Source: an uncultured Ruminiclostridium sp. (lineage in GTDB: Bacteria > Bacillota > Clostridia > Oscillospirales > Ruminococcaceae). Taken from it: a stretch of 52,001 nucleotides of DNA. The position numbers and the translations under genes were made by a program. The notes beneath the pieces were generated by a model. That model worked only from the letters and a program-made list of their open reading frames with translations. It was not told the DNA's origin and ran no database searches. The stretch lies in NCBI GenBank assembly GCA_947623915.1, contig CANQIB010000007.1:68583-120583 (forward strand). The letters run 5' to 3'. This document shows, piece by piece, positions 1 through 52,001 of this stretch; position 1 is the first letter of the stretch; every line of letters begins with the position of its first letter.

Positions 1-75
1 GAATATGCCGTGATAATTCGTTTCGCGCTGCACATCATAAAATAGGGCGGCAAGCGCCCGAAAGGAGGAAAAATC

Positions 76-246
76 ATGTCGGATAAAAAGAAAAAACAAA
101 AGAAAAAGGAAAGCGGCTATCCTGCCGGAAAGCGTTCGCTTGAGATAATCGCCATGCGCGACGACGAAAGCGACCCGCTCGGCAGCTATACGGGACTGCC
201 CGAAGAATACGGGGAAGTGCCGGTACAGGACGCCGACGATCTGTAA
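76..246 (+). CDS. Small hypothetical protein, 56 aa
   Basis: I do not recognise a family. The ORF starts with ATG seven bases after a strong ribosome binding site (AAAGGAGG, 61-68) and runs to a TAA just before a rho-independent terminator, which supports a real gene. The protein opens with a lysine-rich basic stretch (residues 4-12) and ends in an acidic tail (VQDADDL). The middle carries DDESDPLGSYTG. There is no signal peptide or membrane segment, so a cytoplasmic role, perhaps nucleic-acid or ribosome binding through the basic N-terminus, is only a guess. Its promoter may lie left of the window. Confidence 0.7.
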   Translation: MSDKKKKQKKKESGYPAGKRSLEIIAMRDDESDPLGSYTGLPEEYGEVPVQDADDL

Positions 247-253
247 GCGGAAT

Positions 254-294
254 ATATCGGCTTGACAAAACCTTTCGGTCGAGCCGATATTTTT
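254..294 (+). terminator. Rho-independent terminator after the 56-aa gene
   Basis: A 9-bp perfect stem (ATATCGGCT at 254-262 with AGCCGATAT at 282-290) is followed by TTTT. It begins eight bases after the stop codon of the 56-aa gene and separates it from the next promoter at 298-326. Confidence 0.75.
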
Positions 295-297
295 ATG

Positions 298-326
298 TTG
301 CAAAAAATGTTTATCTATGGTAAAAT
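298..326 (+). promoter_or_regulatory. Sigma-A promoter of the nucleoside kinase gene
   Basis: The -35 TTGCAA (298-303) and -10 TAAAAT (321-326) are separated by 17 bases. Transcription would start near 333, giving a leader of about 54 bases before the chosen ATG at 387. Confidence 0.7.
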
Positions 327-386
327 TATAGAATGACCGCTATTCGTATCTATACTTCACTACATCATTTAACGGAGGAACGCCGT

Positions 387-1322
387 ATGCCCGCAGCAGC
401 TGAAAAAGAAATGAAAATAATCACGCTACAGGAGATAAACCGACTGGCAAGAGAAGAGCCGGAGCAGCTCGTACTTGACTCGGAGCGCAAGTACGAAAGG
501 AACGTCGCCGCCGCGGCGCAGCTTGTCGCGGACAGGTTTGCCGAAAAGCCGATAATATTGCTGTCGGGGCCGAGCGGTTCGGGCAAGACCACTACCGCTC
601 ACCGTCTTGGCGGCGAGCTGGAGCGGTTGGGGATAAAGGCGCACGTTATCTCGATGGACGATTACTTTTTCCCGAATGAGCTGATAGAAAAAGAGCCGGA
701 CGGCTCGATAGATTACGAAAAGCCGCAAAGGGTGGATACCGAGCTGCTGAGAGAGCATCTGGAAAAGCTGTCGCGCTGTGAAACGGTCGCTTTGCCGAAA
801 TTCGACTTCACCACGGGGACAAGGCTGGTCGGGGAAACGATATCCCGTACGTCGGACAGCGCGGTCATAATAGAAGGCATACACGCGCTCAATCCCGAAG
901 TCGCGGGAAAATGCAAGGATATAGCCACCTGCCTTTATGTGAGCGTGCGCACCAGAATATCCGGCAGGAACGGGGAGCTGCTGCACCCGTCCAAAATACG
1001 CCTTATGCGCAGAATGTCACGCGACCGACTGTTCAGGGGCAGGGACATATCCGGCACGGTCACCATGTTCGGCAGCGTACAGCGCGGTGAAAACCTGTAC
1101 ATCATGCCGTATAAGGACTACTCTGACTTCGACATAGACACGTTTTTCGACTACGAGATATGTATATATAAGCGGATAATAGGCGAGCTTGACGGGAAAA
1201 AAGGCGAGCTGGAAAACGGCGGGCTGTTTGCGGGGCTGCTGCCGCAGTTCGTCGCCGATACGGTATCGCTGTCGCCTGAGCTTATACCGTCCGGCTCGGT
1301 GATAAGGGAATTTGTGGGATAA
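387..1322 (+). CDS. Uridine kinase-like nucleoside kinase (PRK/Udk family)
   Basis: A P-loop kinase of 311 aa. The Walker A motif GPSGSGKTT lies at about residues 61-69, followed by the family pattern of a substrate aspartate region (MDDYFFP) and a later VIIEGIHAL segment typical of phosphoribulokinase/uridine kinase proteins. It probably phosphorylates a nucleoside such as uridine in the cytosol, but substrate is not fixed by sequence. The about 55 residues before the P-loop suggest the longer Firmicutes subgroup rather than the 200-aa classical Udk. I chose ATG 387 because AACGGAGGAA (371-380) precedes it; the in-frame ATG at 333 falls at the predicted transcription start. The MIF-like gene follows 51 bases later, possibly co-transcribed. 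Confidence 0.85.
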   Translation: MPAAAEKEMKIITLQEINRLAREEPEQLVLDSERKYERNVAAAAQLVADRFAEKPIILLSGPSGSGKTTTAHRLGGELERLGIKAHVISMDDYFFPNELIEKEPDGSIDYEKPQRVDTELLREHLEKLSRCETVALPKFDFTTGTRLVGETISRTSDSAVIIEGIHALNPEVAGKCKDIATCLYVSVRTRISGRNGELLHPSKIRLMRRMSRDRLFRGRDISGTVTMFGSVQRGENLYIMPYKDYSDFDIDTFFDYEICIYKRIIGELDGKKGELENGGLFAGLLPQFVADTVSLSPELIPSGSVIREFVG

Positions 1323-1373
1323 AACCGCGCCCGCGCGCGTCGGTAAAATAAAATCATGCAGGAGGAAAATATC

Positions 1374-1712
1374 ATGCCGTTTATCAACGTAACTACGAAC
1401 GTGAGTGTTTCAAAGGACACGGAAAAGGAAGTCAAATCCGCTCTGGGACAGGCGGTAACGGTCATCGGCAAAAGCGAGGGCTGGCTCATGGTGGGAGTGC
1501 AGCCGGAGCAGGCACTTTATTTTAAGGGGAGCGATGAGCCCGCCGCGATAGCGCAGGTCAGCGTATACGGTCACCCGTCTCCCGCCGCGTTTAACGAGCT
1601 TACGGGAAAAATAACAAAAATTATCTCGGACGCGCTTTCAATACCCGCCGACCGAATATATGTAAGCTACGCCGAAACCGACAACTGGGGCTGGAACGGC
1701 GGAAATTTCTGA
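1374..1712 (+). CDS. MIF-like tautomerase family protein
   Basis: 112 aa beginning MPFINVTTNVSV, the hallmark of the macrophage migration inhibitory factor/tautomerase superfamily, where removal of Met exposes a catalytic N-terminal proline. Length fits the about 115-aa MIF subgroup, and the C-terminal YAETDNWGWNGGNF matches the usual aromatic-glycine end of MIF proteins. Bacterial roles are unclear; keto-enol tautomerisation of aromatic substrates is the family activity. The start at 1374 is decided by CAGGAGG at 1359-1366 and by the MPF start; the ATG at 1356 would bury Pro1. A bidirectional terminator follows directly. Confidence 0.85.
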   Translation: MPFINVTTNVSVSKDTEKEVKSALGQAVTVIGKSEGWLMVGVQPEQALYFKGSDEPAAIAQVSVYGHPSPAAFNELTGKITKIISDALSIPADRIYVSYAETDNWGWNGGNF

Positions 1713-1734
1713 CAATGTAAGTATAATAAAAAAG

Positions 1735-1770
1735 CAGCTTCCGCTTTTTTAAAGCGGAAGCTGTCTTTTT
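1735..1770. terminator. Bidirectional terminator between convergent operons
   Basis: A perfect 13-bp stem (1735-1747 with 1751-1763, loop TTT) is flanked by TCTTTTT on the right and an A-run on the left. It can stop the rightward tautomerase transcript and the leftward four-gene operon that ends at 1769. Confidence 0.88.
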
Positions 1771-1945
1771 AAAGTCTTTTTTCTATATATGCGTTCGGAG
1801 CCATTCCGTAGGTCAGCGCGGTGCGGTACAGCTTGGCTGCCGACCGTGTATCGCCCGAACGGATAAACGCGTTGATAACGGCGTTGAGCCCTACCGTGGC
1901 TTTGCTGCGTTCGCTGCGGCGGCGTATCCCGCCGTTTAACTCCAT
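1769..1945 (-). CDS. 58-aa protein resembling a single PPR motif
   Basis: A small leftward ORF starting with ATG at 1945 behind AAAGGAG (about 1956-1962), 49 bases after the degV stop and ending inside the shared terminator, so it is most likely the last gene of that operon. Residues 18-51 (from VGLNAVINAF to YGMAPN) align in register with the 35-residue pentatricopeptide consensus: N at position 4, hydrophobic LI, the SG turn, A-x-x-L-Y/F, then G-M/I-x-P-N/D. The N-terminus is basic (IRRRSERSK). A lone motif cannot form the usual superhelix; it might dimerise or bind a short RNA, or the similarity may be convergent. Function unknown. Confidence 0.7.
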   Translation of the reverse strand: MELNGGIRRRSERSKATVGLNAVINAFIRSGDTRSAAKLYRTALTYGMAPNAYIEKRL

Positions 1946-1994
1946 ATCGGTTTATCTCCTTTCGATAAGGGCTTGCCGCGTCCGGCAAGACTCC

Positions 1995-2870
1995 TTATCT
2001 TCTCGCCTTGCCTCTTATCACTATGCCTATCATGTGCGGGCCGGTGTTGGTGGCTACCGCCGCGCCGCAGTAGCTTTCCATTACGGGACCTGAGCCTGTT
2101 TTTTCGGAATACAGTCGGATAAATTCCTCCTCGAGCGGTCCCATCGTACTGCGCAGTATCTGCCACGGCGTTTCCGGCACAGCCATGGATGATATATACT
2201 CCACCGCGTCCTTTATCGCGTTCTTCTCGCCGCGCGATTTTTTCACTACCACGCTTTCGCCGTCGATAAGGGATATCAGCGGTTTAAGTCCCATAAGCTC
2301 TCCGAGAAAAGCGGCGGCGGCGTTTATCCTGCCGGATTTTTTCATATGTCTTAACTCAAAGCCGATGATATATATTTCGCAGCAGTTGAACATATCGTTC
2401 AGATAATCCACTACCATATCGACGCTTTGTCCAGCCTCCAGCTTTTTTGCCGCCTCCAGCACGGGATAACCGTACCCCACCGAATAGCAATGGGTGTCGA
2501 TTATCTCCAGACGCATTTTCTTAAAGCCCTCCAGCTCCTCCTCCAGCTTTTGCTTTGCAAGCAGCGCGTTGGAGTAGGTCTGTGAGCCGGTGGAATTTAT
2601 CAGCACGCAGATTATCGCGTCATAACCCTGCCTAAAGCAATCGGTGAATTTCTCCTCGAACCGCGTTACGGTTATCTGAGCGGTCTTGGGCAGATGCTCC
2701 GACTTGTCAATTTTCTCAAAAAACTCCTGCGGTGTAATATCTATCCTCTCGCGGAAGGTCTCGTCGCCCAGAGTTATGTCAAAAGACATAATATCTATCA
2801 TGTCCTTGTGCGCCGCCTCGTCCGCGGGCGGCATATCGCAGCAGCTGTCGGTGATTATCTTTACTTTCAT
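1995..2870 (-). CDS. DegV family protein (fatty-acid binding)
   Basis: 291 aa with the DegV opening MKVKIITDSCCDMP, the central SFD and TSQ/ITVTRFEE region, and the lipid-pocket serine segment (STGSQTYSNA). Family members bind a long-chain fatty acid and act as FakB-type partners of the FakA kinase in Firmicutes; fakA is not in this window, so that role is inferred. Length is normal. The start at 2870 follows GAAAGGAGAAAC. It is 15 bases downstream of trmL in the same leftward operon. Confidence 0.9.
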   Translation of the reverse strand: MKVKIITDSCCDMPPADEAAHKDMIDIMSFDITLGDETFRERIDITPQEFFEKIDKSEHLPKTAQITVTRFEEKFTDCFRQGYDAIICVLINSTGSQTYSNALLAKQKLEEELEGFKKMRLEIIDTHCYSVGYGYPVLEAAKKLEAGQSVDMVVDYLNDMFNCCEIYIIGFELRHMKKSGRINAAAAFLGELMGLKPLISLIDGESVVVKKSRGEKNAIKDAVEYISSMAVPETPWQILRSTMGPLEEEFIRLYSEKTGSGPVMESYCGAAVATNTGPHMIGIVIRGKARR

Positions 2871-2885
2871 TGTTTCTCCTTTCTT

Positions 2886-3395
2886 TCAGCGGGGTGCGTC
2901 GTCCCAGTCATACTGAGTCAGCCTGCCGCGATTTTCCAGTTTCGGAAAGCCCCAGCCGCGCAGCACCTCGTAGGTCCCTATGGCTACGCTGTTCGACAGA
3001 TTAAGACTGCGCCGCCCGTTTATCATCGGGATACGCACGCAGCGGCTTCTGTTTTCAAACAGCAGTTCTTCCGGCAGACCCTTGTCCTCTCTGCCGAAAA
3101 CTATATATGTTTTGTCGGGATAACGCAGGTCGCAGTAATTGTTTTCTCCCTTGGTGGTAAAGTAAAAAAATTCTCCGCCCGCGTTCCTTTCAAAAAAATC
3201 CTCAAACCCGCCGTACACCGTTATGTCAAGATAATGCCAGTAATCCAGTCCGGCGCGTTTGAGTTTTTTATCGTTTATTTCAAAGCCCAGCGGCTTTATC
3301 AAATGCAGTCTTGCTCCCGTAACGGCGCAGGTACGGGCGATATTGCCGGTGTTCTGCGGTATCTGCGGCTGAGCAAGCACGATATTAAGCTCCAT
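2886..3395 (-). CDS. trmL: tRNA (cytidine(34)-2'-O)-methyltransferase TrmL
   Basis: A 169-aa SPOUT methyltransferase. The diagnostic motifs are PQIPQNTGNIARTC near the N-terminus, FGREDKGLP in the middle and the knotted C-terminal SAM site (IPMINGRRSLNLSNSVAIG). TrmL methylates the 2'-O of the wobble nucleotide in tRNA-Leu isoacceptors as a homodimer. Full length. It lies between the transglutaminase-like gene (13 bases upstream) and degV, so it is translated from an operon mRNA starting near 4674. Confidence 0.93.
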   Translation of the reverse strand: MELNIVLAQPQIPQNTGNIARTCAVTGARLHLIKPLGFEINDKKLKRAGLDYWHYLDITVYGGFEDFFERNAGGEFFYFTTKGENNYCDLRYPDKTYIVFGREDKGLPEELLFENRSRCVRIPMINGRRSLNLSNSVAIGTYEVLRGWGFPKLENRGRLTQYDWDDAPR

Positions 3396-3408
3396 ATCCG
3401 TTCTCTCT

Positions 3409-4617
3409 TTATTCGTCCTGCTTTAATGTATACGCGACTATCGCGTTTTGTCTTGTGATATTGACGCTTTCTTTCACGCCGAGGGACAACATCCTGCCAA
3501 ACTCCGTCTGTGCCTCTTTATCCAGCGAGGCGGAAAACGCGGTCAGCACGCAGCCGTTTTCCGTAAGCAGCTCGACCGCTTTTTGCACCGTGGCGTCGTC
3601 GAGCTGAGCTATCGCGATATCGGCGGCGTACTGCGCGGGATATTCTCCCGTTTCGGGCAGCAACCCGCCCTCAAACTCCCGCGACCTTACAAAATACGCG
3701 TTCAGCATTTCATCGGTCATAAGGTAATAAAATCTGCTCCTTGCTCCGAGCTGTTCCCATGCGGACGCGTCGGACGCGGCGTCCAGATAGTAATATTTCC
3801 CGTCCAGCTCCGTCACGTTCACCACATGACCTACCCCGTCTCCGTTAAAGCCCTCGACCGAGAAAGTCGGCAGTCCCGCCAGATTGTAAAGCAGCGTGAG
3901 CGTATCGGCAAAGCCGTCGCATACGGTGGTATGCTTTTCATCCACCAGCGCGTCGTATATCGGCACGGTGTCGTTGCTGTAATCCGCGCTGCGGTCGTAC
4001 AGTATCCCGCCCGCCGTTTTATCGTAAAGGTACGCCGCCTTTTCACTGTCCTCGTCACATTCTTCGGGCATCTCCTCTACGATTTTTTTTGCGGCGGCGT
4101 ATGCCTGCTCCCGTTCGGCGGAAAATTCCGAGGTGTTGTGCGGCAGTTCAAAATAGTACAGTTTCCCGCCCGCGTTGAAATTTATCGACGCAACGTAAAA
4201 ATTCCCGTCGGAGGTAAAATTATGCTCGAAAAACGGGCTGTCGCAGCTTACATACGACAGGGTGTCCTCTATCGGGTGTTCCTCGTCGTAACAGTCGGAC
4301 GGAAAATACACGCAGGTGTACTCGTTATCTTCGGCGTACAGCACCGCGTTATATATGCAAAGCTCCTTATCGTCCAAGGTCTTTTTATAAAAATCGGAAC
4401 AGCAATCGGCGTGCTTGGGGGTATACTCCGTAAGCTCCTTTGCCGACAACGACGGCAGCTTATCGTTAAATTTCCCCGCCTTTTCCGACGAGAAATAAAA
4501 CGTTCCCTCCGGCACACCGCCGGAGCCGGAAAACATAAATACCGCATATACGACCAACGCAGCCGCGACCGCAAGCACTATGGCTATTACCGCCGGAACA
4601 GCTTTAGACCTTTTCAA
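3409..4617 (-). CDS. Membrane-anchored transglutaminase-like protein
   Basis: 402 aa with an uncleaved-type N-terminal membrane segment (about residues 7-31) and an extracellular body. The transglutaminase/protease-like core is visible at about residues 235-285: the cysteine in VCDGFADTLTLLYNLAG, the histidine in GDGVGHVVNV and the aspartate in YYLDAASD. Such proteins are thought to modify or cleave cell-surface proteins; the substrate is unknown. The start codon is TTG at 4617, behind AAAGGAGGG, and no better ATG is present. It is the first gene of the leftward operon; its promoter is at 4681-4709. Confidence 0.82.
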   Translation of the reverse strand: MKRSKAVPAVIAIVLAVAAALVVYAVFMFSGSGGVPEGTFYFSSEKAGKFNDKLPSLSAKELTEYTPKHADCCSDFYKKTLDDKELCIYNAVLYAEDNEYTCVYFPSDCYDEEHPIEDTLSYVSCDSPFFEHNFTSDGNFYVASINFNAGGKLYYFELPHNTSEFSAEREQAYAAAKKIVEEMPEECDEDSEKAAYLYDKTAGGILYDRSADYSNDTVPIYDALVDEKHTTVCDGFADTLTLLYNLAGLPTFSVEGFNGDGVGHVVNVTELDGKYYYLDAASDASAWEQLGARSRFYYLMTDEMLNAYFVRSREFEGGLLPETGEYPAQYAADIAIAQLDDATVQKAVELLTENGCVLTAFSASLDKEAQTEFGRMLSLGVKESVNITRQNAIVAYTLKQDE

Positions 4618-4680
4618 CCGCCGTCCCTCCTTTAAAACACTTCGTTCGGGCAGCGAGAGCCCCGCGGCTCTCCACGCTAT

Positions 4681-4709
4681 ATTTTAGCACAATAAAGCCG
4701 CAATGTCAA
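4681..4709 (-). promoter_or_regulatory. Sigma-A promoter of the transglutaminase-trmL-degV operon
   Basis: On the minus strand, -35 TTGACA (4704-4709) and -10 TAAAAT (4681-4686) are 17 bases apart. The start would be near 4674, giving a leader of about 57 bases. Confidence 0.8.
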
Positions 4710-4753
4710 TCGCCGCGTCACGACCGACTTAAAATCCGCCTTAAAAAGTAAAA

Positions 4754-4984
4754 CTGCCGCCCTTAAAGGACGGCAAAAAGGTCAATATAAAGCGGAAGGA
4801 AAGAGGAGTTTGAGGGGAAAACCATCAGGGTTTTCACCCTCAAGTTTAATAAGAGCCGCGCAAAGCGCGGCAAAAATCGAGCAATACCGCTTATGCGGTA
4901 TTGCCGATTTTTTCAGCTTGTCGGGAAATCCGACCGTAGGGAGGGTTTTTCGACAAGCTGACTGCCGCCCTTAAAGGACGGCAG
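4754..4984. repeat. Terminator-nested intergenic repeat, copy A
   Basis: This fills most of the 386-base gap 4618-5003. An element core (about 4776-4960) is bounded by two near-identical imperfect hairpins (4754-4775 and 4962-4984; CTGCCG/CGGCAG arms) in direct orientation. The core holds, left to right, a purine-rich entry (AAAGGTCAATATAAAGCGG), a stem GAGGGGAAAACC/GGTTTTCACCCTC, a stem GCCGCGC/GCGCGGC, a 10-bp stem GCAATACCGC/GCGGTATTGC followed by a T-run, and an end hairpin with CAGCTTGTCG/CGACAAGCTG arms. Read from the pilin gene (minus strand), the nearer outer hairpin lacks a T-tract and the farther one has it (TTTTACTTTTT). There is no ORF. Confidence 0.85.
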
Positions 4985-5003
4985 CGTAATGTTTTATTTT
5001 TTA

Positions 5004-5699
5004 TCATGTAACGTCAGTCATAAACATTTTTGCGCCGGTAACGCTGACTTGTGTCGGAAAAGAGCCGACGCAGTAATTTCCCACATAGTCGGAAGCGGTA
5101 TAGATTATCGAGCCGGAAACGTGATCTGCCTCATAAGCGCTGAACACAGTATCAAAGTCCATCTGCGACCAGTAACATTCCACCACGCGGCATTGGCTGT
5201 CGACCAGCGCGTAATAATATCCGTAATCGTCGCCCGCCGTCTGGTCGTTTATCTTTTTGAGCAGATCGGGATCGGAGGTCGCCGTAAGTCCGAGCCTGTA
5301 GTTTTCCTCCGGCTTGTTGCCGTCGGTCACCAGCGCGACTTTAACGTCGGTAAAATCGTCCTGAGGCGTCGCGGTCGCGTAAACCAGCAGATATTCTCCG
5401 TCCTTTGCGTATACGTCATTGTCGGGGTCGCTGTCCGGCGGATCTTCCGGCAGCTTGTAATATCCCGACTCCATCGCCGGCGCGCCGGTAGCGGAAAGAC
5501 CCGTGTTATCGGACTTGTAGTTTATAAAAATATTCTGTATCGCTCTGTAAAAGCTCTCGGCCTTGGACGCCGCCTCCTGCGGTTTGCCCGCGCCGAGCAT
5601 ATTTGGAACTATCAATCCCAGAAGGATACCGATAATGGCTATTACCACAATAAGCTCCACCATAGTAAAGCCTTTTTTGGAATACAGGTGTTTCAGCAT
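5004..5699 (-). CDS. Type IV prepilin, probable major pilin
   Basis: 231 aa with a classical class III signal: a short basic leader ending KKG, then FTMVELIVVIAIIGILLGL with Glu at mature position +5. The prepilin peptidase at 15383 should cut after the glycine, and the hydrophobic helix then packs in the pilus core. The globular part (residues 45-231) has acidic loops and a C-terminal pair of cysteines (C in YWSQ region and NYCVG) that may form a disulfide. Strong own promoter and RBS (GGGGAGG), and separation from the minor prepilins, suit a highly expressed major subunit. It sits 7 kb from the main pilus cluster, with an accessory island in between. Confidence 0.87.
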   Translation of the reverse strand: MLKHLYSKKGFTMVELIVVIAIIGILLGLIVPNMLGAGKPQEAASKAESFYRAIQNIFINYKSDNTGLSATGAPAMESGYYKLPEDPPDSDPDNDVYAKDGEYLLVYATATPQDDFTDVKVALVTDGNKPEENYRLGLTATSDPDLLKKINDQTAGDDYGYYYALVDSQCRVVECYWSQMDFDTVFSAYEADHVSGSIIYTASDYVGNYCVGSFPTQVSVTGAKMFMTDVT

Positions 5700-5738
5700 A
5701 TCCCCAAGCCTCCCCGTAAAATGTAGTATATATAAGTT

Positions 5739-5767
5739 AGTTTAACATATTTTTTCCCGAATGTCAA
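5739..5767 (-). promoter_or_regulatory. Sigma-A promoter of the solitary pilin gene
   Basis: Minus strand: -35 TTGACA (5762-5767), 17-base spacer, -10 TAAACT (5739-5744). Transcription would begin near 5732, about 33 bases before the ATG. Confidence 0.8.
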
Positions 5768-5860
5768 CACAGTTTTATTCATTTTGCCGTTTTTCACAAA
5801 AAAGTTTATTAGCGTAAATTTTTTCGTTTATGGCGGAAAATTTTTTGGTGAAAATCCCCT

Positions 5861-5890
5861 TTGACTTTTTTACGATAAAACGGGTATAAT
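5861..5890 (+). promoter_or_regulatory. Sigma-A promoter of the MATE gene
   Basis: -35 TTGACT (5861-5866), 18-base spacer, -10 TATAAT (5885-5890). The start would be near 5897, immediately before the leader hairpin. Confidence 0.8.
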
Positions 5891-5899
5891 GTAATTACA

Positions 5900-5953
5900 A
5901 TGTGTGGCACTCGATGCGTAAATCCGATTGAGAGTGCCGCACATTATTTTTTT
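5900..5953 (+). promoter_or_regulatory. 5' leader hairpin with T-run, possible attenuator of MATE
   Basis: The arms ATGTGTGGCACTC (5900-5912) and GAGTGCCGCACAT (5932-5944) pair over 13 bases with one internal wobble, followed by TATTTTTTT (5945-5953). This has terminator form but lies between the promoter and the RBS (AAAAGGAGG, 5959-5967). It could stop transcription unless the stem is prevented, or it may simply protect the mRNA 5' end. Confidence 0.6.
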
Positions 5954-5977
5954 GCCGAAAAGGAGGATATTTTTATA

Positions 5978-7405
5978 ATGCAGACAAATCAATTTTTAGG
6001 CTCCGAGCCTATAGGCAAGCTGATGAGAAAATACGCTATACCCTGCATCATCTCGCTTTTGGTGGGAGCTTTGTACAACATAGTTGACCAGATATTTATA
6101 GCCAACGCCGATTATCTCGGCTCGTACGGAAACGCCGCTAACACGGTGGTGTTCCCGCTAACGGTCATCGCGCTTGCCGTGGCTGTAATGATAGGCGACG
6201 GCTGCTGCGCCTTTGTCAGCCTGAGCCTAGGACGCGGCGAGCCGGATAACGCAAGGAAAAGCGTCGGCAGCTCGGTCGTCATGATAATCACTTCGGGGCT
6301 TTTGCTGGCGGCGCTTTATCTGATATTTTCCGACAGGATAATAACCTTGTTCGGCGCAACGGTAAACGCCGAGACCTACGAGCTTTCCAAGGAATACTTT
6401 TTCTGGATAACCCTCGGCATACCCTTTTATATGTTCGGTCAGGCGATAAATCCCATCATAAGGTCGGACGGCTCGCCAAAATTCGCCATGCTGTCGACCT
6501 TGGCGGGAGCAGCGGTCAACATCGTGCTGGACCCCCTGTTCATCTTCGTATTCAGATGGGGAATGACCGGCGCTGCGGCGGCTACCGTGATAGGGCAGGC
6601 GGTGACGGCGGCTTTGTCGGTGTGGTATCTTTTCAATATGAAGCTGGTGCGTCCCAAAAAGCGCGACCTTATGATAAACCCGCATATCTGCCGCAAAACG
6701 CTTGCGCTCGGTATAACCAGCTTTCTGTCGCAGATCTCGCTGGTAGCCGCCATGGCGGCGATAAACAACATGATACAAAAATACGGCGCGGCGGACGCGA
6801 TATTCGGTCAGGCTCAGTACGCCCAGATACCTATGGCGGTAGTCGGCATAGTGATGAAGTTTTTCCAGATAGTCATTTCCGTCGTGGTCGGAATGGCGGC
6901 GGGCTGTATACCTATAGCGGGCTACAATATGGGCGCGGGGCTGCGCGAAAGGGTAAAGGGGCTTTTTTCGCGGCTGCTCGCGGCTGAGGCGGCTGTGGGA
7001 GCGATAGCGCTGATAACGGTCGAGCTGTTTCCCGCGCAGCTCACGGCTATATTCGGCGCGGCAAACGAAAGCGTTTACTATACCGATTTTGCCGTTAAAG
7101 CGTTCCGTATTTATCTTTGCATGATGATCTTTGCCTGCGTCAACAAGTCCTGCTTTATCTTCTTGCAGGCTATGGGCAAGCCCGCGGCGTCCACCATGCT
7201 GTCCATGGTAAGGGAGATAGTTTTCGGCGTGGGCTTTGCCCTGCTGCTGCCGCTGTTTTTTGGTCTGGACGGAGTGCTTTTGTCCATGCCGGTATCCGAC
7301 GCGCTCACCTTTGTGATAGCCGCCGTGCTGATAAGAAAGACCTACCGAGAGCTTTCCGACAAGCGCGCTCCCGCCGCAAAGCCCGTCGGAGCAAACGGCA
7401 GGTAA
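5978..7405 (+). CDS. MATE family multidrug efflux transporter
   Basis: 475 aa, the usual MATE length, with about 12 membrane helices arranged as two MatE halves. Recognisable stretches are the N-terminal YAIPCIISLLVGALYNIVDQ, NPIIRSDGSPKFAML in the first half and GCIPIAGYNMGAG in the second. Family members export cationic drugs or metabolites using Na+ or H+ gradients; the substrate here is unknown. I chose ATG 5978 because it follows AAAAGGAGG; an in-frame ATG at 5900 lies in the leader hairpin and would add an unlikely 26-residue tail. It is monocistronic, with palindromic repeats downstream rather than a plain terminator. Confidence 0.92.
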   Translation: MQTNQFLGSEPIGKLMRKYAIPCIISLLVGALYNIVDQIFIANADYLGSYGNAANTVVFPLTVIALAVAVMIGDGCCAFVSLSLGRGEPDNARKSVGSSVVMIITSGLLLAALYLIFSDRIITLFGATVNAETYELSKEYFFWITLGIPFYMFGQAINPIIRSDGSPKFAMLSTLAGAAVNIVLDPLFIFVFRWGMTGAAAATVIGQAVTAALSVWYLFNMKLVRPKKRDLMINPHICRKTLALGITSFLSQISLVAAMAAINNMIQKYGAADAIFGQAQYAQIPMAVVGIVMKFFQIVISVVVGMAAGCIPIAGYNMGAGLRERVKGLFSRLLAAEAAVGAIALITVELFPAQLTAIFGAANESVYYTDFAVKAFRIYLCMMIFACVNKSCFIFLQAMGKPAASTMLSMVREIVFGVGFALLLPLFFGLDGVLLSMPVSDALTFVIAAVLIRKTYRELSDKRAPAAKPVGANGR

Positions 7406-7435
7406 ATAAGACTGCGATACAAGATCAATGCTTGC

Positions 7436-7490
7436 CGCCCAGTCTGTCGAAAAAGTTATTTTTCGACAAGCTGGCAGACTTCGAGAAACA
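7436..7490. repeat. Partial intergenic-repeat end hairpin downstream of MATE
   Basis: TGTCGAAAAA and TTTTTCGACA pair perfectly around GTTA (about 7446-7469), followed by AGCTGGCAGACTT. This matches the CAGCTTGTCG end hairpin of the terminator-nested repeats (copies A-D) but lacks the other modules, so it is a remnant or independent end. Confidence 0.55.
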
Positions 7491-7598
7491 CGCGCAGACA
7501 AGGAAAGAGCCGCGATAGGCGTACAAGGGTACGTCGAGCGGCTCTTGACGCAGGAAGAAAAATGCGTTCTCCGCGCGATTTTCAATCGTGCGGAGAAA
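7491..7598. repeat. REP-like palindromic element, copy 1
   Basis: Part of the 359-base gap 7406-7764. It has AGACAAGGAAA, then a stem AGAGCCGC (7506-7513)/GCGGCTCT (7538-7545) enclosing GGCGTAC/GTACGTC with loop AAGG, then CTTGACGCAGGA, then a second stem (TTCTCCGC/GCGGAGAA, 7567-7597). The order AGACAAGGAAA...GGCnTACn4GTAnGTCGAG recurs at 48036-48086. The rest of the gap, 7600-7690, is AT-rich and shows nothing clear. Confidence 0.55.
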
Positions 7599-7691
7599 AT
7601 TAAAGCAAAGAAACAATACTTCTAAATTTTAAATCATAATTCAAATTAAAATTTTTTGCATTTTTCGGTGCGTGGGTTTATCGACAGTCTG

Positions 7692-7752
7692 AAGCGTCCG
7701 AGTTTTACGCTTGAACGCTGTGCTTTCATTCTTATGAGATTTGCAGCTTACA
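7692..7752 (+). repeat. 61-bp direct repeat, left copy
   Basis: It matches 9514-9574 at 58 of 61 positions in the same orientation. Both contain an imperfect hairpin (AGCGT and CAAG arms) and end in TTGCA(G/A)CTTACA. The pair brackets the unknown genes, Nudix remnant and toxin-antitoxin pair. Confidence 0.85.
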
Positions 7753-7764
7753 AATAAACGGCAG

Positions 7765-8184
7765 TTATGAAAATAAATCGCTTCGAACCGTAATGTATCC
7801 TTCATGTGTGGTTGTAAACAAAAGCGGCAATTCATTTTTGTCAAAAAAGGCAATGTCATTGATACCGAAATCAGTTCTCACCGCATTGTCTCCGAAGTCG
7901 GAAGTTACACACTTACAGAATGTTTCAAACTTCCGCAAATACCGAAATAATTCTTTGGAAGCGCTTATGGTATATACTTTGCTGCCGCCGGCGGATTTGG
8001 TTCCCCACCACTTGTTTTGCGCCTTGACGGATATAATAGAATCCTGAAATTGTTCGATCAGTTCCGTATCATCTTCGTCCACCAAAACATATTCGATATA
8101 TTCACACTTTGTTTCTAACAACTTGACGGCATAAAGATAATCCGCATGGCGGTTTAACTTTCCCGTATAATCCAATAATTTCAT
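7765..8184 (-). CDS. Hypothetical protein, 139 aa
   Basis: I do not recognise a family. The start ATG at 8184 follows AAAGGAGGTG (spacing about 10). The protein is soluble and mixed alpha/beta: MKLLDYTGKLNRHADYLYAVK at the N-terminus, an acidic stretch (VDEDDTELIEQFQDSI), a WWGTKSAGG turn, two cysteines (CKC) and a C-terminal segment typical of a strand-rich domain (LPLLFTTTHEGYITV). Codons are more AT-rich than in the flanking pilus genes, in keeping with acquired DNA. It is 52 bases downstream of the 91-aa gene, probably the same transcript. Confidence 0.7.
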   Translation of the reverse strand: MKLLDYTGKLNRHADYLYAVKLLETKCEYIEYVLVDEDDTELIEQFQDSIISVKAQNKWWGTKSAGGSKVYTISASKELFRYLRKFETFCKCVTSDFGDNAVRTDFGINDIAFFDKNELPLLFTTTHEGYITVRSDLFS

Positions 8185-8236
8185 AATGCGATGCACCTCC
8201 TTTTCTTTTAATAGTTGTTCGGCAAGCAGGAAAGCC

Positions 8237-8512
8237 TTAAACCGCCTTTTCTTCAAGAATACGATATTCGTAATTAAAAATCGTAATTCCGTGGTGTACC
8301 GTGCCCTGTTCAATAATATACTCTGTTTTCACACCGTCTTTTTCAATCACGATTTTTCCCTTATCGCCGCTGATTTCAAGATCGCTGTTTTTGATCTTTG
8401 TGATGATGGTAAGGCGATTGTTTTCAATACGATAATTCAAAATAAGACATTTATGTCCGTCCACATAGATTGGAAAGTGCTTGTCCGTTTTTTGTTGTCG
8501 CTTGTCTTTCAA
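8237..8512 (-). CDS. Hypothetical protein, 91 aa, TTG start
   Basis: Unrecognised. The start is TTG at 8512, chosen because AAGGAGG lies seven bases ahead and the reading frame has no ATG near it. The protein is basic at its N-terminus (KDKRQQKTDK) and then predicted to be beta-rich with alternating hydrophobic residues (CLILNYRIENNRLTIITKI), ending GITIFNYEYRILEEKAV. It sits directly behind a broken Nudix gene: the RBS lies in the remnant's 3' end, so this gene may now depend on that gene's transcript. Confidence 0.68.
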   Translation of the reverse strand: MKDKRQQKTDKHFPIYVDGHKCLILNYRIENNRLTIITKIKNSDLEISGDKGKIVIEKDGVKTEYIIEQGTVHHGITIFNYEYRILEEKAV

Positions 8513-8520
8513 ATGATATC

Positions 8521-8708
8521 CTCCTTAAACCTGTTCTTCTGCATACCATCTTCCAGTGTCTCGCCTACTTTATATGACCACCCGGCAAAGCATATTCATT
8601 TCCGTCTATTTCTCTCTGCACTAAAATCGTATTATTCCGAATCAGAACTCCGGCGGCTCTAAGACCACACACATATCCATCACCGGTAAATAACCAATCT
8701 TTATTCAT
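8521..8708 (-). pseudogene. Frameshifted and truncated Nudix hydrolase remnant
   Basis: From ATG 8708 (RBS GGAGG) the frame reads MNKDWLFTGDGYVCGLRAAG, a hydrophobic strand, ILVQREIDGNEYALPGGHIK and then a TAG at 8565. The Nudix box needs GGH-x3-GET-x-E; the missing part, VGETLEDGMQ, is present in another frame immediately after (about 8534-8566), so one indel broke the motif. The match stops about 10 codons later at the RBS of the 91-aa gene, so helix and C-terminal half are gone. Original substrate cannot be told. Confidence 0.78.
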
Positions 8709-8727
8709 AAAACCTCCAAATCCCGCT

Positions 8728-9069
8728 TTATCGTTCATTGTTATCCGGCGGCATATCACGCAACGCTGAAATCTGATCTCGCCGCCCGTAGATCACCGCC
8801 GTGACCCACACGGTTTTCCTTTCCTCGTCGACCATATAGTAAACGAGGAAATTTTTAACGGGCATTTTTCGTATCCCCTTTGTGTGCCACGGCTCTTCCT
8901 CGGTAAGAGGGTATCTTGACGGCATAGAGTCCAGCTTTTTGATTGCGTTTTGCAGCGTATCCGCCCATTTCCGTGCGGTTTGCGTCTCTAAGAGTATCTT
9001 GGAAATATACTGTACCGTTTCCTCAATTTGCCTAAATGCCTGCGTCGTCAGCTTCACCTCATACCGCAT
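8728..9069 (-). CDS. Type II toxin of the RelE/ParE superfamily
   Basis: 113 aa, typical for the family, with the layout strand-helix (RYEVKLTTQAFRQIEETVQYI), long helix (WADTLQNAIKKLDSMPSRYPL) and C-terminal sheet (KNFLVYYMVDEERKTVWVTAVIYGRRD). RelE members cut mRNA in the ribosome and ParE members poison gyrase; the YGRRD ending is seen in both, so target is undecided. ATG 9069 lies two bases after the antitoxin stop; a TTG at 9075 is less likely. It is translated from the antitoxin mRNA. Confidence 0.85.
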   Translation of the reverse strand: MRYEVKLTTQAFRQIEETVQYISKILLETQTARKWADTLQNAIKKLDSMPSRYPLTEEEPWHTKGIRKMPVKNFLVYYMVDEERKTVWVTAVIYGRRDQISALRDMPPDNNER

Positions 9070-9071
9070 AT

Positions 9072-9368
9072 TCAAATACCCTCACGGATTTTGGCAAAGG
9101 CTTCATCCACGGACAGTCCCTCGCCGGATTTCGCTTGACTGTAGCCTTTTTCCATCATGTTGTTAAACTGCTCATCGGTCAAGCTGTCTCTTGTGGGCAG
9201 CTTGGGCACGGTAAGAGAATACGGAACGCCGCCCGTCATAATGATTTGTCGGTATAAAGTATCAATAAGGACTGAAACGGGCAGTCCTATCTTTTCCAAA
9301 ACCGCTTCCGCCTGCCGTTTGATCTCAGGCTGAACACGAGCCGTTACATTTGCGCTTTTCGTTGCCAT
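9072..9368 (-). CDS. RelB/DinJ-type antitoxin
   Basis: 98 aa. The N-terminal half (SANVTARVQPEIKRQAEAVL) is a ribbon-helix-helix DNA-binding domain of the RelB/DinJ type, with VSVLIDTLYRQI as the second helix; the C-terminal half (residues 60-98) would wrap the toxin. It should repress its own promoter at 9395-9423. I chose ATG 9368 over the upstream GTG because the GTG overlaps the likely RBS (GCAGGTG). Confidence 0.88.
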   Translation of the reverse strand: MATKSANVTARVQPEIKRQAEAVLEKIGLPVSVLIDTLYRQIIMTGGVPYSLTVPKLPTRDSLTDEQFNNMMEKGYSQAKSGEGLSVDEAFAKIREGI

Positions 9369-9394
9369 AATAAGCACCTGCCTTTCTGCTTATG

Positions 9395-9423
9395 ATTATA
9401 CCATATTGTGTGGCAAATTGCAA
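9395..9423 (-). promoter_or_regulatory. Promoter of the toxin-antitoxin operon
   Basis: Minus strand: -35 TTGCAA (9418-9423), 17-base spacer, -10 TATAAT (9395-9400). It lies 27 bases before the antitoxin ATG, the place where RelB-type proteins usually bind. Confidence 0.75.
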
Positions 9424-9513
9424 TACAATATTCGGAAGTTCATAAAAAATTCGCAGATGTGTTTTCGTAAGGCATCCCTTCACACGCTGATACGGAATGT
9501 TTGGGGAAGAAAA

Positions 9514-9574
9514 AAGCGTCCAAGTTTTACGCTTGAACGCTGTGCTTTAATTCTTATGAGATTTGCAACTTACA
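9514..9574 (+). repeat. 61-bp direct repeat, right copy
   Basis: 58 of 61 bases match 7692-7752. It lies in the gap between the toxin-antitoxin promoter and the XRE gene. Confidence 0.85.
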
Positions 9575-9604
9575 GATCCGTGGACATTGCTTGAACTCTA
9601 TGGA

Positions 9605-10006
9605 TTAGTTAAATTTCATCTCATCAAGTTCACTGTTGAATTCCTTTGTGACTTCAAGAATCGTCTTGTTCCCTTCTGCGGTAATCTTGTAGTCTTTCAA
9701 GACAGGAAATTTCTCGCCTTTGAATTTAAGCACCATTTCCTCGGCTTCCTGCTTGGAGGTCATCTCAAATGTTTCGGTTGTTTTAATCAGCTTTGCCATA
9801 GTATCATTCCTTTCTAAGCCCAGCAAATAATCTGTGGTCACTTTGAAATATACGGCGAGCTGTGGAAGCATGGAGAGATCGGGGGCATTCACACCGTTTT
9901 CCCATCGGGAAACGGTTTGGACGGATACTCGTAGCGCTTCCGAGAATTCCTCCTGTGTAATACCTCTTTTCTGACGCAACTCCTTAATGGTTCTACCGAT
10001 ATCCAT
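9605..10006 (-). CDS. XRE-family helix-turn-helix regulator
   Basis: 133 aa. Residues 1-60 form a Cro/CI helix-turn-helix (MDIGRTIKELRQKRGITQEE, VSVQTVSRWENGVNAPDLS) with the usual YFKVTTDYLLG ending; the remaining about 65 residues (KLIKTTETFEMTSKQEAEEM to the acidic end) do not match a domain I know and may sense a ligand or dimerise. The start at 10006 follows CAGGAGG. It probably controls itself or a neighbour; a palindrome at 10083-10100 upstream is a candidate operator. Confidence 0.88.
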   Translation of the reverse strand: MDIGRTIKELRQKRGITQEEFSEALRVSVQTVSRWENGVNAPDLSMLPQLAVYFKVTTDYLLGLERNDTMAKLIKTTETFEMTSKQEAEEMVLKFKGEKFPVLKDYKITAEGNKTILEVTKEFNSELDEMKFN

Positions 10007-10028
10007 AAGCAACCTCCTGAGCTTTGTA

Positions 10029-10056
10029 TCTATATGATAGCATAGCGCAGCTTCAA
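10029..10056 (-). promoter_or_regulatory. Candidate promoter of the XRE regulator gene
   Basis: Minus strand: TTGAAG (10051-10056), 16-base spacer, TATAGA (10029-10034). A moderate match only. Confidence 0.5.
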
Positions 10057-10082
10057 AAACCAACACGCAAAACGTGATTTAA

Positions 10083-10100
10083 CTTAACACTGTTGTTAAG
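10083..10100. promoter_or_regulatory. Perfect palindrome upstream of XRE gene, possible operator
   Basis: CTTAACA (10083-10089) and TGTTAAG (10094-10100) are perfect inverted 7-mers separated by CTGT. The size and symmetry fit a dimeric helix-turn-helix protein site. The remaining bases to 10186 show nothing clear. Confidence 0.45.
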
Positions 10101-10256
10101 GCGGTAAACAGTGATTTGTCGAACAGTCGCCCACTCGACATTTAATATTATACACCCGAATTGTGAAGAAATCTACCGCTATGGTCGGAAGTCAGTTGTA
10201 AATCACCTCGACGGCTCGATTTCGAATGTTGTTTATCCTTCCGTGTAATAGAACTC

Positions 10257-11078
10257 TCAATGAATATCAAAACTGCCTTTATGACTGTCGGCTATAATTC
10301 TGACAACAACTTTTCCGGACACGGCTACATCAAAAGATTCCGTTCCGATATCGTGCTCATCAAAAATGACGTTCCCATCCGCATCTTGTATCTCAATGGA
10401 GATTGTCCCACCGTCGGTCGTTACATCAATATGAAGCATATCAGTCTTTGGGTGAATGCTTTTCTTCATGGTTCCGTCAAGAGAAATATATCTGCCTGTC
10501 CAACTGCTATACCCTTCGTTGCCAACAAAACCGATTCTTGTAGCGTTTTTGACACTGGCAAAGCCCAAATTCGTCGCCAGGAAACCGCTTCCAAAAGAGA
10601 TGAAAAGAACAATAAGGATGGTAACGATAGAAAAAAACCATGGCCTGCGCAGCGTTTTTTTATACTCTCGAATGTCCTCATCCGTAGTATGTAATTCAAA
10701 CGGTTTTCCGTCGTTTTCTTTTTCCACAAGGAGAAGTTCTTTGTTGTAAGAACCTCCGGTCGTTGCAATTTTACCGCCTTTTTTCGCCCACGGGCGAAAA
10801 ACAACTTTTCCCACAGAATAATCAAGATTCAAATTCTTAAATAACACACGATAGCCGAAATCCTCTAAAAACGCCGCATACTCTTTGGCATTTTGTTTCG
10901 ACTTTTCTCCGACAAATTCTACTGCGTAGCGATATTTCCCCGGTTCGCAATCCTCAAACTCATACCATGCCCTGCCTGTGCGAATCAGACGATGGCCTTT
11001 GTCCGCCATTTCATTCAGCCAGTTTTCCTGTTTTTTCAGAAGACCCCAAAAGAAACGATAATATTTTTTACCCATCAT
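10257..11078 (-). CDS. DUF2812 domain membrane protein
   Basis: 273 aa. Residues 1-110 match the DUF2812 type (KYYRFFWGLLKKQENWLNEM, WYEFEDCEPGKYRYAVEF, AAFLEDFGYRVLFKN). A membrane helix follows at about 147-170 (FFSIVTILIVLFISFGSGF), and the last about 90 residues form a beta-rich outer domain (IDVTTDGGTISIEIQDADGN). In Firmicutes DUF2812 genes are often paired with a PadR regulator, as here: it overlaps the PadR gene by 11 bases and must be co-transcribed and probably translationally coupled. Function is unknown; a stress or envelope sensing role is a guess. Confidence 0.85.
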   Translation of the reverse strand: MMGKKYYRFFWGLLKKQENWLNEMADKGHRLIRTGRAWYEFEDCEPGKYRYAVEFVGEKSKQNAKEYAAFLEDFGYRVLFKNLNLDYSVGKVVFRPWAKKGGKIATTGGSYNKELLLVEKENDGKPFELHTTDEDIREYKKTLRRPWFFSIVTILIVLFISFGSGFLATNLGFASVKNATRIGFVGNEGYSSWTGRYISLDGTMKKSIHPKTDMLHIDVTTDGGTISIEIQDADGNVIFDEHDIGTESFDVAVSGKVVVRIIADSHKGSFDIH

Positions 11079-11400
11079 TTTCCTCCATAATTTCCCCGGC
11101 GATGTTGATCAGTTCTTTCAATCGGGCGATTTCTTTGTTGCAGATTTCCTTTCCGGCATTTGTGATCCGATACTCTTTTTTGCGCCCGCTCGCATTGCTG
11201 CATGGCTGGATCCACCCTTTCTCTTCCAGAGATGTGAGCGCCCCATACAGCGTTCCCGCTCCAAGCACCAGGCGACCGTTGGTTTTTTTTTCAATAAACT
11301 GCATGATTGCATATCCGTGCTTTGGTTGATAAACCGAAAGCAACACAAAAAATGTTACTTCCGTCAGTGCGCCGCCCTTTATGTTGTCACGCAATTTCAC
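11068..11400 (-). CDS. PadR-family transcriptional regulator
   Basis: 110 aa, a short PadR (subfamily without the long C-terminal helix domain). The winged helix is clear: LTEVTFFVLLSVYQPKHGYA, the recognition region LVLGAGTLYGALTSLEEKGW and the wing (SGRKKEYRITNAGKE). PadR proteins repress their own operon until a ligand or membrane stress is sensed. The start follows GCAAAGGAGGC. The inverted repeat overlapping its promoter (11411-11446) is the likely operator, so it should control itself and the DUF2812 gene. Confidence 0.92.
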   Translation of the reverse strand: MKLRDNIKGGALTEVTFFVLLSVYQPKHGYAIMQFIEKKTNGRLVLGAGTLYGALTSLEEKGWIQPCSNASGRKKEYRITNAGKEICNKEIARLKELINIAGEIMEENDG

Positions 11401-11410
11401 GCCTCCTTTG

Positions 11411-11446
11411 CTACGGTTACTGTAATAAGTATATCACTAACCGTAG
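11411..11446. promoter_or_regulatory. Probable PadR operator
   Basis: Perfect 9-bp inverted repeat CTACGGTTA (11411-11419)/TAACCGTAG (11438-11446) with an 18-base spacer. One arm lies between the -35 and -10 boxes, the other just past the predicted start, so a bound dimer would block RNA polymerase. The sites differ from the common ATGT-n8-ACAT PadR core. Confidence 0.75.
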
Positions 11447-11456
11447 TAGTTGTCAA
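11428..11456 (-). promoter_or_regulatory. Sigma-A promoter of the padR-DUF2812 operon
   Basis: Minus strand: -35 TTGACA (11451-11456), 17-base spacer, -10 TATACT (11428-11433). The start would be near 11421, 21 bases before the ATG. Confidence 0.88.
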
Positions 11457-11608
11457 GAGAGTTTTGAAAAAATCACACATTGTTCAAAAATCAAAACCCT
11501 TGAGAATACCCCTTCGACTACACTGCCGACTTTATGACTTCTTGAACACCTGCTGAAAAGGAAAAAGCCGCCATCGGTTGACAGCGGTTATTCCCTATAC
11601 GGTGAGTA

Positions 11609-11668
11609 TCAGTTGTAAATCAAATCGTTGTAAACGATCTCTGCGGCACGGTTGCGGATATTGTTCAT
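11609..11668 (-). pseudogene. 19-codon conjugative-element gene remnant
   Basis: ATG follows the stop of the VirB6-like gene directly (TAA-ATG) and the frame reads MNNIRNRAAEIVYNDLIYN then stops. A related stretch, reading NNIRNRAVEVIYN and the same stop, occurs at about 10187-10230. Both look like decayed ends of one mobile-element gene rather than working peptides. The gap 11457-11608 otherwise shows no gene. Confidence 0.4.
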
Positions 11669-12358
11669 TTATAATTCGTTGATACAGGCGATGGATGTGC
11701 TAAAACCCTTATGTATTCTGTGGTTGCCTATTTGAAGTCCACACTGCTGAGCTATCCTCGGCACCTCGTTTGCGGCAAGCATTACCCCTATTCCGAGCAG
11801 CATATTTTGAGAAAAGGTCATAAGCCCCAGAAAAAGCAGCGTCGTTTGCATAAATGCCGTAAGACATATCCCTATCACCTGCTTGCACCATTGATTGAAG
11901 CCATCGGTATATCCGCGCGGAACGCTGAACATATACAGAGAGCCTACCGCCATTTGGATAATAAGTATCCCGCCGCGTTTGATGTTGGCGAAAAACATTT
12001 TGATTATGCAATATGCAAACGCGATCATCGCAAGAAGGTTGAACAAGGTGCATTGCAAAGAATTTTCAAGTAAGAAAGATCCCTCAAGCACCGAAACGCT
12101 TTGAGATGACAGATCCAGCGACTGAGAGTTTCCGAAAATAGCGGACAGATCATAAGCGAAGGTGTTTTGAAGTGTTATGCAGAACTTATATAATTCAATC
12201 GGAACAACGCCGATAAGCGAACAGGCGAAAAAGCCTTTTAATATATTAAGCGCCGCAGACTTTACCGAAGCTCTTCCGCTTTGATACTCAATTGCGAGAT
12301 CAAACACAGCGACAACCGTTCCCGCGGCAAACAAAGCCCAGCCAAAAAGCGTAAACAC
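11669..12358 (-). pseudogene. Truncated VirB6/TrbL-like conjugation membrane protein
   Basis: 229 codons resembling the VirB6-like channel protein of Tn1549-type conjugative elements (VVAVFDLAIEYQSGRASVKS, LKGFFACSLIGVVPIELYK), with four or five membrane helices and the C-terminal half intact (MLAANEVPRIAQQCGLQIG). The first codon available is GTG 12358 with a stop two codons upstream and no RBS. Family members have an extra N-terminal membrane region of roughly 70 residues, missing here. No other transfer gene is present, so it is a relic of a deleted element whose right boundary is at about 12360. Confidence 0.72.
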
Positions 12359-12371
12359 CTGTTAAAGCAAA

Positions 12372-12445
12372 ATGAGTTCAAAACTGTCCGCCGAGCGGCG
12401 GACAGTTTGATAATAGCCGCCGAGCGGCGCTCGGCGGCTTTAAAG
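12372..12445 (-). terminator. Double hairpin after pilT, with partial intergenic repeat
   Basis: Two strong stems: AGCCGCCGAGC (12415-12425)/GCTCGGCGGCT (12429-12439) and AAACTGTCCGCC (12381-12392)/GGCGGACAGTTT (12397-12408). Read leftward from pilT (stop at 12455) they should end the pilB-pilT transcript, although T-tracts are short. The second stem plus GAACTC equals a module found in repeat copies B and D, so this is a partial copy at the island boundary. Confidence 0.65.
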
Positions 12446-12454
12446 CTGTTTTTA

Positions 12455-13549
12455 TCAATATGCGGAGATATATCTCTTGAGATCTTCGGGATTTTGACAT
12501 CTGGAGCGTGCGACCTGTTCGGTTATCTTTCCTGTACGCACCAGTCTTGCGAGATCCTGATCCAGCGAGAACATACCCTGCGCCTTAGAGGTCTGTATCG
12601 AGTTCGGTATCTGGAATATCTTGCCCTCGCGTATCAGCGCGGAGATAGCGTCGGTAACGAACATCAGCTCCAGCGCCGCGATACGTCCCTTGCCGTCGGC
12701 GGTAGGTACAAGCGTCTGGGATATTACCGCTACCAGCGAGTTTGCAAGCTGTGCGCGTATCTGACCTTGAGAATGAGGCGGATATACGTCTATGATACGG
12801 TCGATGGTCTCCGCCGCGCCGGTGGTATGCAGAGTGGAAAGCACCAAATGTCCCGTTTCTGCCGCGGTTACCGCCGCGTTTATCGTTTCAAAGTCACGCA
12901 TTTCTCCCACGAGGATAACGTCCGGGTCTTCACGTAGAGCCGCACGCAGCGAGCCCGCGAAGCTGTCAACGTCGCTTCCTATCTCACGCTGGTTCACCAT
13001 GCTCTGCTTATGCGTATGCAGATACTCTATAGGATCCTCGACGGTAATGATATGGCAGTTCTTGTGGCGGTTGATGTGGTCTATCATCGCCGCCAAGGTG
13101 GTGGATTTACCCGAACCTGTAGGCCCTGTGACAAGCACCAGTCCTCTGGGACGCAGCGCAAATTCTCCCATAAGTCCGGGGAGCATAAGATCCGACAGCG
13201 TCGGTATGTCGTTGCGCAGCAGACGCATAGCCACCGCATGATAACCTCTTTGTCTGTATACGTTGACTCTGTGACGGTATCCCGAAGAGGATACATAGGA
13301 AAAGTCAGTATCCAGTCCCTTTTGTATCGAAGCCTTATGCTTCATGGAGGTTATCTGGTTGATGATATTTACTATTATAGGCTCGGTACAGTCGGGATAA
13401 CCGCTGAGCTTTTTTATGCTGCCGTGCAGTCTTACTACGGGGGGAAGTCCCGCGGTGAAGTGCAGGTCGGAACAGCCCAGCTTTCTGGCTTCGTCAAGGA
13501 TCTTATTGATATCCATCATGTTGTTGTTTGTGTTGTTGTCCACTGTCAT
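12455..13549 (-). CDS. pilT: Type IV pilus retraction ATPase PilT
   Basis: 364 aa, a normal PilT length. Walker A (GPTGSGKSTTL) at about residues 134-144, the Asp box (EDPIEYLH), Walker B (DPDVILVGEMRD) and the PilT signature GHLVLSTLHTTGAAETIDRI. The start is ATG 13549 behind AAAAAGGAG. PilT hexamers pull pilin subunits out of the pilus at the inner face of the membrane, giving twitching or DNA uptake. It is 13 bases downstream of pilB in a two-gene leftward operon. Confidence 0.95.
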   Translation of the reverse strand: MTVDNNTNNNMMDINKILDEARKLGCSDLHFTAGLPPVVRLHGSIKKLSGYPDCTEPIIVNIINQITSMKHKASIQKGLDTDFSYVSSSGYRHRVNVYRQRGYHAVAMRLLRNDIPTLSDLMLPGLMGEFALRPRGLVLVTGPTGSGKSTTLAAMIDHINRHKNCHIITVEDPIEYLHTHKQSMVNQREIGSDVDSFAGSLRAALREDPDVILVGEMRDFETINAAVTAAETGHLVLSTLHTTGAAETIDRIIDVYPPHSQGQIRAQLANSLVAVISQTLVPTADGKGRIAALELMFVTDAISALIREGKIFQIPNSIQTSKAQGMFSLDQDLARLVRTGKITEQVARSRCQNPEDLKRYISAY

Positions 13550-13562
13550 TATCTCCTTTTTA

Positions 13563-15248
13563 TTATACAGAATATGTTGCCTTTACCAGCTCGTCGAGCG
13601 TGGTAGTGCCGGAAAGTACCATATCGGCAACGTTATCTCTCAACAGCTTTGTACCGTTTTTGACCGCCTGTTGTCCTATCTCCTCCGCCGTAGCGTCATG
13701 AGAAATAAGCTCTTTTATATCGTTGGAGGTAACTATTATCTCATGTATAGCGGTTCTTCCTCTAAAGCCCGTGTTGTGGCAGGTACGGCAGCCGCCTCGG
13801 TGCGCCTGATATATTTCGACCGGATGATCCTTTCCGACCAGTCTGAGGTCGGCGGGCTCTGTCAAAGTCACCTTTTCCTTGCAGTCGGGACACAGCAGTT
13901 TTACAAGTCGCTGAGCTATTATCCCTATCAGCGAGGACGCCACCATGTACGGCGCTACTCCCATATCTATAAGACGGAGTATCGTGCTTGCCGCGTCGTT
14001 GGTATGCAGCGTGGAAAGTACAAGGTGTCCCGTTATTGCCGCGCGTATCGCTATATCCGCCGTTTCGCCGTCACGGATCTCACCGACCATCACGACGTCG
14101 GGGTCCTGACGCAAAATGGAACGCAGAGCCGCCGCAAAGGTAAGACCAGCTTTCGCGTTTATCTGTACCTGATTTATTCCGTCTATCTTCTTTTCGCACG
14201 GATCCTCAACGGTAACTATATTGACGTTCGGCTTTGACAGTTCGCCCAGCGTCGCGTACAGCGTTGTGGATTTACCCGAACCCGTAGGCCCTGTAACCAG
14301 CATAACTCCGTGCGGACAGCGGATTATCTGCTTGAACATTTCGTAATTGTAAAGCGTCATGCCGAGGTCGGTTATCTTTCTTGTCTTTTCGTCCGCCGTG
14401 GAAAGCAGACGGATAACGCATTTCTCACCGTATACGGTAGGTATAGTGGAAACACGGACGTCCAAGTTCGTCCCGTCGATGACCATACCGAAACGGCCGT
14501 CCAACGGTATACGCTTTTCGGCGATGTTCATTCCGCCGAGTATCTTTATACGGGTTATCAGAGAATTATGCACGGCGGGCTTTACGTTCATCTGCTCTAT
14601 CAGCTCGCCGTCCACCCTCAGCCTTATCCTCGTTCTGTCCTTGAACGGCTCGATATGTATATCCGACGCGTTCATATGGAAAGAGGTCTCAACTATCGTG
14701 TTGACCAGCTTTACTATCGGGGCGTTATCGACACGCTCGCCGGATTCCAGCTCCTCGGCGGACGCCTCGCTGCCGCTGTACTCCTTGTTCAGCTCGTCCA
14801 TCGCGTTGCTTACCGTCTGCTGAGAGTAAGCCTTATTGATGGTCTCGTTTATCGCCGATTTGGTAGCGAGCATGGCGTGTATCTCCATGCCCGATATGAC
14901 CTTTAATTCCTCGAATATGTAAAAGTTTATAGGGTCGTCGGTCGCCACGGTCAGCCTTTGACCGTTCATCGCGAACGCCACACAGCAATTTTTCTTGGAT
15001 ATATCCTCAGGTATCTTCTTTACCGCCTCTATATCCACCTTGGTGGTCGTAAGGTCGATAAACGGTACTTTCAACCGTATGGACAACGCGTGCGCGAGCT
15101 GTGTTTCGGAAACATACCCCATCTCAAGCAGCATATCGCCCAGTTTCTTGCCGCCGCTCTCTTTTTGTCTGCGCAGCGCCTCCTGAAGCTGTTCTTCGGT
15201 CAGAAATCCGTTTTCTACAAGTATCTGACCTATAGGTATATTTTTCAT
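13563..15248 (-). CDS. pilB: Type IV pilus assembly ATPase PilB/GspE
   Basis: 561 aa. An N-terminal GspE-N/MshEN domain (residues 1-150, with IGQILVENGFLTEEQLQEAL, the pattern linked to c-di-GMP binding in MshE) precedes the ATPase. Walker A GPTGSGKSTTLY is at about residues 314-325, Walker B at DPDVVMVGEIRDGET, and a four-cysteine zinc site follows (CPDCK ... CRTCH). It powers pilus extension. Whether the N-terminal motif binds c-di-GMP is an inference, but the window carries two c-di-GMP proteins. The RBS is weak (AGGGGG 15 bases upstream, or AGGT next to the ATG). Confidence 0.95.
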   Translation of the reverse strand: MKNIPIGQILVENGFLTEEQLQEALRRQKESGGKKLGDMLLEMGYVSETQLAHALSIRLKVPFIDLTTTKVDIEAVKKIPEDISKKNCCVAFAMNGQRLTVATDDPINFYIFEELKVISGMEIHAMLATKSAINETINKAYSQQTVSNAMDELNKEYSGSEASAEELESGERVDNAPIVKLVNTIVETSFHMNASDIHIEPFKDRTRIRLRVDGELIEQMNVKPAVHNSLITRIKILGGMNIAEKRIPLDGRFGMVIDGTNLDVRVSTIPTVYGEKCVIRLLSTADEKTRKITDLGMTLYNYEMFKQIIRCPHGVMLVTGPTGSGKSTTLYATLGELSKPNVNIVTVEDPCEKKIDGINQVQINAKAGLTFAAALRSILRQDPDVVMVGEIRDGETADIAIRAAITGHLVLSTLHTNDAASTILRLIDMGVAPYMVASSLIGIIAQRLVKLLCPDCKEKVTLTEPADLRLVGKDHPVEIYQAHRGGCRTCHNTGFRGRTAIHEIIVTSNDIKELISHDATAEEIGQQAVKNGTKLLRDNVADMVLSGTTTLDELVKATYSV

Positions 15249-15323
15249 TACCTGTGCTGAACCCCCTATTGGAATCCCGCATATAAGCGGAATGTATTTT
15301 CAATATTTAAAAATTCCTAAAGG

Positions 15324-15352
15324 TTGAAATTTCGCTGAGTTTATGGTAAAAT
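15324..15352 (+). promoter_or_regulatory. Sigma-A promoter of the prepilin peptidase gene
   Basis: -35 TTGAAA (15324-15329), 17-base spacer, -10 TAAAAT (15347-15352); the ATG is at 15383 behind GAAAGGAAG. Confidence 0.75.
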
Positions 15353-15382
15353 GTATAAAAACAACCGAAAGGAAGAATCAAT

Positions 15383-16429
15383 ATGACCGGTATCCTCGCA
15401 TTTGATATTTTTATGTGCGTTACGGTATTCATCTTCGGAACGGTGATAGGCAGCTTTCTGAATGTGGTCATCTACCGCACCCCGCTGCATATGTCGATAG
15501 TCACCGGACCGTCCCATTGTACCTCCTGCGGCACTCGGATAAAGCCTTACGACCTTATCCCCATAGTAAGCTGGTGCCTGCTCGGCGGCAAGTGCCGCGC
15601 CTGCAAGGCTAAGATCTCGATACGCTACACTATAGTGGAAGCGCTTACCGGCGTTATGTTCCTGCTCGCGTATCTCCGCTTTTCGGCGTCGGTCATGCTG
15701 CCTATGTCAATAATACTGTTCGGCGTACTCATCGTACTCAGCTTTATCGACCTTGACCATATGCAGATACCCTACTGGTGTACCGCGACGGTCGCCGCGC
15801 TCGGCGTGATAAACGTTCTGCTGATAGCGTTATCTCCCTCTCCCGCGCCGGACGACTTATGGTGGAAGCACCTGCTGTACGCGCTTTTGGTAGCGGTGGT
15901 CGCGGGAGTGCTTGCGCTGTTCGGCGGACTCGGCGGAGGTGATTTTCAGCTTATCACCGCAGCCGCGCTGCTGCTCGGAGTAAGGATATTCCCCGCTTTG
16001 TTCATCGGAATAATACTCGGCGCGATATACGGCATAGCGATAAAGCTGCGCACCAAAGATACCGTCAAAGCCAAGACCGAAGCCATGACCGTGCTGTTTG
16101 TCAAAAGAACGGAGCAGCACCCCGACGACAATATAATCATGGGCGAATACGAGGAGGGCAAATGCCGCCTCACCTGCTATGACGTCGAGGGCAAAAAGCT
16201 CAATGAAGTCGGGCCCGATCCCGAACTGGTGCAGACGCTGACCGAAATGTTTTCCGACATACCCGCAAATAACGAATACATCTTCCGCGTCGTCACAAAG
16301 TCCGGCAGCATAGACAGCCTTAAATTGCAGCGCCGTATCGCGTTCGGCCCCGCGCTGAGCATCGGTATTGCGGCGTCCATGCTTTACGGCTTTGAAATGC
16401 TCAACTTCTGGCTGGGTATGTTCTCGTAA
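15383..16429 (+). CDS. Prepilin peptidase with an inserted cytosolic domain
   Basis: 348 aa. It has the N-terminal GTVIGSFLNVVIYR, the four-cysteine zinc site (C46, C49, C71, C74) and the two catalytic aspartates: in FIDLDHMQIP (about 121-130) and GGGDFQL (about 184-190, in place of GxGDxKL). It cleaves the prepilin leaders in this window and may N-methylate the new terminus. The family end (IAFGPALSIGIAASML) is separated from the catalytic core by about 95 hydrophilic residues (222-318; for example ECxxTCYDVEGKKLNEVG-like sequence) not seen in typical family members of about 250 aa. It is transcribed opposite to the rest of the pilus cluster. Confidence 0.92.
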   Translation: MTGILAFDIFMCVTVFIFGTVIGSFLNVVIYRTPLHMSIVTGPSHCTSCGTRIKPYDLIPIVSWCLLGGKCRACKAKISIRYTIVEALTGVMFLLAYLRFSASVMLPMSIILFGVLIVLSFIDLDHMQIPYWCTATVAALGVINVLLIALSPSPAPDDLWWKHLLYALLVAVVAGVLALFGGLGGGDFQLITAAALLLGVRIFPALFIGIILGAIYGIAIKLRTKDTVKAKTEAMTVLFVKRTEQHPDDNIIMGEYEEGKCRLTCYDVEGKKLNEVGPDPELVQTLTEMFSDIPANNEYIFRVVTKSGSIDSLKLQRRIAFGPALSIGIAASMLYGFEMLNFWLGMFS

Positions 16430-16442
16430 GAAAGTCCACCCC

Positions 16443-16477
16443 GACCGTTCGGACAGCAGTCCGAACGGTCTTTTTTT
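16443..16477 (+). terminator. Terminator of the prepilin peptidase gene
   Basis: Perfect 12-bp stem (GACCGTTCGGAC 16443-16454 with 16459-16470, loop AGCA) followed by seven Ts. It lies between convergent genes and faces rightward. Confidence 0.9.
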
Positions 16478-16483
16478 CTCCTC

Positions 16484-17239
16484 TTACGGCGTAGCCTCGA
16501 TAGGAGGAGCAGAGGTAACCTTGGTGTAGTCTTTAAGTCTGTAAAGTATCACTATCCCGCTGTCTTGGGGAATACGCTCGGTAGCGCCGCCCAAAGTGGT
16601 AAAGAACTCGTCGTCCACCTTGGGAGTGAACTTGCTGTATTGCAGGTTTATCAGCTTGAACATCTGGGAACGTTCCGACATCATCGGCTCGCCGCTTTCG
16701 TCATAAGGAGTAACTCCCACGCGGTACCATCTGTCGGCAGAGGTCGAGCCGGACGGACTTTCCACCGAGAAAGTGTATCTGTAATGAGCTTTCCCGTAAA
16801 AATCCTCGTTGAACAGACGGTAATCGTTCAGATCGTTCATCTTTGTCTTGTAATCCGCGAAGTCTTTCACTACCCCCAGATCGTATACCTTGCCGTCCAT
16901 TATCACCATCGCGTAAAGGTCCTCTATCGCGGGCTCGTCACGCTCGGCAAGTAAATTCTCAATGGCGGTCTTGGATTCGTCGGGGTTTATCTTCCCGTCA
17001 GCGCCTAAGGTATTCAGCTTGATATTGAAATTCGTGCTGGTCGCCATGCGGTCGAAGATATACATATTTATGGTGTCGGTGGCAACGTTGATGTTCACGT
17101 CGCCCTTCATATCGTGTATGATACCCGTCACGGAGGAAAATATCAGCATGACGGCGCCCATAAGTATAGTGGTGAGGGCCATGGAGATTATCATTTCAAC
17201 AAGCGTGAAGCCTTTTTTCATTTTTGAAAATAATTTCAT
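16484..17239 (-). CDS. Prepilin-like minor pilin, PilW type
   Basis: 251 aa with leader MKLFSKMKKG, cleavage, then FTLVEMIISMALTTILMGAV with Glu at +5. The C-terminal part is a strand-rich globular domain rich in acidic residues. Its position at the end of a row of pseudopilin-like genes suggests a minor pilin that primes assembly at the pilus tip. ATG 17239 follows ACGGGAGGC. The upstream gene ends 14 bases away. Confidence 0.85.
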   Translation of the reverse strand: MKLFSKMKKGFTLVEMIISMALTTILMGAVMLIFSSVTGIIHDMKGDVNINVATDTINMYIFDRMATSTNFNIKLNTLGADGKINPDESKTAIENLLAERDEPAIEDLYAMVIMDGKVYDLGVVKDFADYKTKMNDLNDYRLFNEDFYGKAHYRYTFSVESPSGSTSADRWYRVGVTPYDESGEPMMSERSQMFKLINLQYSKFTPKVDDEFFTTLGGATERIPQDSGIVILYRLKDYTKVTSAPPIEATP

Positions 17240-17253
17240 GCCGCGCCTCCCGT

Positions 17254-18138
17254 TTATTCCTTGACCTGCGGAGTGCCGTTTTCAATGTTGTAAACACCGA
17301 GCGCGTTTATATTCTCCACCAGAGTTACGCTCTTTGCGGCGCTTGTAGAATCGCCGTTTACAAAGTATTTCATAAAGCTGCCGTATTCGTCGTCGTATTT
17401 ATCATCGGGAAGTCTGAACTCTATCGTAAAGTCGAATGCGGTCGAGCCGTTCGATTTTTCAAGGAACATACGAACGGTGTGTCCCAAAAACAGGCTGCTT
17501 ATCCCGCCGCTTGTATTCATGACCTTAAAGTTGGACGCCGATTCGGGAAGCGCCACCTTGATGGAATTTATAAATGTTTTATCAAGCACCTTTTGAGAGT
17601 CCGCGACCTTAAAGCTGATCCTTATAGTGTGTATGTCGCCGTTCAGCACGTCGCTTTCCTCTTGGACAAATATATTGTCAAAGCCTCTTGAGCCGTAAAG
17701 GTGCATATAATCCTTAACAACGCCGGGCGTCTTGTCGTCCGAATCTTCGGGCTTATCCTTGTCCTTATCGGGATCCGTAGGCAGAGCGTCAAGGTCATAA
17801 TCCAAAGTGTTCAGCTCCAAGCCCTGAGCCATGCTTTCGTCGGTACCCAACACCCCTATGGGTATGTTGTCAATGGCTCCCGCCTCGTCGCCGTCGGAAT
17901 TGAGGAACGCCAAGGTAAGGTCAAAGGTAGATCTTTCCACGGTGTTGTTGGATTTTACAAGAGACTCCAACTGACGGTCGAGGTCTTTTTCCACGCGGTC
18001 GTTGCGCGCATAGCTTTGTATGGCTATTCCGAGGATCTGCATTACTATCATCGACATCATTGCGAAGATCGCTATCGCCACCATGCACTCTATCAAGGTA
18101 AAGCCTTTTTTAGCACGCAGCCGCTGTAACTTTTTCAT
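17254..18138 (-). CDS. Prepilin-like minor pilin, PilV type
   Basis: 294 aa. The leader is longer and basic (KKLQRLRAKKG), followed by FTLIECMVAIAIFAMMSMIV with Glu at +5. A helix with charged heptads (about residues 40-60) leads to a globular domain including a run of acidic residues (DPDKDKDKPEDSDDK, about 125-140) that may bind calcium or form a flexible loop. It should be processed by the prepilin peptidase and sit with the other minor pilins. It lies 18 bases after the 946-aa gene. Confidence 0.85.
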   Translation of the reverse strand: MKKLQRLRAKKGFTLIECMVAIAIFAMMSMIVMQILGIAIQSYARNDRVEKDLDRQLESLVKSNNTVERSTFDLTLAFLNSDGDEAGAIDNIPIGVLGTDESMAQGLELNTLDYDLDALPTDPDKDKDKPEDSDDKTPGVVKDYMHLYGSRGFDNIFVQEESDVLNGDIHTIRISFKVADSQKVLDKTFINSIKVALPESASNFKVMNTSGGISSLFLGHTVRMFLEKSNGSTAFDFTIEFRLPDDKYDDEYGSFMKYFVNGDSTSAAKSVTLVENINALGVYNIENGTPQVKE

Positions 18139-18156
18139 AATGCAAAGCTCCTTTCA

Positions 18157-20997
18157 TCAGTTGTAGCCGAACCTGTTCCAAGCACGCCCCAGCTTCTTTC
18201 CGCCGTCTTCGAGATAACCGCTGGAACCCGTGCTTCCCATAAGGTGGACAAGGTACTTGTTCCTCTCCTCCTCACGCTGCTCGTCGGTGAGAGCATCCGC
18301 GTCTTTGACGTATGTGTCGTAATAATCGTAAGGCGCGGCGTAAATGTACTTTGCGGTACCTCTTATATCGTAATTCGATACTACCAGACCGCCGAATATA
18401 ACTCTTCCGCTGGCGTTGCTGGTGCTGGTATACTGCATATAAGGCGCATATATCATTCCCGCAAATACCAGTTCGTCCTGGTCAAGGTCTATGTTTACGT
18501 TCTTTTCGACCGAAACAAGGAATACGTTGTTATGAAGATACAGCTTTTCGCCGGTCTCGCCGTACTTATCTATCATAGCCTGACTGTACAGACCGTCGGC
18601 CGCCGAAAACTTCGTCGTGTCGCTTTCGTACTCCTTTAGCGGTTTTGCCATGCTTCCTTCACCGACCCAAGACCATCCGCTGTCGGGAACGGTTTCCACG
18701 GACTGACCTATTATTTCCTTGAAAAGCGCGTAATGTCCCATATAGCTTTGCTTTCTCGCTACGAAGGTCTCACCCTCCGGTAGCACGAATATAACGCTTC
18801 CCTTGCCTTTTACAAATACATGGAACGGGTCGCCGTTGTTGGGGGAAGTGCCCGCTGCGCCGTACAGAGTGGGAGCGTTGGGAACGGTATCGCCGAACAT
18901 AAACGCGTTTAACTCGCTTTCGGGAGTGGTGATGACCGGCTCATAATTCGGCTGGAACATCGGTATGTTCTTGGTCACCAAATCTTCACCCGAAACAATA
19001 CCGTCTAACCAGGGGTCCTGGCTTTCCTCTGCGACATAACCGCATTTGGTACATTCAAAGTGGTTGGTAACGATGTCATGTTTTACAAAGCGCATGGTAA
19101 ACTGCGAGATGGACTCCGAACAGTTGGTGCATTTAAACGACAGATCGTAAGGCGCGGGAGTTCCCATCCATTGGTTCCACGTCTTACCGTTCTGTTCCTC
19201 CCGAACGGTCGGGCAGGGATAAGTTGCGTGGCAGTTGTCGCACTCAAGATATTTATCTCCGTCGTTTCTGTAGCCTATATAGTCGTCAACGGTGCCGTCG
19301 CAGGCGGTGCCGTCAGGCAATACGCCAGGGCACACAAAGTCGTGCTTGATAAACGAATGTTCGGGGTAGGTCACCTTACCGTTGCCGGAAGCGCCCTTAT
19401 TATATATGGCGTTGGGCTTGAGCAGTACATATATGTCCTTATATCCGCCCTTGCCGTCGGAAGTATCAAACATCAGCGCGGAAGCTCCGCCGCCCTTAAC
19501 GTCTATATCCTGTATGATATATCTGTCGGTATTTTCCGCGGACAGCACCGCAGTGCGCTGTGTGGAGGAAAATACTACCGGCGTTGTTGCGATATAGTCC
19601 TTTGAGGGGTCTTTATCCACACGGAACTGCTTATCGAGATCCCAGTTTATATAGTTGGAAGTCCCTATCGTGTCGTTTATTATCGCCGTAACGGTCTCCA
19701 TCGCGTCGCAGGGGTCCGCGTCGTCGCTGCCGGACGGCCAAATATAGGTGTATCCGCCTACTCCGCCGTTTTGCGCGCTGTTGGCGAGGATCACATTTTC
19801 TATAACGTCCTGAGCCTCATATACCGTATAATCGGGGGAAAGGTCGAAATCTATATCCGCCTCGCTGTAAATTATCTTTCCGCTTATATCCGCTCCGTTG
19901 AACCAGTTACTTGACTGCCATTCGGGGGTATCTTTCTTTATATAAACGTTTCCGCCGACTACCAGATGTGCGGCAAATTTGCCCTGATTGTAGTCTTTGT
20001 CTATGAACAGGTCGCCGTTTACAAATATCTCGCCGTCATAGCCGAAGCTGTCGGCTATGACCATGTTGCCGTTTACAAACAGTCTGGGCTGAGTCGCGGT
20101 AGCAAGATTCGGCGCTCCGCCGCTTTCATTCATATTTGTGCCGCTGTAATAGTCGCCTTGAATATATACGTTGGTATGGCTGAACGCGTATCTGTTCGCC
20201 AGCTGTATAACGCTGCCGCCGACTCTCAGAGTACCGCCGCCGAGGTCGAATTTAGCCATCGGGCCGTAAAGGTAAAGGTCGTTGCCTATCGTAAAGTCGA
20301 GCTTTTTGCTGCCCGCTCCGCCGCTCTTGTTTATCTCTACGGAGCCGACAAATCTTACCGTACCCGCCGAAATGATATCCGCGTCACAGCTTGCTTTGTT
20401 TCCGGCAGAACCTATTTCCGTATACTCACTGTCGAGATACAGCTCGGAGGTTATTTCACCTGAATCGAACAGCGTATCGTTCGGCACATATCCCGTCGAG
20501 GTAAAGAACCTTGTCATCGACGCGGGCTGGTCGTCATCCTGGCCCGCTTTAAGCTCGCCGACGCTGGTCACGGTCTGTAGCTGACCGTTTACCTCGGACT
20601 CGGTGGTTATGCTGAGTATAGCGGAATCCGCGTCGCCGCTTATCTTGGTTATGGTCACCTTTATCGAGCCTATGCCCGCTCCGAGATCGGAAACCGTGGT
20701 CTTTATCGAATCGCCCTTTGTCAGAGCAAACGCCGCGTCAACGAATTTCGCGTCGGGATCGGCCGCGATATAATCCGATACCATGTTGTTTATCGAAATA
20801 GCGCTTTGATATGCCTGCTCGTTGGCATATTTTACCTGCACCTCTTTGTTAGCCGAGGTAACGGCATAGTACAGTGCGGACGCCAAAACAATAAGCATCG
20901 ACATTATCGCTATAACGAAGAACAACACGCTTCCCTTTGAGCCGGTCAGGCGTTCCAACATACGCCTGCGTATACCGGCAGTATTGTTTTTTGCCAT
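18157..20997 (-). CDS. Giant PilX-like surface protein with beta-helix and Cys motifs
   Basis: 946 aa in the position of PilX. The N-terminus has a basic leader, SKG, and a single hydrophobic helix (VLFFVIAIMSMLIVLASALY), PilX-like but without the canonical Glu5. After a pilin-like stalk (residues 50-150), residues about 190-400 look like a polymer-forming beta-helix (IGNDLYLYGPMAKFDLGGG, FVNGNMVIADSFGYDGEIFV). Residues about 550-660 carry four CxxC-type pairs (including CDNCH, CTNCS, CTKCG) resembling zinc ribbons. The rest is unknown. The pilin helix would leave this mass outside the cell, so it may be a pilus-tip adhesin. ATG 20997 follows AAAGGACGGG. Confidence 0.8.
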   Translation of the reverse strand: MAKNNTAGIRRRMLERLTGSKGSVLFFVIAIMSMLIVLASALYYAVTSANKEVQVKYANEQAYQSAISINNMVSDYIAADPDAKFVDAAFALTKGDSIKTTVSDLGAGIGSIKVTITKISGDADSAILSITTESEVNGQLQTVTSVGELKAGQDDDQPASMTRFFTSTGYVPNDTLFDSGEITSELYLDSEYTEIGSAGNKASCDADIISAGTVRFVGSVEINKSGGAGSKKLDFTIGNDLYLYGPMAKFDLGGGTLRVGGSVIQLANRYAFSHTNVYIQGDYYSGTNMNESGGAPNLATATQPRLFVNGNMVIADSFGYDGEIFVNGDLFIDKDYNQGKFAAHLVVGGNVYIKKDTPEWQSSNWFNGADISGKIIYSEADIDFDLSPDYTVYEAQDVIENVILANSAQNGGVGGYTYIWPSGSDDADPCDAMETVTAIINDTIGTSNYINWDLDKQFRVDKDPSKDYIATTPVVFSSTQRTAVLSAENTDRYIIQDIDVKGGGASALMFDTSDGKGGYKDIYVLLKPNAIYNKGASGNGKVTYPEHSFIKHDFVCPGVLPDGTACDGTVDDYIGYRNDGDKYLECDNCHATYPCPTVREEQNGKTWNQWMGTPAPYDLSFKCTNCSESISQFTMRFVKHDIVTNHFECTKCGYVAEESQDPWLDGIVSGEDLVTKNIPMFQPNYEPVITTPESELNAFMFGDTVPNAPTLYGAAGTSPNNGDPFHVFVKGKGSVIFVLPEGETFVARKQSYMGHYALFKEIIGQSVETVPDSGWSWVGEGSMAKPLKEYESDTTKFSAADGLYSQAMIDKYGETGEKLYLHNNVFLVSVEKNVNIDLDQDELVFAGMIYAPYMQYTSTSNASGRVIFGGLVVSNYDIRGTAKYIYAAPYDYYDTYVKDADALTDEQREEERNKYLVHLMGSTGSSGYLEDGGKKLGRAWNRFGYN

Positions 20998-21029
20998 TGT
21001 GTCCCGTCCTTTCCAAAACTCTTATTCGG

Positions 21030-21060
21030 CACAAAAAGCCCTGCGCCTTTCGGCGGGGCT
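21030..21060 (-). terminator. Possible intra-operon attenuator between pilO and the PilX-like gene
   Basis: AGCCC/GGGCT with inner GCC/GGC pairs (21037-21060) is followed on the minus strand by TTTTTGTG. The 82-base gap it occupies is the largest in the operon, so it may lower expression of the minor-pilin genes relative to pilC, pilMN and pilO. Confidence 0.5.
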
Positions 21061-21079
21061 GTTTTGTGACATTTTCCGC

Positions 21080-22006
21080 TTAAGCGGCATCACTTGATGT
21101 GGTAGTATCGTCTGCCGCGGATTCGGTGCTGTTAGCGAACGGATCGGCAACAGGCTCAATGCTGTACAGCTTTACGTTGAAGTCCATTCTGTACCTGCCC
21201 CAACCCGAGGGGTTGCTTGAGGTCTCGCTCTCGGCAGGCTCGCTCTCTTCGGGCTGTGAGCTGTCGCCCGTGTTGTACGCCGCGTTGATTATATCGGCGG
21301 ACTTGTCGGTAAGCTCGAACTGCGCTCCCGTAAGGTAGGTAGCTTTACGCTGAGGATTTCCGTTCTCATCGACGATGGTATCATCGTAAACACCCTCGTT
21401 GAGCAGATCCGCAAAGTCGTAAAGATTTTGCAGGTCGTCGGAATAAGCCGTAAAGCTGACGGTCGAAGAGCCGACCGTTACCGGCTCGCTGAGAGCAAGC
21501 GCGGTCGCCAAGATATCCTTTGCGTATATGAACTTCTCGCGGTCGCTCATATTCTCAATGTCGGGAATATCCGCGTCATCGCCGTTTATCACGGTGTTTG
21601 AAAAATCCTTTAACGGATAGGTAACTTCGGTGGGCAGGAATACCGATATCGAAAGGTTCTCGGTGGACATCGGTCCTACCTTGAGCTCGTTTATGCTTAT
21701 ATCCTTGCCCTTTGCGATGAACTGACGCATTATCTCGTCACATTCCACAGGGGTAAGGTCGTGGTAAAAGCCGTTTGCAAGGTTCTTACCTTTTTCGTAT
21801 TCCTCTTTTATGTCGCTGTCGATGGTCTTTTCACGCTCCAACTGTGACAGTATGTCGCTGTAGGAGGAGTTTGCCGCGTCAAGGCTCTTTTGGTTCGGCT
21901 CGATATTGTTGAAATTCGGAAGAATGAAAACGAATAAGCCTATTCCGAGTATAACAAGTATCAAAAGCACGAAAACTATTATTTTTTCCTGTTTGCTCAT
22001 TTGCAT
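21080..22006 (-). CDS. PilO-like inner-membrane assembly protein
   Basis: 308 aa with one membrane helix at residues 9-30 (IIVFVLLILVILGIGLFVF), a coiled-coil stretch (DAANSSYSDILSQLEREKTI) and a ferredoxin-like outer domain, the PilO plan. The C-terminus is acidic and Ser/Thr-rich. PilO dimerises with PilN to link the ATPase platform to the envelope. The order pilM-N-O-X supports the call more than the sequence alone. ATG 22006 follows AGGGGGAAAC; the gap to pilMN is 17 bases. Confidence 0.78.
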   Translation of the reverse strand: MQMSKQEKIIVFVLLILVILGIGLFVFILPNFNNIEPNQKSLDAANSSYSDILSQLEREKTIDSDIKEEYEKGKNLANGFYHDLTPVECDEIMRQFIAKGKDISINELKVGPMSTENLSISVFLPTEVTYPLKDFSNTVINGDDADIPDIENMSDREKFIYAKDILATALALSEPVTVGSSTVSFTAYSDDLQNLYDFADLLNEGVYDDTIVDENGNPQRKATYLTGAQFELTDKSADIINAAYNTGDSSQPEESEPAESETSSNPSGWGRYRMDFNVKLYSIEPVADPFANSTESAADDTTTSSDAA

Positions 22007-22023
22007 GGCCGTTTCCCCCTTCC

Positions 22024-23700
22024 TTATTCTGCTGCCGACGAGGTCTCGTCACTCGTCGTGGTGTCGTCCGAAGATGAAGTATCTTCGATCTCCGTACCCT
22101 GCTGTTCCGCCATCTCGTCTATCTCAGACTGATTGTCGGAGGTCAGGTCGTTGCCGGCCTTGAGCTGCATTTCAAGGGTGAATGTTACCAGTATGCCGGG
22201 GTTCGAGTTCCCGCTTTCTACCGTTCCTCTGCTGACTTCGTAGCCGGTGTATCTCATGTTGATGTTTTCAAAATACCCCTGAGCCTCCAGCGCTCTTACA
22301 TACTGTGAAGGCTGCGCCTCGTTCGTTCCTATGAAGCTGGCGGATACGGAATATCCCGAAACGGTCACCGAATCTACCATCGTAAGGCCCTTCAGCGATT
22401 GTTTCACGTCGTCGGGAGTTATCTTTTCTACTCCCTCCTGGTCGGCGAACGGCTCACGCAGCATTTTTACCACGTCGGTGGTCGCTTTCGGCATGAACTC
22501 GAAGATATAATCGGCGTTCTGTATCGAAGCGCGGTAGCTCTGGAAGTTGGTCAGCACCTGCTCGCGTTCCTGCAAAGCGGTCAGCCTTGCCTGTAGCTGC
22601 GGGTCGCTTATCTGCGCGTTGACGCTGGACGTCTGCGCCTTGATGTTGTCGTTTATCATGGTGACTATGAGGTTCGCAACGAATACCGCCGCGATACTTC
22701 CCAGCACCGCCGCAGCCAGCGCCGCGAAAAATCCGCCCATGCCCTGCTTTTCCTTTGCCGCCGTGGAGCGCAGCAGGTTGATATGCTCAAGCTCCTTGTT
22801 GACCTTGTACAAAGAACCTATCGCATTGGCGTATTTGGTGAAATCAAAGTCGGAACGCGTGGTTATGTTGGTCGGCATGCTCAGTATGTGGCAGGGAACG
22901 TTGAACGGCGCTACCGCGTTGGTAAGAGAGATAAAGTCGCTTATCTCGCCGTAGAACATTATCTCCTTGATGGGCTTCATGTCCTTCCTCTGCTGGAAGA
23001 ACTGGAACATTCTGAACAGGTTGTCGTTCACCGCCTGGTTCAGATAGTCGGGCGCTCCGTTGTAATCCGCCGCGTCGATGTGGAAGTATCTGGAGAATGT
23101 AAGCACTCCCTCATCGTAAAGGTTTATGTTCAAAAATCCCTTATCCACCTGCACCAGCATCAGCGGCATCGTTCCGCCCATCTTCTGAGTGTTCTGGATA
23201 AGACGCGAGATGGAGTTGTTGGAAACGTTGACCGCGCTCAGCCTTAATCCCATGTGGGTGAACAGCTTTACATATCCGTCTACCATTCTCTGCGGGCAGG
23301 CGGTAGCAAGCACCTTTATCATCGGGGTGTCGTTTTCGTCCTTGGTTTCCCCTACTATGGTATATGAGATATTGTAGTCGTTGGATATTCCCATGTTGCT
23401 GCCTATCATCGCCTCTATGGCGGCGGTGTTGGTCAGCTTTTTGGGCTTCGGCAGGGTAAGCTCGCGATAAAGTATGGAGCTTGAGTTTATGGATATTATA
23501 GTATCCTTTTCTTTTATATTGCGGGAAGTGATTATGTCGATTATCTCCGCCGCGACCATGGGAACGTCGGCTATGTAACCGTTGCTTATAAGTCCCTCGT
23601 CAATGTCGCGGAAATCGACCTCTTCGATCTTTATCTTATTTCCGTTCGCGCTTCCGCGCACCAGTTTTATTTGCCTGTCGGTAATGTCTATTGAAAGCAT
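22024..23700 (-). CDS. PilM-PilN fusion protein
   Basis: 558 aa. Residues 1-about 300 form an actin-like PilM domain (MLSIDITDRQIKLVRGSANG with the phosphate-1 loop; SINSSSILYRELTLP). A membrane helix follows at about 318-342 (FFAALAAAVLGSIAAVFVAN) with a PilN-type coiled coil (SVNAQISDPQLQARLTALQE) and outer domain to about 510; the end is an acidic Ser/Thr tail (EDTSSSDDTTTSDETSSAAE). In most species PilM and PilN are separate proteins joined by the PilN N-terminal peptide; here they are covalently one. It should place the cytosolic PilM ring on the membrane. Confidence 0.85.
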   Translation of the reverse strand: MLSIDITDRQIKLVRGSANGNKIKIEEVDFRDIDEGLISNGYIADVPMVAAEIIDIITSRNIKEKDTIISINSSSILYRELTLPKPKKLTNTAAIEAMIGSNMGISNDYNISYTIVGETKDENDTPMIKVLATACPQRMVDGYVKLFTHMGLRLSAVNVSNNSISRLIQNTQKMGGTMPLMLVQVDKGFLNINLYDEGVLTFSRYFHIDAADYNGAPDYLNQAVNDNLFRMFQFFQQRKDMKPIKEIMFYGEISDFISLTNAVAPFNVPCHILSMPTNITTRSDFDFTKYANAIGSLYKVNKELEHINLLRSTAAKEKQGMGGFFAALAAAVLGSIAAVFVANLIVTMINDNIKAQTSSVNAQISDPQLQARLTALQEREQVLTNFQSYRASIQNADYIFEFMPKATTDVVKMLREPFADQEGVEKITPDDVKQSLKGLTMVDSVTVSGYSVSASFIGTNEAQPSQYVRALEAQGYFENINMRYTGYEVSRGTVESGNSNPGILVTFTLEMQLKAGNDLTSDNQSEIDEMAEQQGTEIEDTSSSDDTTTSDETSSAAE

Positions 23701-23745
23701 AGTCCGTTTATTCCTTTCGTATATTACGGGAACTCCCGCGCAGTT

Positions 23746-24942
23746 TTACGTTTCAGCCATGCCCGCCATACCGCCGTAAAGTATCGGGAAGATACCCGCA
23801 AGTATGGTTCCTATCATAATGCCCATGAAAATTATCATCAAAGGCTCAAGCATGGAAACAAGGTTCGCTATCGCGGTATCCGCTTCCTCGTCGTAGTAAT
23901 CGGAGGATTTCTCCAGTATGCCGTCCAGCGAGCCGGATTCCTCGCCGACATATATGATGGAGATAAACATACTGTCGAATACGCCGGTGCGTCCTATCGC
24001 GGTCGAAAGCGCTTCGCCGCGCTTTACGTTCTCGATAACGTCGTCAAACGTCCTTATTATATATGTATTGCCCAGCGTATCGATGGATTTTTCGATACAA
24101 TCCACCATTTGCAGACCGCTTGCAAACAAATTCGACATAGTTCGCGCAAATCTCGCGGTGTACACCGTCCTGAGCAGTCCGCCCACCTTGGGTATCTTCA
24201 GCAGCAGCTCGTCCCATTTCAGCTTGGTGGCGGGAGTCTTCATCGCTATGACTATCGCCACGACTATTGCGACTACCACAAGAATGACTATGTACCATTG
24301 ATTTATCAGAAAATCACTTATCGCAAACATCGCCGCGGAAAGAGGCGCAAGATCATCGCCCGCAAGCTCGCGGAACATCGGCATTATCAGTACGAACAAG
24401 CCGATAAACATCACTATCAGCAGGCACAGCAGCACCAGAGGATAGATCATCGCGCTCTTTACCTTGTTCTTGGTCTTGTTGTCCTTGGCGTAATGCTCCG
24501 CCACACGGTTCATTATAATGTCAAGGTTGCCTGATACCTCGCCCGCGCTGACCATGCTGCAAAACAGATTCGGGAATACGCCCGGCTTGGTAGCCAACGC
24601 CTCGGAGAAGGAACGTCCCTTTTGGACCTCCTCGTAAATGTCCAGCAGTACCGCTTTTTGCTTCTTGTCCTCCTGCTGTGACTGCAATATCTGGAGCGCT
24701 CTTACCAGACTTATGCCGGCTGTCAGCATCGCGGCGAGCTGTCGGCAGAAGTTTGCCAGATCCTTCGTCTTGAATTTGAACTTTACGTCGGCGCTCTTCC
24801 CCTTTTGAGCGTCTCTGTAACTGGTACAGTACAAGCCCTTTTGACGCAGCTTTTCAAGCAGCTCGCCCGCGTCCTCGGCCTGCTCCGTGCCCTTGATCCT
24901 TTTGCCGTTGGAATCAGTGGCAATATAGTTGTAGGTTGCCAA
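23746..24942 (-). CDS. pilC: Type IV pilus platform protein PilC/GspF
   Basis: 398 aa, with two GspF repeats and three membrane segments. Landmarks: LANFCRQLAAMLTAGISLVR (first repeat), the MIYPLVLLCLLIVMFIGLFV helix, and FARTMSNLFASGLQMVDCIE with GVFDSMFISIIYVGEESGSL (second repeat). It couples the PilB/PilT motors to the growing pilus in the membrane. I prefer the TTG start at 24942, giving MATYNYIATDS, because GGGGGAG lies just ahead and PilC proteins often begin MATY; the ATG at 24960 has no RBS. It is first in the leftward pilus operon. Confidence 0.93.
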   Translation of the reverse strand: MATYNYIATDSNGKRIKGTEQAEDAGELLEKLRQKGLYCTSYRDAQKGKSADVKFKFKTKDLANFCRQLAAMLTAGISLVRALQILQSQQEDKKQKAVLLDIYEEVQKGRSFSEALATKPGVFPNLFCSMVSAGEVSGNLDIIMNRVAEHYAKDNKTKNKVKSAMIYPLVLLCLLIVMFIGLFVLIMPMFRELAGDDLAPLSAAMFAISDFLINQWYIVILVVVAIVVAIVIAMKTPATKLKWDELLLKIPKVGGLLRTVYTARFARTMSNLFASGLQMVDCIEKSIDTLGNTYIIRTFDDVIENVKRGEALSTAIGRTGVFDSMFISIIYVGEESGSLDGILEKSSDYYDEEADTAIANLVSMLEPLMIIFMGIMIGTILAGIFPILYGGMAGMAET

Positions 24943-25016
24943 AGCCTCTCCCCCATTCATACTTTTTCAGACATAAATAAACACGCCCAAAAAAAGATAC
25001 TAATATGATTATACTA

Positions 25017-25045
25017 ATTATAGCATATTTGCCCGTGAATAGCAA
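25017..25045 (-). promoter_or_regulatory. Promoter of the pilC-pilMN-pilO operon
   Basis: Minus strand: -35 TTGCTA (25040-25045), 17-base spacer, -10 TATAAT (25017-25022). The start near 25010 gives a leader of about 67 bases. Confidence 0.72.
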
Positions 25046-25190
25046 GAGCAGATTGATGACATAACAAACAATTTTTTTCGTAATTTTTTATGAAATTTTT
25101 ACTTAAATTTTATAAAATTTTACGATTCAGCAAAAATATGCGTTCATTTGCGGTAATTTGACCGTACTTTTTCGGCAAGTGCGGCGAACG

Positions 25191-25904
25191 TCATATCGCG
25201 GTGTCAAGAGCCAGCTCTATCATATCGGTGAGCGAACGCTCCCGTTCTTCGGGAGTAAGGTCCTCGCTGCCGGTCAGCGGGTCGTTGGACACCGTCAGGA
25301 TACAAAGCGCCTTTTTTCCGGCGTGCGCGGCAGTCATGTACAGCGCGGCGGCCTCCATTTCCACCGCCAGCACTCCCATTTCTCCCCATTTTGCAAGGCT
25401 GCCGGACACGTCATAATAGACCTCTCCGGTAAATACGTTCCCCACATGAGCGGTTACCCCGCGCCGCTTGGCAAGCTCCGCCGCTTTGGTGAGCAGCCCG
25501 AAATCCGCTATCGGCGCATACGTCCCCGGAAGTCCGTACTGCGCGGCATATCCCGTATCGTGGCAAGCCGCCTGCGCAAGCACGATGTCACGCGGCTTTA
25601 CCGACGGCACAAGACAGCCCGCCGTGCCTACTCTTATTATAGTATCCGCCCCGTAAAAATCAAAAAGCTCGTAGCTGTATATCCCTATCGACGATACGCC
25701 CATTCCGGAGCCCTGCACCGACACGCGTTCCCCTTTATAAACGCCGGTATAGCCGTACATTCCGCGTATGCTGCTGTAGCATACCGCGTCGCTAAGATAG
25801 TTTTCGGCGATGAATTTCGCCCTCAGCGGGTCGCCGGGCATCAGCACGCGGCTCGCTATCTCACCTTTTTGCGCACCTATGTGCGGAGTATGCAGTTGAG
25901 TCAT
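25191..25904 (-). CDS. deoD: Purine nucleoside phosphorylase DeoD
   Basis: 237 aa, the normal bacterial hexameric PNP size. Motifs include MTQLHTPHIGAQKGEIASRV (phosphate site), MPGDPLRAKFIAENYL, RVGTAGC and the catalytic region VEMEAAALY with SNDPLTGSEDLTPEER. It cleaves purine (deoxy)nucleosides with phosphate in salvage. The start is ATG 25904 behind GGGAAAGGAA. It is monocistronic with a promoter at 26080-26108 and a long AT-rich leader. Confidence 0.95.
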   Translation of the reverse strand: MTQLHTPHIGAQKGEIASRVLMPGDPLRAKFIAENYLSDAVCYSSIRGMYGYTGVYKGERVSVQGSGMGVSSIGIYSYELFDFYGADTIIRVGTAGCLVPSVKPRDIVLAQAACHDTGYAAQYGLPGTYAPIADFGLLTKAAELAKRRGVTAHVGNVFTGEVYYDVSGSLAKWGEMGVLAVEMEAAALYMTAAHAGKKALCILTVSNDPLTGSEDLTPEERERSLTDMIELALDTAI

Positions 25905-25969
25905 AATGTTTTTCCTTTCCCTCAGACATACGAAAATCGCCCTAGGCTAAATCGCCGAAGTATATTTTT

Positions 25970-26015
25970 GGAAATAAGTGTAATAAATTACGCTAATTGT
26001 AGACACTTATCTTCC
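25970..26015. promoter_or_regulatory. Inverted repeat in the deoD leader
   Basis: ATAAGTGT (25974-25981) pairs with ACACTTAT (26003-26010), extended by GGAA (25970-25973) and TTCC (26012-26015) around one bulged base. In RNA it would be a 12-bp stem upstream of the deoD RBS; as DNA it could be an operator. The rest of the 388-base gap 25905-26292 contains the deoD and lipoprotein promoters. Confidence 0.45.
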
Positions 26016-26079
26016 AATAATTTCTAAAAAGTTTACAAAAATGTTACTTTTTCACTTAAAAAGCTCCGTTATATCATAA

Positions 26080-26108
26080 ATTATACACTATAGTTTTAAA
26101 AATGTCCA
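26080..26108 (-). promoter_or_regulatory. Promoter of deoD
   Basis: Minus strand: TGGACA (26103-26108), 17-base spacer, TATAAT (26080-26085); the leader is about 170 bases. Confidence 0.6.
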
Positions 26109-26189
26109 GTAAATTTTAAACTTGTCGCTGTATTTTTGGGAAATAATACAAAAATGTCCGTTTTCGGGTAAAAAAACGGCAAAAAGCAC

Positions 26190-26218
26190 TTGACCGACCC
26201 GAAAAGTTTATGTATAAT
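26190..26218 (+). promoter_or_regulatory. Sigma-A promoter of the small lipoprotein gene
   Basis: -35 TTGACC (26190-26195), 17-base spacer, -10 TATAAT (26213-26218), start near 26225. Confidence 0.8.
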
Positions 26219-26292
26219 AAGGCAGGCGGTTGAAGATAATAACCTTGACCGCAGCAAAACCAGGTTTTTGTATATTAAAAGGAGTGTTTGTT

Positions 26293-26421
26293 ATGAAAAA
26301 GATTATTGCATTGATTGCAGCAGCAGCTATGATCGCAGCTACCTTTACCGCTTGCGGTGACGACAGCGCAAGCAGTGCCGACAGCACCACCGTCGGCGGT
26401 TCCACTTCTATAGCTGAATAA
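26293..26421 (+). CDS. 42-aa lipoprotein-like small peptide
   Basis: ATG 26293 follows AAAAGGAG. Residues 1-19 form a lipoprotein signal (KK, then an alanine-rich hydrophobic core, then FTAC at the lipobox with Cys about residue 20), leaving only about 22 residues (GDDSASSADSTTVGGSTSIA) on the outside. Strong promoter, RBS and hairpin show it is a real transcription unit, not a fragment. Possible roles are a lipid-anchored surface peptide, or a source of a signal-peptide-derived pheromone such as those known in enterococci. Neither is proven. Confidence 0.75.
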   Translation: MKKIIALIAAAAMIAATFTACGDDSASSADSTTVGGSTSIAE

Positions 26422-26440
26422 TTTATCCTACCGATAAATA

Positions 26441-26717
26441 AGACACGAGGCGTTCCGAAAGGAACGCCTCGTGTCTATAGAAAAGGTCAATATAAAGCGG
26501 AAGGAAAGAGTTGAGTTTAAAACTGTCCGCCGTTCGGCGGAAAGTTCACGGGGAAAACCATCAGGGTTTTCACCCTCAAGTTTGATAAGAGCCGCGCAAA
26601 GCGTGGCAAAAATCGAGCAATACCGCTTATGCGGTATTGCCGATTTTTTCAGCTTGTCGGGAAATCCGACCGTAGGGAGGTTTTTCGACAAGCTGAGGCG
26701 TTCCTTTCGGAACGCCT
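26441..26717. repeat. Terminator-nested intergenic repeat, copy B
   Basis: It fills most of the 366-base gap 26422-26787 between convergent genes. The left outer hairpin is a perfect 16-bp stem (26441-26456/26461-26476, loop GAAA) without a T-tract; the right one (AGGCGTTCC 26696-26704/GGAACGCCT 26709-26717, loop TTTC) has the same 9-bp core with the loop reversed and is followed by TTTGTTTTT. The core is as in copy A plus an extra stem, AACTGTCCGCCG with CGGCGGAAAGTT. A further rightward hairpin (GCGCTGA/TCAGCGC, 26727-26743, T-rich tail) follows. Confidence 0.85.
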
Positions 26718-26726
26718 TTTGTTTTT

Positions 26727-26753
26727 GCGCTGATCATCAGCGCCTTTTGTTTT
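26727..26753 (+). terminator. Second terminator-like hairpin right of copy B
   Basis: GCGCTGA (26727-26733)/TCAGCGC (26737-26743) with loop TCA and CTTTTGTTTT tail. It can stop transcripts that read through copy B from the lipoprotein gene. Confidence 0.65.
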
Positions 26754-26787
26754 ATCCGTTTTTGCTTTACTTTTAATACAATTTGCT

Positions 26788-27654
26788 TTACAAAGCGGAC
26801 ATATACTGCTCGCATATCTCCCGCACGTCCCTGCCGTGGGCGCGATTGTAGCGGTTTACCGTCAGCGGCAGCGCGGTAAGCTCGGTAGGCTGTTCGTTAC
26901 AGGTCATTATCACCTTAAAGCCCGCGTCGGTCAGAATTTGGGGCTCTTCCTCGCTGAACATACCGAACGGGTACGCGAACCCGACCGGTCGGCTGTCGAT
27001 AAGCTGCGACAGCTTTAACTGCAAGCGCTGCACGTCCGCCGTCAGAGCCTGTCGGTAATCCTCCGCGCTTTCTCCGTACCGCCGCATACTGCCCCTTCTT
27101 CCCGAACCGTTGTCGTGCATGGAATAGGTGTGGTTGCCTATCTCCGCCCACGGACTCGCGTCGAGCTTTTTTATCTCCGCCCAAGTCAGGTAAGAAAAGC
27201 TGAGATTTTTTTCGTTATCCGGCAGCTCGGTATATTTATCCGCATAGTCGCCTACAATATTAAAAACCGCCTTTAGCTTGTATTTTTCCAGCAGAGGCAG
27301 CACATATTCGTATCCTGTTTGATAGCCGTCGTCAAAGCTGAGCATAACGGTCTTTTCCGGCAGCTCGCGTCCACTTTGGATAAGCGTTACCGCCTCGGAC
27401 GGAAGCAGAGAAGTATATCCGTTTTCCGACAGATATTTAAGATCGCTCTCCAGCTCTTGAACGGAAACGCAGTAATCGTTATGATAAGCGGGGTCGTTCA
27501 GCACCTGATGATACATTATCCCCAGCAGCTTGCCCCGCGTGCGCACCTCGTCCGCCTCGACGGTCGCGGCAAACAATACTCCCAGCATCACCGCCATCGC
27601 CAGAATACCTGCCGCCGCCGATAAAAACGCAGGATTTTTTATTCTTTCCATCAT
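26788..27654 (-). CDS. Polysaccharide deacetylase (NodB family), membrane-anchored
   Basis: 288 aa. An N-terminal signal-anchor (FLSAAAGILAMAVMLGVLFA) is followed by a NodB domain: the metal-binding Asp pair in VMLSFDDGYQTG, the IGNHTYSMHD histidine motif and the late GFAYPFGMFSEEE segment with the catalytic-base region (VIMTCNEQ). It probably deacetylates peptidoglycan or an exopolysaccharide outside the membrane. ATG 27654 follows GGGAGAAATT; ATG 27666 is an alternative adding four residues. The gene is convergent with the small lipoprotein gene. Confidence 0.9.
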   Translation of the reverse strand: MMERIKNPAFLSAAAGILAMAVMLGVLFAATVEADEVRTRGKLLGIMYHQVLNDPAYHNDYCVSVQELESDLKYLSENGYTSLLPSEAVTLIQSGRELPEKTVMLSFDDGYQTGYEYVLPLLEKYKLKAVFNIVGDYADKYTELPDNEKNLSFSYLTWAEIKKLDASPWAEIGNHTYSMHDNGSGRRGSMRRYGESAEDYRQALTADVQRLQLKLSQLIDSRPVGFAYPFGMFSEEEPQILTDAGFKVIMTCNEQPTELTALPLTVNRYNRAHGRDVREICEQYMSAL

Positions 27655-27819
27655 AATTTCTCCCATTGTTCCGATATTCCCTCCCGCCTCCGCTCTTTAT
27701 CGGAGGTAACTGGGACATCTTTTAAGTTATTATTTACACTTTTGTACTTTTTTATTCCCTGTTTTTTTGTCAATTTTTATAAATTTTGCATTTTTTATAT
27801 CATAAATGCTTCAAAAAAC

Positions 27820-27848
27820 TTGACAAGCATTTTACATAAGGGTATTAT
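27820..27848 (+). promoter_or_regulatory. Promoter of the glycosyltransferase gene
   Basis: -35 TTGACA (27820-27825), 17-base spacer, -10 TATTAT (27843-27848). A small hairpin (GGTGGGAG/CTCCCGCC, about 27853-27876) lies at the start of the leader. Confidence 0.75.
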
Positions 27849-27921
27849 AGCAGGTGGGAGAAAAAGCTCCCGCCGTTGACTTTTCAGCACTTATCCCACC
27901 AACTGTATTTCTTTACGGGAG

Positions 27922-28881
27922 ATGATGACCTTGAGCAGCGTTATTCCGGCAATAAGCGTGATAATACCTGCCTACAAAACAGAAAAATATATCGGAAAAT
28001 GCCTTGACAGCCTGACGCGGCAGAATTTTTCCCAACCGTACGAGATAATAGTAGTAAACGACGGTTCGCCTGACGACGTAGGCAAAATAGCGGAGAGCTA
28101 TGCCGAGAAATACGAATTTGTCCGAGTGATAAACAAGGACAACGGCGGCGTGTCCTCCGCGAGAAACGCGGGGCTGGCTGCCGCGGCGGGCGAATTTATC
28201 GCCTTTGTCGACAGCGACGACTATGTACAGCCGGACTATCTTTCCTCGATGTGGGACGCCGCGAATGATACGGGCGCGGATATAGTATGCTGCAACTTCT
28301 GCAACGTTATGGACAGCAACGGGCGGCCGATAAAATGCGTTTTCAAGCACACCGCCGGCGTGTTCGATTCGGAACGGTTGTTTAAAAGCATACTGATAGA
28401 CATAACCGTCCGCAGCTATCTGTGGAACAAGCTGTTCCGCCGCTCGCTGTTTTTGAGCCACAACATAATATTCCCGACCGGCGTTAAGTTCGAGGACGCG
28501 ATAATAACTCCGCAGCTTTTCTACTATGCGGAAAAGATAACCGTTATAAAGGGGTATCTGTATAATTACGTCCGCCATTCAGACAGCATAACCGGCGCGC
28601 TGAAAAAATCCGACGTGCGGGATTATATAGAATATTACGCCGCTTTGCGTATTTTTATGGAACGGGAGAACATTTTCCGTCACTATCGGCTGTGGTGTTT
28701 TCTGCTGCGTAAAAAAGTTTCCGTAACAGTATTCGGTATGCTGGTGCGCTGCTGGATAAAAGACAGGAAAAACACCCATGTGCTGTACAATTACAAATGC
28801 GCCAGAAAAATTTTAAAGGTCTACGCCACCGACAGATACTACTTCGCCGACCGCAGCAGTTTAAGCGTCGTGCTGAAATAA
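27922..28881 (+). CDS. Family 2 glycosyltransferase
   Basis: 319 aa with a GT-A fold: SVIIPAYKTEKYIGKCLDSL, VVNDGSPDD, NGGVSSARNAGL and the DxD motif in FVDSDDYVQPDYL that binds metal and nucleotide sugar. It resembles EpsH/WcaA-type enzymes acting at the cytoplasmic face on capsule or exopolysaccharide intermediates; the donor sugar is unknown. The C-terminal about 90 residues are basic and may contact the membrane. The start is one of two adjacent ATGs (27922 or 27925) behind ACGGGAG. It stands alone. Confidence 0.9.
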   Translation: MMTLSSVIPAISVIIPAYKTEKYIGKCLDSLTRQNFSQPYEIIVVNDGSPDDVGKIAESYAEKYEFVRVINKDNGGVSSARNAGLAAAAGEFIAFVDSDDYVQPDYLSSMWDAANDTGADIVCCNFCNVMDSNGRPIKCVFKHTAGVFDSERLFKSILIDITVRSYLWNKLFRRSLFLSHNIIFPTGVKFEDAIITPQLFYYAEKITVIKGYLYNYVRHSDSITGALKKSDVRDYIEYYAALRIFMERENIFRHYRLWCFLLRKKVSVTVFGMLVRCWIKDRKNTHVLYNYKCARKILKVYATDRYYFADRSSLSVVLK

Positions 28882-28900
28882 GACCGTACCTTATTATAAA

Positions 28901-29132
28901 ACTAACTACCGCTCTGTCTGTCGGCAGAGCGGTAGTTAGTCTGTAGAAAAAGGTCAATATAAAGCGGAAGGAAAGAGGAGTTTGAGGGGAAAACCATCAG
29001 GGTTTTCACCCTCAAGTTTGATAAGAGCCGCGCAAAGCGCGGCAAAAATCGGCGATACTACTATGCGGTATCGCCGATTTTTTGTCAGCTTGTCGGAAAA
29101 TCCGACCGTAGGGAGGGTTTTTCGACAAGCTG
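28901..29132. repeat. Terminator-nested intergenic repeat, copy C
   Basis: Between convergent glycosyltransferase and SCIFF-maturase genes. The left outer hairpin is a perfect 16-bp stem (28901-28916/28925-28940) with no T-tract. The core (28941-29132) follows the copy A order. Unlike A, B and D there is no second outer hairpin: the CGACAAGCTG end lies about five bases from the maturase stop codon. Confidence 0.82.
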
Positions 29133-29136
29133 GTTT

Positions 29137-30495
29137 TTATTCTTCCGTTAAGGACGCCAGCGCTATAGCACATTCTATCCTTTTTTTCTGCATTTCGCAG
29201 GAAAGGCGGTGGGGCTTTCTCACATCGCCCTCATAAATAAAGCTGTTGGCGTTGCAGCCGCCGCTGCAATAAAACCTCGCCCAGCATTGACCGCATTGTT
29301 CCTTGCTGTAGATATGCAGCTTTGCAAATTTGTTCTTTATCTCCTGCGACAGCTCGTCGGAGAATATGCTGCCCATTTTCCATTCCTCTATCCCCACGAA
29401 TTGATGGCAGGGGTATATCTCTCCGTCCGGCGTCACCGCGACGTATTCGTTTCCGCAGCCGCAGCCGCGCAGCCGCTTTATAACGCACGGCCCTTGGTCA
29501 AGGTCTATCATAAAGTGAAAGAAGTTGAATTTTTTCCCGCCGTTTTTCTTTTGCTCCTCCATTATGCTTTCAAGGCGGTCATACTCGGCGAATACGGCGG
29601 GCAGATCCTTTTCGGTTATCGCGTAAGGCAAAGACTCGTCCGCCACCACCGGCTCTACCGAAAGCTGCTTAAATCCGAGGGAGTTTATATGCAGCACGTC
29701 GTTTGCAAAATCAAGATTGTACTTGGTAAACGTGCCGCGCACATAATAGTCCTTGTCGCCTCTGCCGTCCACCAGCTTTTTGAATTTCGGAACGATTATG
29801 TCATAGCTGCCCTGTCCGCCTACGCAGGGACGTATGCGGTCGTTCACCTCTTTGCGCCCGTCCAGCGACAGTACGCAGTTGGACATTTCCCTGTTTATAA
29901 ACTCCGTCTTTTCGTCATCCAGCAGTATGCCGTTGGTGGTTATCGTAAAGCGGAAGTTTTTGTTGTGTTGCTTTTCGATGCCGCGAGCGTATTTTACGGT
30001 TTCCACCACCGTATCCCACGCCATCAGCGGCTCGCCGCCGAAAAAGTCCACCTCAAGGTTCACGCGGTCGCCGGAATGAGCGATAAGATAATCCATGGCG
30101 CGTTTGCCCGTTTCGGGGGACATCAGCATACGGTCGCCGCCGAAATCTCCCGTCTGCGCAAAGCAGTATTTGCAGCGCAGATTGCAGTCGTGCGACACAT
30201 GGAGGCACATCGCCTTTATCGGCGCGTTAAGCGCAAGCTCCGCGTATTTTTCGTAATCGTCCTCGGAAAAAAGTATCCCCTCGTCGTAAAGCTCTTTAAG
30301 CTCCCGATAACACTCGCGCAGCTCGTCGGGCGAAACGTCGGGCAGCTTTGCGATCACCTCGGCGGGACATTCCTCCGAAAAAGGCGGCTCGACATACTCC
30401 AACAGCCGGTATGTTACCTCGTCCACCTCATGAACGCCGCCGCTGCATACGTCCAACACGATAAAGCGGCCGTTTTGCCTGAATTTATGTATCAT
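29137..30495 (-). CDS. SCIFF maturase, radical SAM thioether enzyme
   Basis: 452 aa. An N-terminal peptide-recognition region (residues 1-90) leads to the radical SAM cluster motif with C104, C108 and C111 (CNLRCKYC). The C-terminal SPASM domain has cysteines for two more clusters (GCGCGNEYVAV, YPCHQF, CGQCWARFYCSGGCN). The family (CteB type) installs Cys-to-Thr thioether bonds in the SCIFF peptide, and the peptide gene lies 71 bases upstream. The attenuator between them should make the enzyme less abundant than the peptide. Confidence 0.95.
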   Translation of the reverse strand: MIHKFRQNGRFIVLDVCSGGVHEVDEVTYRLLEYVEPPFSEECPAEVIAKLPDVSPDELRECYRELKELYDEGILFSEDDYEKYAELALNAPIKAMCLHVSHDCNLRCKYCFAQTGDFGGDRMLMSPETGKRAMDYLIAHSGDRVNLEVDFFGGEPLMAWDTVVETVKYARGIEKQHNKNFRFTITTNGILLDDEKTEFINREMSNCVLSLDGRKEVNDRIRPCVGGQGSYDIIVPKFKKLVDGRGDKDYYVRGTFTKYNLDFANDVLHINSLGFKQLSVEPVVADESLPYAITEKDLPAVFAEYDRLESIMEEQKKNGGKKFNFFHFMIDLDQGPCVIKRLRGCGCGNEYVAVTPDGEIYPCHQFVGIEEWKMGSIFSDELSQEIKNKFAKLHIYSKEQCGQCWARFYCSGGCNANSFIYEGDVRKPHRLSCEMQKKRIECAIALASLTEE

Positions 30496-30514
30496 TGCAT
30501 TTTACCCTTTCACA

Positions 30515-30552
30515 AATTAAAAAGGGCTGTCCTTCAAAGCAACAGCCCCTTT
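30515..30552 (-). terminator. Terminator/attenuator between SCIFF peptide and maturase genes
   Basis: On the minus strand GGGCTGT/ACAGCCC (30542-30548 and 30524-30530, extended by AAAG pairs) is followed by TTTTTAATT. It sits directly after the SCIFF stop and before the maturase RBS, the place where precursor-peptide operons often reduce readthrough. Confidence 0.75.
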
Positions 30553-30566
30553 GAACAACATGACCT

Positions 30567-30710
30567 TTACTTGACTGCCTCGCACTTCTGGTTTGCGACG
30601 GTGCAGCTCGTCTTGCACGCCGACTGGCAAGAGGTCTGGCACTTTCCGCAGCCGCCCTTTTCGGCAGTCTGCTTTAAGTTAGCCTTGTTTACAGTCTTGA
30701 TATGCTTCAT
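30567..30710 (-). CDS. SCIFF peptide precursor (six Cys in about 45 residues)
   Basis: 47 aa with the SCIFF pattern: basic leader KHIKTVNKANLKQTAEKGGC and cysteines at 21, 24, 28, 32, 36 and 43. Its product is a ranthipeptide with intramolecular thioether links made by the neighbouring maturase; the biological role of SCIFF peptides is not settled, with quorum sensing proposed in Clostridia. ATG 30710 follows GGAGGTG; the longer in-frame ORF up to 30791 has no RBS. It has its own promoter, 31 bases upstream of the ATG. Confidence 0.96.
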   Translation of the reverse strand: MKHIKTVNKANLKQTAEKGGCGKCQTSCQSACKTSCTVANQKCEAVK

Positions 30711-30740
30711 AAAAACACCTCCGTATAAGTTCCTTTTTTT

Positions 30741-30769
30741 ATTGTAACATATATCGGCATTTTTTTCAA
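30741..30769 (-). promoter_or_regulatory. Promoter of the SCIFF operon
   Basis: Minus strand: -35 TTGAAA (30764-30769), 17-base spacer, -10 TACAAT (30741-30746). It separates the SCIFF genes from the upstream araD group. Confidence 0.8.
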
Positions 30770-30787
30770 TACCCTTTTTTGAAAAAA

Positions 30788-31492
30788 TCACACTTTCCTG
30801 TCTTGTCCGTAATATGCGTTCGCTCCGTGCTTTCTGAGATAATGTCTGTCCAACAGCGACTGCTGCATACGTTCGGCGTCGGGGTCGAGCAAAAGGTCGA
30901 ACAGCGCCATTTTTGCCGCCTGCTCCATAACGGCGGCGTTGTATACCGCGTTATCGGGGTCTTTCCCCCAAGCAAACGGTCCGTGGCTGCATACGTTCAC
31001 ACCCGGCACGGCGTCGGGGTCGATACCGCGCGCACTGAACGTGTCGATTATCACTATGCCGGTCTCCTTTTCGTATTCGCCGTTTATCGCCTCGTCGGTC
31101 ATTTTGGAAGTGCAGGGTATATCTCCGTAAAAATAGTCCGCGTGGGTAGTGCCGAGAGCGGGTATATCCCTGCCGCTTTGGGCAAAAATGGTGCAAAAGG
31201 TGGAATGGGTATGCACCACTCCGCCTATATTGTTGAACGCCTTGTAAAGCTCTATATGAGTAGGCGTATCGGAGGAGGGTTTAAGCTCCCCCTCGACCTG
31301 TTTTCCGTCAAGAGTGACTACCGCCATATCCTCCGGCGTCAGCTTTTCGTACTCCACGCCGGAAGGCTTTATCACCACCAGACCGCGTTCGCGGTCGATG
31401 CCGGAAACATTGCCCCAAGTGAACAGCACCAGCCCGTTTTTGACCAGCGCCATGTTGGCTTCGTATACCTGTTTTTTCAGTTTTTTAAGCAT
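30788..31492 (-). CDS. araD: L-ribulose-5-phosphate 4-epimerase AraD
   Basis: 234 aa, a class II aldolase-like enzyme. Visible are the substrate site [11 protein letters not shown] and [14 protein letters not shown], the zinc histidines in [16 protein letters not shown] and [14 protein letters not shown], and the C-terminal [14 protein letters not shown]. It converts L-ribulose-5-phosphate to D-xylulose-5-phosphate in arabinose use. No araA or araB is nearby, so it may serve another pentose route. ATG 31492 follows GTGAGGAG. It is 9 bases after the YcxB-like gene. Confidence 0.94.
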
Positions 31493-31501
31493 ATTATCTC
31501 C

Positions 31502-32023
31502 TCACTTGCACCGCTTGAAAAATCTGTGCTTCAGCCGCTTTATAAATTCGCTGCGCAGCTCGTAGGATTCGGTGAGCAAAAGCTGCGATTTGTTTATGCA
31601 AAACGCTGTGTCATGGGTTATATACAGCAAAAAGCAGTTTTCCAGCTCGTATACCGCGAATATCGTGTTCCAGCCGGCTTCAACGTTGGTATCGGTGCGC
31701 CCGCCGTATATTTTTATTCCCGCGCCGGTAAGCTCCAGCGTTCGCGTGGTGTTTAACACCACCTTGCCGTACTTTATGCCGTCCTTTATCTTCTTCCTTA
31801 TTTTCAGCAATACAAAAGGTATCGTCATTAGGAACACTACCGCCAGCGCTATCCCCAGCCAAAGCGGGATAATGTTCAGCGCCCCCAGTATCAGCGACGC
31901 GACCGCCAGCACCGTTCCTCCCATCATAAGCAGAAAATTGCTTTTCTTGCGGTAAAATTCGGTAAACTGCACCAGATATTTGTAATCCTGCGCAGTAGTG
32001 GTTATCTCTTTTTTGATATACAT
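31502..32023 (-). CDS. YcxB-like membrane protein
   Basis: 173 aa with two adjacent membrane helices (about 31-50 and 52-75, FLLMMGGTVLAVASLILGAL and LWLGIALAVVFLMTIPFVLL) and a C-terminal cytosolic domain of the YcxB type (TRTLELTGAGIKIYGG, AGWNTIFAVYELENCFLLYI). Function is unknown; these proteins resemble PH-like membrane-associated folds. The start follows AGAGGCAAAG. It lies 10 bases after the CorC-like gene. Confidence 0.82.
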   Translation of the reverse strand: MYIKKEITTTAQDYKYLVQFTEFYRKKSNFLLMMGGTVLAVASLILGALNIIPLWLGIALAVVFLMTIPFVLLKIRKKIKDGIKYGKVVLNTTRTLELTGAGIKIYGGRTDTNVEAGWNTIFAVYELENCFLLYITHDTAFCINKSQLLLTESYELRSEFIKRLKHRFFKRCK

Positions 32024-32033
32024 TTCTTTGCCT

Positions 32034-33302
32034 CTATTCTTTCTCTGTTCCGTTTAGTATCTGAAACCTCATGTTCAGTATTCTTCTGTCCTCCGCTGCC
32101 GTGACCGTTATGGCGAACTCGTTCGTGCTGACCGTATCGGATACCGCCGGTATCCTGCCGAACAGCTCCATGACCCAACCGCCTACCGTCCTTGCGCTGC
32201 TGTCTATATTCGGCGCATTGCCGCTCCTGTCCTGCCAGTACCTGCGAAAAGCGTTCAGCGGCACGTCGCCGTTTATGCTGAACGCGTCGTCCGAGATAAA
32301 GGTAAGCGGAGGCACTACCTTGTCGTTTTCGTCCCATATCTCGCCGACAAGCTGTTCAAGTATATCCTCCAGCGTGACTATCCCCAGCGTTCCGCCGTAC
32401 TGGTCCAGCACTACCGCCATGTGGATCTTTTCATGCTGCATTATCCGCAGTATTTCCGAAATTTTCATCAAATGCGGGAAATACCGTATCTCCTGCATAA
32501 TATCCCGTATAAGAAAATCTCCGCGTTCTTTCTGGGAGATATACGCGATAAAAAAGTCCTTCTGGCTGATAAAGCCCACTATCTTATCCAACGACCCCTC
32601 GTACACCGGCAGTCTGGAAAAGCTGTTGTTCATAAACAGCTCCCTCACCTTTTCGGGATCGTCGTTTATCTCCGCACCGACAACGTCCACGCGATGGGTT
32701 ATTATCTCGTCCACCACCGTTTCGTCAAATACCAGCGCGCTTTTTACAAGGTCGCTTTCCTGCTCTTCAAGCACCCCCTCGTCCTCTATCTCGTCGATTA
32801 TCTTGATAAGCTCCTGCTCGGTCACGCTCACTTCCTTTTTGTTGTTTCCGAACAGCTTGGACGCGGCTTTTTTCAGCAGCAGGAAAAATGCCGACAGCGG
32901 AGTAAAAATGTAAGTCAGCACGGTAAGCACTCCGCTCACTCCTACCGACATCCCCTCGGAATGGTCGTTCGCCACGCTTTTCGGCAAAACCTCTCCGAAT
33001 ATCAGCAGCAGCAGAGTAAGCACCACCGTCGCCGCAAGCGGTCCGTGATCCTCGCCGAGCAGACTCACCGCGAACACCGTCGCAAGCGAGGACGCCGCAA
33101 TATTCACGATATTGTTGCCGATAAGTATGGTGGTAAGCACCTTGTCGTATTTTTCCACCAGCTTGAGCGCGAGCCGCGCTCCTTTTGAGCCGTTCTCCTC
33201 CATGCTTTTAAGGCGGATTCGGTTTGCCGCGGTCAGCGCGGTCTCGCTCGCGGAAAAAAACGCGGAACATAATATAAGTATAAGTATTACAACCGGTTCC
33301 AT
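32034..33302 (-). CDS. CorC/HlyC-type CBS-domain membrane protein
   Basis: 422 aa. A CNNM/DUF21 membrane domain (residues 1-190; CSAFFSASETALTAANRIRL, FGEVLPKSVANDHSEG) is followed by a CBS pair (THRVDVVGAEINDDPEKVRE, HMAVVLDQYGGTLGIVTLED) and a C-terminal CorC_HlyC domain with VSDTVSTNEFAITVTAAED. Family members have been tied to magnesium or cobalt efflux. I chose ATG 33302; GTG 33311 is possible. The nearest GGAGA lies about 17 bases before the GTG, with a CGCCGT/ACGGCG stem between, which would bring it closer. Confidence 0.9.
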   Translation of the reverse strand: MEPVVILILILCSAFFSASETALTAANRIRLKSMEENGSKGARLALKLVEKYDKVLTTILIGNNIVNIAASSLATVFAVSLLGEDHGPLAATVVLTLLLLIFGEVLPKSVANDHSEGMSVGVSGVLTVLTYIFTPLSAFFLLLKKAASKLFGNNKKEVSVTEQELIKIIDEIEDEGVLEEQESDLVKSALVFDETVVDEIITHRVDVVGAEINDDPEKVRELFMNNSFSRLPVYEGSLDKIVGFISQKDFFIAYISQKERGDFLIRDIMQEIRYFPHLMKISEILRIMQHEKIHMAVVLDQYGGTLGIVTLEDILEQLVGEIWDENDKVVPPLTFISDDAFSINGDVPLNAFRRYWQDRSGNAPNIDSSARTVGGWVMELFGRIPAVSDTVSTNEFAITVTAAEDRRILNMRFQILNGTEKE

Positions 33303-33381
33303 TACTGTCACTTCGCCGTAACGGCGTATCTCCTTTTACTGTCGGGATATTTGTCGGAGCCGCGCTCGGATAAAAACGCCG

Positions 33382-35580
33382 TCATATCTTCTCCGCCCTG
33401 AATCTTCCCACAAAATGTCCGTTCTTATCCAGCACCGCCTCAAATTTATATGTGCCCGGCTCGTAATGCTCCTCGCTGTCTCCCACCAGCTCATAGAAAA
33501 ATACGGTCACGTCCCCGTTTTCCATCTGCTTTATCGCGCAGCGGCACTTTCCGTCAGCTATGGCGCGGTCGATAAAGGAAAGGGAAAGATCCTGCGTCAG
33601 AAAGTTGTCCCTGCTGACGGGTATATCATACTCGCCGTCGCCTGTCGCGGTATCTTTGAGCAGCTGCTCCAGAACGGTCATTCTCTGTCCCGACGCCATC
33701 TTCGGCTTTATCTCACCGAGTATCAGCGGCTGTCCGTTCAGCGTCCAGCAGGGACGCACTACCTCGGCATAATCTCCGACCTGGATATCCGCCTTGGGAT
33801 CTCTCGCCGAATAAAACTTAAAGGTGTAGCGGTCGCATACGACCTCCTTGTCGGAGCTGCGCACTATCCCGCCGCTTTCCAGCAAAGCCAAAAGCTCCGC
33901 GGCGTGCGAGGAAAACATATCGTTTTCCCAAAATTCATATCCGGCAAAATTCTGATGCCAGTATTTTTTCAGCGCCGACCCGCCGATAAGCGCCTGTATG
34001 CGTATCTCCCAGTCGAACAGCACTCCGCTCTTATCGCTCGCTCTGCCCTCTTTCAGCGAATACAGCGGTTCGAGCAGCTCCTCGAATATCTGTATGTTGT
34101 CCGCCACATCCTGTGCCGCCGCCTTGTCCGGCGCGGGCTTGCCGACTTCGACGGTGTTATTTTCCGTCTTAGCGGGCGCGGACGGGGTTATGTCGAATAT
34201 CTCATCGGTGTTTATTTTAAGGTCGGGCTTTGCCTTGTCCGTAACCTCCGCGCCCTCGCCGAACAGATCCGCTATCGACGCGGTATTGTCCTTTTCCGGC
34301 AGATCGAAAAAGTCCACCTTATGCCCGTCGCTTATTATATCGTCGGAAAGCTCGTCGATGATTTCCTGTGCGGCGTTGTTCTCGTCTTCGGGTATATTAA
34401 GGCTGTTTTCAAAGAACGTCGGATATTCCTCCGCTTTCGCCTCGGCAGCAGACTCCGCGACGACCTGTGCGACGGGTTCCGGCTCTTTGGGAACTTCAAC
34501 TACTTCCGCCACGGGTTCTGCCTGTGGCGCGGGAGTTTCCGCAACCTCCGCAACGGGTTCCGCCTGCGGTGCGGGGGGTTCCGCAACTTGTGCAACGGGC
34601 TCCGCCTGCGGCGCGGGAATTTCCACAACTTCCGCAACGGGCTCTGCCTGCGGCGCGGGAATTTCCACAACTTCCGCCACGGGTTCCGCCTGCGGCGCGG
34701 GTGTTTCCACAACTTCCGCAACGGGTTCCGCCTGCGGCGCGGGGATTTCCTCAACTTCCGCAACGGGTTCCGCCTGCGGCGCGGGTGTTTCCTCGACTTC
34801 CGCAACAGGCTCCGCCTGCGGCGCGGGAGTTTCCGCAACCTCCGCAACGGGTTCCGCCTGCGGTGCGGGGGGTTCCGCAACTTGTGCAACGGGCTCCGCC
34901 TGCGGCGCGGGAATTTCCACAACTTCCGCAACGGGCTCTGCCTGCGGCGCGGGAATTTCCACAACTTCCGCCACGGGTTCCGCCTGCGGCGCGGGTGTTT
35001 CCACAACTTCCGCAACGGGTTCCGCCTGCGGCGCGGGGATTTCCTCAACTTCCGCAACGGGTTCCGCCTGCGGCGCGGGTGTTTCCTCGACTTCCGCAAC
35101 AGGCTCCGCCTGCGGCGCGGGTGTTTCCTCGACTTGTGCAACGGGTTCCGCCTGCGGTGTGGGAGTTTCCTCAACTTCCGCAACGGGTTCCGCCTGCGGC
35201 GCGGGTGTTTCCTCGACTTCCGCAACGGGTTCCGCCTGCGGAGCGGGAGTTTCCGCAACTTCCGCAACGGGTTCCGCCTGCGGAGCGGGAGTTTCCGCAA
35301 CTTCCGCAACGGGTTCCGCCTGCGGAGCGGGTGTTTCCTCGACTTCCGCCACGGGCTCTGCCTGCGGCGCGGGAGTTTTCTCGACCTCTGCAACAGGCTT
35401 TTCGACCTTATTATCCCCTGTACGCGGTTTTACAAAATTTTCGCTGCTTACCCAGTCCGCCTCGTCCATTTCCTTTTTAAGCGGTGAATTATCTCTGTCC
35501 AGTTTTCTCTTTACCGCTACCGCGGCAGCCGCCGCTGCCGCCGCTGCCGCCGCCGCGGCTATCGCTCCGACTAATTTCAT
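33382..35580 (-). CDS. Membrane-anchored protein with 21 14-residue tandem repeats
   Basis: 732 aa, unrecognised. The N-terminus is MKLVGAI, 13 consecutive alanines (8-20), VAVKRK: an unusual polyalanine membrane anchor or signal. Residues 69-362 are 21 copies of a Pro/Ala/Gln/Glu unit (T/I/P-PAPQAEPVAEV-E/A/V-E), expected to be extended and rigid. The C-terminal part from about 480 is a folded domain (YSLKEGRASDKSGVLFDWEI, WHQNFAGYEFWENDMF, GTYKFEAVLDKNGHFVGRFR) without a known family. A repeat spacer between a membrane anchor and a globular domain suggests a domain carried across the cell wall, or, if it is cytosolic, a spacer. It follows the ABC permease by 29 bases, so they may act together. 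Confidence 0.8.
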   Translation of the reverse strand: MKLVGAIAAAAAAAAAAAAAVAVKRKLDRDNSPLKKEMDEADWVSSENFVKPRTGDNKVEKPVAEVEKTPAPQAEPVAEVEETPAPQAEPVAEVAETPAPQAEPVAEVAETPAPQAEPVAEVEETPAPQAEPVAEVEETPTPQAEPVAQVEETPAPQAEPVAEVEETPAPQAEPVAEVEEIPAPQAEPVAEVVETPAPQAEPVAEVVEIPAPQAEPVAEVVEIPAPQAEPVAQVAEPPAPQAEPVAEVAETPAPQAEPVAEVEETPAPQAEPVAEVEEIPAPQAEPVAEVVETPAPQAEPVAEVVEIPAPQAEPVAEVVEIPAPQAEPVAQVAEPPAPQAEPVAEVAETPAPQAEPVAEVVEVPKEPEPVAQVVAESAAEAKAEEYPTFFENSLNIPEDENNAAQEIIDELSDDIISDGHKVDFFDLPEKDNTASIADLFGEGAEVTDKAKPDLKINTDEIFDITPSAPAKTENNTVEVGKPAPDKAAAQDVADNIQIFEELLEPLYSLKEGRASDKSGVLFDWEIRIQALIGGSALKKYWHQNFAGYEFWENDMFSSHAAELLALLESGGIVRSSDKEVVCDRYTFKFYSARDPKADIQVGDYAEVVRPCWTLNGQPLILGEIKPKMASGQRMTVLEQLLKDTATGDGEYDIPVSRDNFLTQDLSLSFIDRAIADGKCRCAIKQMENGDVTVFFYELVGDSEEHYEPGTYKFEAVLDKNGHFVGRFRAEKI
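34495..35376 (-). repeat. 42-bp coding tandem repeat, 21 units, with 294-bp higher-order duplication
   Basis: Twenty-one 42-bp units encode TPAPQAEPVAEVEE variants. Units 7-13 and 14-20 carry the same ordered variants (T, T, I, T, I, I, P at position 1), and the DNA also repeats at 294 bases: for example the block at 34567 recurs at 34861. So a seven-unit block was duplicated in tandem recently. Confidence 0.93.
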
Positions 35581-35609
35581 GCCCTGACCCCCGTTCCTGA
35601 TTCTCGTTA

Positions 35610-38600
35610 CTATTCAACGCTTTTGAGCGCTTCCACCATATCAACATACTTCAGCTTGCGGTGCATGAACAGCATAACCGTCCCCGCGAATACAAGCGTC
35701 AGCAGGATCGACCATATAAAACTCAGCAAATGTACCTCTCTGCCGAACATTACCAGATCTATTTCCGCGGTCCTTACCACGAAATCCAGCAAAACTCTGC
35801 CCAACAGTAGCCCCGCCGCCGTACCGAGCAGCGTAAGCAATATTATCTCACGGAAAATGTAAAACGACACTTCCTTATCGTAAAAGCCCAACACCTTCAG
35901 CGTGGCTATCTCGCGTATACGCTCGTTTATATTTATGTTCGTGAGATTGTAAAGCACTATGAACGCCAGTATGCCCGCGCATACTATCAGCACCACAACT
36001 ATAAGCTGTAAAGATTTCAACATATTTCTGAACGTATCGCCTACCGATGTTTTGTAGCTTACCGCCGCGATACCCTCTATTTTCATAAGGCTTTCCGCAA
36101 GCTCGTCGTTCCATTCTTCCGAAACGCCGTCGGGAGTGTTGAAGTAAAAGCAGTTATACGGCAGCTCGTCGTTAAACAGCTTTTGATACAGCGCGCCGCT
36201 TATGTAAACGTAATGGTGCGCGTAATTCTCGCATATCGCGGCTACCTCCGCCTGCGCACTCTCGGTATCGGACAGCCGCAGCGTTATGCTGTCGCCTACA
36301 TTTACCCCTCCCAACAGGGATGCGAGCTTTTCGTTTATTATCACATGGCTGTCGTCAAGCGTGTATTTTTCATGGGTGGTGCGGCTGCGCACGTCAACGT
36401 ATTTTTTAAGTATCTCGTCGCTGTCAACGCCGAAAATATTCGCGTCCGCGTTATTTGAGCCGTTGACGACGGTTATCTGCTTTTGGTAGATGAGCTGCGC
36501 GTCACAGCCGTTTTCGGCGAGCAGCTCCTCCGCCTCTCTGCGGTGGGCGGAGGTCATATCCTGAAATACCGCCATTCCGTCGTACAGGCTTATTTCGTCA
36601 AACTGCTTATTGAGTATATCGCTCACGCTGTCGTATACGCCGAATCCCGTAAGCAGCAGCGCGGTGCAGCCCGCTATGCCGAACACCGTCATCAGCATAC
36701 GGCGTTTATATCTGAACAAATTCCGCATGGACACCTTTTTGCTGAACGAAAGGTGCTTCCAGATAAAGCCGATACGCTCCAAAAGTATTTTTTTGCCGCT
36801 TTTGGGAGGCTTGGGGCGCATAAGCGACGCCGGCTGCTCCCGCAGAATGTTCTTGCAGGCGAAGTATACTGCGGCTCCCGCCATCAAAAACGCCACCGCC
36901 GTTACCAGCAGCATAAGCCCGAAATCGTAAGGTGTAAGGTACTGCGGCAGCTCGTACATCATTCCGTATGCGTTCATTATGATATACGGGAATATCTTCA
37001 TGCCGATAAATATGCCGAATACCGCTCCGACCAGCGCGGCGGAAAGTCCGTACAGCAAATACTTGAACATTATCGCGCCGCTGCCGTAACCGAGCGCTTT
37101 CAGCGTGCCTATCTGCGTGCGCTGTTCCTCTACCATTCTGGTCATGGTGGTAAGGCATACCAGTATCGCCACCATTGCGAAAAACAGCGGGAATATCATC
37201 GCGATGTTATGTATTCTTTCCGCGTTCTGACCGTATTCGGTAAAGCCCGGATTGTCGGCGCGGTCAAAAATATACCATTCCGGCTTTTCCAGACTGTCTA
37301 TCTCTCGTTGAGCGTCGTCCAGCTCCTCGCGCGCGTCCGCCAGCTTATCCTCCGCCTCGGTCTTTGCCTTTTCGTACTCCTTTACGCCGTCCTCATACTG
37401 ACCGAGCGAATCCTCGTACTTTGCCAGACCGTCCGCGTAGTCCCGCTCGCCCTGCTCGTACTTCTCTCTGCCCTCGTTTAGCTGCTTTTCTCCGTCAAGA
37501 TATTCGGCAAGTCCCTCGCGGTACTGCTCCTCTCCCTCGGCAAAGAGCCGCTGCGCGTCGTCATACTGCTTTTTGCCGTCGTTATACTGTGCAAGTCCGC
37601 TCTCATATTCTTCGAGCGCGCTTTCATACTGCGCCTTGCCCTGCTCCAGCTCTTTTTCGCCGGCACGGTATTCGGCAAGGCCGTCCCGATATTTTTTAAG
37701 TCCCTCGGCGTACTGCTTTTCGCCCGCCTCGTATTTTGCGCGGCTCTCCTCAAGCGTCTTTTTGCCGCGCTCATATTCCGCAACGCCGTTTCGATATTGC
37801 TGTATCGCCTGCTCGTTTGCTTTAACGCCGGCGGAATATTCCGCGTAGCCCGCGTTATACCGAGCCAGTCCGTCCTCATAAGAGGCGCTGCCCTTTTCAT
37901 ACTCCGCCAAACCCGCGGCATACTGCGCCTCCAAAGCGTCCAGCTTTGCGGCGGCCGCGGCAAGCTCGGCGTATATTTTCTCCGCCTCGTCCCGCGTGAT
38001 ATATCCGTTCGCAACGCCCTGTTCGGTGCGCGCGCGTTTTTCCTCTATCTCCGCCCTGCCGGAAACTACCGTTTCATTCAGCGCGTCAAGCTGCGCCTTG
38101 GTTCGGTCGAGCTGCGCTTTGGCGTCGTCCAACTGCCGCTTTAAAGCGGCGAGCGTCTTTTCCGACTCGTCAAGCTGCTTTTGAGCGTCGTCAAGCTGCT
38201 TTTTATAGCCGTCCAGTTCGGTCTTGCTGTCGGCAAGCTGCTTTTCGCCGCTTTCAAGCTGCGCCTTGGAGTCGTCCAACAGCTTGCGGTTCGCGTCAAG
38301 TTCCTTTTTGCCGTCGTCCAGTTCCTTTTTGGCGGCGGCAAGCTCGCGTTCTCCGTCCTCCGTCTGCTTTCTCGCGTCCTCAAGCAAGGGGTAACCCTCG
38401 TCCAGCTCGGCTTTCGCCTTGTCAAGCTGATCTTTCGTATCCTCCAGCAGCGTGCGGTTCTCGTCCAGCTCTTTCTTTGCGGCGTCCAGTTCTTTTTTCG
38501 CGTCGGAAAGCTGCTTTTCGTTATCGGTTATCTCTTTTTTCGCGTCGTCGAGCTGTACGCGGCTGTCGTCCAGTTCCTTTTTCCCGTCGTCTAGCTGCTT

Positions 38601-39482
38601 TTTTGCGTCGTCCAGCTCCTCTTTTGCGTCCGCAAGCTCTTTTTCCGCCTTTTCCTTTTGCTCGGAGTATTCTTTTTCCCCGTCGTCAAGCTCCTTTTGT
38701 GCCTCGGACACTATCTCGTCGCGGCGCAGCTCCCTGCGCTGTTCCCCGACGTCCTCAAGCACCTTTTCCATCTCGTCGCGAAGCTGCTCGTATTCTTCCG
38801 AATAGCAGTTGTACGGGGTAAGATCGTCAAAGGTCACATAAAGCTGAGTATAGTATTCTGTAAGAAAGTTTTCACTCGGTATATACGCTGTGGTCTCGAT
38901 AGCGCCCGTGCCTATGGTGGTATTTCCCCGCGCGGTATCGTCTATGAACATCGGGGAATTGTAAAAGCCCACCACGGTATATTCCGTGCGGGACAGAACG
39001 TCATTTATATCCTCCCCGTTCACGATGAATTTATCGCCTATATTGTAGCCGGAACGTATCGTCGAACCGTCTATGATGCACTCGTCCGCGCTTTGGGGCA
39101 GTCTGCCCTCTTTTATTATCAGGGTATTGCAGGGATTATTTTCCCCGTAATTATCCAAAGAATACAGCCTGACCACATCGCCCCCGTCCTTTTCGCCGAT
39201 AAAGCAGTCGGCAAAGTAGGAGGGGTATACCTCGCAGTCGTCGGAGCATTGTCTTACCGCCTCTATGTCCTTTTCGTCAAAGCCGTAGGTGGACAAAAGG
39301 CGGAAATCCATAAGGGACGACTCGTCAAAATAGCTGTCGCTGGACAGCTTCATGTCTTTTTCGGATACGGTGAGTCCCGCGAAAAATCCGCAGCCTATCG
39401 CCAGTATGCCGAATATGGAGATAAATCTGCTCTTTGTCTTGACTATCTCGGTCAAGGCATTTTTCAGCATCGCTTTTTTCAT
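35610..39482 (-). CDS. ABC transporter permease with very large coiled-coil domain
   Basis: 1290 aa. An N-terminal membrane helix (about 19-40, FISIFGILAIGCGFFAGLTV) precedes an outer MacB-like region (45-240) and then a charged coiled coil from about 246 to 734, in two styles: LDDxKKEL-type repeats (about 260-480) and Y-x-x-G-x-x-x-Y/L repeats with tyrosine at heptad positions (about 520-720). FtsX-type permease halves follow (about 765-890 and 1165-1285: MIFPLFFAMVAILVCLTTMT, IVVVLIVCAGILAFIVLYNL). A periplasm-free cell must expose it to the wall. Start ATG 39482; the ATPase gene is 31 bases upstream. It could move lipids or peptides or relay force to wall enzymes; substrate is unknown. Confidence 0.9.
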   Translation of the reverse strand: MKKAMLKNALTEIVKTKSRFISIFGILAIGCGFFAGLTVSEKDMKLSSDSYFDESSLMDFRLLSTYGFDEKDIEAVRQCSDDCEVYPSYFADCFIGEKDGGDVVRLYSLDNYGENNPCNTLIIKEGRLPQSADECIIDGSTIRSGYNIGDKFIVNGEDINDVLSRTEYTVVGFYNSPMFIDDTARGNTTIGTGAIETTAYIPSENFLTEYYTQLYVTFDDLTPYNCYSEEYEQLRDEMEKVLEDVGEQRRELRRDEIVSEAQKELDDGEKEYSEQKEKAEKELADAKEELDDAKKQLDDGKKELDDSRVQLDDAKKEITDNEKQLSDAKKELDAAKKELDENRTLLEDTKDQLDKAKAELDEGYPLLEDARKQTEDGERELAAAKKELDDGKKELDANRKLLDDSKAQLESGEKQLADSKTELDGYKKQLDDAQKQLDESEKTLAALKRQLDDAKAQLDRTKAQLDALNETVVSGRAEIEEKRARTEQGVANGYITRDEAEKIYAELAAAAAKLDALEAQYAAGLAEYEKGSASYEDGLARYNAGYAEYSAGVKANEQAIQQYRNGVAEYERGKKTLEESRAKYEAGEKQYAEGLKKYRDGLAEYRAGEKELEQGKAQYESALEEYESGLAQYNDGKKQYDDAQRLFAEGEEQYREGLAEYLDGEKQLNEGREKYEQGERDYADGLAKYEDSLGQYEDGVKEYEKAKTEAEDKLADAREELDDAQREIDSLEKPEWYIFDRADNPGFTEYGQNAERIHNIAMIFPLFFAMVAILVCLTTMTRMVEEQRTQIGTLKALGYGSGAIMFKYLLYGLSAALVGAVFGIFIGMKIFPYIIMNAYGMMYELPQYLTPYDFGLMLLVTAVAFLMAGAAVYFACKNILREQPASLMRPKPPKSGKKILLERIGFIWKHLSFSKKVSMRNLFRYKRRMLMTVFGIAGCTALLLTGFGVYDSVSDILNKQFDEISLYDGMAVFQDMTSAHRREAEELLAENGCDAQLIYQKQITVVNGSNNADANIFGVDSDEILKKYVDVRSRTTHEKYTLDDSHVIINEKLASLLGGVNVGDSITLRLSDTESAQAEVAAICENYAHHYVYISGALYQKLFNDELPYNCFYFNTPDGVSEEWNDELAESLMKIEGIAAVSYKTSVGDTFRNMLKSLQLIVVVLIVCAGILAFIVLYNLTNININERIREIATLKVLGFYDKEVSFYIFREIILLTLLGTAAGLLLGRVLLDFVVRTAEIDLVMFGREVHLLSFIWSILLTLVFAGTVMLFMHRKLKYVDMVEALKSVE

Positions 39483-39513
39483 TACCGTTTCGACCCTCCG
39501 TTCAGAACAGCGG

Positions 39514-40215
39514 TTACCATTCTATCGTTTCCACCGAAGCGGGAGCGTCGTTCGTCTTTATTTCCTGCACCTTGCTGCTTTTCATGCGGATAACGCGGTC
39601 CGCCATGGGGCATATAGCCGAATTGTGCGTTACCAGCACCACCGTCATGTTTTCCTCGCGGCAGGTCTTTTGCAGCAGCGCAAGTATCATCTTGCCGGTC
39701 GCGTAATCCAGCGCGCCGGTAGGCTCGTCGCACAGCAGCAGCTTAGGCTTTTTCGCCAGCGCGCGCGCAATGGCTACGCGCTGCTGCTCCCCGCCGGAAA
39801 GCTGCGCGGGGAAGTTGTTCATCCTGTCCGACAGTCCCACCTTTTCCAGTATCTCCTCCGCGGGGATAAAGTCCCGCGCGCTCTGAGTGGAAAGCTCGAC
39901 GTTTTCCTTTGCGGTAAGGTTAGGTATAAGGTTATAGAACTGAAAGATAAAGCCTATGTCGTATCTGCGGTAGGAAATGAGCCGTTTGCGGTCGTACCCG
40001 CTTATTTCGCTGCCGTCTACCGTAAATTTGCCGGAGGTCGGCGTATCCATGCCTCCAAGAATGTTCAGCACGGTGGTCTTACCGGAGCCGGACGGCCCTA
40101 CTATTATCGCAAACTCGCCCTTTTCTATATCAAAGCTGACGCCGTCGTTGGCGTTTATGACGATGTCGCCCATGCGATACTGCTTGGTGATACCGTCAAG
40201 ACTTACAAAACTCAT
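39514..40215 (-). CDS. ABC transporter ATP-binding protein (MacB/LolD type)
   Basis: 233 aa. Walker [17 protein letters not shown] (about residues 37-52), Q-loop [10 protein letters not shown], signature [15 protein letters not shown] (about 138-152) and Walker [13 protein letters not shown] are all intact. Of the MacB/LolD class that pairs with FtsX-like permeases. The gene starts at ATG 40215 behind GAAAGG and is first in a leftward operon that continues with the permease and the repeat protein. Confidence 0.94.
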
Positions 40216-40274
40216 TTTGATACCTTTCTATCTGAAACGGACTGCTGTACGCAATTTTTTCCTAAACATAATTA

Positions 40275-40303
40275 AGTATAACATTTTTTTCGTGTCAATG
40301 CAA
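40275..40303 (-). promoter_or_regulatory. Promoter of the ABC transporter operon
   Basis: Minus strand: -35 TTGCAT (40298-40303), 17-base spacer, -10 TATACT (40275-40280). A TTGACA also lies at 40293-40298 but is only 12 bases from the -10. Confidence 0.65.
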
Positions 40304-40384
40304 GATTTTTGACTCAATTTCAGCCTTTCTTTTTATTAAAAATGATAAAAAAATCAAAAATCGGAGGAAAAGCCGAAATCGGTG

Positions 40385-40413
40385 TTGATATTCCGATAAA
40401 AATATGTTAGAAT
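40385..40413 (+). promoter_or_regulatory. Promoter of the HD-GYP sensor gene
   Basis: -35 TTGATA (40385-40390), 17-base spacer, -10 TAGAAT (40408-40413). The ATG is at 40459 behind GGAGATG. Confidence 0.68.
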
Positions 40414-40458
40414 TATTGTGTATAAAAAGGAGAAAGCTCATTTTACGGAGATGTAAAT

Positions 40459-43452
40459 ATGTTATCGACAAAGAAAAAAGTTAAATACATATGTGTTGCC
40501 GCGGCGCTTTGCTGCTCTTCGGCCCTGCCTTTCGCGGCGAGCGCCGAAGAGGACGGCGGATATACGCATTTATGGACCGACCCGTATGTAAAGACCGTTT
40601 ACAACGAGCAAAACGGCTTGCCTACGGGAGAGGCAAACACCGTGCTGCAGACCAAAGACGGCTATATATGGATAGGCAGCTACGGCGGGCTGGTCCGCTA
40701 TGACGGCAGCGCTTTTAGAAATTTCAGCACCGACGGTTCGATATCCTCCTCGTCGATACGTTCGCTGTTTGAGGACAGCAGCGGCAATCTCTGGATAGGT
40801 ACGAACGACGCCGGAGTATTCAAGTACGACAACTCGAAATTTATCGAAATAGAAAGTCCGGGGGACTATTCCTTTACCTGCATAAGAGATTTCGCGGAGG
40901 ACGGCAGCGGCAGGATATACGCCGCGTCCACATCGGGACTGTGCGAGATAAAGGACGGTGCGCTCGCCGTATACGACGATGAGGAGCTGGCGGGAGAAAC
41001 GGTATATTCCATAGCCTGCGACCCGTTCGGCAGAGTATGGGCGGTTATGAATTCCGGCAAGTGTGCGGTGGTATCCGACGGCAAGACCGAATGTCTTATA
41101 GACTCCGAAAGCATTTTCGATTCGGCGGAGATATACTGTGTCGCGTCCGACGACAGCGGCGGCTTGTATCTCGGCTCTTCCTCAAACGAGATGGCGGTGC
41201 TTTCTTTCGAGGACGACAAAAGCTACAACGCCAAGATCTGTGATACCGGCTATGCCACCACTCATAACCGCATATCCGCGAACCGCGACGGCTCGAAAGT
41301 GATAGTCTGCGGCGAACACGGATTTTCCATCATGAACAAGCGGGGAGAGCTGCTTTTCTTTGACGACGAAGACCCTTCCGTTTCGATAAACGACGCGGGC
41401 GTCGATTATGAGGGCAATATATGGCTCGCCTCGTCCAGCTACGGAGTGCTGAAATACAGCCCCGGCTGCATTTATTCGGCGGGCAGCGGCACCGAGGCGG
41501 AAACCACCGCGTTCAACGCCGTTACCAAAGCCGACGGCAGGATATATGCCGCTCACGATAACGGACTTATCATTTTGGATGAGGACGGCAGGTCGGTCAA
41601 AAACGAGCTTACCAAGCTGCTGAGCGGGGTGCGCGTCCGCCACGCGATGACGGACAGCTCCGGCAGGGTATGGCTGTCCACCTATTCCGATAACGGCGCG
41701 ATATGCTACGACCCCTCGGACGAGTCGATGACGTTTTGCAATACCGAAAACGGGCTTATCAGCAATCTTGTAAGGCTGGTATACGAGATGTCGGACGGCT
41801 CTTTTGCGATAGCGACGCAGGAGGGCGTGAACATTGTAAAAGACGGTAAGGTGATCGGCACATACAATTCCGACAACGGGCTTGCGGTATCGTCGATACT
41901 TTGTCTTGCTCAGGACAGCGACGGCACGCTGTATATGGGCAGCGACGGCGGCGGTATATATTCGCTGAAAGACGGCGTGATAACCAACCACGGCTTTGAA
42001 GAGGAGCTGGAGGAGGGCGTTGTGCTGCGTATGCTGGCGGACAGCGACTCCGACGGATATTTTATCAGCGCGGGCAGTAACCTTTATTACTGGGATAAGA
42101 GCAAATTCCGCAAGCTGGAAAACTTCCGAAAGGGAGCGGGCAGCATATTTGACTTTTACGACCGCGACGATATGCTGTGGCTGCTGCAAAACAACGGGAT
42201 CATCGCTTTGGATAAAGAGGCGCTGCTGGGCGGAGAATTCATTCAAGGCAGGGAATACAGCTTCAAGCACGGGCTTACCGGCTCGCTCAACGCCAACACC
42301 TGGAATTTCCTGGACAGCGACGGAAAGCTGTATATCTCCACCCGTTCCGGCATAAGCGTTTTCGGGTTTAACGGGCTGAACACCCCTCTGCCCAATCTTG
42401 TGATAAACGGGATAACCGTTGACGGCAACGCCGTGGATTATGCAAACGGAAATATCGACATACCCGGCGAGGCTCAGAGAATAACCGTAGATTTTGCCGC
42501 TCTGTCCTACACCGGCACCGAGGACTACAACATATCCTATATGCTGGAGGGCTTTGACTCGGAGGAAACGGTGCTGATAGACCAAAAGAGCGGAAGTATA
42601 AGCTATACTAATCTTCCGGGCGGCAAATATAACTTCGTGATAAACGTGTTCCCTCCCGACGACCCGTCAACCGCCCAATCGCTGACGCTTTTCGTCAATA
42701 AGGCGAAACAGTTCTATGAATATCCGCTGTTTTGGGCAGCCGCGGTACTGCTGCTGCTTACCGTGGCGGGAGTCGTAATGTACCTTATCTACGCGGTAAG
42801 GCTGCGCGCGGCACGCCGCAGGCAGGAAAGCTACCGCCGTATCGTCGAGCAGTCGCTGCAAACCTTTGCGGGTATGATAGACGCAAAGGACAAATACACC
42901 AACGGTCACTCGCTGCGCGTCGCCGCTTATTCGCGGGAGCTTGCAAAGCGCATGGGACTCGACAGCTCGGAGCAGGAGCGCATTTACTATATCGCGCTGC
43001 TGCATGATATAGGAAAGATAGGAATACCCGACAATATCCTCAACAAACCCGGCAGGCTCACCGACGAGGAAATGAACATCATACGCACCCACCCCGCCAT
43101 AGGCGGCAGGATACTAAAGAATTTCACGGCGCTGGAGGGCATTTCGCAGGGCGCGAGATACCACCACGAGCGCTTTGACGGAAAGGGCTACTGCGAGGGC
43201 AAGGCGGGCTATGACATTCCCCTTGAGGCAAGGATAATCGGCGTTGCGGACACATATGACGCGATGAGCAGCGACCGCTGCTACCGCAAGGCGCTTACCC
43301 GCGACGTGATAGAAGAGGAGCTTAAAAAGGTCAGCGGCACCCAGCTCGATCCCGATATAATCCCCCATATGCTCAGCATGATAGAGGACGGGTTCGCTCC
43401 CGTAAAGGAGACCTCGGACGTTATCGGCGCGCTGGATAAGGAGCGTAAGTAA
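40459..43452 (+). CDS. Propeller/Y_Y_Y sensor with cytosolic HD-GYP domain
   Basis: 997 aa: signal peptide (VAAALCCSSALPFAASA); two seven-bladed beta-propellers of the two-component-regulator type (about 35-650; repeated blades such as DGYIWIGSYGGLVRYDG, SGNLWIGTNDAG); a Y_Y_Y domain (about 670-745); one membrane helix (about 755-778); then an HD-GYP domain (about 800-980). HD-GYP residues HDIGKIG (about 849) and HHERFDGKGY (about 901) are kept, so it probably degrades c-di-GMP, but the third letter of GYP is Cys (GYCEGKAG). It reads an outside signal, perhaps a carbohydrate or envelope cue, in place of a histidine kinase. Convergent with the GGDEF-EAL gene. Confidence 0.92.
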   Translation: MLSTKKKVKYICVAAALCCSSALPFAASAEEDGGYTHLWTDPYVKTVYNEQNGLPTGEANTVLQTKDGYIWIGSYGGLVRYDGSAFRNFSTDGSISSSSIRSLFEDSSGNLWIGTNDAGVFKYDNSKFIEIESPGDYSFTCIRDFAEDGSGRIYAASTSGLCEIKDGALAVYDDEELAGETVYSIACDPFGRVWAVMNSGKCAVVSDGKTECLIDSESIFDSAEIYCVASDDSGGLYLGSSSNEMAVLSFEDDKSYNAKICDTGYATTHNRISANRDGSKVIVCGEHGFSIMNKRGELLFFDDEDPSVSINDAGVDYEGNIWLASSSYGVLKYSPGCIYSAGSGTEAETTAFNAVTKADGRIYAAHDNGLIILDEDGRSVKNELTKLLSGVRVRHAMTDSSGRVWLSTYSDNGAICYDPSDESMTFCNTENGLISNLVRLVYEMSDGSFAIATQEGVNIVKDGKVIGTYNSDNGLAVSSILCLAQDSDGTLYMGSDGGGIYSLKDGVITNHGFEEELEEGVVLRMLADSDSDGYFISAGSNLYYWDKSKFRKLENFRKGAGSIFDFYDRDDMLWLLQNNGIIALDKEALLGGEFIQGREYSFKHGLTGSLNANTWNFLDSDGKLYISTRSGISVFGFNGLNTPLPNLVINGITVDGNAVDYANGNIDIPGEAQRITVDFAALSYTGTEDYNISYMLEGFDSEETVLIDQKSGSISYTNLPGGKYNFVINVFPPDDPSTAQSLTLFVNKAKQFYEYPLFWAAAVLLLLTVAGVVMYLIYAVRLRAARRRQESYRRIVEQSLQTFAGMIDAKDKYTNGHSLRVAAYSRELAKRMGLDSSEQERIYYIALLHDIGKIGIPDNILNKPGRLTDEEMNIIRTHPAIGGRILKNFTALEGISQGARYHHERFDGKGYCEGKAGYDIPLEARIIGVADTYDAMSSDRCYRKALTRDVIEEELKKVSGTQLDPDIIPHMLSMIEDGFAPVKETSDVIGALDKERK

Positions 43453-43456
43453 AGAA

Positions 43457-43765
43457 TTGACCCCCGACAAAGTCGGGGGTCAGCTTGTCGAAAAACCCTC
43501 CCTATGGTCGGATTTTCCGACAAGCTGCCAAAAAATCGGCAATACCGCATGAGCGGTATTGCTCGATTAACCCATTTTTAATGCTTTAAAAATTGGTTGC
43601 TGCCGCCAGCTTTGCGCGGCTCTTATCAAACTTGAGGGTGAAAACCCTGATGGTTTTCCCCGTGAACTGTCCGCCGAACGGCGGACAGTTTTAAACTCAA
43701 CTCTTTCCTTCCGCTTTTTTTAACCTTTTTTCTACAAACTTGACCCCCGACAAAGTCGGGGGTCA
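43457..43765. repeat. Terminator-nested intergenic repeat, copy D (reverse orientation)
   Basis: It occupies the 325-base gap 43453-43777 between two convergent genes. The outer hairpins TTGACCCCCGAC/GTCGGGGGTCA (43457-43482 and 43740-43765, loop AAA) are identical 26-bp direct copies. The core is inverted relative to A-C and has the CTGTCCGCC stem module as well as about 35 extra bases (near 43571-43605) with a weak stem and TTAAAAATTGG-type sequence between the GCGCGG and GCAATACC modules. Confidence 0.88.
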
Positions 43766-43777
43766 ACATTTTTAGTT

Positions 43778-46700
43778 TTAAGTCGTCTTGGTGGTCTCCA
43801 AATATTTTTCCGCATCCTCTATCGGCATGGGACGCGCATACAGGAAGCCCTGCGCCGTGTCGCAGCCGCAGCGGCTGAGGAAGTCCGCTTGTTCGGCGGT
43901 CTCGACGCCCTCCGCGATAAGCCCCAGTCCTATATCCTTGGACATGGAGATGGTATGCGAGATTATCTTTTTGCCATGCTCGGAGATCATAAAGCTGGAC
44001 AAAAATTCGCGGTCTATCTTCAAAACGTCGAAGTTGGTGCTTTTAAGGGTATTAAGCGACGAATAGCCCGAACCGAAATCGTCCATGAGCAGCGTGTAGC
44101 CGTGCTTTTTTATCTCCTGCATCATGCGGTTGGTGTTGATGTTCTCTATACTTTCGGTTATCTCCACCTCAAGCAGATACTTGGGCAGCCGATACTTGAT
44201 CATCATTTCGTCCAAAGCGCGGATAAAGCTGTCGTCTTTGAGATGAGCGCGGGACACGTTTATGGAGATAGGCAGAGGGGTAAGCCCCTTATCTATCCAA
44301 TCCCTCAGCACGCGGCAGGCACATTCCCAAACATAGATATCCAGCTTGATTATAAAGCCGTTTTCCTCAAACAGCGGTATAAACTCTCCCGGCTGTATGA
44401 TGCCTCTTGCGGGGTGTTTCCACCTTACCAGAGCCTCAAAGCCCAGCACTCTGCGGGTGGAGATACAGAACTTCGGCTGTAGGTAGATGAAAAATTCCTC
44501 GTTTTCCAGCGCGGATATCATGTTGTCCTCGATAAACTTTCTCGCCTTGCCTATCTGGAGCATCTTATTGTCATAGAAAAAGATGTTTTCTATCGCGCTG
44601 GATTTCACCATACGGCGCGCCTGAGAGGCGCGGTCGCCCATTACGCGCGGCGGTACGGTCTTATCGTCTATGAGATATACGCCGAACGCAAATTCGTATC
44701 TTATATCCCTAAAGCCCATCAGCCGCTGTTCAATGTCTCTTATCATATCCGTAAGGGAGTCTATATCCTCATACGGAGTGAGCAGCATGAACAGGTCGGA
44801 GTTAAGTCTGGCGCTGAGCTGCTTTTTGCTGCAATAGGTCTTGAGCCGACGTGAAATATAGTACAGCAGCTCCGTGCCCGCGTCCTCGCCGTATGCCTCG
44901 TTGATGAATTTAAAGCGCTTTATGTCAAAATGTATCAGCGCCATTTTTCCGTCTTCGGACGCGTTTATCTTCTCCATGATGAGCTTGTTTATCATCAGCG
45001 GATTATCGGTGGTGGAGTAGTAGTTCAGTATATCTATCTGCATGACCTCGGCGGAGGACGCCTTGTGGATAAATCCCGCTATCTCGCTCATGCGTCCGTC
45101 ATTGCCGGTGAGCCATACGTTTATCGTATACCATGTCTCTTCGCCGTCCTCCGAAAGGCGTATGTGTACGCTGAGTCGGTCGGAATCCATTCTGCTTTCA
45201 AAGGACTGCTTTATCCTGTCCATAAACTCGGCGTATACGCCCTCGTCGTCCTTGTTGAGCGCGCCGCTGTGCAGTATCGCGCGCAGCGGATTTACCGCCG
45301 TGGATATCATGCTCTTGGGCGTCTTTTCGTTCTCCGAAATGTGCCATTTGAAATGGATATAATCGATGTAAAAATACGTCGTCGAAAGGTCCTGACGCAG
45401 TATCTCGTGTATGCGCAGCGCGTAAGCGTTCAGCCGCTTTTCGTTCTCGTCGGGAGTCACGGGACGAATGGACGCGGCTCCGCGCTTTTGCTCCTTCTGC
45501 TCGTACATTTTCCAGTCGGAGCGCTTTATAAGCTCTTTTACGTCGTCGATGCTTTCAACCTTGTCAAAGGACATACCGACGCTCACCGTAACGCTGTACG
45601 GCCTGCCGGAGGTCTTGTTGAATTTATCCAGATGGTCCTGTATCTTCTCTACCGTGCGCACGCCCTCGCGTTCGGGGTCGTCGCTGAAGCCCACCATTAT
45701 AAATTCGTCGCCGCCGAACCGCGCGCATATTATATCGTCGGAGCATACCGAAGCCATGGCGTCGGCGGTTTCCTTTATGGCGACGTCGCCGTTGGTATGC
45801 CCGTGCTTGTCGTTTATCTCTTTGAGCTTATCCATGTCCGCGGAGAACACGAACGCTCTTCTGCCGCGATTGCGGGCGATCATCTCCTCCGTCGCTTTGA
45901 TAAAGCCTCGACGGTTGAATATACCCGTGAGCGGGTCGCGGTAGTGCAGCATCTCAAGGTCGCTGTACGCACGCTTTAAGTCAAAGCTGTGCTTGAAGTT
46001 TTCCAGCACCTGATTAGTGATATTTACAAATCTTCTCGCGTTGTGGAACTCGTAATCCCTCATTCCCAGCGCCATACAGTAATATCCCAGCACCTGCGAC
46101 TGATAATGCAGAGGGATAAAGGCGAACCTGTCGAACATATCTATCTGCTTTTCAAAGTCCGGCAGCACGTCCTTGGTCTTAAAGGTCACTACCCTGCCCG
46201 GCTCGCTCTCCGAACGGTGCTGCAGCGCGGTCATTTCGGAGGTGTACACGCTATGGTACGCCTTGGGGATAACGCCGCATTTTTCGGTAAGAAAATCGTC
46301 GTTAAGACACAGCCATGAAAATCTTTCGGTGTATCTCAACAGAGTTTCGGTCAGCTTATCGAAATTTTCATCGTTCACCGCGGCGGCATAGTAGTCTATC
46401 ATCGTATTCTCATGCGCCTGCGACGCGAAATTGTAATCGCTTATTTTAAGGAACTGCTCCTCGGTCAGCTGTTCGTCCTCCTCCGGCACACAGCCGCAGG
46501 ACTGCGACAAAAGCAGTCGGAATTTCAACGCTATCGTTTCAGCCGACGGACCTTGCTCCAAAAGTCGGTCGGCGGTCTTTGCCACACATTCCGCAAGCTG
46601 ATCGGCGTCCAGTATCGTCGAGGTTATATGGGTAAGCCATAGCCTATGCTCCTGATATACCGCGTCAAATCCCGTGACTATTATATCCTCCGGCACTTTG

Positions 46701-47368
46701 TAGCCGCGCTCGCAGATATACCGCACCGCAGTTATCGCCATGCTGTCGTTGGCACATATCACCGCCTCCGGCAGCTCCCTGCCGGAATCGAACATCTCCT
46801 CCATGACGCGTTTGGTCGGCTCCGACCAAAAATCGCCGTAGCCTATCCTGTCCTCGTCCACCGTCAGCCCGTTTTCCGCCATCACCTCACGGAAAGCGTC
46901 CAGCCGCTCGTCGGAAAAACGGTTGTTTTTCAGACCGGCTATAAAATTTATCCTTTTGCAGCCGTGCTCGCATACGACGTGCTTTACTATCTCACGGAAA
47001 GACCCCTTGTAGTCGAAAACTATGTTGGTGCAGCCGTCCGTTTCGCCGTTCACGGTTATCACAGGACAGCGGTTCTGATGGGCATACCTCACCAGCGCGT
47101 CGGTTATCCAGCGGTTTTTTATGGTTTCGGGGAAAATTATCAGCACATCGGTTATGTCAAAGTTGACAAGATGATAAATGCTGGCTTCTCCCTTGGCATA
47201 GGGACTGTCGTTGTAAAAATCGGTGAAAGCGTTGTAAAGCAGCACCTTATACCCGCTCTCGGTCAGAGCGCGGGAAATGTCGGATATGATATGGTCCAAG
47301 TGTTCGTCCTGCACACCGGCGGCACAAACAGACGCTATTTTATAGCTGTTTCTTCTGCCTTTGAACAA
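43778..47368 (-). CDS. LacI-type sensor fused to GGDEF, degenerate GGDEF and EAL
   Basis: 1196 aa. Residues 1-about 290 are a LacI/periplasmic-binding-protein-3 sensor without its helix-turn-helix (KIASVCAAGVQDEHLDHIIS; VICANDSMAITAVRYICERG). A middle segment (about 300-470) could be another sensor. The first cyclase domain is intact (RFGGDEFIMVG, about 549). A second (about 790-930) has NSDLF instead of GGDEF and is probably inactive. The EAL domain (about 950-1190) keeps FEALVRW, EITES, DDFGSGYSSL and AEGVETAEQ, so both making and breaking c-di-GMP look possible. No membrane segment, so it senses a cytosolic ligand. I chose TTG 47368, eight bases after GGGGAGG; the upstream GTG at 47500 overlaps the promoter. 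Confidence 0.9.
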   Translation of the reverse strand: MFKGRRNSYKIASVCAAGVQDEHLDHIISDISRALTESGYKVLLYNAFTDFYNDSPYAKGEASIYHLVNFDITDVLIIFPETIKNRWITDALVRYAHQNRCPVITVNGETDGCTNIVFDYKGSFREIVKHVVCEHGCKRINFIAGLKNNRFSDERLDAFREVMAENGLTVDEDRIGYGDFWSEPTKRVMEEMFDSGRELPEAVICANDSMAITAVRYICERGYKVPEDIIVTGFDAVYQEHRLWLTHITSTILDADQLAECVAKTADRLLEQGPSAETIALKFRLLLSQSCGCVPEEDEQLTEEQFLKISDYNFASQAHENTMIDYYAAAVNDENFDKLTETLLRYTERFSWLCLNDDFLTEKCGVIPKAYHSVYTSEMTALQHRSESEPGRVVTFKTKDVLPDFEKQIDMFDRFAFIPLHYQSQVLGYYCMALGMRDYEFHNARRFVNITNQVLENFKHSFDLKRAYSDLEMLHYRDPLTGIFNRRGFIKATEEMIARNRGRRAFVFSADMDKLKEINDKHGHTNGDVAIKETADAMASVCSDDIICARFGGDEFIMVGFSDDPEREGVRTVEKIQDHLDKFNKTSGRPYSVTVSVGMSFDKVESIDDVKELIKRSDWKMYEQKEQKRGAASIRPVTPDENEKRLNAYALRIHEILRQDLSTTYFYIDYIHFKWHISENEKTPKSMISTAVNPLRAILHSGALNKDDEGVYAEFMDRIKQSFESRMDSDRLSVHIRLSEDGEETWYTINVWLTGNDGRMSEIAGFIHKASSAEVMQIDILNYYSTTDNPLMINKLIMEKINASEDGKMALIHFDIKRFKFINEAYGEDAGTELLYYISRRLKTYCSKKQLSARLNSDLFMLLTPYEDIDSLTDMIRDIEQRLMGFRDIRYEFAFGVYLIDDKTVPPRVMGDRASQARRMVKSSAIENIFFYDNKMLQIGKARKFIEDNMISALENEEFFIYLQPKFCISTRRVLGFEALVRWKHPARGIIQPGEFIPLFEENGFIIKLDIYVWECACRVLRDWIDKGLTPLPISINVSRAHLKDDSFIRALDEMMIKYRLPKYLLEVEITESIENINTNRMMQEIKKHGYTLLMDDFGSGYSSLNTLKSTNFDVLKIDREFLSSFMISEHGKKIISHTISMSKDIGLGLIAEGVETAEQADFLSRCGCDTAQGFLYARPMPIEDAEKYLETTKTT

Positions 47369-47490
47369 CTTGTTCGCCTCCCCGAAAAACCTGATGACCT
47401 CCGCGGCAAAGCCGTAAGCTCTCTTCCGCCGCGAACGCCGCAAAAAGCATACCCGAACATTCTCGGATATACTTTCCGCTACTATATAAC

Positions 47491-47519
47491 ATTTTACCAC
47501 ATAATAAACTTACAGTCAA
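47491..47519 (-). promoter_or_regulatory. Promoter of the GGDEF-EAL gene
   Basis: Minus strand: -35 TTGACT (47514-47519), 17-base spacer, -10 TAAAAT (47491-47496). The leader is about 117 bases to TTG 47368. Confidence 0.8.
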
Positions 47520-47632
47520 TAAAAATAGTGTAAAATGCACAAAATGCACAATAAAAAGTCCGCGCTGTTGGAGATAATGTATAAAGACAAAACAAGTCTA
47601 TCTTCAACGGCAAGGCGGCTCGGCAGGCGGTA

Positions 47633-47659
47633 CGGCGTTTGGGAACGCCGCCGTGTTTT
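47633..47659 (+). terminator. Terminator-like hairpin in the divergent gap
   Basis: CGGCGTT (47633-47639)/AACGCCG (47644-47650) with loop TGGG and a GTGTTTTT tail. It lies between divergent promoters, so it would end a short rightward transcript from near 47540; no known gene is there. Together with the adhE leader this accounts for the 825-base gap 47369-48193. Confidence 0.5.
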
Positions 47660-47714
47660 TACTTTTTGCACAAAGCAAAGCGGCGTTTTTTAGTAAAATT
47701 CATGTAAAAAAAGA

Positions 47715-47744
47715 TTGACAGAGCCGCCGAAATGCTGATATAAT
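47715..47744 (+). promoter_or_regulatory. Sigma-A promoter of adhE
   Basis: -35 TTGACA (47715-47720), 18-base spacer, -10 TATAAT (47739-47744). The start near 47751 gives a leader of about 443 bases. Confidence 0.82.
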
Positions 47745-47875
47745 AGTGTAAGAAATTTGTTGAAAGACGGGATAACGCTCGGTTTTGAACGGCGGCGCGC
47801 GCATTTACGGCGCTATGTCGGGCAAACTAATCAAAAGTCTTTTAGCCGAACCGAACCGTCGGTATTTGTGCATTT

Positions 47876-48152
47876 CGCATAGGCATACGGGAATCGAACC
47901 CAAGCCGCCCCACGACGATGCAGGCGCATTTTCGTCCCTTTCGGCTTGACAGGCGCCAGCCTGCCTGCGCCTCAAGAAACAAAAATCACCTCAAATTCAT
48001 TCGCCGTGGGGTGCATAGCAGTTTTTACGGAGCAGATTTTCGTCAAGACAAGGAAACCGAACGAAGGCATACTCGCGTATGTCGAGTGTGCAGGATTGGC
48101 GGAAATATGCCCGTAAAAACCGACTAGGGTTCGACTCCCGTATGCCTAAGCG
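47876..48152 (+). promoter_or_regulatory. Structured adhE leader bounded by a 26-nt inverted repeat
   Basis: The arms 47876-47901 and 48127-48152 are inverted copies differing at 2 of 26 positions. Each arm contains a T-arm-like string, GGGTTCGA(T/C)TCCC. Within are a stem AGGCGCA/TGCGCCT around a CAGGC-GCCA-GCCTG stem (about 47922-47974) and the REP-like palindrome at 48018-48123. The whole lies between the adhE promoter and RBS, so it could control adhE as RNA. No described riboswitch is recognised. Confidence 0.5.
48018..48123. repeat. REP-like palindromic element, copy 2
   Basis: The outer arms (AGCAGTTTTTACGG, 48018-48031, with CCGTAAAAACCG, 48111-48122) pair, and the centre is GGCATAC-TCGC-GTATGTC (about 48067-48084). 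The order AGACAAGGAAA...GGCnTACn4GTAnGTCGAG is shared with the element near 7491. Confidence 0.5.
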
Positions 48153-48193
48153 ATCAAAATACAAACAGAGGAAACGAGGAGAAGGGCATTATT

Positions 48194-50851
48194 ATGGCAA
48201 AAAAGCAAATCGTCAGCAGAAAAAAGGCGGCGTCTGCGGTAGTAAGTCCCGTAATAGTGGACAGCGTTGACGCTTTAAGACTGCGCATGGCGGAGGTAAG
48301 AGCGGCGCAGAAAGAATTTGCCGAATTTTCTCAGGAAAAGGTAGACGAGATATTCTTTGTGGCGGCGTCGGCTGCCAACAAAATGAGGATACCTCTCGCC
48401 AAGATGGCGGTGGAAGAGACCGGCATGGGCGTGGTAGAGGACAAGGTCATCAAGAACAATTACGCCAGCGAGCATATCTACAACGCATATCGGCGCACCA
48501 AGACCTGCGGTATAATCGAGCGGGACGAGGCATACGGCACCATGAAGATAGCCGAGCCCGTCGGCGTGGTCGCGGCGGTGATACCCACCACCAACCCCAC
48601 CTCCACCGCGATATTCAAGACGCTCATCTGTTTAAAGACACGCAACGGTATAATCATCAGCCCTCACCCCAGAGCTAAAAACTGCACCATCGCCGCCGCA
48701 AAGACGGTGCTTGACGCGGCGGTCAAGGCGGGCGCTCCCAAGGGCATAATCGCATGGATAGACGTACCGTCACTCGACCTTACCAACGAGGTCATGAGGA
48801 CCTCCGACCTTATACTTGCGACCGGCGGGCCGGGCATGGTAAAAGCGGCGTATTCTTCGGGAAAACCGGCGGTAGGCGTCGGCGCGGGAAACACTCCGGC
48901 GGTGATAGACGTCAGCGCGGATATAAAGCTCGCGGCCAGCTCCATCGTACATTCCAAGACTTTCGACAACGGTATGATATGCGCGTCGGAGCAGTCGGTC
49001 ATTGTTGCGGATAAAATATACGACAAGGTAAAGAAAGAATTTGAGGCGCTGGGCTGCTACTTCCTCACTCCCGAAGAAACCGAAAAGGTACGCAAGACTA
49101 TCCTGATAAACGGCGCGCTCAATGCAAAGATAGTAGGACAGCGGGCGGCGACCATCGCAAAGCTCGCGGGAGTCGAGGTAGACCCCAAGACCAAGGTGCT
49201 TATCGGAGAAGTCGAGAGCGTGGAGCTTGAAGAGGAATTCGCACACGAAAAGCTCTCTCCCGTGCTTGCCATGTACCGCGCCAAGGATTTTGACGACGCT
49301 ATGAGCAAGGCGGACAGACTGATAGCGGACGGCGGCTACGGACACACCGCGTCGCTGTACTGCAACGCGGTCACCGAACGTGCCAAGATAGAGAAATTCG
49401 GCGAAAGAATGAAGACCTGCCGTATACTGGTAAATACCCCCTCCTCCCACGGCGGAATAGGCGACCTTTACAACTTCAACCTCACCCCGTCATTGACGTT
49501 GGGCTGCGGCTCATGGGGCGGAAATTCCGTTGCGGAAAACGTCGGTGTAAAGCACCTGTTGAACATCAAAACAGTAGCCGAGAGGAGAGAGAATATGCTT
49601 TGGCTCAGACTGCCCGAAAAGGTTTATTTTAAGAAAGGCTGTATGCCGGTCGCTCTGGACGAGCTAGGCACGGTGATGGGCAAAAAGCGCGCGTTCATCG
49701 TCACCGATTCCTTCCTGTTCCATAACGGGAACACCAAACCGATAACCGATAAGCTGGACAGCATGGGCATAGTTCATTCCACCTTCTTCAACGTCGAGCC
49801 CGACCCGACGCTTGCCTGCGCCAAGGAGGGCGCGGCGCTGCTCACCCAGTTCAAGCCCGACGTTATAATCGCGCTGGGCGGCGGTTCGGCTATGGACGCG
49901 GCAAAGATAATGTGGGTGCTGTACGAGCATCCCGAAGCCGACTTCATGGACATGGCGATGAGATTTATCGACATACGCAAGAGAGTGTATACTTTCCCCA
50001 AGATGGGCGAAAAAGCGTACTTTGTCGCTATCCCCACCTCCTCAGGTACGGGTTCGGAGTGTACGCCGTTTGCGGTAATAACCGACGAAAAGACAGGCAT
50101 AAAGTATCCGCTTGCGGATTATGCGCTGCTGCCTAATATGGCGATAATAGATACCGACAACATGATGACTCAGCCCAAGGGACTGACCAGCGCTTCGGGT
50201 ATCGACGCGCTGACCCACGCGCTGGAGGCGTACGCGTCGGTAATGGCTACCGATTACACCGACGGGCTTGCGCTCAAAGCCGCAAAGCTGATATTTGAAT
50301 ATCTGCCGGACGCTTACGAGCACGGCGCTACCGACGTTGTCGCAAGAGAAAAGATGGCAAACGCCTCCACCATCGCGGGTATCGCGTTCGCTAACGCGTT
50401 CCTCGGCGTCTGCCACTCCATGGCACACAAGCTCGGCGCGTTCCATCATCTGCCGCACGGCGTAGCAAACGCGCTGCTGATAACGCAGGTAATGCGCTAC
50501 AACGCGGAGCCTAATCCCCAGAAGATGGGAACGTTCTCCCAGTACGACCACCCGCACACGCTGGAAAGATACTGCGAGGTCGCGGACTTCGTGGGCGCGG
50601 GCGGACGCACCAAGGAGGAGAAGTTTGAAAAGCTCATCGCCAAGATAGAGGAGCTTAAAGAAACCATCGGTATCAAAAAGACTATCCGCGATTACGGTAT
50701 CGACGAAAAAGACTTCCTTGACCGCTTGGACGACATGGTGGAACAGGCGTTCGACGATCAATGCACCGGCGCAAATCCGAGATACCCGCTGATGAGCGAA
50801 ATAAAGCAGATGTATCTGAACGCTTATTACGGAACGAACGAAAAAGTCTGA
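48194..50851 (+). CDS. adhE: Bifunctional acetaldehyde-CoA/alcohol dehydrogenase AdhE
   Basis: 885 aa, full length. The N-terminal aldehyde dehydrogenase domain (about 20-440) has the catalytic Cys263 in GMICASEQ and the CoA/NAD region PTTNPTST; the linker carries VKHLLNIKTVAERRENMLWL; the C-terminal iron alcohol dehydrogenase (about 460-870) has ALGGGSAMDAAKIMW and metal-binding histidines in GVCHSMAHKLGAFHH. It reduces acetyl-CoA to acetaldehyde and ethanol and reoxidises NADH; family members form spirosomes. ATG 48194 follows GAGGAGAAGG. The unusually long structured leader suggests RNA-level control. Confidence 0.97.
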   Translation: MAKKQIVSRKKAASAVVSPVIVDSVDALRLRMAEVRAAQKEFAEFSQEKVDEIFFVAASAANKMRIPLAKMAVEETGMGVVEDKVIKNNYASEHIYNAYRRTKTCGIIERDEAYGTMKIAEPVGVVAAVIPTTNPTSTAIFKTLICLKTRNGIIISPHPRAKNCTIAAAKTVLDAAVKAGAPKGIIAWIDVPSLDLTNEVMRTSDLILATGGPGMVKAAYSSGKPAVGVGAGNTPAVIDVSADIKLAASSIVHSKTFDNGMICASEQSVIVADKIYDKVKKEFEALGCYFLTPEETEKVRKTILINGALNAKIVGQRAATIAKLAGVEVDPKTKVLIGEVESVELEEEFAHEKLSPVLAMYRAKDFDDAMSKADRLIADGGYGHTASLYCNAVTERAKIEKFGERMKTCRILVNTPSSHGGIGDLYNFNLTPSLTLGCGSWGGNSVAENVGVKHLLNIKTVAERRENMLWLRLPEKVYFKKGCMPVALDELGTVMGKKRAFIVTDSFLFHNGNTKPITDKLDSMGIVHSTFFNVEPDPTLACAKEGAALLTQFKPDVIIALGGGSAMDAAKIMWVLYEHPEADFMDMAMRFIDIRKRVYTFPKMGEKAYFVAIPTSSGTGSECTPFAVITDEKTGIKYPLADYALLPNMAIIDTDNMMTQPKGLTSASGIDALTHALEAYASVMATDYTDGLALKAAKLIFEYLPDAYEHGATDVVAREKMANASTIAGIAFANAFLGVCHSMAHKLGAFHHLPHGVANALLITQVMRYNAEPNPQKMGTFSQYDHPHTLERYCEVADFVGAGGRTKEEKFEKLIAKIEELKETIGIKKTIRDYGIDEKDFLDRLDDMVEQAFDDQCTGANPRYPLMSEIKQMYLNAYYGTNEKV

Positions 50852-50868
50852 TCAAAAACAAAAAAATG

Positions 50869-50897
50869 ATCCCTGCGCGGTATCTACGCGCAGGGAT
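50869..50897 (+). terminator. Hairpin after adhE
   Basis: Perfect 11-bp stem ATCCCTGCGCG (50869-50879)/CGCGCAGGGAT (50887-50897). The T-tract is only TTC, and the ogt RBS begins eight bases later, so it may be a weak terminator or an mRNA 3' end stabiliser. Confidence 0.55.
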
Positions 50898-50913
50898 TTC
50901 TGATAGGAGCAAA

Positions 50914-51372
50914 ATGTACACGTCTACTTTTGAAATGCCGAATATTTCTCATACCGTAACGGTATATTCCGACGGGCTGGAGCTTACCGCGCTGGCGTTC
51001 GACGTTGTCGAGCCGGACTGCCCGAACGGTATCTGCAAGGAAGCCCAAAGGCAGCTCATGCAGTATTTTGACGGAAAGCGCAGGGAGTTTTCCCTGCCGT
51101 ATAAATTGCAGGGCGGGGAGTTTTTCCGCTCGGTCTTGAACGCGGTAAACGACATTCCCTACGGGAAAACGGCGAGCTACGGATATATCGCCCGCTCCGC
51201 GGGGCATATCGGCGCGGCAAGAGCGGTGGGAACGGCGCTTTCCAAAAACCCGCTTCCGATAATCATACCCTGCCACCGCATATTGCCGGCAAGCGGCGGG
51301 GTGGGGAATTACTTCGGTGGCAGGCTCAACGATGTAAAGGAATATCTTTTAAAACTGGAGAAGATAATATGA
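50914..51372 (+). CDS. ogt: Methylated-DNA-protein-cysteine methyltransferase
   Basis: 152 aa. The N-terminal ribonuclease-like half is followed by the methyltransferase core: NDIPYGKTASYGYIARSAG and the active site IIIPCHRI with the acceptor Cys120. It takes methyl from O6-methylguanine in a single suicidal reaction. I chose ATG 50914 behind GATAGGAGC; the in-frame ORF extending left to 50761 lies inside adhE. Its stop overlaps the next start (ATGA), so the two DNA repair genes are translationally coupled. Confidence 0.94.
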   Translation: MYTSTFEMPNISHTVTVYSDGLELTALAFDVVEPDCPNGICKEAQRQLMQYFDGKRREFSLPYKLQGGEFFRSVLNAVNDIPYGKTASYGYIARSAGHIGAARAVGTALSKNPLPIIIPCHRILPASGGVGNYFGGRLNDVKEYLLKLEKII

Positions 51373-52001
51373 CGGACGAAAAACAACTGCGCGAACGGCT
51401 CATATCCCTCGCCGATGAGAAGTACCGAGATTTCCACAGCGGCATAGTGGCCGACAGCGCGCATAAGATCATCGGAGTGCGCACGCCAGAGCTAAAAAAG
51501 ACGGCAAAGGAGCTTGCGGCGGAATATGCCGCGCTTTTTGAGCTTCCCGCCGAAAGCTATGAGGAGGTCGTGCTGAAAGGGCTTGCGCTCGGCATGGCGA
51601 AAGCGCCGCTTTCCGAAAAGCTGCCGTACATACGCCGCTACGCCGATATGGCGAGCAACTGGGCGGAATGTGACCTGTTCTGCTCCGCGCTCAAAATAAA
51701 AGAAAGCGAACGGGAGCAGCTTGCCGAATTTATCGACGGCATTATCTTTTCCCCGCGGGAATACGTCAGCCGTATCGGGATAGTGCTGTTTTTCTCAAAC
51801 TTCAAGGAGGAGGCGGACGCGCGCCGCGCCTTTGCCGCATATGAAAAAATACCGTCGGGGCGGTATTACGTCGATATGGCGATAGCTTGGGGAATTTCCG
51901 TGTACTGCGTATATTTCCCCGCGCTCACGGCAGAATATCTCGAAAGCGGCACGCTCTGCATGGACATAAAGAAAAAAGCCGCGCAGAAAATACGCGACAG
52001 C
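51369..52001 (+). CDS. DNA alkylation repair protein (AlkD-like), cut by window end
   Basis: 211 codons to the window edge with no stop, so the 3' end is missing. The sequence has the HEAT-like helices of the AlkD/AlkC group: SAHKIIGVRTPELKKTAKEL, the motif MASNWAECDLFCSALK, then IVLFFSNFKEEADARRAF and AIAWGISVYCVYFP. AlkD is a glycosylase for bulky or cationic alkylated bases; some relatives with WAECD lack activity. It is overlapping and coupled to the methyltransferase gene, so the pair forms an alkylation-damage module. Confidence 0.9.
   Translation, partial: MTDEKQLRERLISLADEKYRDFHSGIVADSAHKIIGVRTPELKKTAKELAAEYAALFELPAESYEEVVLKGLALGMAKAPLSEKLPYIRRYADMASNWAECDLFCSALKIKESEREQLAEFIDGIIFSPREYVSRIGIVLFFSNFKEEADARRAFAAYEKIPSGRYYVDMAIAWGISVYCVYFPALTAEYLESGTLCMDIKKKAAQKIRDS

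Follow-up and report, generated by a model that had tools for sequence, protein, structure and literature searches.

What kind of element is a string of hairpins that recurs at the 3' ends of genes, and how does it come to lie between two copies of the local transcription terminator? The question is raised by the window examined here, a 52,001-nucleotide stretch of the genome of an uncultured Ruminiclostridium sp. An initial annotation of the window had recorded four copies and proposed that the element inserts behind a terminator stem, ahead of the T-run, and duplicates that stem. This interpretation as a whole is partly supported by our analysis. The repeat is very probably a MITE, a non-autonomous element of the IS1182 type, whose targets are terminator palindromes and whose insertion duplicates the entire stem-loop.

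All four copies are real and stand where they had been recorded; a covariance model (R2) finds a conserved core in each of them. Every copy consists of consecutive hairpins and is located at a gene's 3' end. In the ORF list, copy A has minus-strand genes on both sides and adjoins the 3' end of 5004-5699, and copies B, C and D have convergent genes on either side, in line with the three convergent settings noted earlier. The body of copy A (4776..4960, plus strand) ends on the right in ...TTTTTCGACAAGCTG, and little remains of its left terminal repeat, a correction to the initial annotation. It stands between a first gene-specific terminator hairpin (4753..4775), T-tailed on the minus strand (4776-4754 in a terminator scan), and a second (4961..4984). 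Its core (4792..4857, plus strand; 79.7 bits) is a purine-rich leader with a 13-bp hairpin and the loop ACC-ATCAG-GGT, and the terminator scan also places a T-tailed hairpin, readable on both strands, inside the element. Copy B (26471..26695, plus strand) is a long form with one additional internal hairpin and a core at 26534..26593 (plus strand; 38.3 bits). Its left terminator hairpin (26440..26470) has the loop GAAA; in the right one (26696..26718), which is followed by a T-run, flank comparison finds the loop inverted, as TTTC.

Copy C (28937..29132, plus strand) is a short form with both ends present and a core at 28964..29029 (plus strand; 79.5 bits), and its RNA fold has z = -9.8. It has a left terminator hairpin (28901..28936); the right-hand partner is absent. 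Copy D (43481..43741) is a long form in minus orientation, with its core at 43618..43677 (minus strand; 35.3 bits). One terminator hairpin (43459..43480; also found by the terminator scan) adjoins its CAGCTTGTCG end, and the second (43742..43764) carries a plus-strand T-tail (43740-43766 in the scan). The T-tailed stems of A and D are thus where the initial annotation had put them. Its observation of a local hairpin on both sides of A, B and D also stands, with the reservation that the pair at B, having inverted loops, is no plain direct repeat. The absence of a transposase ORF was borne out: the sole listed ORF of at least 100 aa that lies mostly within an element (26471-26776) runs through hairpins and looks like a chance reading frame. 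Scans of copies A and D found no promoter-like site.

The window holds other repeated sequences. A 34-bp palindrome at 7440..7473 consists of two terminal repeats facing each other and is likely the relic of a solo end. A second repeat family, with such a solo facing-repeat palindrome followed by a shared GGCAGACTTCGAGAAACACGCGCAGACAAGGAAAGAG-like stretch, is represented at 7440-7530 and at two further loci (L064, about 690-790, and L063, near its start). Positions 12373-12430 resemble the optional hairpin module of the long form, with the other parts of the element absent. Direct repeats of 64 bp, 94% identical, are found at 7692-7755 and 9514-9577. Within a 732-aa minus-strand ORF, about 21 copies of a 42-bp unit (34363-35502) encode a PAPQAEPVAEVEET-type repeat, and a 1290-aa minus-strand ORF contains 21-bp periodic repeats (38121-38679), perhaps a coiled-coil region.

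Genome-wide copies and their flanking hairpins

The covariance model gives at least 46 core matches (E up to 1e-4) in the 2.25 Mb genome, a minimum obtained by scoring 75 of 711 candidates. In a DNA search, 40 of the 110 first-look places were scored; it listed 40 main places with smaller overlapping matches (55 rows) and missed copy D. Since both searches scored part of their first-look candidates, all copy counts are minima. From 71 genome stretches fetched we obtained 40 clean copies with both ends, a set that excludes truncated copies, copies at contig ends and copy A of the window. The clean copies are 195-436 bp long and their internal hairpin modules are optional. Read inwards, the left end, CAGTCTGTAGAAAAAGG, and the right end, CAGCTTGTCGAAAAACCC, are imperfect inverted repeats, alike at 12 of 18 positions; the right end in addition forms a palindrome, about 47 bp long, in which two end repeats face each other. 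Being free of a transposase ORF, shorter than about 500 bp and multi-copy, the repeat has the properties of a MITE.

To either side of the 40 clean copies, 40 nt were compared with each other, with 1560 mismatched left/right pairs as background. Direct similarity of the two flanks exceeded the 99th percentile of the mismatched pairs in 30 copies and their maximum in 24; with either orientation allowed, 32 copies pass. When the right flanks were permuted about 200 times, the observed summed similarity was never reached. The sharing of hairpins between flanks is not due to chance. Among the 30 passing copies the flank repeat has a median length of 26.5 nt (range 10-37) and in 19 it abuts both terminal repeats without a gap. 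In 8 copies the abutting repeat is exact over 20 nt or more. The T-run is distributed unequally: in equal windows of 10 nt after the hairpin, 13 of the 30 passing copies have TTTT on the right and 1 has it on the left, and 17 of the 30 have no TTTT in the 10 nt past the right hairpin.

Ten of the 40 copies failed the direct test, some with unrelated hairpins on each side or with one hairpin lost; a few, such as C2:225978, have a different hairpin on either side. An alignment with one loop inverted fits better in 7 of the 40, including copy B of the window, where the stem is the same and the loop is flipped. Flipped loops lie outside the predictions of the duplication model. Template switching in imperfect palindromes is a possible source of them.

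Gene directions around the copies were called by codon usage trained on 19 genes of the window. In the 33 copies classified (4 unclear copies and 3 with short flanks are omitted), the neighbouring genes are convergent in 23, run in the direction of the element in 6 and in the opposite direction in 4; none are divergent. The copies therefore sit at gene ends and an orientation preference is not clear (6 versus 4). IS1182 is given in the available text of PMC9208149 as one of ten IS families over-represented between convergent genes.

Sites without the element, which the initial annotation had named as the comparison to make, were sought in relatives for copy D at the level of genes, leaving out L266, L268, L270, L276 and L277. 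Two genomes (G064 and G069) lack the element and have a single hairpin at the end of the orthologous left gene. A third (G065) also has no element at the right gene, but there several other small palindromes precede the T-tailed hairpin. The comparison is weak, because the stem sequences at this site are not homologous.

An insertion sequence with related ends

Ends like those of the repeat also cap ten contig ends of the same assembly. At six of these, CAGACTGTCGAAAAAGCC precedes a hairpin, a TATAAT-like box and a site resembling a ribosome-binding site; the other four carry CAGTTTGTAGAAAAACCCC. These look like the borders of a multi-copy insertion sequence (IS) that collapsed in the short-read assembly. 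Between the repeat ends and the IS ends, 14-16 of 18 positions agree. Inspection by eye matched contig ends into four pairs that have palindromes of 24, 29, 25 and 35 bp in common; these were joined into single IS insertions on the basis of these shared hairpins, without a continuous read. The fourth pair (35 bp) lies inside a copy of the repeat, whose internal terminator hairpin flanks the IS on both sides, with a T-run on the far side only. The loop variant of this nested pair occurs in none of the 40 other copies. In 30 of these the internal hairpin is single and uninterrupted (the other 10 did not fit the strict pattern that was used).

Short-read assemblies lose repeats of this kind. PF13751 has no match in the assembly of this genome, from which the interior of the IS is missing, and we therefore infer the mobiliser from its ends and from a relative, so that the assignment of the IS to the IS1182 type rests on relatives. 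In G065, a left end 96-97% identical to the IS end of our genome is present, and a homologous right end immediately follows a PF13751 fragment. With this fragment as query we collected 61 IS loci, 59 from named genomes and two from among 353 plasmid records that matched; the same kind of search in viral contigs gave no confirmed relative. Paired ends 1.3-2.2 kb apart are found at 17 of the 61 loci, and 9 of the 17 are flanked by palindromic (stem-loop) direct repeats of 21-38 bp. The 8 without such a repeat include three with a missing flank (L116, L123 and L171), three where the ends are paired and the repeat is absent (L120, L129 and L147) and two, L150 and L158 (>2 kb), that are probably false pairings.

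An intact element from another family of the order (L302) has CAGTTTGTCAAAAAA as its ends, and inspection by eye shows one and the same hairpin to its left and right. The transposases of three intact relatives match the NCBIfam IS1182 model NF033551 at 385-421 bits (cut-off 270). On the other hand, the transposase was found in only 2 of 14 core-carrying genomes, and within the genus PF13751 occurs in 7 of 18 core carriers versus 7 of 53 other genomes, a weak association. The target duplication of the repeat (30 of 40 copies) resembles that of the IS (9 of 17 loci). Judging from these likenesses of ends and targets, the repeat is likely mobilised by the transposase of an IS1182-type insertion sequence.

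The proposal that the repeat enters between a terminator stem and its T-run and duplicates the stem thus finds support throughout the genome, in relatives and in intact parent-like elements. Mechanistically, the transposase would recognise the terminator palindrome by its structure, extruded or nicked, and would join the ends of the element to the two feet of the stem-loop, which amounts to a staggered cut spanning the full length of the palindrome. Gap repair would then copy the stem-loop, leaving one on each side. The near stem loses its T-run, which the far stem often keeps. With the T-tailed hairpin of the element itself and the far stem in place, termination would be preserved and the insertion be nearly neutral. 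The weakest step of this scheme is a part for the core, whose single strand, folded as RNA or as DNA, might have a role in mobility or in the 3' end of a transcript.

The conserved hairpin core

The core consists of a purine-rich leader, CGGAAKGAAARRGG, and a 13-bp hairpin whose loop, ACC-RTCAG-GGT, is almost invariant between species and whose stem changes on both sides. It is kept while the terminal repeats diverge. The helix was drawn by eye from the aligned sequences, and RNAalifold gave the same helix. In an alignment made on sequence only (17 sequences from 12 genomes), 99.5% of the cells pair and double changes are present in 7 of 13 pairs; the 25 double-change cells compare with 7.4 +- 1.9 in shuffles and were reached by 0 of 500. 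A model-fitted alignment of 36 sequences, which favours the helix, has double changes in 11 of 13 pairs and 72 such cells versus 21.9 +- 4.6. The covariation score is reached by none of 500 shuffles. The number of further pair types does not rise above that of the shuffles, 337 of 500 reaching it for the sequence-only alignment and 97 of 500 for the model-fitted one.

Searches with the core model extended the range of the motif well outside this genome. Of 71 genomes in the genus, 13 had the repeat by DNA search and 18 by the core model, our own included. A sample of the family had the core in 14 of 396 genomes, 9 of them outside the genus (eight with one match and one with two), and a sample of the order in 20 of 394, of which 12 belong to other families (10 to one, and 1 to each of two more). 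Genomes of the order sample have at most 12 core matches each among the matches listed. The loop is altered in the single match of one of these families (L294 in G520), so that three families are counted as firm. In viral contigs no core was found by two exact patterns, of which the first is blind to copies with the bulged A, and blastn with one 83-base core from L244 found none in plasmids or phages. No Rfam family matched the window at the gathering score or eight loci of relatives at E up to 1; a match to a known Rfam family, which the initial annotation had named as refuting, was thus not found there. A protein-coding core was considered and dropped, as reading frames, compared by eye, are not kept among relatives.

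CAGnnTGT-type ends are usual in the copies sampled from multi-copy genomes, and some cores have no recognisable terminal repeat. At 29 loci, comprising those of other genera and end-poor copies of the genus (L287 was left out), we looked for a palindromic repeat around the core. One of at least 23 bp was found at 9, six with IS-like ends and three without (L252, L228 and L295); two loci with shorter repeats were not credited and 18 have none. Around the end-less cores of L252 and L228 the duplicated terminators measure 38 bp and 34 bp. The 61 IS loci have no core except for one partial match of 25 bits at a contig end. The core is not part of the IS.

Some further observations concern individual loci. 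In three relatives (L227, L228 and L230) the core stands behind an amtB-like gene, has no IS-like ends and is flanked by two terminator copies that both have a T-run. In our genome the IS is carried by a contig end that follows a gene whose C-terminus resembles that of the amtB-like gene. The right-end palindrome of the core elements in L217 and L221 differs in sequence, being of the CAAATTGAAAAAACC or CGGTTTGAAAAAA type, which suggests a turnover of ends.

The core may serve mobility, act in a transcript or predate its present ends. As placement is neutral with respect to orientation (6 versus 4), a host function in one transcript strand is not favoured. The initial annotation had spoken of a non-autonomous mobile or processed RNA element; the genome, the relatives and the parent-like elements speak for the mobile part, and the processed-RNA part stays hypothetical.

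Known systems and alternative explanations

That no described family resembles the repeat, as the initial annotation had it, is too strong a statement. Its ends match IS1182-type ISs, and both hairpin targeting by IS1272 and a related MITE are in print. MITEPye1 of Paracoccus yeei has 18-bp IS1182-like ends, no transposase, direct repeats and a folded predicted transcript; its mobilisation by an IS1182-family transposase has been proposed, and there are 1-3 chromosomal copies (PMC11578231). Both elements are short and transposase-less, with IS1182-type ends and direct repeats, but the available text on MITEPye1 contains neither 'terminator' nor 'palindrom', whereas the repeat described here has at least 46 core matches, stem-loop target repeats and a core that crosses families. 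The IS1272 element of staphylococci removes the stem-loop and leaves no target repeat, although one branch (3b-6b) of the published model gives a duplication if the ends join the 5' feet (PMC5678879). For TnSha1, deletion and no duplication is described (PMC4923244). As far as those accounts go, both resemble our elements in targeting terminator hairpins by structure, sequence aside, and our elements look like branch 3b-6b of the IS1272 model.

The IS1182-family ISs are similar in their terminal repeats, in the transposase family of the intact relatives and in their palindromic targets. A review cited in both the IS1272 and the TnSha1 papers reportedly has some IS1182 members targeting palindromes. 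Here, in contrast, duplication covers the full stem-loop, and the abundant form is a short derivative that lacks a transposase and has a conserved core. REP and REPIN elements with their RAYT are intergenic palindromes and have a conserved motif, as here; the ends, the target duplication and the DDE-type partner are different. The bacterial MITEs BOX, RUP, SPRITE, QMITE and Correia are likewise short and numerous, with folded transcripts and nested insertions, but terminator stem-loops as target repeat are not described, and IS1182 does not appear, in the available text of the review (PMC10969869). Nor does the duplication of a terminator stem-loop appear as an observed outcome in the text available from PMC4923244, PMC5678879, PMC10969869, PMC4438569, PMC3281130, PMC8040213, PMC11578231, PMC3852290, PMC6053426 and PMC9208149. 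Of 3161 candidate structured RNAs of the human microbiome, 250 are palindromic and 230 of those terminator-like (PMC8040213, as far as available), and the core motif could be among these candidates, unnamed. Three stretches of core sequence, searched in the open-access literature, led to one paper, which by its abstract deals with human cells.

The alternative with most in its favour holds that the core came first, as an independent mobile or functional structured RNA which acquired IS1182-type ends later and around which terminators could be duplicated without such ends. The covarying stem is present in genera where IS-like ends were not seen, terminators are duplicated around the end-less L252 and L228, and, apart from the partial match at a contig end, the IS loci have no core. 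Set against this are the CAGnnTGT ends usual in the sampled copies of multi-copy genomes and the chance that end-less copies are merely old and decayed; we consider this order of events possible, if doubtful. A related and bolder claim is that one order has, in at least three of its families, mobile elements of a class defined by the folded core. The hairpin would be kept by compensatory change while the ends turn over, because its folded strand takes part in choosing terminators or in surviving there. We regard this claim as rather unlikely; if true, it would make these elements structure-guided transposons that read and copy terminators.

The other explanations are much less probable. A bidirectional terminator or REP-like 3'-end repeat, selected by the host and spread by recombination instead of transposition, would account for the location at gene ends and for the T-tailed stems on both strands of copy A. 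It is nevertheless very improbable given the defined ends common to repeat and IS, the abutting target repeats, the occurrence of both orientations between co-directional genes (6 versus 4) and the IS nested into a repeat copy in the same manner. Replacement of the stem-loop as in IS1272, with the target hairpin deleted and the flanking hairpins being unrelated neighbours, has been published for the same family and the same kind of target (PMC4923244 and PMC5678879, in the text available), and would suit the few copies with differing hairpins on each side (C2:225978). The loss of the stem-loop without a target repeat is not what was found in 30 of the 40 copies, which have the same hairpin on both sides, or at 9 of the 17 paired ISs, with their repeats of 21-38 bp, and we think this explanation very improbable indeed. 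A retroelement or an ORF-less group IIC intron is most unlikely, in view of the inverted terminal repeats, the long target duplication and the lack of any Rfam match in the window or the eight loci, hence of a domain V or intron fold. Group IIC introns insert behind terminator stems, and by analogy the target position would be similar. Group II introns, retrons, REPINs and hammerheads were also considered and dropped.

We thus return to a non-autonomous IS1182-type element that duplicates the terminator it enters. An IS1182-type MITE and hairpin-targeting IS1182 relatives have already been published, and the newer part of the system is the hairpin core in its interior, a structured motif absent from Rfam for which a role in mobility and a role at transcript 3' ends can be separated. 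The copies provide many natural cases of the duplication of a whole stem-loop, so far a branch of the IS1272 model in the text available. The IS nested in the element, together with the duplicated terminators, forms a data set on structure-dependent target choice. For the organism, this manner of insertion suggests how dozens of insertions at gene ends can do little harm.
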